64,000 bases of DNA from NCBI GenBank assembly GCA_903913215.1, contig CAIWKE010000030.1, positions 1 to 64,000 of the forward strand, written 5' to 3'. The stretch comes from an uncultured Holophagaceae bacterium. Lineage in GTDB: Bacteria > Acidobacteriota > Holophagae > Holophagales > Holophagaceae. The position numbers and the translations under genes are program-made. Position 1 is the stretch's first letter; every line of letters begins with the position of its first letter. This document shows, piece after piece, positions 1 to 64,000 of the stretch. The notes under the pieces are model-generated. The model did no database searches, had not been told where the DNA came from, and saw nothing but the letters and a program-made list of their open reading frames with translations.

Positions 1-2
1 AC

Positions 3-137
3 TTTCCCATCCACACCAGCCTGATCGAAGGCGTGAACAACAAGATCAAGCTCATCAAGCGCATTGGCTACGGCTACCGGGACGATGCCTACTTCTTCCT
101 CAAAGTCCGCTCAGCCTTCCCCGGAATTCCCGGATGA
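3..137 (+). CDS. ISL3-type transposase, C-terminal fragment (cut by window edge)
   Basis: Forty-four codons in frame from base 3 to a TGA at 135-137 read as the end of a DDE transposase. The stretch EGVNNKIKLIKRIGYGYRD followed by YFFLKVR matches the conserved C-terminal signature of ISL3-family transposases (E-G-x-N-N-K-I-K). The rest of the gene lies left of the window, so intactness cannot be judged. No clear terminal inverted repeat is recognisable between the stop and the next gene at 169. Family assignment rests on this short tail only. Confidence 0.6.
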   Translation, partial: FPIHTSLIEGVNNKIKLIKRIGYGYRDDAYFFLKVRSAFPGIPG

Positions 138-168
138 ACCTAAAAAATCCCATGAGTTCCAGGCCCAA

Positions 169-1764
169 TTAGCGGAAGCGCGGCTTCTCCGCCGTGTTGG
201 CCACCAACTGCCCCAGGTCAAAGGTGAACTGTGCCTGCTGGACCATGCCACGCAGATCCCAGGTGGGGTCGTATTCGTCCGTGACCTGATGGTAGCGCTG
301 GCCGTAGGCCTCGGCCTTGGCCTTCAACAGCTTGGCATCGCCGATGTAGTCGTGGCCGCCGCCCACGGAGAGAGCGGACACGCCGGCCTGCACGAAGCTG
401 TAGTGGTCCGAACGGAAATAGCCGCCAGAGGTGTCAGGACGTGGTGGCGCGATGCTCAGGCCCGAGGCCTTGGCGACAGCGGCGCCCACCTCGCCCAGGG
501 TGCTGCGCTCGCCGAAGGGCAGGCCTATGTCCCGGGTGGGGGCGACGAAGTTGAGGCTGTCCAGGTTCAGGTCCGCGGCGGTCTTCGCCAGGGGCCAGAG
601 GGGGTTGGCCGCGTAGGCCTTGGAGCCCAGGAGGCCCTGCTCTTCAGCGCAGACGAAGAGGAACATCTGGCTGCGCCGGGCGGGTGCGTGGATGGCCGCC
701 TGGGCCATGGCCAGCAGGGCCGCGCAGCCAGAGGCGTTGTCCACGGCGCCGTTGAAGATGGTGTCCGTGCCGTGGCCCGGGTGGGTGTCCTCGGCGGGTG
801 CCTTGCCCACGCCCAGGTGATCCCAGTGGGCGGAGTAGACCACCACTTCTTCTTTCAACATGGAATCGGCGCCTTGCACCACGCCCGCCACGTTGAACTG
901 CTCCACGGTGCGCAGGGTACTGGCCAGGTTACCCTTCAGAACAATATCCAGGGGCACGGGGCGGAAACTACGGCTTTGGGCTGCGGCCCGAAGCGTGTCC
1001 AGATCCTGGCCAGCCCGCTTCAGGAGGCTCTGGGCGAAAGCTTCGGTGACCCAGCCTTCCAGGGGCGCGCCCGCCGGGCCCTGGGCCAGGCTGAAGCGCT
1101 CGGCGTCCCACCCCGTGCGGACCACGCCCCAGCCGTAGCTGGCCGAAGGCGTCGTGTGGATGAGCAGCACCCCTGCGGCGCCGTGTTTGGCGGCCATCTC
1201 GAACTTGGTGGTCCAGCGCCCATAGCGGCTCAGGTTGGGGCCATCGAAGAGGCCCGGTTCCGCCGCCGTGGGGGCGGGCTCGTTGACCATCATCAGGAGC
1301 ACCTTGCCCCGCAGGTCCACGTCCTTGTAGTCGTCCCAGCGCTCCTCCGGGGCGTCGGTGCCGAAGCCCACGAAGACCAGGGGGCAGTCGAAGCGCTGCT
1401 CTGCCTGGGCCACACCGGAGCCGAAGACAATGTCGGTGCCGAAAGTCGGCGTACTGCAGGCGTCCCCCGCCTGAAAGCTGAGGGTGCTACGGTCCACCTG
1501 GGTGCGCAGGCCCAATAGGCGCACGGGCTGGCGGTAAGAGGTGCCGTTGGTGGGCCGGAGACCCAGCACGCGCAACTCGGTTTCCAGGTAGCGCACCGTC
1601 AGCTCCGCCCCCCGCTGTCCCGTGCCGCGGCCCTCCAGCAGGTCATCCGCCAGGAAGGCCAGATGGGCCCGGAGCGGGGCCTCCTGCACGCGCGGCGTGG
1701 TCGGGCCCGCTGTTGCCTGGGCCAGGAGGTGGGTCGTGGCCAGGAGGGGGAGCAACAGGCGCAT
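169..1764 (-). CDS. Secreted M28-family zinc peptidase with PA-type insert
   Basis: A 531-residue exported metallopeptidase. Residues 1-20 form a signal peptide. The middle (about 120-260) looks like a protease-associated (PA) insert. The catalytic domain holds all expected M28 zinc and catalytic positions: H313 in SAHWDH, D342 in VDNASG, the E374-E375 pair in CAEEQG, D402 in LNLDSL and H454 in RSDHYSF. Family members are co-catalytic di-zinc aminopeptidases that release N-terminal residues from peptides outside the cytoplasm. The ATG start has GGAG a few bases upstream. It is transcribed alone, divergent from the lipoprotein gene. Substrate preference cannot be read from sequence. Confidence 0.9.
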   Translation of the reverse strand: MRLLLPLLATTHLLAQATAGPTTPRVQEAPLRAHLAFLADDLLEGRGTGQRGAELTVRYLETELRVLGLRPTNGTSYRQPVRLLGLRTQVDRSTLSFQAGDACSTPTFGTDIVFGSGVAQAEQRFDCPLVFVGFGTDAPEERWDDYKDVDLRGKVLLMMVNEPAPTAAEPGLFDGPNLSRYGRWTTKFEMAAKHGAAGVLLIHTTPSASYGWGVVRTGWDAERFSLAQGPAGAPLEGWVTEAFAQSLLKRAGQDLDTLRAAAQSRSFRPVPLDIVLKGNLASTLRTVEQFNVAGVVQGADSMLKEEVVVYSAHWDHLGVGKAPAEDTHPGHGTDTIFNGAVDNASGCAALLAMAQAAIHAPARRSQMFLFVCAEEQGLLGSKAYAANPLWPLAKTAADLNLDSLNFVAPTRDIGLPFGERSTLGEVGAAVAKASGLSIAPPRPDTSGGYFRSDHYSFVQAGVSALSVGGGHDYIGDAKLLKAKAEAYGQRYHQVTDEYDPTWDLRGMVQQAQFTFDLGQLVANTAEKPRFR

Positions 1765-1889
1765 GGGGACTCCAAAAGAAGGTTCAGCTTACCTCGCAAG
1801 ACGTGGTCAAAAAGGTTCTACTGGCTTGCCCAGAGCGGGAAACGGAATAAATTGCCCCATAGCGCTCCAAAACCCAAGGCGGTGATCCC

Positions 1890-3122
1890 ATGATCCTGGT
1901 GAAGGTTCTCGCATTCCTTCTAGTGGCCCTCCTTCTGGTGGGCTGCAATCACAAGCACTTTGAGACGCTTCAGGAATCCTTCCCGGGACGGAATGGAAAT
2001 ACCAACCACCTGCTCAACATCCAGTTCAACGACCACGGGGATCTCTGGGACGAAGCCGAGTACCAGAACGCCTTGGCCCTCATCCGGGAGACCCGGGCCC
2101 AGAGCCCCACGGGGCGGGTCATCGTGGTCACCTACGTGCATGGTTGGAAGCACAACGCCAATGCCGACGACTCGGACTACCAGCACTTCCGGAGCCTGCT
2201 GGGTCGCATGGCGATGGCCCCGGAGCGGAAATCCCCCCTCATCGGCATCTACATCGGGTGGCGGGGCAGCAGCTTTCCGGTGCCCATCCTGGAGAACCTC
2301 ACCTTCTGGTCCCGCCATGGCGCTGCCAAGCGGGTGGCGGGGATCCGCATGACCGAAGTGCTGTCCCAGCTCATGCACGCCACCAAGGCCTCGGGCAACG
2401 CCAGCCGCTTCGTCATCATCGGGCACTCCTTCGGGGGCCGCGTGGTGGAGACCGTGCTTGCCCAGTCCATGGTGAGCGTGCTGGTGGACAACGAGACCGA
2501 AGCGGGCCAGCAACCCAAGGCCCCCTTCGACCTGGCCATCCTCCTCAATACCGCCTCAGAGGCGCGCCAGACCTTCCAGTTCATCGAGGCCCTCCACAGC
2601 GTCGGCCTGCAGAGCGGGCCCCAGGAGGGGCCCTTGGTGCTGGGCATCACCTCCAAGGGCGATTGGGCCACGGGCGCCATGTTCCCGGTGGGGAGGTGCT
2701 TCCCGAGCCTGGGCAGCGCCCTCCTGGGGGGCATGCGCCGGGACCGGGAGGCCCAGGCGGGCAGCATCCTCCTGGCCACCTCCAACGGAGACGGTTACCC
2801 GGGCCAGTTCTACCAGTCCATGTGGACGGCGGGACACATGTGGTTCATGCGGAGCCATGAGCTGGTGGTGGACCCGAAGGACGCCCGCCTGGTCAAGATC
2901 CTCCCGCTTGCCAAGGGGGAGGATGGCCGTCCCGCCCAGCCCTGGAATGGCACCCCCTACTGGGTAGTCCACGAGCCCACGGGCGACATCATCAAGAACC
3001 ACAACGACATCTGGCGGGATGCCCGTCTGGTGGCCTGCCTGGAGGGCTACATCGCCGGAGCCATCGAGGGAGGGCAGCCACGGCGCCTGAACCTGCGGCC
3101 CATGCTGCCGCCCAAGCGCTGA
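1890..3122 (+). CDS. Lipoprotein with alpha/beta-hydrolase fold
   Basis: A 410-residue protein beginning with a lipoprotein signal (hydrophobic run ending LLLVGC; Cys19 is the predicted lipidated residue). The body contains the beta-strand and oxyanion region VVTYVHGWKHN and, near residue 178, the nucleophile elbow GHSFGG of serine hydrolases. A conserved C-terminal His is likely but not identified with certainty. It is probably anchored in the envelope and may act as an esterase or lipase-like enzyme; substrate unknown. It stands alone and converges with rsmE, the stops being a few bases apart. Confidence 0.75.
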   Translation: MILVKVLAFLLVALLLVGCNHKHFETLQESFPGRNGNTNHLLNIQFNDHGDLWDEAEYQNALALIRETRAQSPTGRVIVVTYVHGWKHNANADDSDYQHFRSLLGRMAMAPERKSPLIGIYIGWRGSSFPVPILENLTFWSRHGAAKRVAGIRMTEVLSQLMHATKASGNASRFVIIGHSFGGRVVETVLAQSMVSVLVDNETEAGQQPKAPFDLAILLNTASEARQTFQFIEALHSVGLQSGPQEGPLVLGITSKGDWATGAMFPVGRCFPSLGSALLGGMRRDREAQAGSILLATSNGDGYPGQFYQSMWTAGHMWFMRSHELVVDPKDARLVKILPLAKGEDGRPAQPWNGTPYWVVHEPTGDIIKNHNDIWRDARLVACLEGYIAGAIEGGQPRRLNLRPMLPPKR

Positions 3123-3124
3123 AC

Positions 3125-3850
3125 TTAGGTCCGCGGCGCTTGCCCCCACCCGAACTGCACGGCCCCCAACAGGGCTACCGGAGCGGTGACGGCCCGGAGG
3201 ATGCTGCGGCCCAGGCTCAGGGGTTGCCAGCCGGCCGCGGCGAGCGCCGCAAACTCCTCGTCGCTGATGCCGCCCTCGGGACCACTGGTGAAAGCCAGGG
3301 GTTCCCGGCGCAGGGCGGGATTGGCCTGGCCTGTGGCCAACTCATAGGCCACCCACTTCTGCGGCGCCTCCCAAGCCAGCAGGGCCTCGAAGGCGATGGG
3401 AGGGCGCAGTTCTGGGCGGCGACTGCGGTGGCTCTGTTCGCAGGCGGACTGAATGAGGCGCTCCCACCGCTCCATGCGGGCATTGGTCTTGCGGGCATCG
3501 AACTCGCTGCGCCGGTAGATCACAGGCTGGATCAGGGTGACGCCCAGCTCGACCAGGGGCGGCAGCCACTCATCGAAGAGGCTCAGTTGGGCGGGTAGGG
3601 GCAGGCAGGCCTGCAGGGCGAAGGGAGGCTCCCGTTCCTCATGCAGGGGCGCCACCAACCGTGCCAAGGCCCGGCTGCGATCCAGTTCTGCCAGGTCCGC
3701 CTTCCAGGGCTGGTCCCCCAGCACCAATTCCAGGGCATCACCAGGCTGCAGGCGCAGGGCTCGGAGGTGGCGCAGGGCCTCGCTGTCCAGGGGCAGCAGG
3801 TCGTTTTCGACAGCGGGGCTCGGGGCCAGGAAGAAGCGCGGCAGACTCAT
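3125..3850 (-). CDS. rsmE: 16S rRNA (uracil-1498-N3)-methyltransferase RsmE
   Basis: A 241-residue SPOUT-class methyltransferase that methylates N3 of U1498 in 16S rRNA. The N-terminal PUA-like part opens with MSLPRFFLA and includes HLRALRLQPGD. The C-terminal knot region has the family run FTSGPEGGISDEE followed by LSLGRSILRAVTAP, the SAM-binding loop of RsmE. Length is usual for the family. A longer frame upstream exists, but the ATG at 3850 places the PUA start correctly. It is a single gene converging with the lipoprotein gene. Confidence 0.93.
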   Translation of the reverse strand: MSLPRFFLAPSPAVENDLLPLDSEALRHLRALRLQPGDALELVLGDQPWKADLAELDRSRALARLVAPLHEEREPPFALQACLPLPAQLSLFDEWLPPLVELGVTLIQPVIYRRSEFDARKTNARMERWERLIQSACEQSHRSRRPELRPPIAFEALLAWEAPQKWVAYELATGQANPALRREPLAFTSGPEGGISDEEFAALAAAGWQPLSLGRSILRAVTAPVALLGAVQFGWGQAPRT

Positions 3851-4044
3851 GGGGACATGATGGAGGAATCCAGTGGCCTCTGGCGAGGCAGTCCGCGACA
3901 TCTGCGGCCTGAATGTGCGGCAACGTTCCACACGAGACGCCTTCAACCTTTCTGAAAGTAATGGGCCCAGGCTGGATGCAGCTTTGGCACGGAGTGTGAA
4001 ATCTGATGCCTGCGGGCCGATGCCCCCAACCCAAAGGATCTGCC

Positions 4045-4401
4045 ATGAACGTCCGCCGCCTCTCCGCTGCCCTCTTCAGCTCGCTCCTCATCGGCGTCTC
4101 CCTCGCCGCCCAGGCTCCCGCTCCGGCCCCCACCACGGTCAACCCCAAGCGCGAAGCCCGCATGGACCAGCGCGCGGACCGCCAGCAAAAACGCATTGCC
4201 CAGGGCGTGGCCAGCGGCCAGTTGACCCCCAAGGAGACCGCCAAGGTGGAACGCAAGGAGGCCAAGATCAATGGCGATATCGCCAAGGCCAAGGCCGACG
4301 GCAAGATCACGAAGGGGGAAGCCGCCAAGATTCAGAAGGAGCAGAACCAGGCCAGCCGCCAGATCGCGCGCAAGAAGCACAATGCAGTGACTGCGAAGTA
4401 G
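4045..4401 (+). CDS. Small secreted, highly basic repeat-like protein
   Basis: About 118 residues starting at an ATG preceded by an AAGGA motif. A signal peptide (about residues 1-24, ending ...SLAAQA) is followed by a Lys/Arg/Gln/Ala-rich, probably helical domain with two related blocks: GQLTPKETAKVERKEAKING and GKITKGEAAKIQKEQNQ. The L/I-T-x-x-E-x-x-K-(I/V) pattern resembles short helical modules of periplasmic proteins that recur in high-GC bacteria. Function unknown. A strong terminator follows immediately, so it is a monocistronic unit. Confidence 0.7.
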   Translation: MNVRRLSAALFSSLLIGVSLAAQAPAPAPTTVNPKREARMDQRADRQQKRIAQGVASGQLTPKETAKVERKEAKINGDIAKAKADGKITKGEAAKIQKEQNQASRQIARKKHNAVTAK

Positions 4402-4413
4402 GCCTTCGTTCAG

Positions 4414-4448
4414 CAGCAAAAAGGGGCCCATTCGGGCCCCTTTTTGCT
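4414..4448 (+). terminator. Rho-independent terminator after small secreted protein
   Basis: A 15-bp perfect stem (4415-4429 with 4434-4448) around a 4-base loop, GC-rich near the loop and with a T5 run in the right arm. It lies 13 bases past the stop of the preceding gene. Confidence 0.85.
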
Positions 4449-4522
4449 GGGGTGAAAAGCCGCACCAGGGCTGAGCCTGCCCTGGAACTTGATTGAAGAA
4501 TGGTTCTTGTCGATAGCAAGAC

Positions 4523-7500
4523 ATGCCTTTCTGGAGAAGCCTTGTCTGCTGCTGGGGCTTGGGCCTGCTGGCGGGGCTCTGCCCCCTGGCGGCCCAAGGC
4601 TCGGGGCGTCTGCCAGAGCGGATCTTCACCGAGGAGCATGGCCTAGCCAGCCTTTCCATCTACACCCTGGTCCAGGACCAGCGGGGCTTTCTGTGGGCGG
4701 GGACCGAGGCCGGCCTGCACCGCTTCGACGGGCACCAGTGGGAGCTGCAGAACCTGGACCTGCCCAATTCCTGGGTGGAGATGCTGCTGCCGGACAGCCA
4801 GGGCCGCTTGTGGATCGGCTGCCGCTCGGGCCTGGCCGTGCTGGAGCGGGGCCAATTGCGTCGAGTGGAGGGGGTCACGGGCCGCATCACGCACCTCGGG
4901 GAGGATCGCGAGCATCGCATCTGGGCACTGGGGAGTGAAGGCCCGAAGGTATTAGAGGGCGGCATCTGGCGGTCACTGTCGAAGCCCGAGGGGCCGGATG
5001 TCCCCACGGCCCTGTGGGTGAACCCGAAGGGCTCCGAAGTCTGGCTGGTGGGCGGGCGGAGCCTCTGGAAGGGAGATGGCCGGGGCCCCTGGACCCTGGA
5101 GCGGCTGCCGCTGGACCTGAAGCGGGAATCCCTCGTCGGCGTGGCGGTGGATGGTGATGGCGTGCTTTGGGCCCGAAGCACCCTGCGAATCTGGGGTCGG
5201 CCCGAAGGCCGACCCGGCACCTGGAAAGGTCGCCTCTCGGAGGCTGAAGGCGAGTCCCCGGACAATCCCTGTGTCATTCGCGACGCGGAGGGCTGGGTCT
5301 GGATCACCACCCTGCGGGGCCCGGTGCGGCTGCGGGGCGAGCAGCTCGTGCGCTTCACCCAGGGTGGGCAGTTCCCCAATCCCACGGCGCTGCTGGTGGA
5401 CCATGAGGGCAGCCTGTGGGTCGGTGGGGGCGGCATCCACCAGGTGTTGGCCCGGGGCCACTGGCACACCTACGGGGTACCCGAGGGGCTCTCGGGAACC
5501 GTGGTCTGGAATCTGCTTCGGGACCGGCATGGAAGGCTCTGGGCCGCCACCGAAGGGGGGCTTTGTGTGGCGGATCCACAGGGCTGGCGCATGGTCAAAC
5601 GGGGCTTCTTCACGCGTCTGGCCCCAGGGCTAAATGGAGAGATCTTTGCCATCGGCCACCCGGGCGGCGTGCTCTACAGGCTGGACCCGGCCCGGGAGCG
5701 CTTGGAGGCCCTGCGGGTGGACTGCCTGCAATCAGGACCGGAGCTGCGGGGCCTGGGCTTGGATGCGACCGGGCGGGTCTTTGTGAGCAACCTTTCCGAT
5801 GGCGTGGCGATGGGCAGGCCCCGGGGCCAGGGCTTTGACTGGAGTCTGGTGGATCCGGGCAGGGGCGTACCCAAGGACGTCTGGCATCTCACGCAGGATC
5901 GCCAGCACCGCATCTTCCTCATGAGTCAGCGGGAGGTTCAGGTCTGGGATGGCGCCTGGTCGAAGTTGGGCGGGGTGTTGGATCAGAATCCCTACGGTCT
6001 GTTGGCCCTTGACGAGCACCGGGTCCTTGTCACCTACTTCGACAAATCGGTCATCACGGCGCATCGACGGACGGCCAGCGGTTGGATCAGAGAAGCCACC
6101 CTGGAGCCCCTGCGGGGGATCCCCAACCTCATCATCTTCGCCAGTCGGCTGGGCCAGGGCGGCATTCTGTGGTTGGCCACCAACAAGGGGCTCTTCCGAG
6201 TGCCAGACGAGGGCCGGGGCCAGGCGGAGTGCTTCCGGCCCCGGGAGGGGATCCCTGGCGCGGATCCCACCTATGACGGGTTGCACGTGGATGGTGACGG
6301 CACGGTCTGGGTGGGCACGACCCAGGGCCTGGGTCGCCTGGATCCAGGTGTCCAAGTGGAGCGGCCCGGCCTGCCCCTGACCCAAGTCCTTGAGGTCCAG
6401 TCCCGGGGGCACCGGCTGGACCTCGCCGCCCCCATCAAGATCCGCCGCGGCGAAGACCTGGAGGTGGCCTACGCCGTGAATAGCTGGCTGCGCCCCGCCT
6501 CCCTGAAATACGAAAGCCTTATCCGGGACCTGGAGAGCCGTTGGGTCAGTTCCGACAAGCCCATGGTCCGCTACCCTTCCCTGCCGCCGGGCCGGCACGT
6601 GCTGCTGCTGCGGGCCACCATGGGCGAGGAAGGCACCAGCCCCACCTCCGAGCTGGTCTTCGAAGTGCTGCCGGCCTGGTGGGAATCCCTCGGGGCCCGG
6701 ATCGCCTACCTGTTTGGGGCCGCCGCCCTGGTGGCGCTCCTGGTGAACCTGCGCCAGCGGCAGCTGCGCCAGCGCAATGAGGCCCTTTCGGGCTTGGTGC
6801 AGGCCCGGACTGCGGAGCTGGAGGAGGCCAACGCCCAGCTTTCCGTGGCGAAAGTGCAGGCGGACGATGCCTCCCGGGCCAAGAGCGCCTTCCTGGCGGG
6901 CATGAGCCACGAGCTGCGCACGCCCCTGAACGCCATCCTGCTTTACAGTGAACTGCTCACCGAGGATGCCGAGGCCCGGGGGGAGCAAGGCATGGTGGCA
7001 GACCTGCGGAAGATCCGAGCCTCAGGCCAGCACCTGCTGGGCCTGGTGAACGGAGTCCTGGACCTCTCCAAGATCGAGGCAGGGAAGATGCACCTGCTGG
7101 TGGAAGCCGTGGATCCACGCCTGCTCCTGGAGGAGGTGCTGGACACGTTGATGCCCCAGGCCCGAAAGGCCGGCAACCAGCTCAGTCTGGACCTGGGCGA
7201 GGGGTTGCGGCCCCTTTACACGGACACATTGAAGTTGCGTCAGGTTCTGCTCAACCTGGGCTCCAATGCCTGCAAGTTCACCAGCCAGGGCTGCGTGACC
7301 CTCGGGGTGCGGGCGGAGGAGGCTGGCTTGCGCTTCACGGTGGTGGATACGGGTGTGGGCATGAACCCGGAACAGGCGGCGCGAGTGTTCCTGGCCTATG
7401 AGCAGGCGGAGCAGACGATTTCCAAGCGCTACGGGGGCACGGGACTGGGACTGGCCCTCGCCAAGAGCTTCGTGGAGCTCATGGAAGGGAGCATCTCGTT

Positions 7501-7579
7501 GACCACAGAGGAGGGTCGGGGCACCACGGTCACAGTGCAACTGCCCTGGGCGCCTTCGGAGCTTGAGCAGACAAGGTAA
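4523..7579 (+). CDS. Membrane sensor histidine kinase with beta-propeller (Reg_prop/Y_Y_Y) input domain
   Basis: A 1018-residue kinase. A signal peptide precedes about 570 residues of repeated propeller blades of the Reg_prop type (recurring L/W-x-G-T-x-x-G-L-x-R patterns such as FLWAGTEAGLHRFDG). A Y_Y_Y-like Ig module lies at about 620-705, one membrane helix at about 720-742, a coiled coil, then the dimerisation domain with phospho-acceptor His near 796 (MSHELRTPLN). The ATPase domain has its N-box (NLGSNACKFT) near 911 and GTGLGL near 971. Unlike the Bacteroides hybrid versions it has no receiver or AraC domain. The propeller should lie in the periplasm and sense an extracellular ligand. 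No cognate regulator is adjacent. Confidence 0.9.
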   Translation: MPFWRSLVCCWGLGLLAGLCPLAAQGSGRLPERIFTEEHGLASLSIYTLVQDQRGFLWAGTEAGLHRFDGHQWELQNLDLPNSWVEMLLPDSQGRLWIGCRSGLAVLERGQLRRVEGVTGRITHLGEDREHRIWALGSEGPKVLEGGIWRSLSKPEGPDVPTALWVNPKGSEVWLVGGRSLWKGDGRGPWTLERLPLDLKRESLVGVAVDGDGVLWARSTLRIWGRPEGRPGTWKGRLSEAEGESPDNPCVIRDAEGWVWITTLRGPVRLRGEQLVRFTQGGQFPNPTALLVDHEGSLWVGGGGIHQVLARGHWHTYGVPEGLSGTVVWNLLRDRHGRLWAATEGGLCVADPQGWRMVKRGFFTRLAPGLNGEIFAIGHPGGVLYRLDPARERLEALRVDCLQSGPELRGLGLDATGRVFVSNLSDGVAMGRPRGQGFDWSLVDPGRGVPKDVWHLTQDRQHRIFLMSQREVQVWDGAWSKLGGVLDQNPYGLLALDEHRVLVTYFDKSVITAHRRTASGWIREATLEPLRGIPNLIIFASRLGQGGILWLATNKGLFRVPDEGRGQAECFRPREGIPGADPTYDGLHVDGDGTVWVGTTQGLGRLDPGVQVERPGLPLTQVLEVQSRGHRLDLAAPIKIRRGEDLEVAYAVNSWLRPASLKYESLIRDLESRWVSSDKPMVRYPSLPPGRHVLLLRATMGEEGTSPTSELVFEVLPAWWESLGARIAYLFGAAALVALLVNLRQRQLRQRNEALSGLVQARTAELEEANAQLSVAKVQADDASRAKSAFLAGMSHELRTPLNAILLYSELLTEDAEARGEQGMVADLRKIRASGQHLLGLVNGVLDLSKIEAGKMHLLVEAVDPRLLLEEVLDTLMPQARKAGNQLSLDLGEGLRPLYTDTLKLRQVLLNLGSNACKFTSQGCVTLGVRAEEAGLRFTVVDTGVGMNPEQAARVFLAYEQAEQTISKRYGGTGLGLALAKSFVELMEGSISLTTEEGRGTTVTVQLPWAPSELEQTR

Positions 7580-7599
7580 TCTGTTTGCCTGGAGGATCC

Positions 7600-8544
7600 T
7601 TGGTCGATGCCCTGTTCCAAGCCGCGCCCTGGTGGGCCTGGGTCGGATTCCACGCCTTCGTGTTCCTCATGCTGGCCCTGGATCTGGGGGTCTTCAACCG
7701 GAAGGTGCACGCCCCCTCGGTGCGGGAGGCGGCGATCTGGAGCGCTGTCTGGATCGGTCTGGCGCTTATCTTCAACGGCCTGATCTTCCGGGCCGAAGGC
7801 AGCCAGAAGGGTCTGGAGTGGTTTACAGGCTACGTGCTGGAGAAGTCCCTCAGTGTGGACAACCTCTTCGTCTTTGTCCTGGTCTTCCAAAGCTTCCAGG
7901 TGGACCTGCGGCACCAGCACCGGATGCTTTTCTGGGGCGTGCTCGGGGCCCTGATCATGCGCGCCGCCATGATCCTGGCGGGCACGGCCCTGCTGAACCG
8001 CTTCGAGTGGATGATGTACGTGTTCGGCGGTTTCCTCATCTACACAGGTTTGAAGATGCTGCTGGTGGAGGAGGCCGAGGCGGACCCGACCCAGACGGCC
8101 CTGGTGCGGGCCTTCAAGCGCCTGGTGCCCTATGACGAAAAGGGCGGCCACGAGCGCTTCTGGGTGCTGCGCGATGGGAAGCGCTTCGCCACGCCCATGA
8201 TCCTGGTGCTCATCACCATCGAGGTGACGGACCTGGTCTTCGCCGTGGATTCGATTCCCGCGGTCCTGGCCGTGAGCCGAGACCCTTTCGTGGTCTACAC
8301 CTCCAATGTCTTCGCCATCATGGGCCTGCGCAGCCTCTACTTCCTGCTGGCCAAGATGATCGACCGCTTCCACCGCCTGAAGACGGGCTTGGCCGTGGTG
8401 CTGGCCTTCGTGGGTGTGAAGATGTGCATTGCCAAGTGGGTGCACATCCCCACGCTCTACAGCCTGCTAGTGATCGCGGCGGTGTTGGCGGGCAGTGTCG
8501 TGGCCAGCCTGGCCTGGCCCGCCGAGCAGGACGAGGCGGAATGA
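7600..8544 (+). CDS. TerC/Alx-family integral membrane protein
   Basis: A multi-pass membrane protein of about 314 residues of the TerC family, with seven to nine hydrophobic helices and the conserved acidic motifs EKSLSVDNLFVF and VTDLVFAVDSIPA. In known members these line a metal path; the family is linked to Mn2+ export and tellurite resistance. No ATG is available: a TTG at 7600 sits just after GGAGGA (7591-7596), and a second in-frame TTG lies at 7585. The start is therefore uncertain by five codons. It follows the sensor kinase closely and overlaps ribF at ATGA. Metal specificity is inferred from the family only. Confidence 0.88.
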   Translation: MVDALFQAAPWWAWVGFHAFVFLMLALDLGVFNRKVHAPSVREAAIWSAVWIGLALIFNGLIFRAEGSQKGLEWFTGYVLEKSLSVDNLFVFVLVFQSFQVDLRHQHRMLFWGVLGALIMRAAMILAGTALLNRFEWMMYVFGGFLIYTGLKMLLVEEAEADPTQTALVRAFKRLVPYDEKGGHERFWVLRDGKRFATPMILVLITIEVTDLVFAVDSIPAVLAVSRDPFVVYTSNVFAIMGLRSLYFLLAKMIDRFHRLKTGLAVVLAFVGVKMCIAKWVHIPTLYSLLVIAAVLAGSVVASLAWPAEQDEAE

Positions 8545-9479
8545 TGGAGGTCTGGCACCACCCCCTGGAGTTGGCCCCCGCCTCGGGGCCCTTTGTCGTG
8601 ACCCTGGGGACCTTCGATGGCGTCCACGCGGGCCACCGGCAACTGCTCCACGGCGCCGCGGCCCGCGCCAAGGAACTGGGCCAGCGGGCGGCGGTAGTGA
8701 CCTTCGACCCCCACCCCACCGTGGTGGTGGCCCCTCTGCGCAAGCCCAAGCTACTCATGACCCTGGAGCAGCGCCTGGCAGCCTTCCAGGCGGAGCAGAT
8801 GGACCTGGCCTGGGTGATCCCCTTCAGCCGCGGCTTCTCGGAGTTGGAGCCCCTGGCCTTCCTGGACCGGATCCAAACCATACTCCGTCCCGTGGAATTG
8901 CATGTGGGGCGGGCCTTCTGCTTCGGCCGGGATCGCAGCGGCACGGTGGAGACCCTGGAGTCCTGGGGCGCCACCCGCAGCTGCCGCGTCCATACCTTGG
9001 CCCTGCGGGCGCCGGATGGGGGACGCCTCTCCAGCACTCGGATCCGCGAAGCCCTGGACCTTGGGGACGTGGCCTTGGCCCGCACCTTCCTCGGTCATCC
9101 TTACACCCTCACGGGCGTGGTGGTGGAGGGGGATCGCCGGGGCCGCCACCTGGGCTTCCCCACGGCGAACCTGGCCTGGGAGCAGGAGCAGCTGCCCGCC
9201 TTCGGCGTCTATGTGACCGAGGTCCACCTGCCCCACCACGGCGGAATCCACCTGGGTCTCACCAACGTGGGTGAGAAGCCCACCTTCGAGGGCCAGCAAC
9301 TCACGGTGGAGACCCACCTGCCGGGCTTCGAGGGGGACCTCTACGGCGCCCGCCTGGAACTCCGCTTCCTGCACCACATCCGTGGCGAAGCGCGCTTCGC
9401 CTCAGTGGATGAGCTGCGAATCCAGATCGGTCAGGACGTGGCAGCAGGTCAGGCTTGGTGGCAGGCCCACAAAGCCTGA
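8541..9479 (+). CDS. ribF: Bifunctional riboflavin kinase / FAD synthetase RibF
   Basis: Converts riboflavin to FMN and then FAD in the cytoplasm. The N-terminal nucleotidyltransferase half has TLGTFDGVHAGH (ATP-binding HxGH equivalent) and SSTRIREAL. The C-terminal flavokinase half begins about residue 185 with GDRRGRHLGFPTANL and includes GLTNVGEKPTF. Length of 312 residues is normal. The start ATG overlaps the terC-like stop codon, indicating translational coupling; a second ATG follows directly at 8544. Confidence 0.95.
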   Translation: MMEVWHHPLELAPASGPFVVTLGTFDGVHAGHRQLLHGAAARAKELGQRAAVVTFDPHPTVVVAPLRKPKLLMTLEQRLAAFQAEQMDLAWVIPFSRGFSELEPLAFLDRIQTILRPVELHVGRAFCFGRDRSGTVETLESWGATRSCRVHTLALRAPDGGRLSSTRIREALDLGDVALARTFLGHPYTLTGVVVEGDRRGRHLGFPTANLAWEQEQLPAFGVYVTEVHLPHHGGIHLGLTNVGEKPTFEGQQLTVETHLPGFEGDLYGARLELRFLHHIRGEARFASVDELRIQIGQDVAAGQAWWQAHKA

Positions 9480-9642
9480 GCTCCACCCCCACACCGGATG
9501 AACAAAGCCCAGGAGCGGCTTGACCGCGAGTGGGCGTGGGGGCCCGGGGGTGTGCACGCAGCGCCCTCCGCCTGACGTGGCCTCCACAGGGGGCCACTCC
9601 CGCTCATGCCTCGCGGAGGCGGAGCCTCCCCCCGGATCAGTA

Positions 9643-9843
9643 TTAACTCGCGACGTCCACCCGCCACTTGGTGATGGGTCGCTCGGCCAAGTCCCAGATC
9701 TGGCAACCCTGGGGCAGGCGGGCGACGCCAAGACGACGCCGGACCTCAGCCTTGGCCCCATCAAGGCCCTCGGCCTGGATGGGACCGTACTCCATGAAGT
9801 AGCCGCTGAACTTGTAACCAAACTGGCGGGGAGAAGTCTGCAT
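9643..9843 (-). CDS. Small protein of unknown function (66 aa)
   Basis: Starts at ATG 9843 with GGAG upstream and ends in TAA. The sequence runs MQTSPRQFGYKFSGYFMEYG at the start and WDLAERPITKWRVDVAS at the end, with balanced composition rather than the Arg/Pro-rich look of a shadow frame. No signal peptide, membrane helix or known motif is visible. It lies alone on the minus strand between ribF and another small gene. Probably real, role unknown. Confidence 0.55.
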   Translation of the reverse strand: MQTSPRQFGYKFSGYFMEYGPIQAEGLDGAKAEVRRRLGVARLPQGCQIWDLAERPITKWRVDVAS

Positions 9844-9987
9844 GGGAGCTCCAAGGGACTGCTTCACTCAATATTCGTCTTTTATTCGTATTCGTCAAGG
9901 CCTGAATCTGAAAAAATTCAGAGCTGGGGGACCGAAGTGCTTCCAGTGTGAGGAAGGTCGATGGACATGGCCTGTCCAATCCCGAGT

Positions 9988-10248
9988 TCAGCGAATGCGA
10001 ATATCCAGGCCCAGCCCGAAGGGTGGGGTGGCGAGGCGGGGACGGACGAGGATGCGATCTTCCTCGCAGCGGTCTGCACGGTGCCAATCCCGGCGATCGT
10101 GGTCCCGGTGTTCCCAGCGCTCCCGGTAGTCGTGGCGGTAAAGGGGACGCGGGGCTTCGACGACCAGGACCCGGCAGCGTCCGTGTTCATGGGCGGAAAG
10201 AGGAAGGGCCGCGAGGGCTGTGAGGGCGAGCAGGACCAGACTGCGCAT
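9988..10248 (-). CDS. Small secreted His/Arg/Asp-rich protein
   Basis: An 86-residue protein with a clear signal peptide (MRSLVLLALTALAALPLSA) and a mature part rich in His, Arg, Asp and Trp, such as RERWEHRDHDRRDWHRAD. The ATG is preceded by a good AGGAGG ribosome-binding site. A metal- or polyanion-binding periplasmic role is possible, but nothing identifies it. It is a single gene. Confidence 0.6.
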   Translation of the reverse strand: MRSLVLLALTALAALPLSAHEHGRCRVLVVEAPRPLYRHDYRERWEHRDHDRRDWHRADRCEEDRILVRPRLATPPFGLGLDIRIR

Positions 10249-10406
10249 GGAACCTCCTGGGGTGCGGGGCTGGGGGCCCGGCCCTGGAACCAGTTCACGC
10301 GCCGTGCCAAGCCTTCAATTCGTCTGTTTACGCGGCTTGGAGAAAAGTTGAAGGCGGCTTTAGAGGGGATTTGCCACGCCGAGAGGTGCAGCAGTTGCAG
10401 GCCGCC

Positions 10407-11021
10407 TCAGGACTTGCGCCGATCCCCGATGATCTGGGCGGGCACGCCGCCCACGATGGCCCAGTCCGGTACATCTCGGGTCACAACGGCACCCATGGCC
10501 ACCACCGCGTGGTCGCCGATGCAGACACCGTCTGTGATCCCTGCGTTGGCGCCGATCCAAACATCCCGACCGATGCGGATGCCCTGGGAGCGAACGGGCT
10601 GGTCCTTGATGTCCCGGCCCGGTCCCAGGCCATGGTTGAAGGCGTAGATGGCCACACCACTGGCGATGCGCGTGGCGTCGCCGATGACCAGGCCTTTGCG
10701 GCCGCCGTCCAGGCGAGCCCCGGCATTGACGCTCACATCATGGCCTAGGGTGATGGGTCCGTGGAGGAAAGCCTGGGCGGCGATGGCGCAGCGGTCGCCC
10801 AGGAGGACCGGGCGGCCCGGCTCGCCGAAAATGGCCGCGTCCGGCGCAATGAAACAGCCCATGCCCAATTGCACGGTCTCCTGGGCCAGGAGCTGGGCCT
10901 GCACCTCGGCCTGCCAGGCCTCAGCCCAGGCACGGTGGCGGGGCTTGAGCGCGAAGTAGAGCCAGGGCATCCAGGCCAAGCGGCGCTGGTGCTGGGCTCT
11001 CAGGGCTTCGGGGTCACGCAT
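10407..11021 (-). CDS. Hexapeptide-repeat (left-handed beta-helix) acyltransferase
   Basis: A 204-residue member of the maltose/galactoside O-acetyltransferase-like superfamily. Residues 75-200 carry imperfect hexapeptide repeats ([LIV]-G-x-x-x-x), e.g. [24 protein letters not shown] and [20 protein letters not shown]. The last matches the C-terminal signature with the [10 protein letters not shown] loop. The catalytic His is probably in YAFNHG. It would transfer an acetyl or other acyl group from acyl-CoA to a sugar or small acceptor in the cytoplasm. The ATG at 11021 fits family length better than the upstream one. Acceptor unknown. Confidence 0.82.
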
Positions 11022-11117
11022 GGCGACATGGTACCGTTGAACAACCCCCGAAACCGCCAAAGTCGCGAATGGCACTCTGGGTCCCGCGAAAATAAACCGG
11101 GACACGGCAGTATTTCG

Positions 11118-11651
11118 CTACCGCAGCGCGGCCTCGATGGCGCTCCGCAGCTCGGGGCTATCCGGCGCCACCTTGCTGGGGAAGGCCTGGAGCACCTGCC
11201 CATCCTTGCCCACCAGGTACTTGTGGAAGTTCCAGGCGGGCTCGCCGAACTTGGCCGTAAGGAACTGGTAGACCGGGGCCTTCCCTGCGCCCTTGACGTC
11301 CAGTTTCTGGAAGAGCGGGAAGGTCACGCCGTAGTTCTTCTGGCAGAAGGTCTGGATCTGGGCGGCCTCACCGGGCTCCTGGGCGCCGAATTGGTTGCAG
11401 GGAAAGCCCAGGATCACCAGGCCATGGTCCTTGTACTCGGTGTAGAGCTTCTGCAGCCCCGCGTACTGGGGCGTGTAGCCACACTCGCTGGCCACGTTCA
11501 CGGCCAGGACCACTTTCCCCTTGTAGGCGGAGAGAGCTTGTTCCTGGCCATCGAGGGTGCGGAGGCTGAGGTCGTGGAGGGACATGGGCATGGTCCTTTC
11601 GGTGGCAAAGAGGCTGGTGGCGAGGAGGGCGGCGGCAAGGGCCAGACGCAT
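11118..11651 (-). CDS. Exported glutathione peroxidase family protein
   Basis: A 177-residue peroxidase with an N-terminal signal sequence (residues 1-17). Catalytic features of the GPx family are present: peroxidatic C57 in NVASECGYTP, GFPCNQFGAQEPG (Q87), and W140-N141 in PAWNFHKYL. It has Cys, not selenocysteine, so it probably works with thioredoxin-like reductants and reduces hydroperoxides in the periplasm. The ATG at 11651 has GGAG upstream and begins exactly at the signal peptide. Monocistronic. Confidence 0.9.
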   Translation of the reverse strand: MRLALAAALLATSLFATERTMPMSLHDLSLRTLDGQEQALSAYKGKVVLAVNVASECGYTPQYAGLQKLYTEYKDHGLVILGFPCNQFGAQEPGEAAQIQTFCQKNYGVTFPLFQKLDVKGAGKAPVYQFLTAKFGEPAWNFHKYLVGKDGQVLQAFPSKVAPDSPELRSAIEAALR

Positions 11652-11768
11652 GGAGGCTCCAGAGACATGCCTTGGGTGCCGCCAGAGCCCTGCCCGTGCC
11701 AGGCTCAAGGAACGTCTGGGGTTGTGACGAAGAGAGGGGGGTAAGCTCGTTCCAGGAGCCGCAGCGCC

Positions 11769-13127
11769 ATGGCCGAATCGATCCCCCTGCAGACCAAGGC
11801 CGCGGTGAGCCCCGCCAAGGGTGCCCTGCGGGTGGTGCTGCTCTATGCGGGCTTTTCGGGCCTCTGGATCCTTTTGTCCGATCGGGCCGTGGAGGCCCTG
11901 TTCAGGGATCCGGCCATCATGACCCGAGTCAGCATCCTCAAGGGATGGGTCTTTGTGGCGGTCACCGCGGGACTCCTTTTCCTGATGGTCAAGCGCTTGG
12001 TGGAGGGTGTGGCCAGTCGGGAAGCGAAGCTGCAGACCCTCATGAACGCCATCCCCGACCTGGTCTGGCTGAAGAATTCCGAGGGCGTCTACCTGGGCTG
12101 CAACCGCGCCTTCGAAAGCTTTTTCGGGGCCCCGGAAGCGCAGATTCTGGGCAGGACCGACTACGACTTCGTGCCCAAGGAACTGGCAGATTTCTTCCGG
12201 CAGAAGGACCTAGAGGCCATCGCTTCTGGGGGGGCCCGGGAGAACGAAGAGTGGATCACCATCGCCGAGACCGGGAAGAAGATCCTGCTGGAGACCCTCA
12301 AGGTGCCCATGCGCGATCCCGACGGCGCGCTCGTCGGCGTCCTGGGCATTGGCCGGGACGTGACAGAAAACCGCAGACTCCTGGCCGAGCAGGTTCGCCT
12401 GGAGGATCAACTGCATCAGGCGCAGAAAATGGAGCTGGTGGGCCGCTTTGCCGGGGGCGTCGCCCACGACTACAACAACATGCTGGGGGTCATCCTGGCC
12501 AACGCCGACCTGGCCATGTACCACATGCCCTTGGAGCAGCCTGAAAGGAAGCGCCTAGAGGAGATCGTCCGGGCCGCCCGGCATTCGGCGGACCTCACGC
12601 GCCAGCTGCTGGCTTTCGCCCGGCAGCAGCCCGTGGACCCGCGCTTGGCGAACCTCAACGAAGAAGTGGCCAGTCTCATTGGGGTTTTAGGTCGTCTGGT
12701 AGGTGCTGAGATCCACTTGGAGTGGACACCCGCCCCGACCCTCTGGAAGGTGCGGGTGGACGCCACTCAGTTTGGCCAGGTGCTCACCAACCTGGTGGTC
12801 AACGCCCGGGACGCTTCTCCTGACGGGGGACGCATCCAGCTGGGCACGACCAACTGCACACTCACGGAGGCCGACTGCGCAGATTTGCCCGATCTCCGGC
12901 CCGGCGATCACGTCTGCCTCAGTGTCCAGGACGCAGGGCGGGGCATCCGACCCGAGTTGCTGAGCCGGATCTTCGAGCCCTTCTTCACCACCAAACCCCT
13001 GGGTGGGGGCACGGGCCTGGGCCTGGCCCTGGTCCATGGGGTGGTGCGGCAGAACCACGGTGCCATCCGCGTGGACAGCACGGTGGGCGAAGGCACCTGT
13101 TTCCAGATCTACCTTCCCCGAGCCTGA
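11769..13127 (+). CDS. PAS-domain membrane histidine kinase
   Basis: 452 residues. Two N-terminal membrane helices (about 20-37 and 56-76) flank a short periplasmic loop. A PAS domain spans roughly 85-205 (IPDLVWLKNSEGVYLGCN ... GRTDYDFVP). The dimerisation domain carries GGVAHDYNNML (phospho-acceptor His) and the ATPase domain has NLVVNARDA, DAGRGI and GGGTGLGLALV. This is the NtrB-like HDxNN type. It has no receiver and no adjacent response regulator, and converges with rseP. Confidence 0.9.
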   Translation: MAESIPLQTKAAVSPAKGALRVVLLYAGFSGLWILLSDRAVEALFRDPAIMTRVSILKGWVFVAVTAGLLFLMVKRLVEGVASREAKLQTLMNAIPDLVWLKNSEGVYLGCNRAFESFFGAPEAQILGRTDYDFVPKELADFFRQKDLEAIASGGARENEEWITIAETGKKILLETLKVPMRDPDGALVGVLGIGRDVTENRRLLAEQVRLEDQLHQAQKMELVGRFAGGVAHDYNNMLGVILANADLAMYHMPLEQPERKRLEEIVRAARHSADLTRQLLAFARQQPVDPRLANLNEEVASLIGVLGRLVGAEIHLEWTPAPTLWKVRVDATQFGQVLTNLVVNARDASPDGGRIQLGTTNCTLTEADCADLPDLRPGDHVCLSVQDAGRGIRPELLSRIFEPFFTTKPLGGGTGLGLALVHGVVRQNHGAIRVDSTVGEGTCFQIYLPRA

Positions 13128-13132
13128 GGAAG

Positions 13133-14287
13133 CTATTTCCGAAGCTTCAGCAGGTCCAGGACGATGACCAGGCCCATGAGTGAGGCCAGGAGAAGGAAGC
13201 CGCCGGTAAGGATCTTTTCCTTCAGGTCGATGGTGAGGTCCTTGCGCCGCAGTTTCTCGTAGGAGAGCAGGGCCATGTGGCCGCCATCCAGGGCGGGGAT
13301 GGGCAGGGCATTGAGGATGGCCAGCTGCAGGCTGATGGCACCGCACATGAGAAGAAACTCCTGCCAGCCGGTCTTTGCTGCCCTGCTCCCGGCCCGAAGG
13401 ATACCGATGGGCCCGGCCACTTCGGCGCTGCGGGCCTGGAAGGTGACGAGTTTCTTGAGGAAGCCGAAGACTTGGCCGCTCAGGCTCCAGGTATTGGCTA
13501 CGGCCAATCGGCCACCCACCCAAAAATCCATAGCCTGAAAAGGGCGGCGCTGGAAATCGTAGGCCACGGGACCGGGACTGATGCCAATGCGCCCCACACC
13601 GCCGTCATTCGTGGGGGTCACCGTCAGGCTGAGCGGCTTGCCGTCCCGCAGGACTGCGATGGTGAGCGGCTGCCCGGGGTGGGCCTGGAGGTAGGCCACG
13701 GCGTCCTCCCAGCGTCCAGCGGGAAGGGCGATAGGCCCCACGCTGCGGAGTTCATCCCCAATTTGAAGCCCAGCCAGGTCGGCGGGTTGCCCCTTGACCA
13801 CATGTTCCAGGACCATGGCCGAGCCGGGGCGCGGCACAGCCTTGATGATGCGGGCCTGGTCGGCCCCCACGGTCGTGAACAGGATCAGCGTGGTCGCCAG
13901 ATTGGCCAGGATGCCACCGCTGTAGAAGAGCATGCGCTTGCCATAGGGTTGCTGGAGGAACCCATAGGGATCGTCGGCGCCGGGATCCTCGGGGTTGAAA
14001 CCCGCCAGCTTGACGTAGCCGCCCAGGGGCAGGGCCGAGAGGCGCACATCCGTCTCGCGCCACGTGAAGCCGACCAGCCGGGGGCCGAAGCCCAGGGAGA
14101 AGACCTCCACGGGCATGCCCATGTACTTGGCCGCGAGGAAGTGGCCGCCCTCGTGGAGGAAGACTAGGCCCCCCAGCATGAGGATGGGCCCCCAGAACCC
14201 GGCCCCGGGCCACTTGAGGGCCACCACAGAGCAGAGGACAACGGCGGAAAGGAAGGTGAGGGACTTGCGAAAGCGGTTCATGGACAT
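13133..14287 (-). CDS. rseP: RseP-type M50 site-2 protease
   Basis: A 384-residue intramembrane zinc metalloprotease that cleaves membrane-spanning substrates such as anti-sigma factors. The active-site HEGGH (residues 45-49) lies in the first core helix; a single PDZ domain (about 130-210) holds the substrate-binding loop; the LDG-type motif is ALPIPALDGGH near residue 335. It starts inside the end of dxr (ATG 14287 or 14281) and is the last gene of the uppS-cdsA-dxr-rseP run, the classical envelope-biogenesis order. Confidence 0.92.
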   Translation of the reverse strand: MSMNRFRKSLTFLSAVVLCSVVALKWPGAGFWGPILMLGGLVFLHEGGHFLAAKYMGMPVEVFSLGFGPRLVGFTWRETDVRLSALPLGGYVKLAGFNPEDPGADDPYGFLQQPYGKRMLFYSGGILANLATTLILFTTVGADQARIIKAVPRPGSAMVLEHVVKGQPADLAGLQIGDELRSVGPIALPAGRWEDAVAYLQAHPGQPLTIAVLRDGKPLSLTVTPTNDGGVGRIGISPGPVAYDFQRRPFQAMDFWVGGRLAVANTWSLSGQVFGFLKKLVTFQARSAEVAGPIGILRAGSRAAKTGWQEFLLMCGAISLQLAILNALPIPALDGGHMALLSYEKLRRKDLTIDLKEKILTGGFLLLASLMGLVIVLDLLKLRK

Positions 14288-14295
14288 CCGGAAGA

Positions 14296-15450
14296 TCAGG
14301 GCCGGGCTTGGACCCATACTTCAGCATGACGCCTTGCGGCCCGATCCGCATCCAGCACTTGCGGGAGGGAGGTCAGGGGGGTGGCGGAGATCGCCGACAG
14401 GGTGTCCCGGTTGCAGGCCTGGATATCCCAGAAGGAGAGGCGCCCCTCCAGGAAGGCGGCCACGGCCACCTCGTTGGCGGCGTTCAGTAGGGCTGGGGCC
14501 GTGCCGCCCGCCCGGAGGGCCTCGAAGGCCAGGCCCAGGCAGGGGAAGCGGTGGAGGTCAGGGGCCTCGAAGGTCCAGGTGCGGGCCTCCGCCCAGGGGT
14601 AGGCCGCCACGGGGCCGGGCTGCTTGTCGGGGTAGAGGAGGCAGTACTGGATGGGCAGTTTCATGTCGTTGGCGCAGACCTGCAGCTGGTAGCTGCCGTC
14701 ATGGAAGCCCACCATGGCGTGCACCTGGCTCTGGGGGTGGACCGTGACAGCCACCTGGTCGGCGCTGAGGCCGAAAAGCACCGAGGCCTCGATGACCTCC
14801 AAGCCCTTGTTCATGAGGGTGGCGGAATCGATGGTGATCTTGGGGCCCATCTTCCAGGTGGGGTGGTTGAGGGCCTCCTGGATGGTGGCGGCCTGGATGC
14901 GGGCCAGGGGCCAGTCTCGGAAGGGCCCGCCACTGGCCGTGATGCGGACCTCGCGGATGCTCGCTGGATCCCGGTTCTCCAGGAGCTGGTGCAGGGCCGC
15001 GTGCTCGCTGTCCACAGGTAGCAGTTCACCTCCGCCGGCCCGGGCCGCCTCGTGCATGAGCGCGCCGCCCACCACCAGGGATTCCTTATTGGCCACGCAG
15101 ACCCGGCGCCCGGCCCGGAGGGCGGCTTCGGTGCTGGCCAAGCCCACGCTGCCCACGATGGCGGCCACCACTGTGTCGGCGCCCGGGTGCAGGGCGCAGG
15201 CCAGGAGGCCCTCCTCGCCCCAGTGCAGGTCGAGGGTATAGGACAGATTGGTCCGGAGCCAGTCTGCGTCCTCCTTCGACGCCACGGAAACACAGCGGGG
15301 CCTGAAGATTTCGCACTGGGCCCTCAGAAGATCACGGTTGCGCCCCGCCGCCAGGGCCACCACGGAGAGCCGCTCAGGATGGGCCTGCACCACATCCAGG
15401 GTGGAGGTGCCGATGCTGCCGGTGGAACCCAGAACGGCGAGGCGCCGCAC
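14296..15450 (-). CDS. dxr: 1-deoxy-D-xylulose-5-phosphate reductoisomerase
   Basis: MEP-pathway enzyme converting DXP to MEP with NADPH. 384 residues from a GTG start at 15450, chosen because the Rossmann motif VRRLAVLGSTGSIG begins there. Substrate and metal residues are in ANKESLVVGG, PVDSEH and SGGPFRDW, and the C-terminal metal-binding region is TIDSATLMNKGLEVIEA. The start follows the cdsA stop by one base, so translation is coupled. It supplies isoprenoid precursor for UppS in the same operon. Confidence 0.95.
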   Translation of the reverse strand: MRRLAVLGSTGSIGTSTLDVVQAHPERLSVVALAAGRNRDLLRAQCEIFRPRCVSVASKEDADWLRTNLSYTLDLHWGEEGLLACALHPGADTVVAAIVGSVGLASTEAALRAGRRVCVANKESLVVGGALMHEAARAGGGELLPVDSEHAALHQLLENRDPASIREVRITASGGPFRDWPLARIQAATIQEALNHPTWKMGPKITIDSATLMNKGLEVIEASVLFGLSADQVAVTVHPQSQVHAMVGFHDGSYQLQVCANDMKLPIQYCLLYPDKQPGPVAAYPWAEARTWTFEAPDLHRFPCLGLAFEALRAGGTAPALLNAANEVAVAAFLEGRLSFWDIQACNRDTLSAISATPLTSLPQVLDADRAARRHAEVWVQARP

Positions 15451-15451
15451 C

Positions 15452-16339
15452 TCAGTTGAACCCGTGGACAAAATGCACGTAGGCGTAGAGCACTGGGGCC
15501 GCGAAGACCAGGCTGTCCACGCGGTCCAGCATGCCGCCATGGCCGGGGATCGAGATGCCGCCCATGTTGGAGTCCTTCACGCCAGCACTGCGCTTCCAGG
15601 TGCTTTCCACCAGGTCGCCCAGCTGGCCCACGGTGCCCAGCAGCAGGGCCAGGAGGACGACATCCACCAGGGTCCACTCGGTGCAGACGGTGGCCTTCAT
15701 GAGGAAGGCGCCCAGCAGGTTTCCGCCGAAGTTGCCCAGGGCCCCCTCCCAACTTTTCTTGGGGCTGACCTTGGGGGCCAGCTTGTGCTTGCCGAAGTAG
15801 CTGCCTACGAAGTAGGCGGCGGTGTCGCCGAACCACGTGATGATGAGCAGGGACAGGATGAGGCGGCTGCCGGTCCTGGGCAGGGTGCCTTGGAGCATGA
15901 AGAGCTTCTGCTGGAAGCCCAGGCCCAGGCCCAGATAGATGGCGCCAAGCCAGGTGATGGCCTGGCTGGGCAGGGCCTCGTCCAGCTTGGGGTCGAAGAA
16001 CAGGGCGCCGAAATGAATGAGGATGGCGCCGAGGCTGAAGACCAGCCAGAGGGGCAGGGGGTCATGGCCGCCGGTGGCCAGGAAGAAGTGGGCCAGGATG
16101 CCCCAGGCCACCAGAACCCCGGTCACAAGGGAGGGGTTGTAGCCCCGGACCCGGGCGATGAGGGTCATCTCGTGCACGCCCATGAGGGTCGCCAGGCCCA
16201 TGGCAACCAGGTAGGCCCAGGGGGCCCAGGGCTGGTCACCGAGCCAGAGCAGGCTGAAGAAGAAGATCCCGAAGACCAGGGCGCTGGTCACCCGCGTGGT
16301 CAGGTTCCGGGTGTCCATTTTGGGTGTGGTCCGTTCCAT
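15452..16339 (-). CDS. cdsA: Phosphatidate cytidylyltransferase
   Basis: Makes CDP-diacylglycerol from CTP and phosphatidic acid at the inner membrane. 295 residues with about eight membrane helices. The family signature near the C terminus is intact: W-K-R-S-A-G-V-K-D then ISIPGHGGMLDRVDS. The start overlaps the uppS stop at ATGA. Second gene of the envelope operon. Confidence 0.95.
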   Translation of the reverse strand: MERTTPKMDTRNLTTRVTSALVFGIFFFSLLWLGDQPWAPWAYLVAMGLATLMGVHEMTLIARVRGYNPSLVTGVLVAWGILAHFFLATGGHDPLPLWLVFSLGAILIHFGALFFDPKLDEALPSQAITWLGAIYLGLGLGFQQKLFMLQGTLPRTGSRLILSLLIITWFGDTAAYFVGSYFGKHKLAPKVSPKKSWEGALGNFGGNLLGAFLMKATVCTEWTLVDVVLLALLLGTVGQLGDLVESTWKRSAGVKDSNMGGISIPGHGGMLDRVDSLVFAAPVLYAYVHFVHGFN

Positions 16340-17025
16340 CAGATCCCCCCGAAGCGCCGCTCGCGCTGGGCAAAGTCCTCGAGTGCTTCCTGGAGTTGGG
16401 CCGGGCCGAAGTCTGGCCAGAGCAGGTCGGTCATGTAAAGTTCGGCATAGGCAGACTGCCAGAGCATGAAGTTGGAGATGCGATGCTCCCCGCTGGTGCG
16501 GATGAGCAGGTCCACGTCCGGCACGCCGGCGGTCCAGAGGCGGACCTCCAGGGCGGCCTCATCCACCTGATCCGGGCGGAGGCCGTCTTCCACGCAGCGC
16601 CGCGCGGCCTGGGCCAGCTCCAAGCGGGAACCGTAGTTCACAGCCAAGTGGAAGGTCATGCCCGAGTTGGCTGCCGTGGCGTCTTCCAGGGCGCGGATAT
16701 CCTGGCGGATCCCCTCGGGCATCCCCTCCAGGGAGCCCAGGTGATGAAAGCGGATGCCCTTCCGAGTCAGTTGCGGCAAGAAGATCCGGAGGTACATGCG
16801 CAGGAGGGCCATGAGGGCACCCACCTCCAGGGCGGGACGCTTCCAGTTCTCTGTGGAGAAGGCGTAGAGGCTCAGGTGGCGGATGCCGGCATCCGAGGCG
16901 GCCTCGAGGATGTGTTCCACGGTCTGCACGCCAGCTTTATGACCCTTGATCCGGGCCCAGCCCCGCTGTGCCGCCCAGCGGCCGTTCCCGTCCATGATGA
17001 TCGCGACATGGGTGGGAACAGTCAT
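16339..17025 (-). CDS. uppS: Undecaprenyl diphosphate synthase (cis-prenyltransferase)
   Basis: Condenses isopentenyl diphosphate onto farnesyl diphosphate to make the lipid carrier for peptidoglycan. 228 residues. Catalytic IIMDGNGRWA near the start, then KGHKAG, SLYAFSTENWKRP, and the C-terminal LLIRTSGEHRISNFMLWQSAYAE split by family-typical spacing. First gene of the uppS-cdsA-dxr-rseP run, with a 168-bp intergenic region upstream shared with the divergent GTPase-kinase gene. Confidence 0.96.
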   Translation of the reverse strand: MTVPTHVAIIMDGNGRWAAQRGWARIKGHKAGVQTVEHILEAASDAGIRHLSLYAFSTENWKRPALEVGALMALLRMYLRIFLPQLTRKGIRFHHLGSLEGMPEGIRQDIRALEDATAANSGMTFHLAVNYGSRLELAQAARRCVEDGLRPDQVDEAALEVRLWTAGVPDVDLLIRTSGEHRISNFMLWQSAYAELYMTDLLWPDFGPAQLQEALEDFAQRERRFGGI

Positions 17026-17193
17026 AGCGGCATAACCATCACGACATAAAACGGGACGCTCATCGCGCTCAAAACCCCTGAAAATGTGAAAAAGATCATG
17101 CTAGCACGCAGGTTGCCGTAGAGAGGGAGTAGCGGGGTGGGCCGGGGGCCCTCCATGCTAGGCTGACTTCCACCGTTTTTTCCTGGCGATTCC

Positions 17194-19581
17194 ATGGTTC
17201 AGTTCAACACGCGAGCGAACGAGATCCTGCTCAAACTGGTCTATTACGGGCCAGGTCTCTCGGGCAAGACGACCAACCTGCAGTCACTTCACGCCATGTG
17301 TTCAGACACGCAGCGGGGGGAGATGTTCTCCGTCAACACCCAGGAGGACCGGACCCTCTTCTTCGACCTGCTGCCCATCAACCTGGGCTACATCTACGGT
17401 AACGCCATCCATCTCCAGATCTACACGGTGCCTGGCCAGGTGCAGTACGACGCCAGTCGCCGAGTGGTGCTGGGCGGGGCTGACGGTGTGGTCTTCGTGG
17501 CGGACTCCAGCGAAGCCAAGATGCAGGACAACGTGGACTCGCTGTCGAACCTCTACCACAACCTCAATGCGAACCGCTTGAACATCAAGCAGATCCCCTT
17601 CGTCATCCAATACAACAAGCGGGACCTGCCGGACAGCATGGCTGTGGGAGTGATGAATCGGCGCCTCAACTTCAGGAGCGTCCCCTTCTTCGAGTCCGTG
17701 GCCAATAGGGGCGACGGGGTTCTGGACACCTTCCTGTCCATCACCCGCGAGACTGTCGGCTACACCTTCAAGAAGTACCACCTGGACAAGAAGATCAAGG
17801 ACTTCGACGAGATGCTCAATCTCATCGAATCCAACGTGCGGACCAGCATGCGCGAGCTGCCGCCCCCGCAGGATTCCCCCTCGGTACCCTCCGTGGAGTC
17901 CACGGTACTTCGGCACAGCAATGTGAGCGTGGCCGACCTGGTGCCCGGCAAGGTGGCCGATGCCCAGGAGCTGTTGGAGGATGCCCTCAAGTCCAATATG
18001 GAGACCGCGCGGCTCTATTCGGAGCTGAAGCAGGTCAAGGATTCACTGGAAAAGAAGAGCGAGGAGATGAGCCAGCTTTACTCCCAGCTGGACCGGGCCA
18101 ACCAGGACAACCTCAAGACCCGGCGCTACCTGGAAGGGCTGGTGCAGAACATCGGCGAAGCGGTCATCTCCTACTCGCCTGAAGGCAAGATCCTCACCTG
18201 GAACATGGCCGCCGAGCGCATCTTCGGCTATTCGCGTCCTGAGATCGTGGGCCGGAGCATGGCCCAGCTGATCCCCGACCCCCTGCTGGGGGAGCTGAGC
18301 CAAGTGGCGCAGCAGGTGGCCCAGGGCCAGGTGGTGCGGGATATGGCCACGACCCGGCTCCGCAAGGGCAGTGTGGCCTTCCCCGCCAGCATCACTTACG
18401 CCCCGGTCCGGGGCAGCGATGATCGCGTCCTGGCCTTCTCGGCCCTGGTGCGAGACATGTCTGAGCAGAAGGTGTTGCAGGATCGGCTCATCACCTCCCA
18501 GAAGCACGAGGCCCTGGGCCGCCTGGTGCCCTCCCTCTTCCATGACGTCACCAACCAGCTCACGCCGGTCCTCCTGGAAGCGCGGATGATCGCCGAGTCC
18601 AGCCTGGACCCTCACCAGGCCGAGCAGGCGGCACGGCTCTCCAAGGCCGTGGATGCGGTGCAGGAACTGCTGCGACCCCTTCAGACCGTCCTGAATCCCC
18701 CCGCCCTCCAGCGGGAGCTGGCCCAGTTGAACGGGGTGGTCCAGGAAGCCATCTCCCTGGTGGAGGCCCGGGCCACGCGCCTGGGCATCACCCTTGAGGT
18801 GACTCTGGATCCGACCCTCCCGGAGACGGTGCTGGATGCGGGCCTCATGGTCCAGGCCGTGACGAACCTCCTCCTGAACGGCGTCCAGGCCCTCTCCGTC
18901 TGTGAAGTGAAGCGGCTCCGGGTGGCCACACGCAGTTCCGGCGAAAGCCTCCAGGTGGTGGTCCAGGACACGGGTTTGGCCCTGCCCGATGGCCGCCAGG
19001 CCGAGCTCTTCGATCCGGCCTGTGCTACCTCCACTGAGGCCCTGGCCCTGCCCATCGCCGATATCATCACCCGGCAGCACGGCGGACGCTTGGGGCTGCG
19101 CAGCCAAGAGGGAGTTGGCAACGCCTTCCTCCTGGAGATCCCGCTCACGGTCCCCGCCACCCCACTCGCTCCCAAAGCAGTTCCTGTGCCCGAGGGCCTC
19201 AAGGGCCGTCGCGCCCTGGTGGTGGACGACGAAAGCTTCCTCTTGGAATGCCTGGTGGACGCTCTTGGTGCCTGGGGCATGGAGGTCGCCTCCAGTACCC
19301 AGGGCGAGGAAGCCATCCAGCAGCTGGAGACCGGCGAGTTCGATGTCATCGTTTCCGACATCCGCATGCCAGGCCTTTCCGGGGTGGACCTCTACGACTG
19401 GCTCAAGGTTCAGCGCCCGGCCATGACCCGCCGGATCCTCTACACCACGGGCGATTCCTTCGATGCGAAGACTCGCACCTTCCTGGAAACGAACCAAGTG
19501 CCCTATCTGGGTAAGCCCTTTGATCTAAAGCAACTCAAACAAAGTCTGGAGCGACTGCTAGATACTCCGGTTGAGGCCTGA
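17194..19581 (+). CDS. MglA-like GTPase fused to PAS, histidine-kinase-like and receiver domains
   Basis: A 795-residue fusion. Residues 1-195 are a full MglA-type small GTPase: P-loop GPGLSGKTT (19-27), TVPGQ (78-82) followed by YDASRR, and the base-recognition NKRD (141-144). A linker with a coiled coil (about 250-305) leads to a PAS domain (about 305-425), a dimerisation region with FHDVTNQ (His in an HDxxN context) and an ATPase-like domain with NLLLNGVQAL and DTG. The expected GTGLGL ATP-lid motif is not visible: the lid reads FDPACATSTEALALPIAD. The C-terminal receiver (about 665-790) has VVDDE, SDIRMPG and a GKPF lysine. MglA proteins control cell polarity and gliding; this fusion may tie GTP state to phosphotransfer. 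Kinase activity is doubtful. Confidence 0.88.
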   Translation: MVQFNTRANEILLKLVYYGPGLSGKTTNLQSLHAMCSDTQRGEMFSVNTQEDRTLFFDLLPINLGYIYGNAIHLQIYTVPGQVQYDASRRVVLGGADGVVFVADSSEAKMQDNVDSLSNLYHNLNANRLNIKQIPFVIQYNKRDLPDSMAVGVMNRRLNFRSVPFFESVANRGDGVLDTFLSITRETVGYTFKKYHLDKKIKDFDEMLNLIESNVRTSMRELPPPQDSPSVPSVESTVLRHSNVSVADLVPGKVADAQELLEDALKSNMETARLYSELKQVKDSLEKKSEEMSQLYSQLDRANQDNLKTRRYLEGLVQNIGEAVISYSPEGKILTWNMAAERIFGYSRPEIVGRSMAQLIPDPLLGELSQVAQQVAQGQVVRDMATTRLRKGSVAFPASITYAPVRGSDDRVLAFSALVRDMSEQKVLQDRLITSQKHEALGRLVPSLFHDVTNQLTPVLLEARMIAESSLDPHQAEQAARLSKAVDAVQELLRPLQTVLNPPALQRELAQLNGVVQEAISLVEARATRLGITLEVTLDPTLPETVLDAGLMVQAVTNLLLNGVQALSVCEVKRLRVATRSSGESLQVVVQDTGLALPDGRQAELFDPACATSTEALALPIADIITRQHGGRLGLRSQEGVGNAFLLEIPLTVPATPLAPKAVPVPEGLKGRRALVVDDESFLLECLVDALGAWGMEVASSTQGEEAIQQLETGEFDVIVSDIRMPGLSGVDLYDWLKVQRPAMTRRILYTTGDSFDAKTRTFLETNQVPYLGKPFDLKQLKQSLERLLDTPVEA

Positions 19582-19638
19582 GGTTGTCCCCTGCGGCATA
19601 CTGGGGACTTCCAACGCACCTTCATCCAGGAGTCCCTC

Positions 19639-20748
19639 ATGCAGCGAAGTTGGGTACTGGCCACACTTGTGGCTTCCGGCCTTCTGGCCCAGACGCCGCC
19701 GACTGAACCCGCCCCGGCCCCGGCTCCAGTCCAGGTCCCCGAGGCCAAGCCTGAAGCGCCTGCGCCGCCCAAGCTGGAAGATCTCAAGCCCATTCCGGCG
19801 CATGGGGTCGATCTATTCGGCCAGCTCCGGCCCAGTCAGCGCAAGCTGCGCTACCACTTGCACCGCGCCGCCCTTTCCGCCCACGAGCTGGGCTTCTTCC
19901 GCAGCCATCCGCGCAGTCTGGAAGTACGTGAGGCCCTGCAGGACTTGCTGAAGGCCAAGCCGGTCATCCCCGAGAAGGTCCAGGCCGCCCTGCCCGCCGT
20001 GGAGTCCTACCTGGTGAAGCTCCGGGCCAACCATGGGCTCTACGACACCACGGGCACCAAGCTCCTCCTGGAAGGTAGCTGGAAGGATCTGCAGCAGGCC
20101 GCCCAGGGCGCGGCCAAGGGGGGCACCAAGGGCCTGGAGTCCCGGCTGGCCAAGCTGAAGGGTTTGCTCCTCGACCCCAAGGTGGATGCCGCTGCCCCCA
20201 GCTGGGCGCCTCCTGAGGCTCCAGCCAAGGGTAAGAAGGCCAAGGCCCTGAAGGCACCCAAGGCGCCTGAGGGCTTCACCGAACAGAAGGCCATCCTGGC
20301 CCTCTGGCTCAAGCGCTCCCAGGCTTGGGTGGACAACACTCGCCAGGAAGTCGAGGTCAAGGGTGAGAAGAAGACCCGCAGTCTGCCGGATCCCGCCCAG
20401 ACCAAGGCCCTCCAGGACCTCCTCACCTGGCTGGAGAAGGATGATCTGGACCTGCTGCGCGATCCCGCCTTCGCCTGGCTGGACCTGGGCCGCCTGGGCG
20501 TGGAAGGCGACAACCTGCTGGCCCAGGCGCCCGCGATCGCGGCCTCCAAGGCCCCCGAAGGCGCCCCTATTGAACCCCATGTCACGGCCAGCCTGGAACC
20601 CGTCATGGGCGAAGCCAAGCTCGCCAAGGGTGAAGAGAAGCGCAGCGTGCTGAACGAGGTGAAGCTGGGCCCCGCCCCCGCCACCCCCGCCGACATGTGG
20701 ACGACCTTCGAGGCCCAGGCCCGCAGCCGCGAATACCTGCACAAGTAG
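19639..20748 (+). CDS. Secreted protein of unknown function, weakly like the N-terminal part of M49 peptidases
   Basis: 369 residues with a signal peptide (to about residue 17) and a Pro/Ala/Glu-rich linker. Residues 55-150 (VDLFGQLRPSQRKLRYHLHRAA ... YLVKLRANHGLYD, quoted in parts) recall the N-terminal helical region of dipeptidyl-peptidase III (M49), where a similar spacing precedes its N-G-I-H-H-H segment. The zinc motif HEXXGH of that family is absent and the C-terminal half matches nothing I recognise. It lies 57 bases after the GTPase-kinase gene and before a strong terminator. Function unknown; the M49 similarity is from memory and tentative. Confidence 0.6.
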   Translation: MQRSWVLATLVASGLLAQTPPTEPAPAPAPVQVPEAKPEAPAPPKLEDLKPIPAHGVDLFGQLRPSQRKLRYHLHRAALSAHELGFFRSHPRSLEVREALQDLLKAKPVIPEKVQAALPAVESYLVKLRANHGLYDTTGTKLLLEGSWKDLQQAAQGAAKGGTKGLESRLAKLKGLLLDPKVDAAAPSWAPPEAPAKGKKAKALKAPKAPEGFTEQKAILALWLKRSQAWVDNTRQEVEVKGEKKTRSLPDPAQTKALQDLLTWLEKDDLDLLRDPAFAWLDLGRLGVEGDNLLAQAPAIAASKAPEGAPIEPHVTASLEPVMGEAKLAKGEEKRSVLNEVKLGPAPATPADMWTTFEAQARSREYLHK

Positions 20749-20760
20749 CCATTACCACCC

Positions 20761-20793
20761 AGAAACACGGGGCGCTGCGCGCCCCGTGTTTCT
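20761..20793. terminator. Bidirectional terminator between convergent genes
   Basis: A perfect 15-bp inverted repeat (20761-20775 with 20779-20793) around a 3-base loop, with short A and T runs at either end. It sits between the convergent stops of the secreted protein and the OmpR-type regulator and should end both transcripts. Confidence 0.85.
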
Positions 20794-21511
20794 ATTCCTC
20801 ACCCTTCCGCTGCTTCCCTTCCGGGTCGAACTGGTAGCCCACGCTGCGGATGGTGTGGACCCAGCGGGGGTGGTGGGGATCGTCCTCCATGACCCGGCGG
20901 ATGCGGACGATGAAGTTATCCACGGTGCGGCTGGTGGGGTAGGCGTCCTCGCCCCAGACCTTGTCCAGGATGTCCGTGCGGCTTACCACCTGGCCTGGCC
21001 GCTCCATGAGCAGCTTGAGGATCATGGATTCCTTCACGCCCAGCTGGAAAGTGCCGCTGGGCCCCTCGCCACAGAAGTTGTCGAAGTCCACCCAATAGGC
21101 GCCGAAGGGCTGCCGGCTGTTGATCTCGCGGCTCTTGTACCAGGACTCCCGGCGGAGGATGGCCCGCACCCGCAGCAGCAGCTCGCGGACCTGGAAGGGC
21201 TTGCCCAGATAGTCATCGGCGCCGGTCTCGAAGCCGTGGACCCGGTCATCGTCGGTGTTCTTGGCCGTGAGGAAGAGGATGGGCGTGAAGTTCTTGGCCG
21301 CCCGTACCCGCTCGCAGATGGTGTAGCCGTCCAGGCCCGGCAGCATGACGTCCAGGATGACCAGGTCGTAGGCCACGGCCAGGATCTCCTTGAGGGCCTG
21401 GTCGCCCCGGGGGATCCAGGTGCAGGCGAGACCTTCCAGTTCGAGGTTGAGCTTGATGCCTTCGGCGAGGCTGAGCTCGTCTTCCACCAGCAGGATCTTG
21501 GGATCGGACAC
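20792..21511 (-). CDS. OmpR/PhoB-family response regulator (orphan)
   Basis: 239 residues. The receiver has acidic pocket VEDE, phospho-acceptor Asp in LVILDVMLPGLDG, and the conserved LTAKN and GKPF. The C-terminal winged helix ends TIRSVGYQF. A GTG at 21511, preceded by GGAG, starts exactly at the receiver, so it is preferred to the longer ATG frame. No kinase gene is adjacent. It is divergent from the ArnC-like glycosyltransferase, 53 bases apart, which makes that gene a candidate target. Confidence 0.9.
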   Translation of the reverse strand: MSDPKILLVEDELSLAEGIKLNLELEGLACTWIPRGDQALKEILAVAYDLVILDVMLPGLDGYTICERVRAAKNFTPILFLTAKNTDDDRVHGFETGADDYLGKPFQVRELLLRVRAILRRESWYKSREINSRQPFGAYWVDFDNFCGEGPSGTFQLGVKESMILKLLMERPGQVVSRTDILDKVWGEDAYPTSRTVDNFIVRIRRVMEDDPHHPRWVHTIRSVGYQFDPEGKQRKGEE

Positions 21512-21564
21512 GGGAAACTCCAGGACAGGCTTCGATCCTACTAGAATGAGGCGTCGGAGCATCC

Positions 21565-22527
21565 ATGGACCCCCAAAAGAACCTATTCCTCAGCATCGTG
21601 ATCCCCATCTACAACGAGGAGGAGAACATCCCGGTGCTGTGGGAGCGCCTCAGCCGGGTCATGAACGAGCACTTCGCGGACCCTGCCAAACCCTGGGAGG
21701 TCATCTTCACGGACGACGGCAGCCGGGACCGCAGCCTGGCCATGCTCATCGATATCGCCCAGGCCGAGCCCCGGGTGCGGGTGGTGGAGTTCAATCGGAA
21801 CTACGGCCAGCACAGCGCCATCTTTGGCGCCTTCGCCGAAGTGAGGGGCGACATCATCGTCACCCTGGACGCGGACTTGCAGAACCCCCCCGAAGAGATC
21901 CCCAAACTGGTGGCCAAGGTGGAGGAAGGCTACGACGTGGTGGGCGGCTGGCGCCAAGGGCGCACCGACAACGACAGCTTCTTCCGCACCATGCCCAGCA
22001 AGATCGTCAACGCCGTCACCCGGCGCACCACGGGGGTGAAGCTGCACGACTACGGTTGCATGCTGCGGGCCTACAGCCGCGAGGTGGTGAAGGCCATGCT
22101 GCTCTGCAAAGAGCGCTCGAGCTTCATTCCGGCCCTGGCCAACAGCTTCGCCAAGCGCATCACCGAGGTGCCCGTGGCCCATGCCGAGCGGGCCGCTGGG
22201 GAGAGCAAGTACGGCGTCTGGAAGCTCATCAACCTCCAGTTCGACCTGCTCACCAGCTTCAGCCTCCTGCCCCTCCAGATGCTGAGTGTCTTTGGTGTCA
22301 TCACGGCGGCCCTGGGCTTCCTGCTCTTCCTGGGCCTGGGTGCCTACCGCTTCCTGCACCCGGAGGGCACGGCCCAGGGTGTGTTCACCCTCTTCGCCAT
22401 CCTCTTCTTCTTTGTGGGCTGCCAGTTCATCGCCTTCGGCCTCCTGGGCGAGTACATCGGCCGCATCTACCAGGAAGTGCGGGACCGGCCCCGGTACATG
22501 GTGAAGAAGGTGCACGAAAAGGAATGA
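21565..22527 (+). CDS. arnC: ArnC-like polyprenyl-phosphate glycosyltransferase (GT2)
   Basis: 320 residues. The GT2 domain has SIVIPIYNEEEN, the DDGS and DADLQNPPEEIP acidic motifs, DYGCMLRAY and ERSSFIPALA, which follow E. coli ArnC over long stretches. Two C-terminal membrane helices precede GEYIGRIY. ArnC transfers 4-deoxy-4-formamido-arabinose to undecaprenyl phosphate for lipid A modification and polycationic-peptide resistance. No other arn gene is in the window, so a GtrB-like transfer of a different sugar is an alternative. The 3' end faces the sensor-kinase stop. Confidence 0.8.
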   Translation: MDPQKNLFLSIVIPIYNEEENIPVLWERLSRVMNEHFADPAKPWEVIFTDDGSRDRSLAMLIDIAQAEPRVRVVEFNRNYGQHSAIFGAFAEVRGDIIVTLDADLQNPPEEIPKLVAKVEEGYDVVGGWRQGRTDNDSFFRTMPSKIVNAVTRRTTGVKLHDYGCMLRAYSREVVKAMLLCKERSSFIPALANSFAKRITEVPVAHAERAAGESKYGVWKLINLQFDLLTSFSLLPLQMLSVFGVITAALGFLLFLGLGAYRFLHPEGTAQGVFTLFAILFFFVGCQFIAFGLLGEYIGRIYQEVRDRPRYMVKKVHEKE

Positions 22528-22534
22528 TCCAGCC

Positions 22535-23914
22535 TCAGCCGCGGGGGAAGGCCAGGGTGACCACCAGGCCTGTGCCCTGGGCTGGTTCGCCCAGCTTGAC
22601 CTCGGCGCCCAGCGCCAGGGCCACCTCCTGGACGATGGCCAGGCCCAGGCCACAGCCCTGCGTGTGGTCATCGTGGAGGCGGGCGAAGCGTTCGAAGACC
22701 CGGGCGCGATCTGCTGGCGGGATGCCCGGGCCATTGTCCTCCACCAGGAGCACCACCGCGCTCGGAGTCTGGCGCAGGGAGACCGTGACCACGCCACTGG
22801 GCTGGGTGTAGCGGAGGGCATTGTCGACCAGATTGGCCACCAGTTCGTGGAGCATCGAAGGGGAAGCCTGCAACTCCACGGGTTCTGGTCCCAGGTCCAG
22901 GCCCAGGTCGATGTCTTTGGCCTGGGCCAGGGCGGCCTGCTCCTCCAGCACCCGCTGGACCAGATCCCCCAGGTTCACAGGTACCGGGGGACGGGGGTGC
23001 TGGACCCCGGCCTCGGCACTGGAGAGGCTCAGGAGCTGATTCACCAGGCGGGTGCCCTGGCGTACGCCCTGGAAGATGGCCCGGAGGGCCTCGTCTTTCT
23101 GGGGCGCTTCCGGGCTGCGCAGGCCAAAGTTCACCTGGGTCTGGAGCACCGTGAAGGGGGTGCGGAGCTGGTGGGAGGCGTTGGCGATGAAGCGGCTGCG
23201 CATGGACATCTGGGTATCCAGCCGCTGGATGTAGCCGTTGATGGCTTCCACCAGGGGCTGGAGCTCCTGGGCCACAGGGCCGGGATCCAGGGGCTCCAGG
23301 GAGCCAGGGTGGCGGCCTCGTACCAGGTCACCCACGCGGATGATGTCTTTGAGGCCCCAGCGCAGGGCGACCCACACCAGTACGGCGACCAGGACCAGCA
23401 TCCAGGCTTCCTGCCGCAGGCTGGTTGCCCAGAGCTGCTGGACCATAAGGGCATGGCCCTCGTAGGTCTGGGCCACCTCGATGACCACGGGCCCCGCCTC
23501 TGGGGCCGAGAAGATGGGCTGGGCATAGGCCACCACGCGCACAGGGACGCCGCGCACTTCCGCTGGGAAGTAGAGGAATTCCTCGGGATGCAGCTCGCCG
23601 GGCGGGGGTGGCAGTTCCGCGTACCCCGAGAGCAACTGCCCACCGGGGGAGGCGATGCGGTAGTACACCCGGTCCTGTTCGCCGGACTGGAAGAGCTCCA
23701 GGGCCGCGGGGGGGATGGCCACGTCCAGCTGCCCATCCTCGTAGTGGATCTGCTGGGCGATGATCCGGGCTGAGCCCAGCAGCAGGCGATCCTGGACCCG
23801 GGTGGCCGTGTGCAGGGCCTCCCGCCGGGCCAGCCAGCTGTTGAGCACCGCCGAGGCCCCCAGGGGGACCAGGAGCCAGAGCAGTAGCTGGGCGCGAAGG
23901 CTCTTACTGTTCAT
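22535..23914 (-). CDS. Two-component sensor histidine kinase (TctE/QseC-like)
   Basis: 459 residues: membrane helix about 8-26, periplasmic domain 30-165, second helix 168-188, HAMP-like linker, phospho-acceptor H248 in NASHQLRTP, then ATPase motifs NLVDNALRY, DNGPGIP and GCGLGLAIV. Architecture and residues fit the family of kinases pairing with OmpR-like regulators such as TctD. It overlaps the regulator upstream by 11 bases. With the adjacent binding protein it probably senses an organic anion in the periplasm. Confidence 0.92.
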   Translation of the reverse strand: MNSKSLRAQLLLWLLVPLGASAVLNSWLARREALHTATRVQDRLLLGSARIIAQQIHYEDGQLDVAIPPAALELFQSGEQDRVYYRIASPGGQLLSGYAELPPPPGELHPEEFLYFPAEVRGVPVRVVAYAQPIFSAPEAGPVVIEVAQTYEGHALMVQQLWATSLRQEAWMLVLVAVLVWVALRWGLKDIIRVGDLVRGRHPGSLEPLDPGPVAQELQPLVEAINGYIQRLDTQMSMRSRFIANASHQLRTPFTVLQTQVNFGLRSPEAPQKDEALRAIFQGVRQGTRLVNQLLSLSSAEAGVQHPRPPVPVNLGDLVQRVLEEQAALAQAKDIDLGLDLGPEPVELQASPSMLHELVANLVDNALRYTQPSGVVTVSLRQTPSAVVLLVEDNGPGIPPADRARVFERFARLHDDHTQGCGLGLAIVQEVALALGAEVKLGEPAQGTGLVVTLAFPRG

Positions 23915-24578
23915 AGCGCGGTTTCAGCAGGTAGCCCAGACCCCGCAGGGTGACGATGACCGCGTCGCCAGGCTCCAGCTTCTTGCGGACCCGGTGGATG
24001 TAGATCTCGATGGCGTCAGGATTCACGTCCTCGTCCAGGGAGAAGAGGCTGTCCGCGAGAGCCTTCTTGCTCACGGTCTTGCCGGACTTGATCATCAGCA
24101 TTTCCAGGACCGCATGCTCCCGGGGGGTGAGGGCCAGGGTCGACCCGGCGAGGTGAAACTCTCGGGAGTTGCTGTCGTAGACCAGGGAGGCGCAGGTGAG
24201 GATGGGATTCTTCTGCTGATTGGAGCGCCGCAGGAGGGCCCGGAGGCGGGCCTCCAGTTCGTGCACCTCGAAGGGCTTGGCCATGTAGTCGTCGGCGCCG
24301 ATATCCAGGCCCTCGATGCGGTCCTGGGTGCCACCAAAGGCCGTGAGAATGAGCACCGGTACAGGATTCCGGCGGTTCCGCAGGCGCTTCAGCACGTCCC
24401 GGCCATCCAGCCCCGGCAGGGCCAGGTCCAGGATCACCAGGTCATAGGTCTCCGTCTGCAGCAGCAGGTCCGCGTCGGTCCCATCATGGACACACTCCAC
24501 GGTGTACTTGTCCGCCTGAAGGGTGCGCGAAAGCCACTCCGAGAGCGCGCGGTTGTCCTCCACCAGCAGGATTTTCAT
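23904..24578 (-). CDS. OmpR-family response regulator (TctD-like)
   Basis: 224 residues. The receiver contains VEDN, phospho-acceptor D51 in LVILDLALPGLDG, the LTAFG switch and AKPF. The winged-helix DNA-binding half includes LTPREHAVLEMLM and ends LRGLGYLLKP. It shares an operon with the kinase (11-base overlap) and lies 20 bases after the binding-protein gene. The likely targets are the divergent porin and permease genes, by analogy with TctD. Confidence 0.93.
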   Translation of the reverse strand: MKILLVEDNRALSEWLSRTLQADKYTVECVHDGTDADLLLQTETYDLVILDLALPGLDGRDVLKRLRNRRNPVPVLILTAFGGTQDRIEGLDIGADDYMAKPFEVHELEARLRALLRRSNQQKNPILTCASLVYDSNSREFHLAGSTLALTPREHAVLEMLMIKSGKTVSKKALADSLFSLDEDVNPDAIEIYIHRVRKKLEPGDAVIVTLRGLGYLLKPRYEQ

Positions 24579-24597
24579 GGGTTGGAACCTCCGGGCC

Positions 24598-25596
24598 TCA
24601 TTTGACGGCGTTGACGAATTCCAGCGTGTAGGTGCTGCCCAGGTCGAGGGTTTTGCCTTGGATGGACTTCTCTGTGCGGGCCAGGATCCTCAGCACGTTG
24701 GCGGGCCCGGAGGCTGGCATGCGGCCATCAGGGATGAAGATGGGCTTGCTGCGGGCCAGGGCCTTCACATAGACCCCCTTATCCCCGGCGTAGAACTCAG
24801 CGGGCATCTCGCTGGCGATCTCGGCGGCGGTGTGGTTCTGGATGTAGCGCAGAGCCCGCACCAGGGCGTTCGCCAGTTTCTGCACTTCGGGTTTGTGGCG
24901 GCTCACCCAGGCGGTCTGCATGTAGAGACAGGAGGCGGGATAGGGACCGCCCAGGGCCTGAGCCGTGTCCTCGGGGGTGCGGAGGTCCACCAGGACTCGG
25001 GCAGAGCCGGTGTTCAGCAGGCGGGAGGCGGTGGGCTCTGTCGTCATGCCCGCGTGGATGGTGCCCCGGTTCATGGCCTCGATGAAGGCGTCGCCGGTCC
25101 CCACGGGGACGAAGGAGACCTGATTCAGCTTCAGCCCCGCAGACAGGACCAGGTGGCGCGACAGGAACTGGGTGGAGGAACCGAGACCCGTGACGCCAAG
25201 TGCGTGGCCTTTCAGGTCTGCCATGCCGCGGATGCCGGACAGGCGGGTGGAGACCAGCTCCACCTCACCCGGGGCCTGGGCAAACTGCACCACTGAAACC
25301 ACGGCTTTGCCCTGGGCCTGCATGTAGAGGGTGTGATCGTAGAAGCCCACCACGCCCTGGACCGAGCCCACCAGCAGCATGTCCGCGCCGTGGATGCCGG
25401 ACCACTCGCTGCGCAGTTCCACATCGAGCCCCTCGTTCGCGAAGTAGCCCAGGCGGTCCGCCAGTTTCACGGGCAGGTAGATGATCTTGTCGATGCCGCC
25501 CACCATGAGGGTGATCCGCTCGGCGCCGGGCAGGGCTGCCGAAGCACCGAGCAGCAAGCCTGCCGCCATCAGCAATCGTGCAAGTGTGCGTGGCAT
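24598..25596 (-). CDS. Periplasmic substrate-binding protein (NMT1/SsuA/TauA-like), no cognate permease
   Basis: 332 residues with a signal peptide (MPRTLARLLMAAGLLLGASA) and a two-lobe ABC binding-protein fold of the NMT1/SsuA type: YLPVKLADRLGYFANEGLD at the start and LGVTGLGSSTQ in the ligand cleft. Start ATG 25596 has GGGAGG upstream. There is no ABC ATPase or permease nearby; instead it is first in an operon with a response regulator and kinase. It may present a ligand to the kinase or serve a distant transporter. The ligand is not evident. Confidence 0.85.
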   Translation of the reverse strand: MPRTLARLLMAAGLLLGASAALPGAERITLMVGGIDKIIYLPVKLADRLGYFANEGLDVELRSEWSGIHGADMLLVGSVQGVVGFYDHTLYMQAQGKAVVSVVQFAQAPGEVELVSTRLSGIRGMADLKGHALGVTGLGSSTQFLSRHLVLSAGLKLNQVSFVPVGTGDAFIEAMNRGTIHAGMTTEPTASRLLNTGSARVLVDLRTPEDTAQALGGPYPASCLYMQTAWVSRHKPEVQKLANALVRALRYIQNHTAAEIASEMPAEFYAGDKGVYVKALARSKPIFIPDGRMPASGPANVLRILARTEKSIQGKTLDLGSTYTLEFVNAVK

Positions 25597-25827
25597 GGGC
25601 CTCCCATCTGGGCCAGGGCGCGGGGCCCGAAGCACCGCTACCAGGATGCGCGATCGCTGGGTGGCCGCCCATGGCTGCGTGACCAACAGCACATCCGTCC
25701 GGGCTGAAAGCTGGCTGAAAGGTCCGGCCTCTAGATTCCCATGTGTTTCCTGCTTTACAACTCCTCCCCCCTGGAACCTTGGATCGTGCAGTTGGCGCCC
25801 CGGGTTCCCTTCCCCCGAAGGTGCCCT

Positions 25828-27117
25828 ATGAAATCCACCATCACCGCCAGCCTCGCCATGCTTCTGGCCGCCGGCAGCCTCCAGGCCCAGGACGTCGACC
25901 TCAAGACCGAGCTCGCCAAGCAGAGCGCCCGTCTCGCCGAGCTGGAGAAGAAGGCCGCCTCCAAGTCCGAGAGCGCCACCGGCCTCGCCTTCCCCGAGTA
26001 CCTGACCCCCTACGTCCTCATCGACCTGACCCTGCTCTCCAAGAGCAATGTCACTGTCGATGGCAAGTCCAAGGTTGACATGGGCGAACCCTTTTTCAGC
26101 GGTAACCGCTGGGGCTTAAAGGGCGCGATCAAGACCAACGTCGACGGCCTGAACGTCATCTACAAGCTGGAGAGCGAGTACTTCCTCTTTGACGGTGAGC
26201 AGGGTAAGACCAACGCCCTCTTCAACCGCGATGCCTGGATCGGCATTAGCGGCAAGCTCGGCAAGCTCACCTTTGGCCGCCAGAACACGTTGGCCCGCGA
26301 CTTCGCCGTAATCTACTGCGACCCCTTCAACCACGCCGAAGTGAACTACGACGAGGGCGGCTGGACCAACAACTCCAACTTCAAGTCCCTGGTCTACTAC
26401 GCCGGTGCCGACAGCATCAGCGCCATCAACGGCGGCCCCGCCCAGACCCGCCAGGACAAGGGCATCGTCTGGAAGTACGCCCCCGCCGACGGCTTCTGCT
26501 ATGGCGCTTCCTACAACCTGAACTACGAAACCGGCAACAACACCCGGAATTCGACTGCCTCCGTCGCCACCGGCTTCAACGCCCCCACCTGGCACATGTC
26601 CGCCTTCTACACCACGGCCAACAACACGGGCGCAACCAACGCCACCGTCCTGCCCTTCAGCCAGACCTCCATGTCCGTCGGCGGCAACGTCAACCTGACC
26701 AAGGCCCTGAAGATCAACGCCGGCTACTTCCACTACACCTCCGATCAGAACCCCGGCAAGCCCACCCGTACCGACAACGCCTACACCGTGTCCGGTTCCT
26801 ATCAGTTCTCGCCCGCGTGGGCCGGGTTCCTGGGCTACCAGGTGATCAAGGTGGATAGCGCCGCCCTAGGCCTCAACGCCGCCGGTGTCTACACCATCCC
26901 CAACGCCTTCGCCTATCCCAGCACCTCCGGCACCGCTGCCTACGTCAACGGTGGCAAGAATGTCGCCTATGCCGCCTTCCGCAACTACCTGCGCAAGGGC
27001 ATCGAGTTCTACGGCGTATTCACCTACATGAAGCTGACGGACTCCTTCAAACTGTCCACCGGCGTACCCAAGGACTCCCAGACCGAACTGGGCCTCGGAT
27101 TGCGGATGTCACTCTGA
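25828..27117 (+). CDS. Outer-membrane porin (Gram-negative type)
   Basis: 429 residues. A signal peptide (about 1-21) precedes a short coiled coil (LKTELAKQSARLAELEKKA) and then a beta-barrel sequence alternating polar and aromatic residues: GNRWGLKG, KLGKLTFGRQNTLARDF, and barrel strands to a C-terminal LGLGLRMSL. Ending close to an aromatic/hydrophobic residue with this pattern is usual for general porins. An ATG at 25828 has GAAGG upstream. It is divergent from the binding-protein gene and 21 bases before the permease, so it probably admits the same substrate. Confidence 0.85.
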   Translation: MKSTITASLAMLLAAGSLQAQDVDLKTELAKQSARLAELEKKAASKSESATGLAFPEYLTPYVLIDLTLLSKSNVTVDGKSKVDMGEPFFSGNRWGLKGAIKTNVDGLNVIYKLESEYFLFDGEQGKTNALFNRDAWIGISGKLGKLTFGRQNTLARDFAVIYCDPFNHAEVNYDEGGWTNNSNFKSLVYYAGADSISAINGGPAQTRQDKGIVWKYAPADGFCYGASYNLNYETGNNTRNSTASVATGFNAPTWHMSAFYTTANNTGATNATVLPFSQTSMSVGGNVNLTKALKINAGYFHYTSDQNPGKPTRTDNAYTVSGSYQFSPAWAGFLGYQVIKVDSAALGLNAAGVYTIPNAFAYPSTSGTAAYVNGGKNVAYAAFRNYLRKGIEFYGVFTYMKLTDSFKLSTGVPKDSQTELGLGLRMSL

Positions 27118-27138
27118 TTGCCTTGACGGGGTATTTCC

Positions 27139-28929
27139 ATGACCACTCCTGATTCCAAGAAATCCAGTGGCTGGCAGGGGGCGGATCCGATCCGCCTCCT
27201 GGCCACCCTGCTCGTCGGCGGCCTGCTCTATTTCGTGTTGCCTTCCGTGGCCCGCGTGCCCGACGCGAAAATCTTCGCCGGGACCGCCAGCGCCAAGGCC
27301 GGTGCCCTCAAGGCTGGGGACAAGGCCGCCAAGCCCGGCGACAAGGCTGCAAAGCCCGACGCCAAGTCCGCCAAGGCCGAAACCAAGCCTGCCGAAGTGA
27401 AGCCGGAAGCCCCAAAGGCTGCTGTGAAGCCTGTGGTGAAGAAGGTTCTTTCGGCCAAGGAGTTGGAGGCGCAGAAGGCTGAAGCCGAGGCCAAGGCCAA
27501 GGTGGAGGCTGCGGCCAAGGCCAAGGCGGACGCCGAAGCCAAGGTGAAGGCCGAGGCCGAGGCCAAGACCAAGGCTGAAGCCGAGAAGGTGCGCCAGGCG
27601 GACTGGATCCGCGGCCTGCACCTCTTCGCCATCTTCGTGGCCACCATCCTGGGCATCATCCTGCGCCCCCTGCCCATGGGTGCTATCGCCATCATCGGCG
27701 TGGCCCTCACGGCCATCACGGGCACCCTGCCCGTGGCGGACAGCCTCAGTGGTTTTGCAGAAAAGACCCTCTGGCTCATCATCGTGGCCTTCATGTTCGC
27801 CCGGGGCTTCATCAAGACTGGCCTGGGCACCCGCATCGCCTACTTCTTTATGCGTCTCCTGGGCAAGCGCACCCTGGGCCTGGCCTATGGCCTCGCCGCC
27901 ACAGAGTTCGTCCTGGGCCCTGTGGTGCCCAGCAACACGGCGCGCACCGCCGGCATCATGATGCCCATCGTCCGCTCCCTGGCCCGGGCGTACGGCAGCA
28001 ACCCCGAGGATGGTACCAGCCGCAAGATCGGCGCCTACCTCACCATGGCTTGCTTCAACATCGACATCATCATCAGCGCCATGTTCCTCACGGCCATGGC
28101 CGCCAACCCCATGACCCAGAAGTTCGCGGCGGACTTTGGCATCACCATCACTTGGAACAGCTGGTTCATCGCGGCCATCGTTCCCGGTCTGGTGGGCCTG
28201 ATCGTCATCCCCTACATGCTCTACAAGCTCTACAAGCCCGAGATCACCGAGACGCCCGAGGCCGTGGAAATGGCCACGGCGAAGCTCAAGGAAATGGGTG
28301 CCCCCAGCATGACGGAGTGGCTGATGGTCGCCGTCTTCGCCTTCGTGCTGGTGCTGTGGGTCATCGGCGAGAAGCAGTTTGGCATCGACGGCACCACTGC
28401 CGCCCTGCTGGGCCTCGGCCTGCTGCTGCTCACAGGCGTGCTCACCTGGAAGGATGTGCTGGAAGAGCACAACGCCTGGGATGTGCTCATCTGGACCGGC
28501 GCCCTCATCATGATGGCTGGCTTCCTCAACAAGCTGGGCATGATCCCCTGGTTTAGCAAGGTGGTGGGTGCCTCCATGGCCGGTCATGGCTGGCACTTCG
28601 GTTTCCTGGTGTTGGCCCTCACCTACTTCTACGCCCACTATTTCTTCGCCAGCATGACCGCCCACGCGGGCGCCATGTACGCCGCCTTCCTGGGTGTGTC
28701 CATCACCCTGGGTGCTCCGCCCATGTTGGCGGCCCTGGTGCTCTGCTTCTTCTCCAACCTGCACGCCAGCATGACCCACTACGGCACGGGTCCCGCCGCG
28801 GCCATGTTCGGCCAGGGGTTCGTTCCCATCGGCACCTGGTGGCGTCTGGGCTTCATCGTCAGCGTCGTCAACATCCTCATCTGGGTGGTGGTGGGCGGCG
28901 CCTGGTGGAAGGTGCTGGGCCTCTGGTAG
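27139..28929 (+). CDS. DASS-family (SLC13-like) anion:sodium symporter with Ala/Lys/Glu-rich insert
   Basis: 596 residues. After a first membrane helix (about 19-37) comes a low-complexity stretch (about 45-155) of Ala, Lys, Glu and Pro repeats (KAEAEAKAKVEAAAKAKADA), followed by the divalent-anion symporter core with the two SNT-like signatures: SNTARTAG near 262 and MTHYGTGP near 547. Helices and order fit bacterial and plastid 2-oxoglutarate/malate carriers. The family imports dicarboxylates or tricarboxylates with Na+. The insert is unusual and would lie in one compartment between helices. Co-transcribed with the porin and followed by a hairpin. Confidence 0.88.
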   Translation: MTTPDSKKSSGWQGADPIRLLATLLVGGLLYFVLPSVARVPDAKIFAGTASAKAGALKAGDKAAKPGDKAAKPDAKSAKAETKPAEVKPEAPKAAVKPVVKKVLSAKELEAQKAEAEAKAKVEAAAKAKADAEAKVKAEAEAKTKAEAEKVRQADWIRGLHLFAIFVATILGIILRPLPMGAIAIIGVALTAITGTLPVADSLSGFAEKTLWLIIVAFMFARGFIKTGLGTRIAYFFMRLLGKRTLGLAYGLAATEFVLGPVVPSNTARTAGIMMPIVRSLARAYGSNPEDGTSRKIGAYLTMACFNIDIIISAMFLTAMAANPMTQKFAADFGITITWNSWFIAAIVPGLVGLIVIPYMLYKLYKPEITETPEAVEMATAKLKEMGAPSMTEWLMVAVFAFVLVLWVIGEKQFGIDGTTAALLGLGLLLLTGVLTWKDVLEEHNAWDVLIWTGALIMMAGFLNKLGMIPWFSKVVGASMAGHGWHFGFLVLALTYFYAHYFFASMTAHAGAMYAAFLGVSITLGAPPMLAALVLCFFSNLHASMTHYGTGPAAAMFGQGFVPIGTWWRLGFIVSVVNILIWVVVGGAWWKVLGLW

Positions 28930-28965
28930 GACGTAGCTTGCTCCGCGTTAGGATGTGATACCCAA

Positions 28966-28993
28966 GGAGGAGGTGCCTCATGGCGCCTCCTCC
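28966..28993 (+). terminator. Probable terminator after the permease gene
   Basis: An 11-bp inverted repeat with one G-T pair (28966-28976 with 28983-28993), 6-base loop, followed by a short T-rich run. The right arm lies just before the CoA-transferase start, so it could also act as partial attenuation. Confidence 0.5.
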
Positions 28994-29015
28994 TGCTCTA
29001 TTTTGGGAGACACGC

Positions 29016-30209
29016 ATGGCTCCATCCGCCCTCGAAGGCATCCGCGTCCTGGAACTGGGACAGCTCATCGCCGGGCCCTTTGCCGCCAAGACCCTGGGTG
29101 AGTTCGGAGCCGAAGTCATTAAGATCGAGGCGCCGGGCAGCGGCGACCCCCTGCGCAAGTGGCGCCTCCTGAAGGACGGCACTTCCGTGTGGTGGCAGGT
29201 CCAGTCCCGAAACAAGCAGTCTGTAGCCCTGGACCTGCGGAAGCCCGAGGCCCAGGCCCTCATCCGGGAGCTAATCAAGGAGACGGATGTCCTCATCGAG
29301 AACTTCCGCCCTGGGACCCTGGAAGGCTGGGGCCTGGGATGGGAGGAACTGCACGTCCTCAACCCGGGGCTAATCATGTTGCGCATCTCGGGCTATGGCC
29401 AGACAGGCCCCTATCGGGACCGTCCCGGCTTCGGCGTCATCGGCGAGGCCATGGGGGGCCTACGCTACCTCACGGCGGAACCGGGCCGCACACCGGTCCG
29501 TGTGGGGGTGTCCATCGGGGATTCCCTGGCGGCACTGCATGGCGTCATCGGCGTGCTGCTGGCCCTCTACCACCGGAAGGTGAATGGCGGCGAGGGACAG
29601 GTCATCGACATCGCCCTCTATGAGGCCGTCTTCAACATGATGGAAAGCCTGCTGCCAGAGTACAGCGCCTTCGGTGTGGTGCGGGAACCTTCAGGCAGCG
29701 CCATGCCCGGCATCACCCCCACCAATGCCTACCGGTGCGCGGACGGGGGCTTTGCCCTCATCGCAGGTAATGGCGACGGCATCTTCAAGCGCCTCATGGT
29801 TCGCATTGGTCGCCCGGACCTATGCGACGATCCCACCCTGGCCGGAAATGATGGCCGCACCGCCCGGGCATCGGAACTTGACGCGGCCATCGGGGCCTGG
29901 TCTGGAGCCCTCACCCTGGACGAGGTGTTGGCGGCCCTGGACGAGGCTCGGGTGCCCGCTGGCCGCATCTACAGCGCCAAGGACATCGCCGAGGATCCCC
30001 ACTACCGAGCCCGGAACATGATCCTGGAGGCCACCCTGGCCGATGGCCAGGTGATCGAGGTGCCAGGCATCGTGCCCAAGCTGAGCCTCACGCCGGGGCA
30101 GGTACGCCACGCCGCACCCCTGCTGGGTGCGGACACGGAAGCGGTGTTGCTGCGGGCGGGTGTGTCCGCGACGGCCCTCGAGGAACTGCGCGCCAAGGGC
30201 GTGATTTGA
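29016..30209 (+). CDS. Family III CoA-transferase (CaiB/BaiF/Frc type)
   Basis: 397 residues. Features of the formyl-CoA transferase family: RVLELGQLIAGPFAAKTLGEFGAEVIK split at the N terminus, NKQSVALDL, ENFRPG, and a catalytic Asp near 169 in GDSLAAL. The ATG at 29016 follows GGGAGA; an upstream ATG at 28980 is within the hairpin. Such enzymes move CoA between carboxylic acids, often from succinyl-CoA or acetyl-CoA to a dicarboxylate. It is followed at once by an HMG-CoA lyase homologue, suggesting that it activates the acid that the lyase cleaves. Confidence 0.9.
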   Translation: MAPSALEGIRVLELGQLIAGPFAAKTLGEFGAEVIKIEAPGSGDPLRKWRLLKDGTSVWWQVQSRNKQSVALDLRKPEAQALIRELIKETDVLIENFRPGTLEGWGLGWEELHVLNPGLIMLRISGYGQTGPYRDRPGFGVIGEAMGGLRYLTAEPGRTPVRVGVSIGDSLAALHGVIGVLLALYHRKVNGGEGQVIDIALYEAVFNMMESLLPEYSAFGVVREPSGSAMPGITPTNAYRCADGGFALIAGNGDGIFKRLMVRIGRPDLCDDPTLAGNDGRTARASELDAAIGAWSGALTLDEVLAALDEARVPAGRIYSAKDIAEDPHYRARNMILEATLADGQVIEVPGIVPKLSLTPGQVRHAAPLLGADTEAVLLRAGVSATALEELRAKGVI

Positions 30210-30220
30210 GCGAGGCCGCC

Positions 30221-31201
30221 ATGACCCAGTCCATCCAAGACCCGTTCACCAAGGCTCAGGCCCCCCTGCTCATCCAGGAGGTTGGTCCTCGGGATGGTTT
30301 CCAGATCGAGGCAGCCTTCATCCCCACGGTCGACAAGATCGCCCTCATTGATGCCCTGAGTCTCTGTGGCCTGGCCAAGATCGAGGCGACCTCGTTCACC
30401 TCGCCCAAGGCCATTCCGGCCCTGGCAGACGCGGACGAAGTGCTGCGGGGCATCCGCCGCCAGCCTGGTGTGGTCTACACGGTCCTGGTGCCCAATCTGC
30501 GCGGGGCCGAACGGGCCTTGGCGGCAGGGGCCGACGAGCTGAATCTGGTGATGTCCACCAGCGAGACCCACAACCTGCTGAACCTGCGCATGAGCCGCGA
30601 GCAGTCCGCTGGCCGCCTCCTGGAGGTCGTGGCCCTGACCCAGGGAACCCAGGTGGCCCTGAATGTCTCTCTCTCCACGGCTTTCGGCTGTCCCATGGAG
30701 GGCGCCGTGCCCGAGGCTGTGGTCCTGGCCTACGCGCAGCGCTTCCTGGAGGCCGGGGTGCGCGGCATCACCCTCTGCGACACCACGGGCATGGCGAACC
30801 CGCGCCAGGTCAGAGCCCTCTGCGAAGCCTTCATCGGGCGCTTCCCCGGGGCGGAGCTCACCCTGCACCTCCACAACACCCGGGGCATGGGCCTGGCCAA
30901 TGCCCTGGCCGGGGTGGAGGCTGGGGTGCAGCGCTTCGACGCCTCGCTGGGCGGGCTCGGGGGCTGCCCCTACGCTCCTGGTGCCACAGGGAATGTCTGC
31001 ACTGAGGATCTGGTCCACATGCTCCAGGCCATGGGCTATGAGGTGGCTGTGGATCTGCCCCGCCTCCTGGCCGCCGCCCGGAGCCTCCCCGCCCTGCTGG
31101 GCCATGATGTCCCCGGCCAGGTGCTCCACGCGGGGCGCAGCCAGGATCTCCATCCCATCCCCGCCAGCCTCACCGAGATCAGGGCGCGAGCCGAAGCCTG
31201 A
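30221..31201 (+). CDS. Hydroxymethylglutaryl-CoA lyase family protein
   Basis: About 326 residues of the HMG-CoA lyase/citramalyl-CoA lyase group. Conserved: QEVGPRDGFQIE with the metal/substrate Arg and Asp, ATSFTSPKAIP, HLHNTRGMGLANAL with metal-binding His, and SLGGLGGCPYAPGATGN with the catalytic Cys near 248. It cleaves a CoA thioester by a retro-Claisen step, e.g. HMG-CoA to acetyl-CoA and acetoacetate. An in-frame TTG overlaps the previous stop; the ATG at 30221 is preferred. Coupled with the CoA-transferase. Confidence 0.9.
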   Translation: MTQSIQDPFTKAQAPLLIQEVGPRDGFQIEAAFIPTVDKIALIDALSLCGLAKIEATSFTSPKAIPALADADEVLRGIRRQPGVVYTVLVPNLRGAERALAAGADELNLVMSTSETHNLLNLRMSREQSAGRLLEVVALTQGTQVALNVSLSTAFGCPMEGAVPEAVVLAYAQRFLEAGVRGITLCDTTGMANPRQVRALCEAFIGRFPGAELTLHLHNTRGMGLANALAGVEAGVQRFDASLGGLGGCPYAPGATGNVCTEDLVHMLQAMGYEVAVDLPRLLAAARSLPALLGHDVPGQVLHAGRSQDLHPIPASLTEIRARAEA

Positions 31202-31390
31202 TCAGTCGCCTTCTCCCTCACCGGTCCAGCCTTCACCATTCTCTTCCTCGGGCTTCCCGGCGACGCGGTAGTCCTCACTGGCCCAGGCGCCTAGGTCTTT
31301 GAGGCGGCAGCGCTCGGAGCAGAAGGGCTTGGAGGGGTTGGCCTCCCAGGCGGTGGGCTTGCGGCAGACGGGGCAGGGGCGTAGGACCAT
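31202..31390 (-). CDS. yacG: DNA gyrase inhibitor / zinc-binding protein YacG
   Basis: 62 residues. Two Cys pairs bind zinc: CPVCRKP and CSERCR, followed by the typical LKDLGAWASEDYRVAG of YacG, which inhibits gyrase in E. coli. The start at 31390 fits the usual length; a longer upstream frame would run into the dnaK promoter. Convergent with the lyase gene and divergent from dnaK. Confidence 0.9.
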   Translation of the reverse strand: MVLRPCPVCRKPTAWEANPSKPFCSERCRLKDLGAWASEDYRVAGKPEEENGEGWTGEGEGD

Positions 31391-31424
31391 GAGTATCAGC
31401 ATATCCAAATTTGGGACGCAAAAA

Positions 31425-31490
31425 TTCAGGAAGAAAATATGAGTTCTATAATGTAGATCTACTTGACAACCGTTCCGCATGCCATAACCT
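31425..31490 (+). promoter_or_regulatory. Candidate promoters upstream of dnaK
   Basis: Two sigma-70-like candidates. A perfect TATAAT at 31447-31452 has a weak -35-like TTCAGG at 31425-31430 (16-base spacer). A perfect TTGACA at 31463-31468 has TAACCT 16 bases on (31485-31490), giving a transcript start about 40 bases before the ATG. No CIRCE repeat is visible here. Inference from consensus only. Confidence 0.4.
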
Positions 31491-31536
31491 CATAGAACTG
31501 GGGGGGCATACCCGCCCGGACATTGGGAGGCACTTC

Positions 31537-33438
<1,902 letters not shown>

Positions 33439-33484
33439 AGCTCTTCGGGGCTTCCTCGCTGCGCGAACACCCCCGGATCCCCAC

Positions 33485-33519
33485 GGAGAGCCTCGGCCAA
33501 GCCGAGGTTCTCCTTTTTT
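33485..33519 (+). terminator. Rho-independent terminator after dnaK
   Basis: A 13-bp stem with one G-T pair (33485-33497 with 33501-33513), 3-base loop and a T6 run at 33514-33519. It lies between dnaK and dnaJ and would limit read-through to the dnaJ-hspR genes. Confidence 0.85.
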
Positions 33520-33534
33520 CGGACGAATGAAATC

Positions 33535-33551
33535 TTAGTGCATTAGACTAA
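33535..33551 (+). promoter_or_regulatory. Candidate HspR (HAIR-like) operator upstream of dnaJ
   Basis: TTAGT and ACTAA arms separated by 7 bases, ending 4 bases before the dnaJ ATG. The published HAIR consensus is CTTGAGT-N7-ACTCAAG. The spacing and the inner AGT/ACT match; the outer bases do so only in part. The gene after dnaJ encodes an HspR-like repressor. Weak but suggestive. Confidence 0.35.
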
Positions 33552-33555
33552 ACCC

Positions 33556-34617
33556 ATGTCCCATCCCGACTACTACAAGATCCTGGGTGTGCCGAAAACG
33601 GCCTCGGAGGAGGACGTCAAGAAGGCCTACCGGAAGCTGGCCCGGAAGCACCACCCGGACCTGAACCCCGGGGACGCCAAGGCCGAGGCGGAGTTCAAGA
33701 AACTGGCCGAGGCCAACGACGTGTTGTCGGACCCGGAGAAGCGGAAGAACTACGACACCTATGGCGACCCCAGCGGTCCCGGGGCTCAGGTGCCGCCAGG
33801 CTTCCAGCAAGGGGGGGGCTTCGCCTTCGAGGACATCTTCGCGGGCTTCGGTGGGCGCCCCCTGCGTCACGGCCCCGAACGGGGAGAGGATCTGCTTCAC
33901 GCGGTGCGCTTGGGCTTCCGCGAAGCCTTCGAGGGTTCCCGCCTCAATCTTCGTGTGAACCGCTCGGAGCCCTGCCTGACGTGTCGTGGCACCGGCGAGG
34001 CCAGCCGCAAGCAGGAGGTCTGTCGGACCTGCCAGGGCAAGGGCAAGGTGGGCGGCGGCTCGGGTTTCCTCTCCTTCGGCCGCATGTGCCCCGATTGTGG
34101 CGGCCGGGGCTCCAAGGTTCCAGACTGCCCGGACTGCAGCGGCACCGGGCGCCATGCCCGCCAGGAGACGGTGACCATCGCCATTCCAGCGGGAGTCGAG
34201 GATGGCGCCAAGCTCCGGGTGGCCGGCAAGGGTGAGGCAGGCCGCCGTGGCGGCGGTCCTGGCGACCTCTTCCTGCAGATCAGCATGGAGCCGGATGCCC
34301 GCTTCGAGCGCAAGGGGCCGAACCTCTACGTGCGCCTGCCCATCAGCTTTTCCGAGGCCGCCTTGGGCGCCAAGGTGGAGGTGCCCACCCCCGAGGGGCA
34401 ACAGACCATCAAGGTACCCCCTGGCACCCAGACCGGCGCGAAGCTGCGCCTCAAGGGCCAAGGCATGCCCATCCCGCGGGCCAACCAGCGGGGCGACCTC
34501 ATCGCCGAGGTCGCTGTGGTGACCCCGGCGATCCATGACGAGCGCAGCAAGGAACTGCTGCGGGAGCTGGCGGAGTTGAATGATGCGGATGTGCGCCTGC
34601 AGCGGAGTGCGACATGA
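33556..34617 (+). CDS. dnaJ: Hsp40 co-chaperone DnaJ
   Basis: 353 residues. J domain at the start ([24 protein letters not shown] in parts, with HPD in [10 protein letters not shown]), a Gly/Phe-rich linker, then a zinc domain (about 138-200) with four CxxCxGxG repeats ([32 protein letters not shown]) and the C-terminal substrate domains ending before the hspR start. Type A DnaJ. Its TGA overlaps the hspR ATG. Confidence 0.96.
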
Positions 34618-34991
34618 GCTCTAGGGATCCCCGCATGGGCGCATACATGATCGGCGTGGTGTCGATGCGCTATGGCGTGCACCCCCAGACCCTGCGGCTC
34701 TACGAGCGGGAGGGCCTGCTGAAGCCCAGCCGCACCGAGGGCAAGACCCGTCTATACAGCGATGACGACCTGGAGCGCCTGGAGTTCATCCTGAACCTCA
34801 CCCGGGATCTGGGAGTCAATCTGGCCGGGGTGGAGGTGGTGCTGGGCCTCCGGGACCGCCTGAACCACCTGCAGGAGGACCTGGATCGTCTGGCCCAGCT
34901 TCTTGAATCTGCCGGAATGAAGGATGTGCCTCGTCCCACCTCGGCGACGGGCCTCGTGAAGCTGGTGCCCCAGGGCCTGCGGAAGCGTTGA
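34614..34991 (+). CDS. hspR: HspR-like MerR-family heat-shock repressor
   Basis: 125 residues. A MerR winged helix with the HspR-typical run [19 protein letters not shown] (one stretch), [14 protein letters not shown] and [13 protein letters not shown], followed by a short coiled coil. HspR proteins repress dnaK operons by binding HAIR sites with DnaK as co-repressor. Position after dnaJ copies the actinobacterial dnaK-grpE-dnaJ-hspR layout, lacking grpE here. It starts at ATGA with dnaJ. Confidence 0.85.
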
Positions 34992-34998
34992 GTTCACC

Positions 34999-35035
34999 TT
35001 GAGTTGACCAGGAGGGCAGAGGCCCTTGCTATGCT
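34999..35035 (+). promoter_or_regulatory. Candidate promoter of the sigma-factor gene
   Basis: TTGACC at 35004-35009 and TATGCT at 35030-35035 with an extended -10 TGC just before it; the 20-base spacer is long, so the extended -10 would have to compensate. The AAGGAG ribosome-binding site lies a few bases before the GTG at 35057. An 11-base direct repeat overlaps the -35. Confidence 0.3.
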
Positions 35036-35056
35036 GATCCTTCCCCAAGGAGTACC

Positions 35057-35923
35057 GTGCCCCTCCGGCATCTCGAAGAGCGATCGCTCGACAAGTATTT
35101 CGATTCGATCCGGCACCTGCCTCTGCTGACGGCGGAGGAGGAGCGGATCAATGGGCGGCTTTGGCAGAATGACCACAACCCCGAGGGCCTGCGGCGGCTG
35201 GTGGAAGGCAACCTCCGCTACGTGGTGAAGGAGGCCCGCAAGTTTGAAGGCATGGGCCTGGACCTGCTGGACCTCATCAGTGAGGGCAATCTGGGCCTCA
35301 TCGAGGCTGCCAAGCGCTTCGACCCCCTGCGGGAGAACAAGTTCCTCACCTACGCCTCCTGGTGGGTGCGGCAGGCCATCTTCCACGCTTTGGCCGAGCA
35401 CGGGAACAAGATCCGCCTGCCCCAGAAGGTGGCGGGTCACCTGGTGCAGCTCAACCGCGTAACTCAGAAGCTGAGCCAAGCCCTGGGCCGGGTACCGCTG
35501 CTGCAGGAGATCGCCGACGCGGCGAGTCTCAGCATCGAGGACGTGGAACGCTACCAGCTGCTCCAGCAGACCACGTCCACGGTCTCCACCGAGCAGGGCC
35601 TGGGTGACTCGGACCTCACCGTGGGCGACAGCCTGGAGCAGGAGGTTGAACCCTCGGCCATGCACACCCTGGACCAGGAATCCTTCATGGAGCAGATCGA
35701 GGCCAGCCTCGCATCGCTCAACGAAAAAGAACGGACCATCATCACCCTGCACTTCGGCATCGGAGGCGAAGATCCCCTCACCCTTGAGCAGATCGGCAAG
35801 CGCTTCCAGCCGCCCATTTCCCGGGAGCGGGTGCGGCAGCTGGAAGAGCGCGCCTTCGCCCGCATCCGGGACCGCCGCCGCGAGGTGCTGGGGGGCTTCC
35901 TGCGCGGCGGAGATGGGCCATGA
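35057..35923 (+). CDS. Sigma-70 family RNA polymerase sigma factor (RpoD-like, group 2)
   Basis: 288 residues from a GTG with AAGGAG upstream. Region 1.2 (SLDKYFDSIRHLPLLTAEEE), region 2 (GNLRYVV, LDLISEGNLGLIEAAKRFDP, FLTYASWWVRQAI), region 3 and region 4 (EKERTIITLHFGI, EQIGKRFQPPISRERVRQLE) are all present. No RpoH-specific box is seen and the long RpoD N terminus is missing, so it is an alternative sigma of the RpoD/RpoS type. Lying directly after hspR it may serve stress transcription. It overlaps the next gene at ATGA. Confidence 0.9.
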   Translation: MPLRHLEERSLDKYFDSIRHLPLLTAEEERINGRLWQNDHNPEGLRRLVEGNLRYVVKEARKFEGMGLDLLDLISEGNLGLIEAAKRFDPLRENKFLTYASWWVRQAIFHALAEHGNKIRLPQKVAGHLVQLNRVTQKLSQALGRVPLLQEIADAASLSIEDVERYQLLQQTTSTVSTEQGLGDSDLTVGDSLEQEVEPSAMHTLDQESFMEQIEASLASLNEKERTIITLHFGIGGEDPLTLEQIGKRFQPPISRERVRQLEERAFARIRDRRREVLGGFLRGGDGP

Positions 35924-36807
35924 GGGGTCGCCCCGACTGCCCCCGCTGCCAGGGTCAGGGCCTGGTCTTCGATCTCGATCCCCTCAAGCCGGTCCTCGTG
36001 TGCGGCTGCACCGCCGACGTGGCGCCGGATGCCGAGACCCTGGGCCTGCCCTCCCGCTACCGCGAGGCTGACTTCGCCCGGTTCTGGAAGTGGTGGAACA
36101 ACGTCCAGGCCAGCCAGGCCCGCACCCTGCTCGACCGTGTGGCGGACCTGGAGGATCTCCTGGCGCGCCCGGCGGATGAGGTGGGCGAGCTGGAAGGCCG
36201 GGACGAGCTCACGAAGCTGCTGGCAGCCCTGCGCAAGCGGCCCGAGCATGGCATCCGGCCCGCAGGCGCCGAGGGCCTCGCCCAGTGGGCCAGCAACGGC
36301 AAGCACCGCTTCCGCCACGGCTGGGAGCTTTGGTGGATCCACGGCCCCGCCCAGAGCGGGCGGAGCACGCTGGCCGCTGCGGCGCTGCGGGCCTGGACCG
36401 AGCGCACAGGGCGCAGCGGGCGCTTCGTGTCTGTGCGCACCCTCAGCCAAGCGGTGAAGGACACTTACTACGACGTGCGGAGCTTCCAGAATCAGGGCTT
36501 CCAGAGTGTTCGTGACCTCATTGAGCCCCTGCAGACGCCGCCCCTCCTGGTGCTGGATGACTGGGACCGTATGGACACGGACGTACGCGTGGCTGCCGCT
36601 CTGGCCCAGCTTCTGGACCATCGCTACAGCGAGGAGCTGCCCACGATTCTCACGGCGGCCTGCCCGCCCGAGGCAATGGAGCGCCGCGAAAACCATCCCC
36701 TGGCGCGCCTCGAGGACGGCAGCCTCCTGGAGCGGCTGCGCGGTGCCGAGCGCGTGGAGATGGTGCCAGCCCTCAAGCCATGGATCGACCGGATGGAGCG
36801 AGGCTGA
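35920..36807 (+). CDS. DnaC/IstB-like ATPase with substituted Walker A lysine
   Basis: 295 residues. The N terminus has two Cys pairs (CPRCQGQG and VCGC) that may bind zinc. The AAA-type core has a P-loop-like GPAQSGRST in which the invariant Lys is Arg (codon CGG), a Walker B LLVLDDWD, and a DnaC-like sensor region DHRYSEELPTILTA. Resembles helicase-loader ATPases, but nucleotide hydrolysis is uncertain. It overlaps the sigma gene at ATGA and precedes the MMPL gene by two bases. Confidence 0.7.
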   Translation: MRGRPDCPRCQGQGLVFDLDPLKPVLVCGCTADVAPDAETLGLPSRYREADFARFWKWWNNVQASQARTLLDRVADLEDLLARPADEVGELEGRDELTKLLAALRKRPEHGIRPAGAEGLAQWASNGKHRFRHGWELWWIHGPAQSGRSTLAAAALRAWTERTGRSGRFVSVRTLSQAVKDTYYDVRSFQNQGFQSVRDLIEPLQTPPLLVLDDWDRMDTDVRVAAALAQLLDHRYSEELPTILTAACPPEAMERRENHPLARLEDGSLLERLRGAERVEMVPALKPWIDRMERG

Positions 36808-36809
36808 GT

Positions 36810-39359
36810 GTGAAGGCGCTGCTCCGTAGGCTGCTGCGCCTGCAACTTTCCGGTTCCCGCGGCCTCTGGGCCCTGCTGGTGGCGGTGACCCTGTTGCTGG
36901 GCTGGGGCACCCTGCGGGTGGAACGGGCCCTGGACCTGATGAGCCTGCTGCCCTCGGAGCATCCGGCGGTGCGGGCCAACCTGGAGGCGGGCGTGGGCCA
37001 GCAGGAGCTGGTCTGGCTGGTGGCCGAGGGTACCGAGGCCGATCTGGAGGCCCGTCGCGTCTGGGCCGAAGGTCTGGTGGACCGCCTGCTCACGGAGGGC
37101 AACCTGCCTCTGAATGGGCTGGCCGCCGAAGGCCGGCTTTCCGATCCCGTCCCCGTGCCGGGCCCTGGCGGCCTCAGCCCCTGGCCGGCCCTGTTGGCTG
37201 TGGGGGCCATCGGTGAAGGTGATGCTGCCGTGAGCCGCCTCACCACCGAAACACTCTATTCGCTGGCCCCGGCCTGGCTGGGCGATCGCCTGGGGCCCCT
37301 GCGCGATCCTGTCCAATTGCAGAAACGCCTGCAGGCCACCGCCAAGGCCCTGGCCTCCCCCGAGCCCCTGGCGGCTGCCCTGGCCAGGCTGGACCCCCTG
37401 GGTCTCCGTGACCTGGCCCCCCAGACCGGCGAGGGCATGGCCAAGGCCACCGCCCTGGGCAAGGCCTTCTCCCTGCGGGTGCGCACGGGCTACTTCGAGA
37501 CCAAGGATGGCCGCCTGGTGCTGCTGCCCCTGGTGGCGGGTTTCCCCGCCACGGACGCCAAGGCCACTACCCGCGCCATGGCCTGGCTGGGCCGTGGCGC
37601 CCAGGGCCCACTTCCTGTGTCTGCCAGCCTGCGAGAGGCGGAAGCCGCCCTGGCTCCCCGGGAGGACCGCACCTTCCCTATTCAAATTACCGGCGCCCAC
37701 GCCATCACCGCCTGGGAATCCCACCGCCTCACGGTGGAGGTCCTGCTCAGTCTGGGCCTCAGCTTCGTCCTCATCGGCCTCGTCTATTGGCTTGGTTTCC
37801 GCACCCTCTCGGGGTACGGCTTCGTCATGGTGCCCCTCCTCATCGGCATGTTCTGGGCCCTGGGCCTGACGGGCTGGGTGCTGGGCCGGGTGAACCTCAT
37901 GGCGGCAGGCTTCGGGGCCGTGCTGCTGGGCGTGGGCGACGATGTGGGCATCCTGCTCTTCAGCCGCTACCGCGACGAGCGCCGAGCGGGCCGCACCAAG
38001 GGCCGTGCCCTCCACGCGGCCCTTTTGGGCACCGGGCCCGGCGTCGTGGCGGGGGCTGTGTCCACGGCCGCCGCCTTTCTGGCCCTGGCCTTCGCCCCCT
38101 TCCCGGGCATGCGCGACCTGGGCCTCACCACGGGCCTGGGCCTGCTGGCCTGCCTGGTGGCCACTTTCCTGGTGCTGCCGCTGCTGCTGCTCGGCTTCGA
38201 CCAGGGCCGGGGCGCCTTCGCGCCGGGCCCCGCCCAGCCTTTGGGCCAGCGCCGCACTTGGACCCCCTGGCTGGCCTTGGGCCTCCTGGGGCTGGCCCTC
38301 CTCGGCGCCCCCCGGGCCCGCTGGGAGGAAGACCTGCGGCGCTTCCGGGCCCAGGGCAACCCGGCCCTCTCCCTCCAAGAGCGCCTCACCAAGACCCTGG
38401 GGGCAAGCCTCCAGCCCCTGGCCATTCAGATCCCCCTGGAGGACCCGGACCGCCTGCCGGCCCGCTGGAACAAGCTGAGTCCCATCCTCCGGGAGGCTGG
38501 CCTCCCCGTGCCCGATTGGCAGAGCCTGGACCCGGAGCTGCGCCATCTGCTGGGCTCCGAGACTTGGCGCCACCAGGTGCTGGAGGCCGCAGCCAAGGCG
38601 GGCCTGGACCCGGCCGGGCTGGAGGGGCCCCTCAGTGCCCTGGCCGCTGCCGTGTCGGATCCCAGCCAGCCCGTTGCCGCCCTGCAGGCCCTGCTGCCCC
38701 GGGCCACGCCCCAGGAGGAACGCCACCCCTGGAATCTCTGGGACGGCTTCCGGCGCAACCGAAGCCTGCCGCCCCTGGACCCGGCCCTCACGGTGCCCAT
38801 CCGCCTGGATGAGGCGGCCCTGCTGCGCCTCACGCCTCAGGTGGAGGCCGCAGGTGGGCGCTTCGTGGGTACCCAGCCCCTCTTCCGCGTGGTGAAGGGC
38901 ATCGCCAAAGAGGCGGTGCAGCAGGCGGTACTGCTGGCCCTGGCGGGCGTCTTCCTGGTCATCGCCTTCTTCGGCCGCAGCCTGCGCTTCGCCGCCTTCT
39001 CGCTCATCCCGCTCCTGGCCAGCCAGGCCGGTGCCCTGGGCGCCCTGGGCTGGGGCGGCGAACCCCTGACATTCCTGTCTCTCATCGCCCTGCCCATCGC
39101 CCTGGGTGTGAGCGTGGACACGGCCTTCAACCTGCTGCACCGGGCCCGGGCCGAGGCGGACGCCCCCCGCCGCGTGGCCCGCGTGAATGCCGTCTGCGCC
39201 GGCACCACCCTCGCGGGCTTCGGCGGCATGGTCTTCAGCGGATACCGCGGCCTCCGGGGGCTGGGTCTCGCCTGCCTGGGCGGTGTGGCTCTCGCGCTTC
39301 TGCTCACCCAGTGGTTGCTGCCTGTGCTGCTGGAAAAATGGCCTCTGGAGAAGAAGTGA
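36810..39359 (+). CDS. MMPL/RND-family transporter
   Basis: About 849 residues. One membrane helix (about 19-35), a large periplasmic loop, five helices with GVGDDVGILLFSRYRDE (conserved Asp of the proton relay), a second loop and a final helix bundle with LGVSVDTAFNLLHRARAE. The two-half layout resembles HpnN and other lipid/hopanoid exporters. A GTG at 36810 follows a GAGG motif; ATG 36780 is possible but lacks a site. Its end overlaps the methyltransferase start at GTGA. Confidence 0.85.
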   Translation: MKALLRRLLRLQLSGSRGLWALLVAVTLLLGWGTLRVERALDLMSLLPSEHPAVRANLEAGVGQQELVWLVAEGTEADLEARRVWAEGLVDRLLTEGNLPLNGLAAEGRLSDPVPVPGPGGLSPWPALLAVGAIGEGDAAVSRLTTETLYSLAPAWLGDRLGPLRDPVQLQKRLQATAKALASPEPLAAALARLDPLGLRDLAPQTGEGMAKATALGKAFSLRVRTGYFETKDGRLVLLPLVAGFPATDAKATTRAMAWLGRGAQGPLPVSASLREAEAALAPREDRTFPIQITGAHAITAWESHRLTVEVLLSLGLSFVLIGLVYWLGFRTLSGYGFVMVPLLIGMFWALGLTGWVLGRVNLMAAGFGAVLLGVGDDVGILLFSRYRDERRAGRTKGRALHAALLGTGPGVVAGAVSTAAAFLALAFAPFPGMRDLGLTTGLGLLACLVATFLVLPLLLLGFDQGRGAFAPGPAQPLGQRRTWTPWLALGLLGLALLGAPRARWEEDLRRFRAQGNPALSLQERLTKTLGASLQPLAIQIPLEDPDRLPARWNKLSPILREAGLPVPDWQSLDPELRHLLGSETWRHQVLEAAAKAGLDPAGLEGPLSALAAAVSDPSQPVAALQALLPRATPQEERHPWNLWDGFRRNRSLPPLDPALTVPIRLDEAALLRLTPQVEAAGGRFVGTQPLFRVVKGIAKEAVQQAVLLALAGVFLVIAFFGRSLRFAAFSLIPLLASQAGALGALGWGGEPLTFLSLIALPIALGVSVDTAFNLLHRARAEADAPRRVARVNAVCAGTTLAGFGGMVFSGYRGLRGLGLACLGGVALALLLTQWLLPVLLEKWPLEKK

Positions 39360-40420
39360 ACCCGCTGACCGACCTGCTCCAGTCCCGCCTCACCCAAGGC
39401 CCCGTGCCTGCCGCAGAGGTCATGGCCCTGGGCCTCTACCACCCGGAGCAGGGCTACTACCGCCGCCTTGAAGGCCCCTGGGGCTTCGACGGCAAGGACT
39501 ACTACACGGCCCTGGACCTGGGGCCCCTCCTGGGCCAAACCCTGGCCCTGCGCCTGGAGGCCGCCTGGGAGTGCCTGGGCCGGCCCGCCCGCTTCACGGC
39601 GCTGGAGCCGGGCGCTGGGCGCGGCTGGCTGGGGCGGGACTTGCTCAAGGCCGTGACGGGCCCCTTCGCCGAGGCCCTGGTCTACGTCCATCGCGACGAT
39701 AATCCTGCGGCGAAGCAGGCGGCTGAAATCGCCCTGGCGCCTTTTCTCTCGCAAAATCGCGCGCGATTTTGCGAGCAGGGCGACCCCTTGGAACCCTTTA
39801 CTGGATGCGTGTTCAGCAATGAGTTGTTCGATGCGCTGCCCGCCCAGCCCTGGCGCTGGGATGGCGAGAATTGGACCCGCGAGATGCTCACGGCCAGCGG
39901 CCCCGACTGGCAGGTGGCGGACCCGGGCGAGGCCGGGGTCTGGTTCGTGTCCCAATCGGATGGTCTGGAAAACCGCGACGGCAGCGTCTGGTGCGAAGCC
40001 TTGCCGGGTCTGGTCCACGAATTGGCGGCGCCTCTGGAGGCGGGGCTCTTCCTGGCGGTGGATTACGGCGAGGCTGCGGACCGGCTCCTGGCCAAGGGCG
40101 CGGACCTGCGTCGCTTCAAGGCCCACAGCGTGGATGGTCTCTGGCACGAGGACCTGGGCGAGGCGGACCTCACGGCCGATGTGGACTTCACTCGCCTGGC
40201 CCACCTGCTGGAAGGCGAGGGCCTCACAGGTCTTGCCCACCAGGAGTTGAGCCGGTGGGTCCGCACCCACGCCCCGCTGGATCAGTGGGGTGCCCAGTGG
40301 ATGAGCCTGCCTGACCCCGAGCGCCGCGCCCGCACCGAGAACCTGCTCCAGCTCACCCTCCCCAACATGATGGGCAGCCGCTTTCGCGTGCTCGAGGGGT
40401 GGAAGGAGCGGGGCGGATGA
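39356..40420 (+). CDS. SAM-dependent methyltransferase, MidA/NDUFAF7 family
   Basis: About 354 residues. Opens with the family helix VMALGLYHPEQGYY and DYYTALDLGPLLG, then the SAM loop ALEPGAGRGWLGRDLL and acidic motif SNELFDALP, with VDYGEA further on. The mitochondrial homologue methylates an arginine of a complex I subunit; the bacterial role is unknown. A GTG overlapping the previous TGA, with GGAG before it, is the best start; ATG 39338 is an alternative. A 28-bp palindrome lies within the gene. Confidence 0.88.
   Translation: MNPLTDLLQSRLTQGPVPAAEVMALGLYHPEQGYYRRLEGPWGFDGKDYYTALDLGPLLGQTLALRLEAAWECLGRPARFTALEPGAGRGWLGRDLLKAVTGPFAEALVYVHRDDNPAAKQAAEIALAPFLSQNRARFCEQGDPLEPFTGCVFSNELFDALPAQPWRWDGENWTREMLTASGPDWQVADPGEAGVWFVSQSDGLENRDGSVWCEALPGLVHELAAPLEAGLFLAVDYGEAADRLLAKGADLRRFKAHSVDGLWHEDLGEADLTADVDFTRLAHLLEGEGLTGLAHQELSRWVRTHAPLDQWGAQWMSLPDPERRARTENLLQLTLPNMMGSRFRVLEGWKERGG
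39748..39775. repeat. 28-bp perfect palindrome inside the MidA-like gene
   Basis: Every base pairs: the 14-base arm CTCGCAAAATCGCG meets its exact complement with no loop. It is in frame and encodes SQNRARFCE. Such a palindrome within coding sequence is unusual and may be a mobile palindromic element or a protein-binding site. Confidence 0.8.
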
Positions 40421-41163
40421 TCGCCTGTTCCGGGCTTACGCGCCGCTTTGGCGAGAAGGTCGTGGTGGGCGCCATCAGTTTCGAGGTGGCGCCAGGAAGT
40501 GTCTGTGCCCTGCTGGGGCCCAACGGGGCTGGGAAATCCACCACCCTGAAGCTGCTGACAGGGGCCCTTCGGCCCAGTTCCGGCAGCGTGACAGTGGCCG
40601 GTCTGGACGTGGCCCAGGGCCAGAACACGTCTGCCCTCAAGCGCTGCATGGGGGTCCTCCCTGAGGGCCTGGGACTCTTCGACCAGTTGAGTGTCGAGGA
40701 ACACTTGAACCTGTCAGGTGCCATGTATGGGCTTGCGAAACACGAAATCCGTCAGCGCACGGATCAACTGCTCGCGCTGCTGTCGCTGGAGGAGGGCCGC
40801 CACGCCCTCAGCAGTCAGTGCTCCCAGGGCATGCGCAAGAAGACAGCCCTGGCCATGGCCCTGCTCCACAACCCCGAGGTGCTCTTCCTGGACGAGCCCT
40901 TCGAGGGGCTCGATCCCTATAGCGCCGAGTCTGTGGGTGACCTGTTGGGGAGCCTGGCCGAGCGTGGCAAGACCATTCTGTTCACCTCCCACAGCCTTGG
41001 TCACGTGGAACGGGTGGCCAGCCATTGCCTGCTCCTGCAGCATGGAGCACTGGTGCTGGATGCGCCCATGGAGAGCCTGCCCAGCGATCTCCGCAGCCTG
41101 TACTTCGAGCTGGCCGAGACTTCCCAATCCCCGGAACTTCCGTGGCTCGGATCGCGGCCTTAG
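40417..41163 (+). CDS. ABC transporter ATP-binding protein
   Basis: 248 residues. Walker A GPNGAGKST (34-42), Q-loop region, signature SQGMRKK (an SQGM variant common in drug/efflux ABC ATPases), Walker B VLFLDEPFEGLDP and H-loop SHSLGH. ATG at 40417 overlaps the upstream TGA. The following permease overlaps by 22 bases, so the pair forms a two-gene exporter. Substrate unknown. Confidence 0.92.
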   Translation: MIACSGLTRRFGEKVVVGAISFEVAPGSVCALLGPNGAGKSTTLKLLTGALRPSSGSVTVAGLDVAQGQNTSALKRCMGVLPEGLGLFDQLSVEEHLNLSGAMYGLAKHEIRQRTDQLLALLSLEEGRHALSSQCSQGMRKKTALAMALLHNPEVLFLDEPFEGLDPYSAESVGDLLGSLAERGKTILFTSHSLGHVERVASHCLLLQHGALVLDAPMESLPSDLRSLYFELAETSQSPELPWLGSRP

Positions 41164-42176
41164 TTGGTCCTCTGGCCTCGGTGCTGCGGCGGACGTCGCA
41201 CAGCAGCCTGCTGGGTGGAAATCATTTCATTGCCTTCAGCTGCTTGATCCTCGCCGTGAATCCTCGCGGCGCGGCCTTCTTGCTGCTGGTGCTGGGGGCT
41301 GTGCTCGTCCTGCCCCTCAGCGCAGATCCGCTCCGCCTCGTTCCACCGGAGCGGCTGAGACTCTGGCCCCTTAGCCGTGCGGAACGGCTTTGGATCAGGG
41401 CCTACAGCCTGGTCTTCAGCCCTGTACCCTGGGTGGCCCTGGCCCTGCCGCTCTGGGCAGGCAGAAAGTATCTGGTGTTGTCTTGTGGGCTCATTGTCTT
41501 GGCCCTGGCCTCCAACGGCGCCTACCTCCTCTGGTCCCGCTGGGCGGAGCGGCAGCCGCAGGGCCATGTCCGGCGCTGGTTCCCCTTGCCAAACGGTCGT
41601 TTTGGTTCACTTCTGGGGAAGAATCTTCGGGAGCAGTTGCGTGTGCTGGACCCCTACGTGGGGCTCCTGCTCTGCCTGGCGGGTTCGGTCCAGCGGTGGC
41701 TTCATCCGCCCATGCCCACTGCCACTCGCCAGGGCCTGGCCCTGCTGGTGGCACTCAGCTTCAGCAGCCTGGCCCAGCGGCTCTTCGCGCTGGAGGGGCG
41801 GGGCGGCTTCCTGCGCTACGCCCTCTGGCCCCTGAAGGGCTGGCAGATCCTGCTGGCGAAGGATCTGGCCTTCCTGCTGCTCCTCCTCCTGCTGGTGCTG
41901 CCGCTCGCGCCCCTTTCAGGGCTGGCTGCGGGCCTCACCCTGCTGGCCATCGGCCACGGCCCCAGCGTGCTCGACCCACAGCCCCAGGCGCCCTGGCGCT
42001 TCACCGTGGGCGTAAGGGGCTGGTGGGGTCCCGTGCAGGTGCTGGCCATGTTTCTTGTGGGCTCCGCCGCCGGGAGGCAACCGTTGATCTTCCTGCCTTT
42101 GGCAGGTGGGGTGTGGCTGCTATCGCTGGTCTGCTTTGGCTCCCGCCTGGAGAAGCGGCTGGCCGTCGCCCGCTAA
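41142..42176 (+). CDS. ABC transporter permease (probable)
   Basis: 344 residues from a GTG within the end of the ATPase gene. Seven or eight hydrophobic helices (LILAVNPRGAAFLLLVLGAV, FLLLLLLLVLPLAPLSGLA and others) separated by basic loops. No recognised enzyme motif; the context and hydrophobicity make it the membrane partner of the preceding ATPase. Last gene of the overlapping chain. Confidence 0.75.
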   Translation: MARIAALVGPLASVLRRTSHSSLLGGNHFIAFSCLILAVNPRGAAFLLLVLGAVLVLPLSADPLRLVPPERLRLWPLSRAERLWIRAYSLVFSPVPWVALALPLWAGRKYLVLSCGLIVLALASNGAYLLWSRWAERQPQGHVRRWFPLPNGRFGSLLGKNLREQLRVLDPYVGLLLCLAGSVQRWLHPPMPTATRQGLALLVALSFSSLAQRLFALEGRGGFLRYALWPLKGWQILLAKDLAFLLLLLLLVLPLAPLSGLAAGLTLLAIGHGPSVLDPQPQAPWRFTVGVRGWWGPVQVLAMFLVGSAAGRQPLIFLPLAGGVWLLSLVCFGSRLEKRLAVAR

Positions 42177-42353
42177 GCATGGGCCAGCGCATCACCACCC
42201 GGATCGATCCCCATGGGATTGGCCAGAAATTAAAATATGTACTCGACAGGTGGGCAATGAAATAGATATATATCATCAGACAACGACTGGGATAAAAAAT
42301 ATCAAAATTAAGGATTTTCGAAATTTGTTACGAAGAGCCCTTAGAGGACAGCT

Positions 42354-43493
42354 ATGGACAGCCAGCCCGTTATGTTCCGCAGGGCAGACCACGGGGCCAA
42401 GATTCTTGTGGTGGATGACGACGCTTTGTTGCGCCGGAGCCTCAGGGCCATGCTGGAACGGGGGCATTATCAGGTTGAAACCGCAGAGGATGGTCCCCAG
42501 GCGCTGGCCCTGCTTGCCTCCTATTCCCCGGACTTGATCCTCCTGGACATCCAGATGCCCGAGATGGATGGGCTGGAAGTCTGCCAAAGGGTCCGTCAGA
42601 TGCCGCACGGAGATCTGCTGCCCATCATTTTCCTTACGGGAGATGAACGACCGGATATTCATTCCCTGGCCTTTCGGGCCGGGGGTGATGATTTCCTGCG
42701 GAAACCCGTCCTTTCCGGGGAACTGATCGTCAGGATCCGGAGTCTCATGCGGCTCAAGCGGCTCCAGGCGGAAGTCCAGGGGGAAAGGGACAACCTGCTT
42801 GAACTCCAGAAACAGCGGGAACAGCTGTTCCAATTCATCGTCCATGACCTGAAGAATCCGCTCTCGGCGATCCAGGTGGGGCTGGAACTCCTCAGTGAGC
42901 GGGATGACAACACCACAGCACACAAGGTGCAAATACGTCGACTCCGGGATACAGGGAGCCAGATGGGGCGAATGATCCAGAACATTCTCGACATTGGTCA
43001 GGCCGAAGAATTGGGGCTGGAACTCCATAAGACCCGAATCCAGCTGAGCACCTGGCTTCCCGGGCTCCTGCAGGAGATGGAATCCCAGGCCCATTCCAGA
43101 AAGCACAACTTGGCCTGGGCTTGCCCCTCCGGGCTGGAGATCGAGGCTGACCAGGATTTCCTGCGCCGGCTCCTGATGAATCTTGTGGACAACGCCATGA
43201 AGTACTCGCCCTCTGGCAGTCACACCCGGATCGAGGCCCACGCCATGGATGATGGTGTGCGCCTGGAAGTGCGGGACCAGGGGCAAGGTATTCCTGAACA
43301 CATGCGGAAACAGGTCTTCGAGAAATTCATCCGCCACCACAAAGGTGAACACGAGGCCCATTCCGGCTCTGGAATCGGCCTTGCCTTTTGCAAGGTGGTG
43401 GCTGAAGCCCACGAAGGGCGCATCTGGGTGGAGGCCAATGACCCTCGGGGCAGCTTGTTCGTCCTTGAGATTCCGCGGGTATTCCCGGCTTGA
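42354..43493 (+). CDS. Cytoplasmic hybrid receiver-histidine kinase
   Basis: 379 residues. An N-terminal receiver (VVDDD, D65 in LILLDIQMPEMDG, RKPV lysine) is followed by a coiled coil and a kinase: phospho-acceptor His near 164 in FIVHDLKNPLSAI, ATPase motifs NLVDNAMKYSPSG, DQGQGIPE and GSGIGLAFC. No membrane helix. Such proteins act inside phosphorelays. The AT-rich 177-base region upstream holds its promoter, and no partner is adjacent. Confidence 0.92.
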   Translation: MDSQPVMFRRADHGAKILVVDDDALLRRSLRAMLERGHYQVETAEDGPQALALLASYSPDLILLDIQMPEMDGLEVCQRVRQMPHGDLLPIIFLTGDERPDIHSLAFRAGGDDFLRKPVLSGELIVRIRSLMRLKRLQAEVQGERDNLLELQKQREQLFQFIVHDLKNPLSAIQVGLELLSERDDNTTAHKVQIRRLRDTGSQMGRMIQNILDIGQAEELGLELHKTRIQLSTWLPGLLQEMESQAHSRKHNLAWACPSGLEIEADQDFLRRLLMNLVDNAMKYSPSGSHTRIEAHAMDDGVRLEVRDQGQGIPEHMRKQVFEKFIRHHKGEHEAHSGSGIGLAFCKVVAEAHEGRIWVEANDPRGSLFVLEIPRVFPA

Positions 43494-43521
43494 TGCCCTG
43501 GGAGCGGCCGGTGGGTTCAGC

Positions 43522-45420
43522 TCAGTTCGGTGCCCAGGTCAAAACCCCGAGGCTGCTGGGCCGAGCCGCATCATGGAAGAGCGTGTGGGTGGCTTTGCGG
43601 TAGTCCTCGGGCTTGGCCTGGTTGATGTTCAGGAAGACCTGGGGATTGCGGTCCATGAGGGGGAACCAGGTGCTCTGGAGCTGGACCATGACGCGGTGGC
43701 CCTTCTTGAAGGTGTGGAAGATGTCGTTCATGGACCAGGCCACGCGGGTGGGCTGGTCGGGCGTGAAGGGCGCCGGGTTTGAAAGGCTGTCCCGGTACTT
43801 GCCGCGCATCACTTCGCCGCGTACCAGCTGCTGGTAACCCCCCATGGGGTTGGGCGTGCGATCCCATGGGGGGCCGCTTTCCTGGAAACCGGGATTCTTG
43901 AAGTCGTCCGGGTAGACATCCACCAGCTTCACCACCCAGTCTGCATCCGTGCCCGTGGTGGCCACAAAAAGCTCAGGGCGCAGGGGTCCGGCAAGGGTGA
44001 GGTCGTCCTTCAGTGGCTCCGTCTGAAAGACCAGCACGTCCGGACGGCGTCCAGCAAAGCGCTGGTCTGCGGTCATGTACTCCCGGGGCATGCCAAGGGC
44101 CACGGATTCAATGAAGGGCACGGGTTTGGCGGGGTCGGAGGGGAAGCTGTCGGCGCCGCCTTCGGGCTTCGGGGCGGTGAAGCTGAGGCGGCCTTCGGGT
44201 TGCAGGTACAGCTGTGCGGCCCGGGCCTCCCTGGGGGGCCAGGCATCCAGCTGGTGCCAACGGTTGGCGCCGGTCTCGAAGACCGTGGCCTTGGCCAGGC
44301 CCGGGTCGGGGGCGCCCTTCAGGTGCTGGCGGAAGAAGGGCAGCAGAACCTGGGTCTGGAACCACTCGGAGGTGGGGGCGCCGAACTGCACGGGGCCCAG
44401 GTGGTCGCCCTCGCTGCGTTCCCAGCCGCCATGGAACCACGGTCCCATGACCAGGCGACCGCCGGTGCCGGGGCTCTGGCGCTCCAGGGTCTTGAAGACC
44501 TGCAGGGCGCCGTAGAGGTTCTCAGCATCGAACCAGCCGCCCACCGTGAGCACTGCGGGCTGCACAGCCTTCAGTTGGGGCCGAAGGTTCCGGGCCTGCC
44601 AGAAGGCATCGTAGTCCGGGTGATCCAGCATCTCGTTCCAGAAGGCGATGTCCCTGGTGAAGGCGCGGGTGGCGCCCGTGGAGCCCAGGCGCAGGAACCA
44701 GGCGTAGCCGTCCGAGGTGCCGTGCACGAAGGGCTTCGGCCAGGCCTGGCTGGGCGCCGGGCGGGGTTGGCCGAAGCTGACCATGAAGTTGAAGGCGTGG
44801 GGCAGCCAGAGGGCGCCGTTGCGGTGGAAGTCGTCGCCCTGGAACCAGTCCACGATGGGGGCCTGGGGCGAGACGGCCTTGAGGGCGGGATGACCGGACA
44901 GCATGCCCACGGCGGCGTAAAAGGCCGGGTAGCTGATGCCCCACTGGCCCACCTTGCCGTTGTGCTTCTCGGCGTGCTGCAGCAGCCACTCGATGGTGTC
45001 GTAGGTGTCGGTGCTCTCGTCGATGGCCGCATCGCTCAGGTTGCGCTGGGGGCGCATGTTCACGAAGTCGCCCTCGGACATCATCCGGCCCCGCACATCC
45101 TGGAAGACGAAGATGAAGCCTTCCTGCTGGAAGGCGGGCGAGGGCCCCAAGTGCTCAGGAAAGGCCTTCTCGCCGTAGGGCGCCACGCTGTAGGGGGTCC
45201 GCTGCATCAGGATGGGAAAGGTATGGCTGGCGTCCTTCGGGGTGTAGATGGCCGTGAAGAGCTTCACGCCGTCCCGCATGGGGATGGCCACTTCCCGCTT
45301 GGTGTAGGTCTCCTGGGCTGCCGTGGGTGCTGCTGGGGCCGTGGTCGGCACCATGGCGGGGAGGCCCGCCAGCAGCAGGAACAACAGGGCCGGGACACGT
45401 AGCGTGCGAAGTGAGGTCAT
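43522..45420 (-). CDS. CocE/NonD-family (S15-like) serine hydrolase, secreted
   Basis: About 632 residues with a signal peptide (LRTLRVPALLFLLLAGLPAM). The CocE/X-Pro peptidase fold is recognisable from IPMRDGVKLFTAIYTP, VFQDVRGRMMSEG and the nucleophile motif GQWGISYPAFYA (Ser in GISYPA). The C-terminal jelly-roll includes the DWVVKLVDVYPD segment. Members hydrolyse esters, amides or proline peptides; substrate unknown. ATG 45420 has GGAG upstream. Confidence 0.87.
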   Translation of the reverse strand: MTSLRTLRVPALLFLLLAGLPAMVPTTAPAAPTAAQETYTKREVAIPMRDGVKLFTAIYTPKDASHTFPILMQRTPYSVAPYGEKAFPEHLGPSPAFQQEGFIFVFQDVRGRMMSEGDFVNMRPQRNLSDAAIDESTDTYDTIEWLLQHAEKHNGKVGQWGISYPAFYAAVGMLSGHPALKAVSPQAPIVDWFQGDDFHRNGALWLPHAFNFMVSFGQPRPAPSQAWPKPFVHGTSDGYAWFLRLGSTGATRAFTRDIAFWNEMLDHPDYDAFWQARNLRPQLKAVQPAVLTVGGWFDAENLYGALQVFKTLERQSPGTGGRLVMGPWFHGGWERSEGDHLGPVQFGAPTSEWFQTQVLLPFFRQHLKGAPDPGLAKATVFETGANRWHQLDAWPPREARAAQLYLQPEGRLSFTAPKPEGGADSFPSDPAKPVPFIESVALGMPREYMTADQRFAGRRPDVLVFQTEPLKDDLTLAGPLRPELFVATTGTDADWVVKLVDVYPDDFKNPGFQESGPPWDRTPNPMGGYQQLVRGEVMRGKYRDSLSNPAPFTPDQPTRVAWSMNDIFHTFKKGHRVMVQLQSTWFPLMDRNPQVFLNINQAKPEDYRKATHTLFHDAARPSSLGVLTWAPN

Positions 45421-45656
45421 GAACACTCCGGGGTGAGGCATCATCATTGGGGGCCGTTAGATAACAATCGATTCTTTGCAAGGCCATTCCGTTACGGCCC
45501 CTAATGTCGCCCACGCCCCAAAATGAAATGGTAATTTAAACGGCGACTGAGCGGCATCCAGGTTTGGACGACCCAAGCTCGGGTGCGCATTCCCCTCGAC
45601 GGTTCCCTCCGGTTTTGCTGAACTGAAAGATGCGCCTGCCGCGCCCAGGAAGCCCC

Positions 45657-46682
45657 ATGACCCGTCCCGCCCTACACCAACCCGCCGAGTGGGCTCGCCA
45701 CAGTGCCTGCTGGCTGGCTTGGCCCAGCCACGGGCACCTCTGGCGGGAGAATCTGGGCCCAGCCCAGGCGGAATTTGCAGGACTCTGCATCGCCATCGCT
45801 GAAGCGGACGGCGAGGCCCTGAACCTGCTGGTGCAGGATGACGAGGCCGAGGCTCAGGCCCGGCTGGTGCTAGCGCCGGTGCTTTCGAAGGTGCGCTTCC
45901 ATCGCGTGCCCGTGGGCGACATCTGGCTGCGGGACACCGCGCCGATCTTCGTGCAGGAGGCCAGCGGTGCCTTACATGCGGCCCGTTTCGGGTTCAACGG
46001 GTGGGGCGGCAAGTACGTGCTGCCCGAGGACGACCAGGTCTCCAGCCGGGTGGCGGACCTCAGCGGCCTGCCCACGGAAGCTCACGACTGGATCCTGGAG
46101 GGTGGCTCCGTGGAGGTGGATGGCGAAGGCACGGTGCTCACCACCCGTCAGTGTCTGCTCAACGCGAACCGGAATCCGGGCATGAGCCAGGCCGACATCG
46201 AAGCTGCGCTGAAGCTGGGCCTCGGGGCCGAGAAGGTGCTCTGGCTGGACGAAGGCCTGCTCAACGACCACACCGATGGCCACATCGACACCCTGGCCCG
46301 CTTTGTGGCTCCCGGCGTGGTGGTGTGCATGGAGGCCCAGGACCCTGGCGATCCCAATGCGGCCACGCTGGCGCGCCTAGCCACGGATCTGGCCGCCATG
46401 ACTGATGCCCGGGGGCGCCGTCTGCGGGTGGTGCAGATCCCCTCGCCCGGTCTGATGGAAAATGAAGAGGGCGAGCCCATGCCCGCCAGCTACGTGAACT
46501 TCTACATCGGCAACCGCAGCGTGGTGGTACCCACCTATGGGCAGCCTGCCGACGGGGCCGCCGTGGCGGCCATCGCCCAGCTGTTCCCCGGGCATCGGGT
46601 GGTGGGCCGCTCGGCCCGGGCCATCCTCAGCGGAGGCGGCGCCTTCCATTGCATCACCCAGCAGCAGCCGGAGGTCCCATGA
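45657..46682 (+). CDS. aguA: Agmatine deiminase
   Basis: 341 residues of the agmatine deiminase family, which converts agmatine to N-carbamoylputrescine and ammonia. Conserved GDIWLRDTAPIFV, GFNGWGGKY, EGGSVEVDGEGT, HTDGHIDTLARF with catalytic His, and the nucleophile Cys in GGGAFHCITQQQP. ATG 45657 follows AGGA. It overlaps aguB by four bases, forming the two-step agmatine-to-putrescine route. Confidence 0.93.
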   Translation: MTRPALHQPAEWARHSACWLAWPSHGHLWRENLGPAQAEFAGLCIAIAEADGEALNLLVQDDEAEAQARLVLAPVLSKVRFHRVPVGDIWLRDTAPIFVQEASGALHAARFGFNGWGGKYVLPEDDQVSSRVADLSGLPTEAHDWILEGGSVEVDGEGTVLTTRQCLLNANRNPGMSQADIEAALKLGLGAEKVLWLDEGLLNDHTDGHIDTLARFVAPGVVVCMEAQDPGDPNAATLARLATDLAAMTDARGRRLRVVQIPSPGLMENEEGEPMPASYVNFYIGNRSVVVPTYGQPADGAAVAAIAQLFPGHRVVGRSARAILSGGGAFHCITQQQPEVP

Positions 46683-47533
46683 GCCAGTCCCGGACGGTGC
46701 GTGTGGCCGCCACCCAGTGCGCCTTCACGACAGACCTGGAGACCAATGTGGCCCGAGTGGAGGCCCTGGTTCGCGAGGCGGCCGCTCAAGGCGCCCAGGT
46801 GATTTTGCCCTCGGAGCTTTTTGAAGGACTCTATTTCTGCCGGGAGGAGAAGGACGCTTTCTTCGACTGGGCCCGCCCCGCCGAGGGGCATCCCACGATC
46901 CTCCGTTTCCAGAAGCTGGCGCAGGAGTTGGGCGTGGTGATCCCGGTCTCGTTCTTCGAGCGGGACGGCCAGGCCCACTACAACAGCCTGGCCATGGTCG
47001 ATGCGGATGGCAGCGTGCTGGGGCTCTACCGCAAGAGTCACATCCCCGATGGGCCGGGCTACGAGGAGAAGTTCTACTTCCGGCCCGGCAACACCGGCTT
47101 CAAGGTCTGGGACACGCGCTTCGGCAAGCTGGGCGTGGGCATCTGCTGGGACCAGTGGTACCCAGAATGCGCCCGGGCCATGATGCTGGCGGGGGCGGAG
47201 CTGCTCTTCTACCCCACGGCCATCGGCACGGAACCCGAGAATCCCGACCTCGACACCAAGGACCTCTGGCAGCGGGCCATGATCGGCCATGCGGTCTCCA
47301 ATGTGGTGCCCGTGGTGGCCTCCAACCGCATCGGCCTGGAGGGGGACCAGACCTTCTACGGCCACTCGTTCATTGCCAATCAGCGGGGCGATAAGGTTGC
47401 CGAATTGGGGCGTACCGATTCCGGGGTCATCATGGCGGACCTGGACCTGGAGGAGATCCGGCGCAACCGGGCCTCCTTCGGCTTCTTCCGGGACCGGCGC
47501 CCGGACCTGTACGGGATCATCACTAAAGCTTGA
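46679..47533 (+). CDS. aguB: N-carbamoylputrescine amidase
   Basis: 284 residues of the nitrilase superfamily. The Glu-Lys-Cys triad is present: E in [12 protein letters not shown] in [12 protein letters not shown] and C in [10 protein letters not shown]. It completes putrescine synthesis from AguA's product, releasing CO2 and ammonia. The gene starts at ATGA with aguA and its 3' end overlaps the convergent chemotaxis gene by 11 bases. Confidence 0.94.
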
Positions 47534-48707
47534 ACTGCCCCATCTCGTGGTTCTGATCGTCCGCCACCCGGGCCAGGTCGGCGGCAGTGCGGGCGACCTC
47601 GGCAACGGTTCCGGCCATCTGGTTCGCGGCGGTGGCGTTGTGCGCCACGCGGTCCAGGTTCTGGTCCACCTGCTGGGCCACCTCCTGGCTGGTGCGGGCC
47701 TGCTCCTCGGCGGCGGCGCCCACTTCCAGGATCATGCCGGCCAGGCCCTGGATGTTGGTCTCAATGACCCCAAGGGCTGTGACCGTGGCAGCCACGAGAT
47801 CGGCTCCCTGGTCCACGGAAGCGTTGCTGCGCTCGATGAGTTCACCGATCTCCCGGGCCGCGGCGCCGCTGCGTTCGGCCAGCTTGCGCACCTCCTCGGC
47901 CACAACGGCGAAGCCCTTGCCCATGGCGCCTGCCTTGGCGGCCTCGATGGCGGCGTTGAGGGAGAGTAGGTTGGTCTGGCGGGCGATGTCCTGGATGAGC
48001 CGCACGGCGGCCACCATGCGCGAGGTGGCGGCGCGGATGTCCTCCATGGCCTGGGCGCTCTGCTGCCCGGTCTCGGAGCCCTGCTGCACCGCTGCCACAG
48101 CGGCCTCGGATTCCTTCTGGGAGCGTCGGATGTTCCCAGAGACCTGCTCGATGGAGGCCGACAGCTCCGTGGAGGCCGCAGCCACCCGCTCGAAGGCCAC
48201 CCGCTGGGCCTCGGCATTGCTGGCCAGGTTTGAGCTGGTGGCGGCCATCTGCTCGCTGGAGGCCGATAGCTGGGTGGCCCCGCTGGCCACCGAGGCGGAG
48301 GCGCTGCTCATGTTCTGGAAGACGGTCCGCAGCTTGCCGTTATAGGTGTTGAAAGCCTGGGCGGCCTGGCCGATCTCGTCCTGGCTTTCCACCTTCAGCT
48401 GCAGGGTGAGGTCGCTCTTCCGCATCCCCTCGGCCAGGGCCGCCACGGGCTGGGTGATCCAGAGGCTGATGCGGTACACGGCCACGAAGGTGACGATCCA
48501 GATCAGGAGAGAACCGCCGAAGTTGAAGAGGAAGTGCCGCCAGTCGGGCTGGCTCAGGTCCAGTCCGGATTGGAACAGACCCTTGGTCTGCAGGATCTGG
48601 ATGTGCTCCCAGGTGTCACTCAGGTTGAAGTAGGCGTAGCCCAGGATGGGGGGCAGCACCAGGAAGAGCAGCTTCCCCCGAACACTCAGGCGACCAGACA
48701 ACGACAT
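47523..48707 (-). CDS. Methyl-accepting chemotaxis protein
   Basis: 394 residues. Two membrane helices (about 13-29 and 62-82) enclose only a short periplasmic loop, so sensing may be in the membrane or cytoplasm. A HAMP domain follows, then the signalling domain with the hairpin tip [20 protein letters not shown] and [19 protein letters not shown] 48707 has GGGGAG upstream. No chemotaxis kinase genes are nearby. Confidence 0.93.
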
Positions 48708-48774
48708 GAAAACTCCCCTGTAACTTGCTTGAAACAATACTTCTTCATCGGCCGAGGGGGGGGCGCGCTCAAAT

Positions 48775-49950
48775 TCAGCCAAAGAGCTTCAGGGTCTCGT
48801 CCACGGTGCGGAGCACGGTCAGGACATGGAAGGGCTCTACCACCAGGTAGTCCACGGCGCCAGCGGAGGCGGCCCGGTTGCGTTTGAGGTCGGCTTCCTC
48901 CTCGCCACCCACCATGAGGATGGGCAGGGGGCAGGCCTCGTCCTGGGCCAGGCGGCGGCAGCGTTCCAGGGAGGTGCCGGAGCGGAGGCGGGAGTGGACC
49001 ATGATGAGCCGGACCCGGCCCCAGCCCTGTTCGCCGACGCCTAGGCTGGCCAGGGTCGGCCTCAGGGCGCCAGGCCCCAGGTCCAAGGCGGCTACGCCGA
49101 ACTTGCGGCCGATGCCTTCGGCCAGGCGGGTGGGGAAAGCATCGCCCTCGGCCAGCACCAGGATCAGGGGATCCCGGTCCACCAGCAACTTGGGCACGGC
49201 TCCATGGGCTTTGGTGGCCTCCTGGGCTGAGGGGTGGTGGCTGAATTCCAGGCCGCCGGGGTTGAAGCGGGCCAGATCCCTCTGCGCCTGGCGGTGCCGG
49301 GCCTCCATGAGCCACTGCCGGTAGCGGCTCAGAGTCGAAGGGTCGGCGCTGTCCGCGATGCGGAGGCCCCAGACATGCTCCCCGAAATAGGCCACCCGCA
49401 CCGGCAGGACCATGCTCTCGCCCACGGCGGCCCGCAGCTCCACGGTGGAGGTGGCATTGAGGCGGAGCAGCTCCCCAAGGGCCCGGGTGCCCTCCGGCGG
49501 GGCTAGCTCCAGGCCGTCCTCACCGAAGGCGGTGGCGTGGCCATCCTTGACGTTGTTGTGCTGGTCCGAGAAGGGGCAGGCCAGCGGCCGCTCCGGCACG
49601 AAGTCCCCCAGGCGGTGGGTGTCCAGGGCCCGCAGGGTGCGGGGCATGGAGGCATGGCAGGCTTCCACCCCCTGGAGCTTGCCGTGGCCCAGAAAATCCA
49701 CCACTGCCTCGAAGGGCAGGCCCCGGTCCAGCAGGTGGAGGGTGAGCCGGGCACCGACCTTGAGCCCCCACTGGCCGCGCTCCAGATCAGAGATGCCCAG
49801 GATCACCCGCTCTGCAGACTCCCCCAGAACCCGGAACTCCCCCTTGAAGGTGCCGAACTGGACCTGGACCCGGCCCTCGTCCTCCACGAGGCGCTGGAAG
49901 GTCATGCGGATGGCCTGGGGGTGATCCCTGTTCTGACTGCTGCTGCCCAT
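48775..49950 (-). CDS. Protein with PilZ-like region and degenerate receiver domain
   Basis: 391 residues. The N-terminal two-thirds resembles PilZ-type beta-barrels (e.g. [27 protein letters not shown]); this is tentative. The C-terminal 120 residues follow the receiver fold but lack its chemistry: the acidic pair is replaced by EG (LVLAEGDAF), the phospho-Asp position reads MVHSRLRSG, and the usual KP is EP (VVEPF). It is likely a non-phosphorylated pseudo-receiver. Upstream of the MCP gene on the same strand. Confidence 0.6.
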
Positions 49951-49979
49951 GTCCGTCTATCGGACGGTGCGCCGCAGAC

Positions 49980-50918
49980 TCAAGCTTCGCCCAGAAGGTC
50001 GGCCACGGCTGTGTAGGGGTCCAGGGTCCGGTCGGCGATGCGCTGGATGGCGTCCTCCACCTTATCGCTGCCCGCGCGGGCCTTGGCCTGGCGCAGAGCG
50101 GCCTCGGCCAGGAGGGACTCGAAGCGCAGCCGGGCCCGCTCCCGGGCCTTGCGGGCCAGGCCCCCGTGGGCCCGAAGCCAGACGCCGTGCTCCGCCACCC
50201 GGTCCAGGAATGGCTGAATACCTTCTCCCTGCTGGGCCACGGTGCGCACCACGGGGGGATCCCAGCCCGAGGGCATGGACAGGGACTTCATGCTCTCGAT
50301 GCCGGCCTCCACCTGGTCGGCCCCGTCCCGATCGGCCTTGTTGATGACGAAGAGGTCCGCCACCTCCATGATGCCGGCCTTGATGGCCTGGATCTCGTCG
50401 CCCATGCCTGGTACTAGCACCACGCAGCACGTCTGGACGCAGCTCACCACATCTACCTCGTCCTGGCCCACGCCCACGGTCTCCACGATCACCGTATCGA
50501 AGCCCGCTGCGTCCAGGAGGTCGATGGCGTCTTGCGTCGCCCTGGCCAGGCCGCCCAGGGCCCCCCGGGTGGCCATGCTGCGGATGAAGATCCCAGGATC
50601 GGCAGCGCAGCGGCCCATGCGGATGCGGTCGCCGAGGATGGCTCCGCCGCTGAATGGAGAGGTGGGGTCCACGGCCAGGATGCCCACCCGCTGTCCCTGG
50701 GCCCGGAGGGTACGGGCCACCTGGTCTGTGAGCGTGCTCTTCCCGGCGCCAGGTGAACCGGTGATGCCGATCACGGAGGCACGACCCAGGTGGGGCCAGA
50801 GGCGGGCCATGAGATCCCGTGCCCCCGGGTGGCCGTTCTCCATCCAGGAGATGGCGCGGCCCAGGGCCCGCTGCTCTCCGCGGCGAAGGGGCTCGAAGAG
50901 GTCGGTAAGAAGTGCCAT
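49980..50918 (-). CDS. meaB: MeaB/ArgK-type GTPase (methylmalonyl-CoA mutase chaperone)
   Basis: 312 residues. G1 GSPGAGKST (54-62), DPTSPFSGGAILGDRIRM, ETVGVGQDEVDV and NKADRDGAD (guanine recognition) fit MeaB/ArgK G3E-type GTPases that protect and load B12 enzymes such as methylmalonyl-CoA mutase. No mutase gene is in the window. It stands alone, divergent from the zinc-ribbon gene. Confidence 0.92.
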   Translation of the reverse strand: MALLTDLFEPLRRGEQRALGRAISWMENGHPGARDLMARLWPHLGRASVIGITGSPGAGKSTLTDQVARTLRAQGQRVGILAVDPTSPFSGGAILGDRIRMGRCAADPGIFIRSMATRGALGGLARATQDAIDLLDAAGFDTVIVETVGVGQDEVDVVSCVQTCCVVLVPGMGDEIQAIKAGIMEVADLFVINKADRDGADQVEAGIESMKSLSMPSGWDPPVVRTVAQQGEGIQPFLDRVAEHGVWLRAHGGLARKARERARLRFESLLAEAALRQAKARAGSDKVEDAIQRIADRTLDPYTAVADLLGEA

Positions 50919-51049
50919 GCGCTCAGGATGCCAGAATCAGCCGCTCGAAAGACTCTGGATTGCGCCTCCACCAAGACGAGAACTCGCCCTCCCTGGCAGC
51001 TTGGGGTACTCTTGTCTTTCGGCTCTGGCCGCACTGGAAGCCAACCACA

Positions 51050-51454
51050 ATGACCAAAGGCCCTCGTGCCAAGAAGGACCCCGCCGCCGGGGAGTCGCTA
51101 CCGGACCTGGCTTCCAAGCCCACCCCCGTGCTGCTCACCAAACGCACCCCCGTGGCCCCCCCGGATCCCAAGGCTCCCCGGGACAAGATCTGCTCCGAGT
51201 GCGGCATGCACTTCAAGCTGGAGTCGGGCCAGAAGTTCTACCTGTGCCCGGACTGCTACCGCCGCTCCTTCGTCTATAAGCGGAATGGCGGGAAGGACGT
51301 AGCCAGGATCCTGACGCACATCACCTGTGCGGCCTGCGGTGCTGCTGAATACCTGCCCTTCATCCCGGATGATCCTGCCAAGGCCCTCTGCCGGGCCTGC
51401 TTCGCCACCCAGAAGCCGGAACAAAAGAGCCCCAACCGACATACTCAACGATAG
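51050..51454 (+). CDS. Zinc-ribbon protein (two CxxC pairs) of unknown function
   Basis: 134 residues. A Lys/Pro-rich N terminus precedes a first zinc ribbon (CSECGMHF ... YLCPDCYRRSF) and a second (CAACGAAEYLPF ... LCRACFATQKPE). The spacing suits two structural zinc sites and the protein probably binds nucleic acid or a partner protein. ATG 51050 has GGAAG upstream. Leads into the next gene with 16 bases between. Confidence 0.75.
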   Translation: MTKGPRAKKDPAAGESLPDLASKPTPVLLTKRTPVAPPDPKAPRDKICSECGMHFKLESGQKFYLCPDCYRRSFVYKRNGGKDVARILTHITCAACGAAEYLPFIPDDPAKALCRACFATQKPEQKSPNRHTQR

Positions 51455-51470
51455 TCACTGAGGTCTTCCC

Positions 51471-52613
51471 ATGCGCCTATCCATCCTCCCCCTGCTGCTC
51501 GTCGCCAGCTTCCTGCCCGCCCAGACTCCAGCCAAGCCGGCACCAAAGGCGAAGGCCGCGCCCAAGGCTGCTGCCAAGACAGCGGCTAAGGCCAGCCCCG
51601 AAGCCGAAGCCGCCCGCCGCTCCCTGCGGGAAACCCTGGACGCCATTGATGCCGCATGGTTTGGCCAGCCCTATCAGGGTGTGACTGCCGTCAATATGCA
51701 AGGCACCCTGGGCGTGGCCCTCACGGGCGCCGCCGTGAACCAGAAGGTGGACACCGCCAGCCAGGGTGCCGTGAAGGGCAACAGCCAGGGCGGCCAGGCC
51801 AACCTGCGGGTGAAGGGCACCTGGTTCGCCAACGGGGATCTCAAGATGGACATGGCCGGGGACTTCGGGAACATCCTCTACTCCCGGCGCGGCAACCGCG
51901 GCTTCATCTACAGCAAGGAGCAGAACGCCTACACCACCCGCGTGGATCTGGCGCCCTCCGATGCCCCCCTCACCTACATGTCCTGGTTCCGGCAGAGCCT
52001 CAACGACATCAAGGCGGTCTATGTGGATGGCCCCACCTTCCAGGCCAGCCTGGCCGGTGAGGACAGCATCGGCGGTCACGCAGTCCAGAAGCTTGTATTC
52101 AATGCCCCCACCCAGCCCTGGGACGCCAAGAAGCGCGAGCAGAGCATGGCCCAGAGCCTGGGCTTCTGGAAGCGCGGCAAGCTCGAAGTGGCCGTGGACA
52201 AGGTCACCAAGCAGCCCGTGCGCCTCGATTTCCGCAATGACGAGCAGGGCGTCTCGGCCCGCATGGACTTCACCTATGGCGCCAACAACCGCCTGAACGC
52301 CGTGAACATCAGCAACAGCAGCCGCGGCTTCCAGGGCCCAGGCTGGCTGCGGATCGGCTACGCCGGCGATGGCCGCATGTCCAATGTGGCGGGCGAACTG
52401 GCCAACAATGAGAGCAAGGTGTCCTTCGCCATGGACCTGTCCTGGGCCAAGGGTGCCAACTCCGCCGACCTGGCCGCCACGCCTCCCGTGGGTGCCACCA
52501 AGCGCGGTCGTGAGGAGATGGAAACCCAGCTCACCGTGGGCCTCGCCTCCAAGATCTTCGACCTCCAGCGCGCCGGCCTCAACCTCCGCAGCGTCGCCGT
52601 CGGCAGCAAGTAG
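51471..52613 (+). CDS. Secreted protein of unknown function, possibly LolA-like
   Basis: 380 residues. Signal peptide ([17 protein letters not shown]), an Ala/Lys/Pro-rich linker and then a beta-rich domain ([21 protein letters not shown] in parts, [19 protein letters not shown]). The pattern of beta-strands resembles outer-membrane lipoprotein-sorting or DUF-type carrier proteins, but the match is weak. Located upstream of tRNA-Pro. Function unknown. Confidence 0.65.
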
Positions 52614-52630
52614 CGCTAGACTGGAAACAT

Positions 52631-52740
<110 letters not shown>

Positions 52741-52893
52741 TTGGAATCAACGAGAGGATTCGGACCTCCGAGTGGGCTTTCGGAGCCAGCGCAGTACGCT
52801 GTCGGGAGCAAGACCGGCGGCTGGCGCAGCCGGGTGCAGTTCGAGTCACCGCCCTTGTGGGGCGGCGCAGTCCAGAGAGTGGCCAACCTCCGG

Positions 52894-53700
52894 TCAGGTG
52901 CTCTTCAGGAACCCACCCAGGGCCTGATTGAAAGCTTCGGCCTGCTCCTGCATGACGATGTGGCCGGAGTGTTCGATGACACACCGGTGCCCGCGGTCGC
53001 CAAGTCCCGCCAGTAGGGTCTCGGCGTTCTGCAGCGGCCAGACCTGGTCCTCGCGGCCATGGATCACCAGGGTCGGCACCTGGATGTCAGCCAGCCAGTC
53101 ATAGTAGGGCCGGGGGTCAAAGCAGGCAGCGAGTTGGGCGGCATAGGCATGGGGCGGTTGAGGTTCTATGTCCAGGTTCAGGTAGAGTGTCCGCAACTCG
53201 GGATGACGGGCCGCGAAATCTGGGTGGTAGAAGATCTGGATGAAAGTGTCGACCTTCTCTTCCATGGTCTGGCCTGGGTTCCGGAGCTTGGCCAAGATGG
53301 TGGCGGGGGCGGGGGTGTAGTGGGGGTCACCGGCCGGCACGCCCGTGCAGGCGAGCACCAGGCGCTTAACCCGGTGGGGGTAGGCGTGGGCGAAGGCCTG
53401 CGCGATGATTCCACCCATGGATGCACCCACAAGGTTGATCGGTTCGTGGATGCTGAGGTGATCCAGCAGCTCATGGAGATCGCTTGCGAAGAGGTCCATG
53501 GCGTAGGGACCTGGCGGCTTGTCGCTGCGACCGGCCCCTCGGTTGTCGAAGGCAAGGCAGCGATAGGTGGTCTTGAAGTGCGCGGTCTGGAGGCTCCAGA
53601 GCGGTGTGGCGCCTCCCAGCCCCGGCACGAAGACCAGGGGCTCACCGGAGCCTTCCTGTTCGAAGTAGAGTTCAATGCCGTTCACCCGGTGGAAGGGCAT
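52894..53700 (-). CDS. Alpha/beta hydrolase
   Basis: 268 residues with the full catalytic triad: S94 in VGASMGG, D219 in GREDQVWP and H248 in EHSGHIV, plus the oxyanion HG-type loop VFVPGLGGATPLW and DNRGAGRSDKP. Likely an esterase or a pimeloyl-ester/3-oxoadipate enol-lactonase-type hydrolase. ATG 53700 has GGAGG upstream. Single gene; substrate unknown. Confidence 0.9.
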   Translation of the reverse strand: MPFHRVNGIELYFEQEGSGEPLVFVPGLGGATPLWSLQTAHFKTTYRCLAFDNRGAGRSDKPPGPYAMDLFASDLHELLDHLSIHEPINLVGASMGGIIAQAFAHAYPHRVKRLVLACTGVPAGDPHYTPAPATILAKLRNPGQTMEEKVDTFIQIFYHPDFAARHPELRTLYLNLDIEPQPPHAYAAQLAACFDPRPYYDWLADIQVPTLVIHGREDQVWPLQNAETLLAGLGDRGHRCVIEHSGHIVMQEQAEAFNQALGGFLKST

Positions 53701-53878
53701 GGCCGACCTCCTTGAAGTCCGCAAGCCCGGTTTGAGCCCCGGGTTGCCACGCCTCAAGTCTATTCGGCGGGTCCATCAGTCTCGCCGGGGGGCGGCGGTC
53801 GCCGGGGCAATGCCTCGCTCATCACAGACGGGGAGTGCGGGTTGATGCGATCATCCCCCCCGATCGAGGACTGACATC

Positions 53879-54982
53879 GTGGCCAGCAGCCAATCAGGGA
53901 ACACCCCCCGCACCATTCAGGTTCTGGCGACCCTCCTGTTGGCGGCTTTGTTGGGGCCCCTGGCGGCCCAGACGGCCCCACCACGCAGTGATGGGCCCTA
54001 TGTGTTCTGGGAGGGTCGGGAGGCCCGGGTGCTGAACGTGCGCGACGGCAAGGCCGCGGAAACTCGGCTCCGGGCGCCCTACGACTTGGACCTGCCAGGC
54101 CTGGGGTTGCTGCACCTGGAGCCGGGACCCCCGGCCCCTGAAATGGCCAGCCTGCCTCTGCCGGAGCGCATCGCGGCCCTCAGCGATGTCCATGGCAACC
54201 TCGCGGGGATGACGGCCCTCCTGCAGGCCCATGGGGTGATCGACGCGAAGCGGCAATGGACCTTTGGCAGAGGCCACCTGGTGGTGGCGGGGGATGTCTT
54301 CGACCGGGGGGGCCGGGTCACGGACTGTTTCTGGCTGCTGCGCTACCTGGAGGATCAGGCCCGGAAGGCCGGGGGACGCGTCCACATGATCCTGGGCAAT
54401 CACGAGGTTCTCGCCCTCCGGGGCGATGAGCGCTACCTCCACCAGGACTACCAGGAGCTACAGAAGAAGCTCCTCGGTCTCGACCAGAAGACCCTCTACG
54501 GTCCCACCACGGAGTTGGGGCGCTGGCTCCGCAGTCGCCCAGTCATGCTGCGCCTCGGCGTCTTCCTCTTCGTCCACGGCGGTCCCTCGCCGGCCATGGT
54601 GGTGGAGGAGCAGGACCTGGAGGCCTTGAACGCGGCCTTCCGCCGGACGCTGGATGAGGAAGGGAAGCCCCGCCTTCAGGGGCGGGACGGCCCCATCTGG
54701 TACCGGGGCCTCATCCCCGGCATGGAGGCGAAGCGCCCGGACGCCACCGATCAGGAGGTCGAGAGCCTCCTCAAGGCCTTCACGGTCCGCGCCATCGTTG
54801 TGGGCCACTCCACGCTGAAGACCGGCATCACGACCTTCCATGGGGGCCGGATCTGTGGCATCGACGCGAACCTCCAGGCCGGCGGCTCCGGGGAACTGTG
54901 GATCTTCCAGAAAGGGGCCTGCTACAAGGGCTTCGCGGACGGGTCACGTCTCCCCCTGGAGATGAAGGGTCCGTTCAACTGA
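53879..54982 (+). CDS. Shewanella-like metallophosphoesterase, exported
   Basis: 367 residues. A signal-like hydrophobic stretch (about 13-30) precedes the calcineurin-type fold: LSDVHGNLAG (about 101), GDVFDRGGRV (about 138), ILGNHEVLALRG (about 172), HGGPS and VVGHSTLKTG, the last providing metal His. Di-metal phosphatase acting in the periplasm, Shewanella-like PPP class. GTG start at 53879, in a weak context. Substrate unknown. Confidence 0.88.
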   Translation: MASSQSGNTPRTIQVLATLLLAALLGPLAAQTAPPRSDGPYVFWEGREARVLNVRDGKAAETRLRAPYDLDLPGLGLLHLEPGPPAPEMASLPLPERIAALSDVHGNLAGMTALLQAHGVIDAKRQWTFGRGHLVVAGDVFDRGGRVTDCFWLLRYLEDQARKAGGRVHMILGNHEVLALRGDERYLHQDYQELQKKLLGLDQKTLYGPTTELGRWLRSRPVMLRLGVFLFVHGGPSPAMVVEEQDLEALNAAFRRTLDEEGKPRLQGRDGPIWYRGLIPGMEAKRPDATDQEVESLLKAFTVRAIVVGHSTLKTGITTFHGGRICGIDANLQAGGSGELWIFQKGACYKGFADGSRLPLEMKGPFN

Positions 54983-55066
54983 ACTTGGCAGATTGCGAGC
55001 GGAGTCTGACCCGCACGATCGGGAAGGCCGCTCGGTAGTAAGAGAGCAGGTCCAGTCCACCCAATG

Positions 55067-55092
55067 AAAAGCCCCCGCGTTCGGGGGCTCTT
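55067..55092 (+). terminator. Probable terminator after the metallophosphoesterase
   Basis: A 7-bp GC stem (55071-55077 with 55082-55088) flanked by AAAA on the left and a TCTTC tail. Located about 85 bases past the stop. Confidence 0.5.
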
Positions 55093-55200
55093 CGCACGGG
55101 ATGCTGCCCGCATCGGGCTGTCACGGGGCAAGTATCGGTTCGGGCCCGGGGTCGTCAAGGCTGGCTGAAATAGATTTTTCGGGGCTCTGGGGCCGGGCCT

Positions 55201-55261
55201 CCTGCCGCCAGGTTGGCCAATGGAAAGGTCGGGGAGACTGGCCTTGGTGCCTGGTGGCAGG
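55201..55261 (+). promoter_or_regulatory. Nested stem-loop in the hisC leader
   Basis: Outer 12-bp stem (55201-55212 with 55250-55261, one G-T pair) encloses an inner GGCCA/TGGCC stem (55215-55219 with 55239-55243). Position 50 bases before the hisC ATG suggests a leader RNA, but no known riboswitch or T-box motif is seen. Confidence 0.35.
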
Positions 55262-55311
55262 ATGGAGAAGGCCGTTTCGCTCCCCAACCCACGGCCCCCG
55301 CGAGACTCGAT

Positions 55312-56385
55312 ATGAACCCTTACTGGAGTCCCATCGTCCACGACCTGGTGCCCTACGTGCCCGGGGAGCAGCCGAAGCTGGAGCAGTTGGTCAAGCTCAA
55401 CACCAATGAGAACCCCTATGGCCCCTCGCCCCGGGCCCTGGAGGCCATGCGGGCGGCGACCGGCGATTCCCTGCGCCTCTACCCGGATCCCAACAGCGAG
55501 GCCCTGAAGACCGCCCTGGCTGGACACCTGCGGGTGCGCCCAGAGCAGGTCTTCGTGGGTAACGGTTCCGATGAGGTGCTGGCCCACGCCTTCCTGGGAC
55601 TGCTCAAGCAGGCTCGGCCCCTCTGGTTCCCGGACATCACCTACAGCTTCTACCCGGTGTACTGCGGGCTTTACGGCATCCAGTCCAGGACGGTGCCCCT
55701 GGCCGCAGACTTCAGTCTCCGCGCAGAGGACTATCTGCCCCAGGGGGAGCTACGGGCCGGCGCCATCATCTTCCCCAACCCCAACGCACCCACGGGCTGC
55801 CTGCTGGGGCTCGACGACCTGGAGCGCATCGTTGCGGGCAACCCCGAGGTGCCCGTGGTCATCGATGAGGCCTACGTGGACTTCGGCGGCGAGAGCGCCC
55901 TGCCCCTGGTGGATCGCTACCCGAACCTCCTGGTGGTCCAGACCTTCTCCAAGAGCCGCTCCCTGGCGGGCCTGCGCGTGGGCTTCGCCGTGGGCCACCC
56001 GGGCCTCATCGAGGCCCTGGAGCGGGTCAAGAACAGCTTCAATTCCTACCCACTGGACCGTCTGGCCCAGGCCGGGGCACTGGCCTCCGTGCAGGATGGC
56101 GCCTACTTCCTGGACTGCCGCCGGAAGATCATGAGCACCCGCGAGACCTTGGTGGCCCAGCTGGGGAGCCTTGGCTTCGAAGTGCTGCCCTCTGCGGCCA
56201 ACTTCATCTTCGCCCGCCACCCAGCCCACGACGGGGCCGCCCTCAGCCGGGCTCTGCGCACCCGGACCATCATCGTGCGCCACTTTGCCAAGCCCCGCAT
56301 CGATCAGTTCCTGCGGATCACCGTGGGCACCGACGAGCAGTGTGGGCTGTTGGTCGCGGCCCTGACTGAGATTCTGCAGGGCTAG
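55312..56385 (+). CDS. hisC: Histidinol-phosphate aminotransferase
   Basis: 357 residues of the class II PLP aminotransferases in histidine synthesis. [43 protein letters not shown], and PLP lysine near 213 in [15 protein letters not shown] are all present, with RITVGT near the end. ATG 55312. It stands alone; the other his genes are not in the window. Histidinol specificity is likely but related aminotransferases are close. Confidence 0.9.
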
Positions 56386-57317
56386 AAGATCATCAAGTGC
56401 AGCACACCCCGCAGCAGGATCCCCGCCACGGCCCCGGCGATGGCGGGGCGCACGACGGAGGCGCAGCGGGCCCCGGCGGAGATGAGGACAGCCACACCCA
56501 CCAGGTCGCAGGGGTTGGTGAGGAAACCTGCCATGCGGTTCAGCTCGACGGTGGTGATGGCGCCCTCCTTCAGGAGGTTGAGGGTGACCCCCATCATGGC
56601 GGTGCCGCCGGCCAGGTACTTGGTGGCCAGGGGCAGTACGGCCACGGCCGGGAAGCCGATGCGGCCCAGCAGGGGCGCCAGCATCCGCTCTAGCAAACCG
56701 ATGCTGCCGCTGAGCTTCAGGAGGTTCACCAGGAAGATGGCCAGAATCAGCATGGGAATGGCGCCCAGGATCACCTGCACGGCCTCCTGACCCCCTAGAA
56801 TCATGAGGCTCATGATGTTGCCCTTGGGCTCGGGCAGGGCACTGGCGTCAAAGCTGTCGCGGGCCTCCTTCTCTTCAAGGGAGCGGGCGAAAACGTAATA
56901 AGTGAGGGCCGCCGCGGCAAATCCTCCGACGAGGGACGTGAGCATGATGATGCCCAGATTCAGGCCCACCGCCACCATGGGGAAGACCACGTTGGCCTGG
57001 GACATGGTGAGCACCATGGCCAGGGTGGCGGCGATGTGGCGGCGGTTGGTGCCGTCCCGCTCCATGATGGCCAGGGTGGCCAGGGGCGCGGCGAAACTCA
57101 CCAGCAGGAGCTGCAGGATGGCGAAGGCGCCCGCGCCTGGGACCCCGAACAGTTTCAGAAGGGGGCGCATCCAGCGGGCCACCAGGGCCAGCAGGCCCTT
57201 GGCCTCCACCACCTTCATGACGGCCATCATGATGACCAGGACCGGCAACAGGACGTACAAGGCCAGGTCCAGGCCGGCCTTGCCGGATTGCAGCATGGTG
57301 GTGACCAGCTTTTCCAC
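56382..57317 (-). CDS. Nucleoside-recognition (gate) domain membrane protein
   Basis: 311 residues, start GTG 57317 after AGGAG. Seven to eight hydrophobic helices with two symmetric gate-type domains ([21 protein letters not shown] and [19 protein letters not shown] in parts, SQANVVFPM). Related to the SpmA/SpmB and YjiH membrane families; transport role unproven. It converges with hisC by four bases and is divergent from the sigma-54 activator gene, 91 bases away. Confidence 0.8.
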
Positions 57318-57408
57318 GGGATACTCCTGGCCACAGCATGCCAGAGGCGCAGGCCGCTCAAAGGGGGGCATTCCCGGTAGAATCGCCTGAACCTTCCCGA
57401 GCCCCGCC

Positions 57409-58866
57409 TTGACCAGCTCCCTCCCCCTGCAGGATCCCTCCCTGCTCCAGCAGAAAGCCATGCAGTCGATGTTCGACTGCATCGAAAGCCTCTGCGAGGG
57501 CGCCCTGATCGTGGATCGGGCGTCCCGGATCGTCTGGCTCAACGACCGCTACGCGGACCGCCTGGGCATCGATCCGGTGACGGCGATCGGCCAGGAGATC
57601 GAGGCCGTCATCCCCAACAGCCTCATGCGGCAGGTGGTGGACACGGGTCAGCCCATCCTTATTGATCTGCTGGAAACCGCCGGTCAGACCTTTGTGGTCA
57701 TGCGCATGCCCCTCCGCGACGAGAGCGGCGAGGTCGTGGGAGCCGTGGGCTTCGCTCTCTTCAGCCAGTACGAGGCCCTGCAGCCCCTCTTCGACCGATT
57801 CTCTGGACTCCGGGCCGACCTGGCCAAGGCCCACAAAAAGCTGGCCGAGGTGCGCCACACCAAGTACACCTTCTCTTCCTTCATTGGGAACAGCGAAGCC
57901 ACCATGGAGGTGAAGCGCCTCGCGCGCCGCGCCGCCCTGCTGCACGCGCCGGTCCTCCTGCAGGGGGAGACGGGCACTGGCAAGGAGTTGCTGGCCCACG
58001 CCATCCACGCCGGGGGCCCCCGAGCGGCCCAGCCCTTCGTGCCGGTGAACATGGCGGCCATTCCCGAAAACCTCATGGAGGCCGAGTTCTTCGGCGTGGC
58101 CCCGGGCGCCTACACCGGCGCGGACCGCAAGCCCCGGCCAGGGAAGTTTGAACTGGCTCACGGGGGCACCCTCTTCCTGGACGAGATCGGCGACCTGCCC
58201 CTGCCCCTGCAGTCGAAGTTGCTGCGGGTGCTGCAGGAGCATGAGTGCGAGCCCCTGGGTTCCAACCGCGTCATCCGCGTGGATGTGCGGATCCTGGCTG
58301 CCACGAGTCGGGATCTGGAGGCCATGGTCGAGGAGGGGCGCTTCCGGAAGGACCTCTACTACCGCCTGAACGTGCTGCACATTCCCGTACCCCCGCTGCG
58401 GGTTCGGCTCAGCGACCTGGCCCTGCTCTGCGAGCACCTGCTGGAAAAGACGGTCTTCGAGAACGGCACCCGGGCCCGGGAGCTGAGCCCCGCCGCCCAT
58501 GACTACCTCCGCCACCACAGCTGGCCCGGCAACGTGCGAGAGCTTCGCAATGTCCTGGAACGGGCCGTCATGAACACCGACGAGGCCCGCCTGGACCTTG
58601 GCGACTTCCAGGGGCTGCTGAAACTGTCACCGTTGCCGCAGGCTCCGCAGCCGACCCCGCTCGGTGGGGCCTCCTACCTCGAAGCCATGGCCGAGGCGGA
58701 GCGGCTCATCCTTGCCTCGGCCCTCCGTGCCGCCGATGGCAAGGTGATCCTGGCGGCCCGCAGCCTGGGCATGGGCCGGGCGACCTTCTACAAGCGGATG
58801 AACGCCCTGCGGAATACGTCTCTATTTGGAGATAAATCTCCAAATAGAGATAAACAACACAATTGA
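57409..58866 (+). CDS. Sigma-54 dependent transcriptional activator (PAS-AAA-Fis)
   Basis: 485 residues. PAS domain (about 20-130: EGALIVDRASRIVWLNDRYADR), AAA core (about 160-395) with Walker A GETGTGKE, the sigma-54 contact loop GAYTGA, Walker B GGTLFLDEIGD, and a Fis-type HTH (about 445-475: GKVILAARSLGMGRATFYKRM in parts). Start TTG 57409 lacks a clear Shine-Dalgarno; ATG near 57463 is an alternative. The last codons include two of the three dyad sites it probably binds. No phospho-Asp, so the PAS domain is the likely sensor. Confidence 0.9.
   Translation: MTSSLPLQDPSLLQQKAMQSMFDCIESLCEGALIVDRASRIVWLNDRYADRLGIDPVTAIGQEIEAVIPNSLMRQVVDTGQPILIDLLETAGQTFVVMRMPLRDESGEVVGAVGFALFSQYEALQPLFDRFSGLRADLAKAHKKLAEVRHTKYTFSSFIGNSEATMEVKRLARRAALLHAPVLLQGETGTGKELLAHAIHAGGPRAAQPFVPVNMAAIPENLMEAEFFGVAPGAYTGADRKPRPGKFELAHGGTLFLDEIGDLPLPLQSKLLRVLQEHECEPLGSNRVIRVDVRILAATSRDLEAMVEEGRFRKDLYYRLNVLHIPVPPLRVRLSDLALLCEHLLEKTVFENGTRARELSPAAHDYLRHHSWPGNVRELRNVLERAVMNTDEARLDLGDFQGLLKLSPLPQAPQPTPLGGASYLEAMAEAERLILASALRAADGKVILAARSLGMGRATFYKRMNALRNTSLFGDKSPNRDKQHN
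58819..58850. promoter_or_regulatory. Enhancer-like dyad sites 1 and 2 (sigma-54 activator)
   Basis: TCTCTATTTGGAGA (58819-58832) and its exact reverse complement (58837-58850) four bases apart. Each is a TCTC-N6-GAGA dyad. They overlap the end of the activator gene and lie 155-190 bases upstream of the -24/-12 promoter. Confidence 0.75.
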
Positions 58867-58927
58867 TCATTATTTTTTTCATCTGTTGACTACGTGTAAG
58901 TTGTTAATGGGTGTTCAGTGTTGGAGT

Positions 58928-58945
58928 TGTCTCTATTTGGAGACA
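58928..58945. promoter_or_regulatory. Enhancer-like dyad site 3
   Basis: A third copy of the 14-base dyad, extended here to TGTCTC-N6-GAGACA. It lies about 62 bases upstream of the -24 element, a usual distance for a sigma-54 activator binding site. Confidence 0.75.
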
Positions 58946-59004
58946 GTTGAATTTTGGCAATTTATTAAAAACTGTTGTTATTGATGTTTATTAAAATTTT
59001 TATG

Positions 59005-59021
59005 TTGGCACCCCCCTTGCT
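59005..59021 (+). promoter_or_regulatory. Sigma-54 (-24/-12) promoter
   Basis: TTGGCAC, five bases, then TTGCT: GG at 59007-59008 and GC at 59019-59020 with exactly ten bases between, matching the TGGCAC-N5-TTGC consensus. Start of transcription would be near 59032, 26 bases before the CoA-transferase ATG. Confidence 0.88.
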
Positions 59022-59057
59022 CTAAGGAATTGAAACCCCTTATCCAATGGTGCTGAC

Positions 59058-60671
59058 ATGACGACTGCTTCGCCTGCCTCTGTCCCGACTCCTTCCCTGC
59101 CCAAGCGGAGCAAGGTGACCACCGCGGCCTTGGCCGTAGCCTGCATCAAAGATGGGGATGTGATCGCCACCGGCGGTTTCGTGGGCATCGGCTTCGCGGA
59201 AAACGTGGCCGTGGCCTTGGAGAATCGATTTATCGAGTCCCAGTCCCCCCGCGACCTCACGCTGATCTATGCGGCGGGTCAGGGTGACGGCAAGACCCGA
59301 GGTCTGAACCACCTGGGCCACGAGGGCCTGCTCCGCCGGGTCATCGGCGGTCACTGGGGCCTTGCACCCAAGCTGGCGGCGCTGGCTTTCGCTGAGAAGA
59401 TCGACGGCTACAACCTGCCCCAGGGCATCATCACCCACCTCTTCCGGGATATCGCCGCGGGCAAGCCCGGCACCATCTCCAAGATTGGCCTGGGCACCTT
59501 CGTGGATCCCCTTTTCGGCGGGGGCAAAATCAACAAGCGCACCACCGAAGACCTGGTCTCGCACCTGGAAGTCCTGGGTAAGGACTATCTGTTCTACAAG
59601 GCCTTCCCCATCCAGATCGGCATCATCCGCGGCACCACGGCAGACCCGGACGGCAACATCACCATGGAGCGGGAGGCCCTCACGCTAGAGGCCCAGGCCA
59701 TCGCCATGGCTGTGCACAACAGCGGCGGCAAGGTCATCGTCCAGGTGGAGCGCCTGGCGGACCGCGGCACCCTGAACCCCCGCCAGGTGAAGGTGCCCGG
59801 CGTCCTGGTGGACTACGTGGTGGTCTCCGAAAACCCCGATTACCACATGCAGACGTTTGGCGAGCACTACAACGCTGCCTACAGCGGTGAGATCCGCGTG
59901 CCCATGTCCTCCATGGAGCCCATGGAACTGAGCGACCGCAAGATCATCGCGCGCCGGGCCGCCATGGAACTGAAGCCCAACTGCATGGTGAACCTGGGCA
60001 TCGGCATGCCGGAAGGGATCGCCTCGGTGGCCGTGGAGGAAGGGGCCTCAGATCTCATGACCCTGTCCACGGAACCGGGCGTCATCGGTGGTGTGCCCGC
60101 CGCGGGCATGAGCTTTGGCGCGGGCTCCAACAGCGCCGCCATCATCGACCAGCCCTCCCAGTTCGACTTCTACGATGGCGGTGGCCTCGACATCGCGTTC
60201 CTGGGTCTGGCCCAGGCGGACCGCTTCGGGAACCTCAATGTCAGCAAATTTGGCACCCGCCTGGCTGGAGCCGGCGGCTTCATCAACATCTCCCAGTCCG
60301 CCAAGACCGTCATCTTCGTGGGCACCTTCACGGCCTCGGGCCTGGAAGTGGGGGTGGAGGACGGCCGGCTGCGCATCGTGAAGGAGGGCACCACCCACAA
60401 GTTCCTCCAGGACGTGGAACACCGCACCTTCAGCGGCCCCGTGGCTTTCCAGCACGGACAGAGAGTTCTCTATATCACGGAGCGCTGCGTCTTCCGTCTC
60501 ACCGAAAAGGGCCTGGAACTCATCGAGATCGCCCCTGGTGTGGATCTGGACCGGGACATCCTGGCTCACATGGACTTCAGCCCGGCCATCGCCCCGGACC
60601 TGAGCCTCATGCCCGAGTGCATCTTCCGGGACGAGCCCATGGGTCTCCTGGCCATGCTGCCGAAGGCCTGA
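59058..60671 (+). CDS. Fused-subunit acyl-CoA:acetate CoA-transferase (YdiF/Pct type)
   Basis: 537 residues in which alpha and beta CoA-transferase subunits are joined, as in E. coli YdiF and propionate CoA-transferase. The N half has [14 protein letters not shown], the C half [16 protein letters not shown] and the catalytic Glu near 339 in [12 protein letters not shown]. It moves CoA among short-chain acids, e.g. acetate, propionate, acetoacetate or lactate. The upstream sigma-54 promoter and activator make it inducible. No terminator separates it clearly from the transporter. Confidence 0.9.
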
Positions 60672-60769
60672 ACAAAGTTGATTGACAACCCCCGAGTAGG
60701 AAAGTCAGACTTCAAACAAAGCCAACCAACCGTTCTTTTTTAAACCTCAGTTCTTCATTAGGAGATTTC

Positions 60770-62119
60770 ATGGCGACAGCCGCGTCCCCCGCGCTTCCAA
60801 ACCAGGAGCACAAACAGATCGTGAAGGTGGCTCTGGCCAGCCTGATCGGCACTTCCATCGAGTGGTACGACTACTTCCTCTATGGCACTGCCGCCGCCCT
60901 GGTATTCAACAAGATCTTCTTCCCCAGCTACGATCCCATCGTCGGCACGCTGCTGGCGTTTGCCACCTTCTCCCTGGGCTTCCTGGCCCGCCCCCTTGGC
61001 GGCATCGTGTTCGGCCACTTCGGCGACAAGATCGGCCGCAAGAAGATGCTCTACCTCACGCTCATGATCATGGGTCTGGCCACGGCCTGCATCGGTCTGC
61101 TGCCCACCTACAGTGTCATCGGCATCTGGGCACCTATCCTTCTGATCACCATGCGCCTCCTCCAGGGCTTCGGCCTGGGTGGTGAGTGGGGTGGTGCGGT
61201 GCTGATGGCGGTGGAACACGCCCCTGCCAATCGCCGTGGCTTCTACGGCTCCTGGCCACAGCTCGGCGCCTTCATCGGCCTTCTGCTCTCCACCATGGTC
61301 TTCCGCGCCGCCAACTCCATGTGGTTCCTCCGCGCTGAAACCAAGGAAGCCGCCAACGCCGCCTTCATCAGCTGGGGCTGGCGCGTGCCCTTCCTGCTCA
61401 GCTTCGCCCTTGTCGCCGTGGGCATCTGGATCCGGATGACCATTGCCGAGTCCCCGGTCTTCGAGAAGCTGAAGGACCAGAAGCAGGAATCCAAGATGCC
61501 TCTCATCGAGGCCATCACCAAGCACCCCAAGAACATCTTCATCGCCATGGGCGTCCGCTTCGCGGAGAACGGCCTCTTCTACGTCTTCACCGCTTTCTCG
61601 CTGGTCTACATCTCCACCTACCTCAAGATGGACCGCGCGGTCGGCCTCAATGGCCTGCTCTGGGCTGCGTTCTTCGCCATCTTCACCTGCGCCGGCTGGG
61701 GCGCCCTGTCCGACAAGCTCGGCCGCCGTCCCGTCTACATGTGGGGTGCCGTGTTCTGCGGCCTCATGGCCTTCCCCTTCTTCTGGATGCTGGGTACCCG
61801 GGAGCCCTGGATCATCTCCGCGGCCATCGTTATCCCCGTCACCATGGGCCATGCGGCCATGTATGGTCCCCAGGCCAGCTTCCTCTCCGAGATGTTCTCG
61901 GCCCGCGTCCGCTACAGCGGCGCCTCCCTGGGCTACCAGTTGGCCTCCATCTTCGCCGGCGGCCTCTCGCCCCTGGTGGCCACCTACCTGCTCAAGAAGG
62001 GCATTGAGGCCAACAAGGCTTATGCCTACATCGCCTACTACATGATCGGCTTGGTGGTGATCACCGCGGTCTCCGTGTACTTCGCCAAGGAAACCCACAA
62101 GGACGGCATCGAAGCATAG
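60770..62119 (+). CDS. MFS transporter, metabolite:H+ symporter (MHS) family
   Basis: 449 residues, 12 predicted helices. Opens with TSIEWYDYFLYGTAAALVF, followed by the MFS loop GHFGDKIGRKKML and RLLQGFGLGGEWGGAVL, and a second loop DKLGRRPVY. Like ShiA/ProP-type symporters it takes up an organic acid with protons. Position after the CoA-transferase suggests the same substrate. AGGAG precedes the ATG. Confidence 0.9.
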   Translation: MATAASPALPNQEHKQIVKVALASLIGTSIEWYDYFLYGTAAALVFNKIFFPSYDPIVGTLLAFATFSLGFLARPLGGIVFGHFGDKIGRKKMLYLTLMIMGLATACIGLLPTYSVIGIWAPILLITMRLLQGFGLGGEWGGAVLMAVEHAPANRRGFYGSWPQLGAFIGLLLSTMVFRAANSMWFLRAETKEAANAAFISWGWRVPFLLSFALVAVGIWIRMTIAESPVFEKLKDQKQESKMPLIEAITKHPKNIFIAMGVRFAENGLFYVFTAFSLVYISTYLKMDRAVGLNGLLWAAFFAIFTCAGWGALSDKLGRRPVYMWGAVFCGLMAFPFFWMLGTREPWIISAAIVIPVTMGHAAMYGPQASFLSEMFSARVRYSGASLGYQLASIFAGGLSPLVATYLLKKGIEANKAYAYIAYYMIGLVVITAVSVYFAKETHKDGIEA

Positions 62120-62132
62120 CCTCCAGACTGCA

Positions 62133-62176
62133 GCGACAAGGGCCCTGGCATCGCTACCTGGGCCCTTGTTGCGTTT
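62133..62176 (+). terminator. Terminator after the MHS transporter
   Basis: A 13-bp stem with one G-T pair (62133-62145 with 62160-62172), 14-base loop and a short GTTTAC tail. Confidence 0.6.
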
Positions 62177-62247
62177 ACAGGGGAAGATAAAAAAATCTGA
62201 ATTAACCGATTTAGCAATTAAGGCCGAAGGCTTATTCAGGAGTACCC

Positions 62248-62442
62248 ATGGACCCGAAGATGCTTGGCATTATTTCCGCTGTTCTCTATTTCGTTGGCGG
62301 GGCCGTTTGCCTCTTTGGGGACGCCATGGGTGGGACGAAGTACCTGCAAGGCGGCGTCGGCCTGTATTTCGTAGGAAGAGGACTTCAGGCCCTGAAGGAA
62401 GTCGCCCTGCTGGCTCCCCCCCATTCAGAGGCTACAAACTAG
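62248..62442 (+). CDS. Small two-helix membrane protein
   Basis: 64 residues with an AGGAG site before the ATG. Two hydrophobic segments (MLGIISAVLYFVGGAVCLFG and YLQGGVGLYFVGRGLQALK) suggest a hairpin in the inner membrane. No known family recognised. AT-rich leader upstream. Confidence 0.65.
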   Translation: MDPKMLGIISAVLYFVGGAVCLFGDAMGGTKYLQGGVGLYFVGRGLQALKEVALLAPPHSEATN

Positions 62443-62455
62443 CCTGGTCTGGACC

Positions 62456-63247
62456 TCACAAGATCCCGTAACGGCCATCTTCCTGGACCACCCGCAGGGG
62501 CATGCCGAAGAGGTCGGAGAGCATCGGGGCGCTGAGCATCTGCGCGACGGGGCCATCGGCGTGGACTCGGCCTGCCTTGAGCAGCACGGCCCGGCTGATC
62601 TCGGGGATCACGTCAGCCACGGTGTGGGTCACCATCACGATGCTGTGGCCCTCCTGGGCCAGCTTGCTAACGATCTCCCGGAACTCATGCGCGGCCCGGA
62701 AATCGAGACTGTTGGTGGGCTCGTCCAAGAGCAGCGCCTGGGGATCGTGGACCAGGGCGCGGCCGATGAGCAGGCGCCGGGCTTCTCCCGAGGACATCTC
62801 GCTGACGGCTCGATCTGCCAGGTGAGTCACCTCCAACCTTGTCATGACCGAGCGGGCCTTGGCCTCCATGGCCGGGGTCACCTGGTGGGCGGGCCAGAGA
62901 CCGATACTGCTGAAGAAGCCCGAAAGAATCGCTTCATAGGCCGTGATGGGCCGGGCATACGTGGCCTGCAAATCGTTGGAGACCAGCCCGAAGCGGCTGC
63001 GCAGCTCGAAGACATCCCAGGTTTCCTGCCCGAACATGCGGCAGACCAGTTCTGGCCGGGCCAGGGGGTACAGCTCTCGGGTGATGACCTTGATGAGGGT
63101 GGACTTGCCGGAGCCGTTGGGGCCGATGATGGCGACGTGCTCCCCACTGTGGATATTGAGACTTACATCTCGGAGGCCCTCCTTTACTCCCCGGCGGACC
63201 GTGACGTGGCGGAGTTCGAGGAGCGGGTCGGTGGGGTTCATGGGCAT
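62456..63247 (-). CDS. Lone ABC ATPase
   Basis: 263 residues. Walker A GPNGSGKST, signature SSGEARR, Walker B LLLDEPTNSLD and H-loop VTHTVAD. The start RHVTVRRGVKEGLRDVS is like the molybdate/iron or YlmA/ModF-type ATPases. No permease or binding protein is adjacent, so it may be a soluble regulator or an unpartnered ATPase. Convergent with the small membrane gene. Confidence 0.85.
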   Translation of the reverse strand: MPMNPTDPLLELRHVTVRRGVKEGLRDVSLNIHSGEHVAIIGPNGSGKSTLIKVITRELYPLARPELVCRMFGQETWDVFELRSRFGLVSNDLQATYARPITAYEAILSGFFSSIGLWPAHQVTPAMEAKARSVMTRLEVTHLADRAVSEMSSGEARRLLIGRALVHDPQALLLDEPTNSLDFRAAHEFREIVSKLAQEGHSIVMVTHTVADVIPEISRAVLLKAGRVHADGPVAQMLSAPMLSDLFGMPLRVVQEDGRYGIL

Positions 63248-63294
63248 GTCCTGCGAGAGGGAAGGCCCGATCAGGATAACTGGCGGCCGATCGC

Positions 63295-63350
63295 TCGCTG
63301 GTTCGAGTCCAGCTGGGCGCTGGTGCGCCCAGCTGGACTCGAACCAGCGA
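63295..63350. repeat. 26-bp perfect inverted repeat over the tRNA-Arg 3' end
   Basis: Arms 63295-63320 and 63325-63350 are exact complements. The right arm is the tRNA's T-arm and acceptor 3' strand; the four-base loop TGGT is its ACCA end. Thus the tRNA 3' portion exists in a second, inverted copy. Confidence 0.9.
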
Positions 63351-63397
63351 CCTGCAGCTTAGAAGGCTGCTGCTCTATCCACCTGAGCTATGAGCGC
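63321..63397 (-). tRNA. tRNA-Arg (UCU)
   Basis: A 77-nt cloverleaf with CCA encoded. Acceptor GCGCTCA/TGGGCGC (one T-G), D stem GCTC/GAGC, anticodon stem GCAGC/GCTGC with loop CTTCTAA (anticodon TCT), T stem GCTGG/CCAGC with TTCGAGT loop. Confidence 0.96.
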
Positions 63398-63535
63398 GCA
63401 ACACCAGTCTAGCGGGTCGGGGGGAAGGATCGCTCAGTCCAGGACCGATGAAGGACTGAACCCCACCCTTAGCGTCCCCCAGCGCCGGAACTCTAGGCGG
63501 ATGGTTCAGGCGGGAAGGGCGGGTTTGGAAACCCA

Positions 63536-63555
63536 GTTGTGCCCATGTTGTGCCC
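63536..63555 (+). repeat. Direct repeat GTTGTGCCC upstream of the integrase
   Basis: Two exact 9-base copies separated by two bases, 68 bases before the recombinase ATG. Possibly an arm-type binding site; a chance repeat cannot be excluded. Confidence 0.4.
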
Positions 63556-63622
63556 TTACCTCGATTTTCAGTCCTCAGTCAGAAGATCGGCGCGGTTCAT
63601 CCGCCTCACCCAAGAGGCGGTC

Positions 63623-64000
63623 ATGGCAAACAAGATTCAGGGTCTCCAGAAGGTCGGGGAGTATTGGCACTACTCCCTCAAGGCGAACGGGCAACGCATC
63701 CACGGCTCGACCCGGGCACGGGACTTGGCGACCGCCAAACTCGTCCTGGAGGAGAAGCGCAAGGAAATGCTCAAGGGGCAGCTGCGGATCGTGTGCCGGA
63801 TACCGACCCTCACAGAACTGGTCAAGGAGTGGGCGCAGGTCCACCGGCAGGTCCATAGTCCAAGACACCTTAAGAATGTTGAGAGTCATGCTCGTATTTG
63901 GCTGCTGCCCCAGCTGGGCACGACCCGGATAGACCGGGTTACGACCATGGATGTCCTGGAGATTCGGAATCGTGTCCTGGAAGCTGGGCGAAGCATGACC
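63623..64000 (+). CDS. Tyrosine recombinase/integrase, N-terminal part (cut by window edge)
   Basis: An uninterrupted frame of 126 codons from an ATG with AGAGG upstream to the window end. It begins MANKIQGLQKVGEYWHYSL and runs through ARDLATAKLVLEEKRKEML and LTELVKEWAQVH, ending in the core-binding-like NVESHARIWLLPQLGTTRID. This layout is that of the arm-binding and SAM-like core-binding domains of tyrosine integrases. The catalytic domain lies beyond the window. Beside a tRNA gene, it marks a probable island or prophage edge. Confidence 0.8.
   Translation, partial: MANKIQGLQKVGEYWHYSLKANGQRIHGSTRARDLATAKLVLEEKRKEMLKGQLRIVCRIPTLTELVKEWAQVHRQVHSPRHLKNVESHARIWLLPQLGTTRIDRVTTMDVLEIRNRVLEAGRSMT

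Follow-up and report, generated by a model that had tools for sequence, protein, structure and literature searches.

An MglA-type GTPase joined to PAS, degenerate kinase and receiver domains in one polypeptide of Holophagaceae

The tie between bacterial Ras-like GTPases and two-component signalling is an open question; for RomR, the phosphodonor has been described as unknown (PMC3441718), and the route by which conservon kinases act beside GTPases is still being worked out (PMC13343842). The window analysed here, a 64,000-nucleotide stretch of DNA from an uncultured Holophagaceae bacterium, raises the question within a single gene, in which an MglA-type GTPase, a coiled coil, a PAS domain, a degenerate HisKA/HATPase core and a receiver follow one another in 795 residues. 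Two signalling systems that are usually separate are here carried by one polypeptide, in a family of bacteria from soil and sediment, the Holophagaceae, to which Geothrix belongs, and with both on one chain the link between them becomes directly measurable in vitro. What does a kinase-like core do between an MglA switch and a receiver? Judging from the sequence, we put at about one half the probability that a disarmed kinase has been retained as a phosphatase or scaffold for the chain's own receiver and is joined to a working MglA switch.

ORF translation and Pfam bore out the domain order, reading frame and coordinates that had first been read from the letters (Table 1). Pfam placed PAS at residues 313-422, HATPase_c at 551-652 and Response_reg at 675-785, with weak Ras/Arf matches over the N-terminus; HisKA fell below the Pfam threshold, the H box SLFHDVTNQL being nonetheless visible. 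In the AlphaFold2 model, mostly at pLDDT 70-93, a long helix (residues 257-321) was followed by the PAS domain, the DHp helix pair, an ATPase-like domain and the receiver, and a coiled coil was predicted between GTPase and PAS at about residues 257-310. In Foldseek, the C-terminal part resembled PAS/LOV-histidine kinases, ZraS, HK853 together with its receiver, and DivL (4q20).

Table 1. Features of the fusion gene, in window coordinates.
Feature	Coordinates	Strand	Basis
Whole gene, 795 aa + stop	17194..19581	+	ORF read; 53 orthologous loci
MglA-type GTPase domain, residues 1-186	17194..17751	+	PDB MglA, E 2e-55; 136/186 residues invariant in orthologues
P-loop GPGLSGKTT, residues 19-27	17248..17274	+	Sequence; invariant
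Arg53, counterpart of the MglA arginine finger	17350..17352	+	Invariant in fused and free MglA
Gln82 of TVPGQ (residues 78-82)	17437..17439	+	Invariant in fused and free MglA
NKRD motif, residues 141-144	17614..17625	+	Invariant
Linker with coiled coil, residues 187-310 (long helix from ~257)	17752..18123	+	AlphaFold2 model
PAS domain, residues 311-424	18124..18465	+	Pfam PAS, 3e-14
DHp (HisKA-like) helices, residues 425-500	18466..18693	+	Model and Foldseek; H box visible
His450, H-box histidine	18541..18543	+	Asn in 11, Asp/Thr in 5 orthologues
Asn454 (H+4), phosphatase-type residue	18553..18555	+	Invariant in 47/47 receiver-bearing rows; PMC3510030
Degenerate ATPase (CA) domain, residues 501-655	18694..19158	+	Pfam HATPase_c, 4e-10; lowest conservation of the domains
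Site of the missing ATP lid and GxGLGL box, residues 606-620, FDPACATSTEALALP	19009..19053	+	Orthologue alignment
Receiver domain, residues 673-790	19210..19563	+	Pfam Response_reg, 2e-19
Asp722, receiver phospho-acceptor	19357..19359	+	Invariant, 47/47

When the GTDB genome collection was scanned, 53 orthologous loci (L005-L057) were recovered, labelled nearly all as Holophagaceae, Geothrix or Acidobacteria and including isolates, in which the protein was mostly 778-806 residues long and without internal stops. Wherever the contig was long enough, a divergent uppS-cdsA-dxr-rseP cluster adjoined the fusion gene, and in most loci a secreted protein, then an OmpR-type regulator, then a glycosyltransferase followed downstream; on this fixed synteny a recent horizontal arrival within the family was rejected. 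In the window's genus, 23 of the 26 sampled genomes gave a full match and one more gave a piece at a contig end. Since these loci are mostly full-length, uninterrupted and constant in their neighbours, the fusion is real, and it is old in Holophagaceae/Geothrix; the single chain claimed in the sequence-only reading stood, and the many assemblies gave no evidence of split genes. That an error of sequencing or assembly had joined two genes was rejected as well, and keeps virtually no weight: independent assemblies, isolates among them, contain dozens of orthologues without interruption, which already refutes it, and all domains are under purifying selection. As a separate observation, two genomes of 1.2 Mb from this family (G182 and G316) had no MglA, no MglB and no PilT above the cut-off, an absence that fits, and does not prove, a link to type IV pili.

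The best solved match to residues 1-199 was M. xanthus MglA, ungapped over residues 5-185, with the MglA entry 3t12 next. The fold of this half rests on the sequence match, because the AlphaFold2 model was unusable over residues 1-170 (pLDDT of about 30), where the alignment is nearly without variation. All of the G motifs recognized earlier in the N-terminus (GPGLSGKTT, TVPGQ and NKRD) were found, and the marks of the MglA family are present: G1, G3 with Thr78 and Gln82, G4, and the intrinsic Arg53. The domain belongs to the same family as MglA of M. xanthus and Thermus and shares its motifs, Arg53 and Gln82 standing at identical residue numbers. K25, T26, R53, T54, D58, T78, Q82 and NKRD were invariant in fused and free MglA, and every catalytic residue was kept between orthologues; the best reading of these intact residues is a predicted working MglA switch. 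Seven residues (Q3, H33, N48, L59, Q84, V92 and F180) separated the fused forms from single-domain MglA and were mostly common to the MglA-GAF-histidine kinase (MglA-GAF-HK) fusions described below. The arginine-finger loop spans residues 44-58, and so contains residue 48, and residue 59 is among those that move with switch 1 (PMC6876712). N48 and L59 as a switch-1 signature of fused forms were weakened to a lead, both being shared by the tailed paralogue L004.

Constraint differed along the chain: mean pairwise identity among receiver-bearing orthologues was 94% for the GTPase, 76% for the coil, 72% for PAS, 60% for DHp, 54% for CA and 70% for the receiver, and Ka/Ks over 12 pairs ranged from 0.02 to 0.08 in the GTPase and from 0.07 to 0.47 in CA. 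Purifying selection acts on every domain, with the GTPase the most constrained and the kinase core the least; as Ka/Ks in CA lies below neutral, the kinase-like part is constrained and is not in neutral decay.

Every one of the 52 rows spanning the region (the window and 51 orthologues) had an ATP lid shortened by about 10 residues and TEALGLP-like sequences in place of the GxGLGL of the G2 box; the G1 box had likewise lost its second half and, with it, the second glycine. The missing GTGLGL lid seen in the window is thus general, and no orthologue had the intact lid that was to argue for a kinase. An active hybrid kinase has been considered for the Geothrix-like branch, which would bind ATP without a lid, pass phosphate from His450 to Asp722 and take the GTPase as a regulatory input. 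His450 is kept in all 36 receiver-bearing rows of that set (the window and 35 orthologues), 35 of them with its acidic neighbour, a residue required for kinase activity in the four HisKA kinases of PMC3510030; the N-box Asn is mostly retained there, the G1 box is preserved in its first half in many rows, HATPase_c is still recognized by Pfam, and related MglA-GAF-HK fusions have complete lids. We nevertheless hold this activity to be unlikely, given that the lid and both G2 glycines are missing from every orthologue, that the second G1 glycine is gone, that CA changes fastest of the domains, and that His450 is wholly lost, to Asn, in a sister branch of identical layout (the other 11 receiver-bearing rows). 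In the larger, His450-keeping set, the window included, a phosphotransfer role may persist.

Asn454 was present in all 47 receiver-bearing rows, persisting in the 11 that lack His450, and was one of only four invariant positions (L428, N454, L456 and P495) among the 76 of DHp. Five further orthologues (L042, L044, L045, L053 and L055) end after the CA domain; in them residue 450 is Asp or Thr and residue 454 is Ala or Ser, so that the H-box histidine is replaced in 16 orthologues altogether. On a tree restricted to residues 1-424, His450, Asn454 and the loss of the receiver each accounted for one change; their association therefore consists of single events, one natural experiment and not statistics. 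CrdS and three further HisKA kinases require the H+4 residue for phosphatase and not for kinase activity (PMC3510030). The acidic residue beside the histidine was dropped as part of a phosphatase motif, because the same paper ties it to kinase activity and only H+4 is phosphatase-specific; a literature search for the NtrB H139N precedent gave no paper. The pattern of Asn454 and receiver agrees with a phosphatase whose substrate would be the receiver on the same chain, and from the retention of Asn454 we infer that the core may have such activity; with the kinase part degenerate and Asn454 kept, the earlier suggestion of a pseudokinase or phosphatase is the better-supported reading.

Asn454 may also have been kept for structure. 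PAS, DHp and CA would then be non-enzymatic throughout, dimerizing the chain and positioning GTPase and receiver, which would agree with the poor conservation of DHp and CA, with the five orthologues that exist without receiver and Asn454, and with same-class relatives that consist of MglA and PAS only (L096 and L131). Such a pure scaffold seems improbable to us, however, as Asn454 is one of so few invariant DHp positions in the 47 receiver-bearing rows and sits at a site whose importance for phosphatase activity has been demonstrated.

The receiver was borne out as one with an intact phospho-acceptor: its acidic pair D678/D679, D722, T751 and K774 were invariant in 47/47 rows, and only 5 residues follow it, with no output domain. 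A reverse phosphorelay, in which another kinase would charge the receiver and phosphate would pass through His450 to a separate regulator, e.g. the neighbouring OmpR-type protein (20792-21562), draws on this intact receiver, on the His450 of the window's branch and on the OmpR-type regulator, without a kinase of its own, that adjoins the locus in most relatives. It is nonetheless very unlikely, since 11 receiver-bearing orthologues, several with the same neighbouring regulator, have Asn at position 450.

If the kinase core is indeed kept as a phosphatase or scaffold, the fusion would be a soluble, probably dimeric signalling protein, in which an MglA-family GTPase is joined to the cytoplasmic half of a lid-less hybrid histidine kinase; its catalytic behaviour, dimerization, switch coupling and any role in polarity or pili are what we infer. 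The likely dimer axis is formed by the coiled coil and the DHp helices, PAS is the likely sensor, and the signal would probably enter through PAS and through whatever charges the receiver. The core, most likely without self-phosphorylation, would dock the chain's own receiver and, by way of Asn454, remove phosphate set there by other kinases or small phosphodonors. Receiver phosphorylation and the nucleotide state of the GTPase would be read together, and the probable output would be GTPase-bound effectors, as the parallel with Myxococcus MglA and RomR suggests; a part in polarity or motility is suggested by family membership. Going from one chain to coupled switches, the nucleotide state of MglA might act by way of the coiled coil and a phosphatase-only kinase to determine how far the chain's receiver is phosphorylated, or the influence might run the other way. 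We offer this coupling as a tentative and rather doubtful extension; were it true, Ras-type and two-component signalling would be directly interdependent in one polypeptide, and MglA-fused sensor kinases would form a general signalling class of Acidobacteriota, with the Holophagae fusion as its kinase-dead branch.

The layout had been thought to stand alone, which did not hold in the wider phylum. MglA was found in 267 of the 396 Acidobacteriota genomes surveyed, many times in long open frames, and the roughly 40 loci that were read comprised free MglA, MglA with long tails, MglA-GAF, MglA-GAF-HK and PAS-type fusions. Modules of MglA, GAF or PAS and a histidine-kinase-like part are common in Acidobacteriota, and most have intact lids, GLGLGL or a close variant being kept in most MglA-GAF-HK proteins. 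Within the same class, the PAS types were MglA-PAS, MglA-PAS-degenerate kinase (L093 and L094) and MglA-PAS-degenerate kinase-receiver. In a quick GTPase tree the Holophagae PAS-type fusions formed one clade (99), apart from the free MglA that the same genome encodes, and grouped weakly (77) with the GAF-HK fusions. The fusion is a class Holophagae variant of the MglA-sensor-kinase layout. Like it, the MglA-GAF-HK fusions (L097-L101, L103, L106-L108 and L111) have an N-terminal MglA, a linker, a sensor and a DHp-CA core; unlike it, they have GAF in place of PAS, an intact ATP lid in most and no receiver. Some that bear a lid also lack the H-box histidine (L097, L098, L107 and L108), so its loss is not specific to the Holophagae branch. 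These MglA-GAF-HK proteins are an apparently undescribed class in themselves. MglA-GAF without a kinase part was seen in L104, L105 and L125. Paralogues with long, mostly low-complexity tails were L003, L004, L109, L110, L124, L126-L130 and L132; several of the tailed forms end in a short conserved hydrophobic stretch, and two belong to the window's genome.

In that genome a normal MglB-MglA pair lies on contig 11, in addition to the fusion and the two tailed MglA; as a normal free MglA stands beside MglB, the fusion supplements the usual MglA and does not replace it, and we read it as an additional MglA-type switch with a receiver in cis. Free MglA of M. xanthus is under the control of its partner, MglB shifting Arg53 and Thr54 into place (PMC6876712, PMC11016934). 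MglA of M. xanthus and Thermus is a free protein of about 195 residues beside MglB, whereas here it is the N-terminus of a 795-residue chain with no MglB or other roadblock gene found at the locus, the genome's MglB adjoining the free MglA. A second, weak Robl_LC7 match (contig 32) was rejected as a roadblock partner, being surrounded by unrelated genes.

The closest functional relatives are the conservons (Cvn) of Actinomycetota, in which the histidine kinase CvnA works with the MglA-type GTPase CvnD (PMC4316618, PMC13343842) and kinase and GTPase are separate genes (PMC13343842). In a conservon, kinase, roadblock protein, CvnC and GTPase are encoded by individual genes of one operon, the kinase being an autophosphorylating membrane protein and an MglB homologue being present; the fusion, in contrast, is one soluble chain with a disarmed core and no roadblock at its locus. 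In the RomR-MglA module of Myxococcus, which resembles the fusion in pairing a receiver with MglA, a receiver-domain protein acts with MglA (PMC3441718), but RomR is a separate protein in which receiver and linker precede a conserved C-terminal region of its own (RomR-C), whereas the receiver of the fusion lies in cis at the very C-terminus. Non-canonical HisKA proteins such as DivL resemble the fusion in keeping the histidine-kinase fold with a changed phospho-acceptor. DivL is not known to have a GTPase domain or a fused receiver. The survey of Wuichet and Sogaard-Andersen selected only G-domain proteins of 150-240 residues (PMC4316618), which left MglA fusions, this MglA-containing 795-residue chain among them, largely outside it. 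A literature search that covered few subscription journals found no published description of the fusion.

Beside the fusion, the gene that follows it encodes a secreted protein of 369 residues (window 19639-20748, +), which resembles the N-terminal part of a 711-residue protein downstream in L056 (7374-9509). The longer protein matches Peptidase_M49 (E 2e-50), and since the window's version has no M49 match, its peptidase part is apparently absent. An ordinary PAS-histidine kinase with intact motifs (window 11769-13127, +), encoded some 4 kb upstream, could conceivably charge the receiver of the fusion but is an unsupported candidate. The OmpR-type response regulator on the minus strand, with no kinase of its own directly adjoining, is conserved beside the fusion across Holophagaceae.
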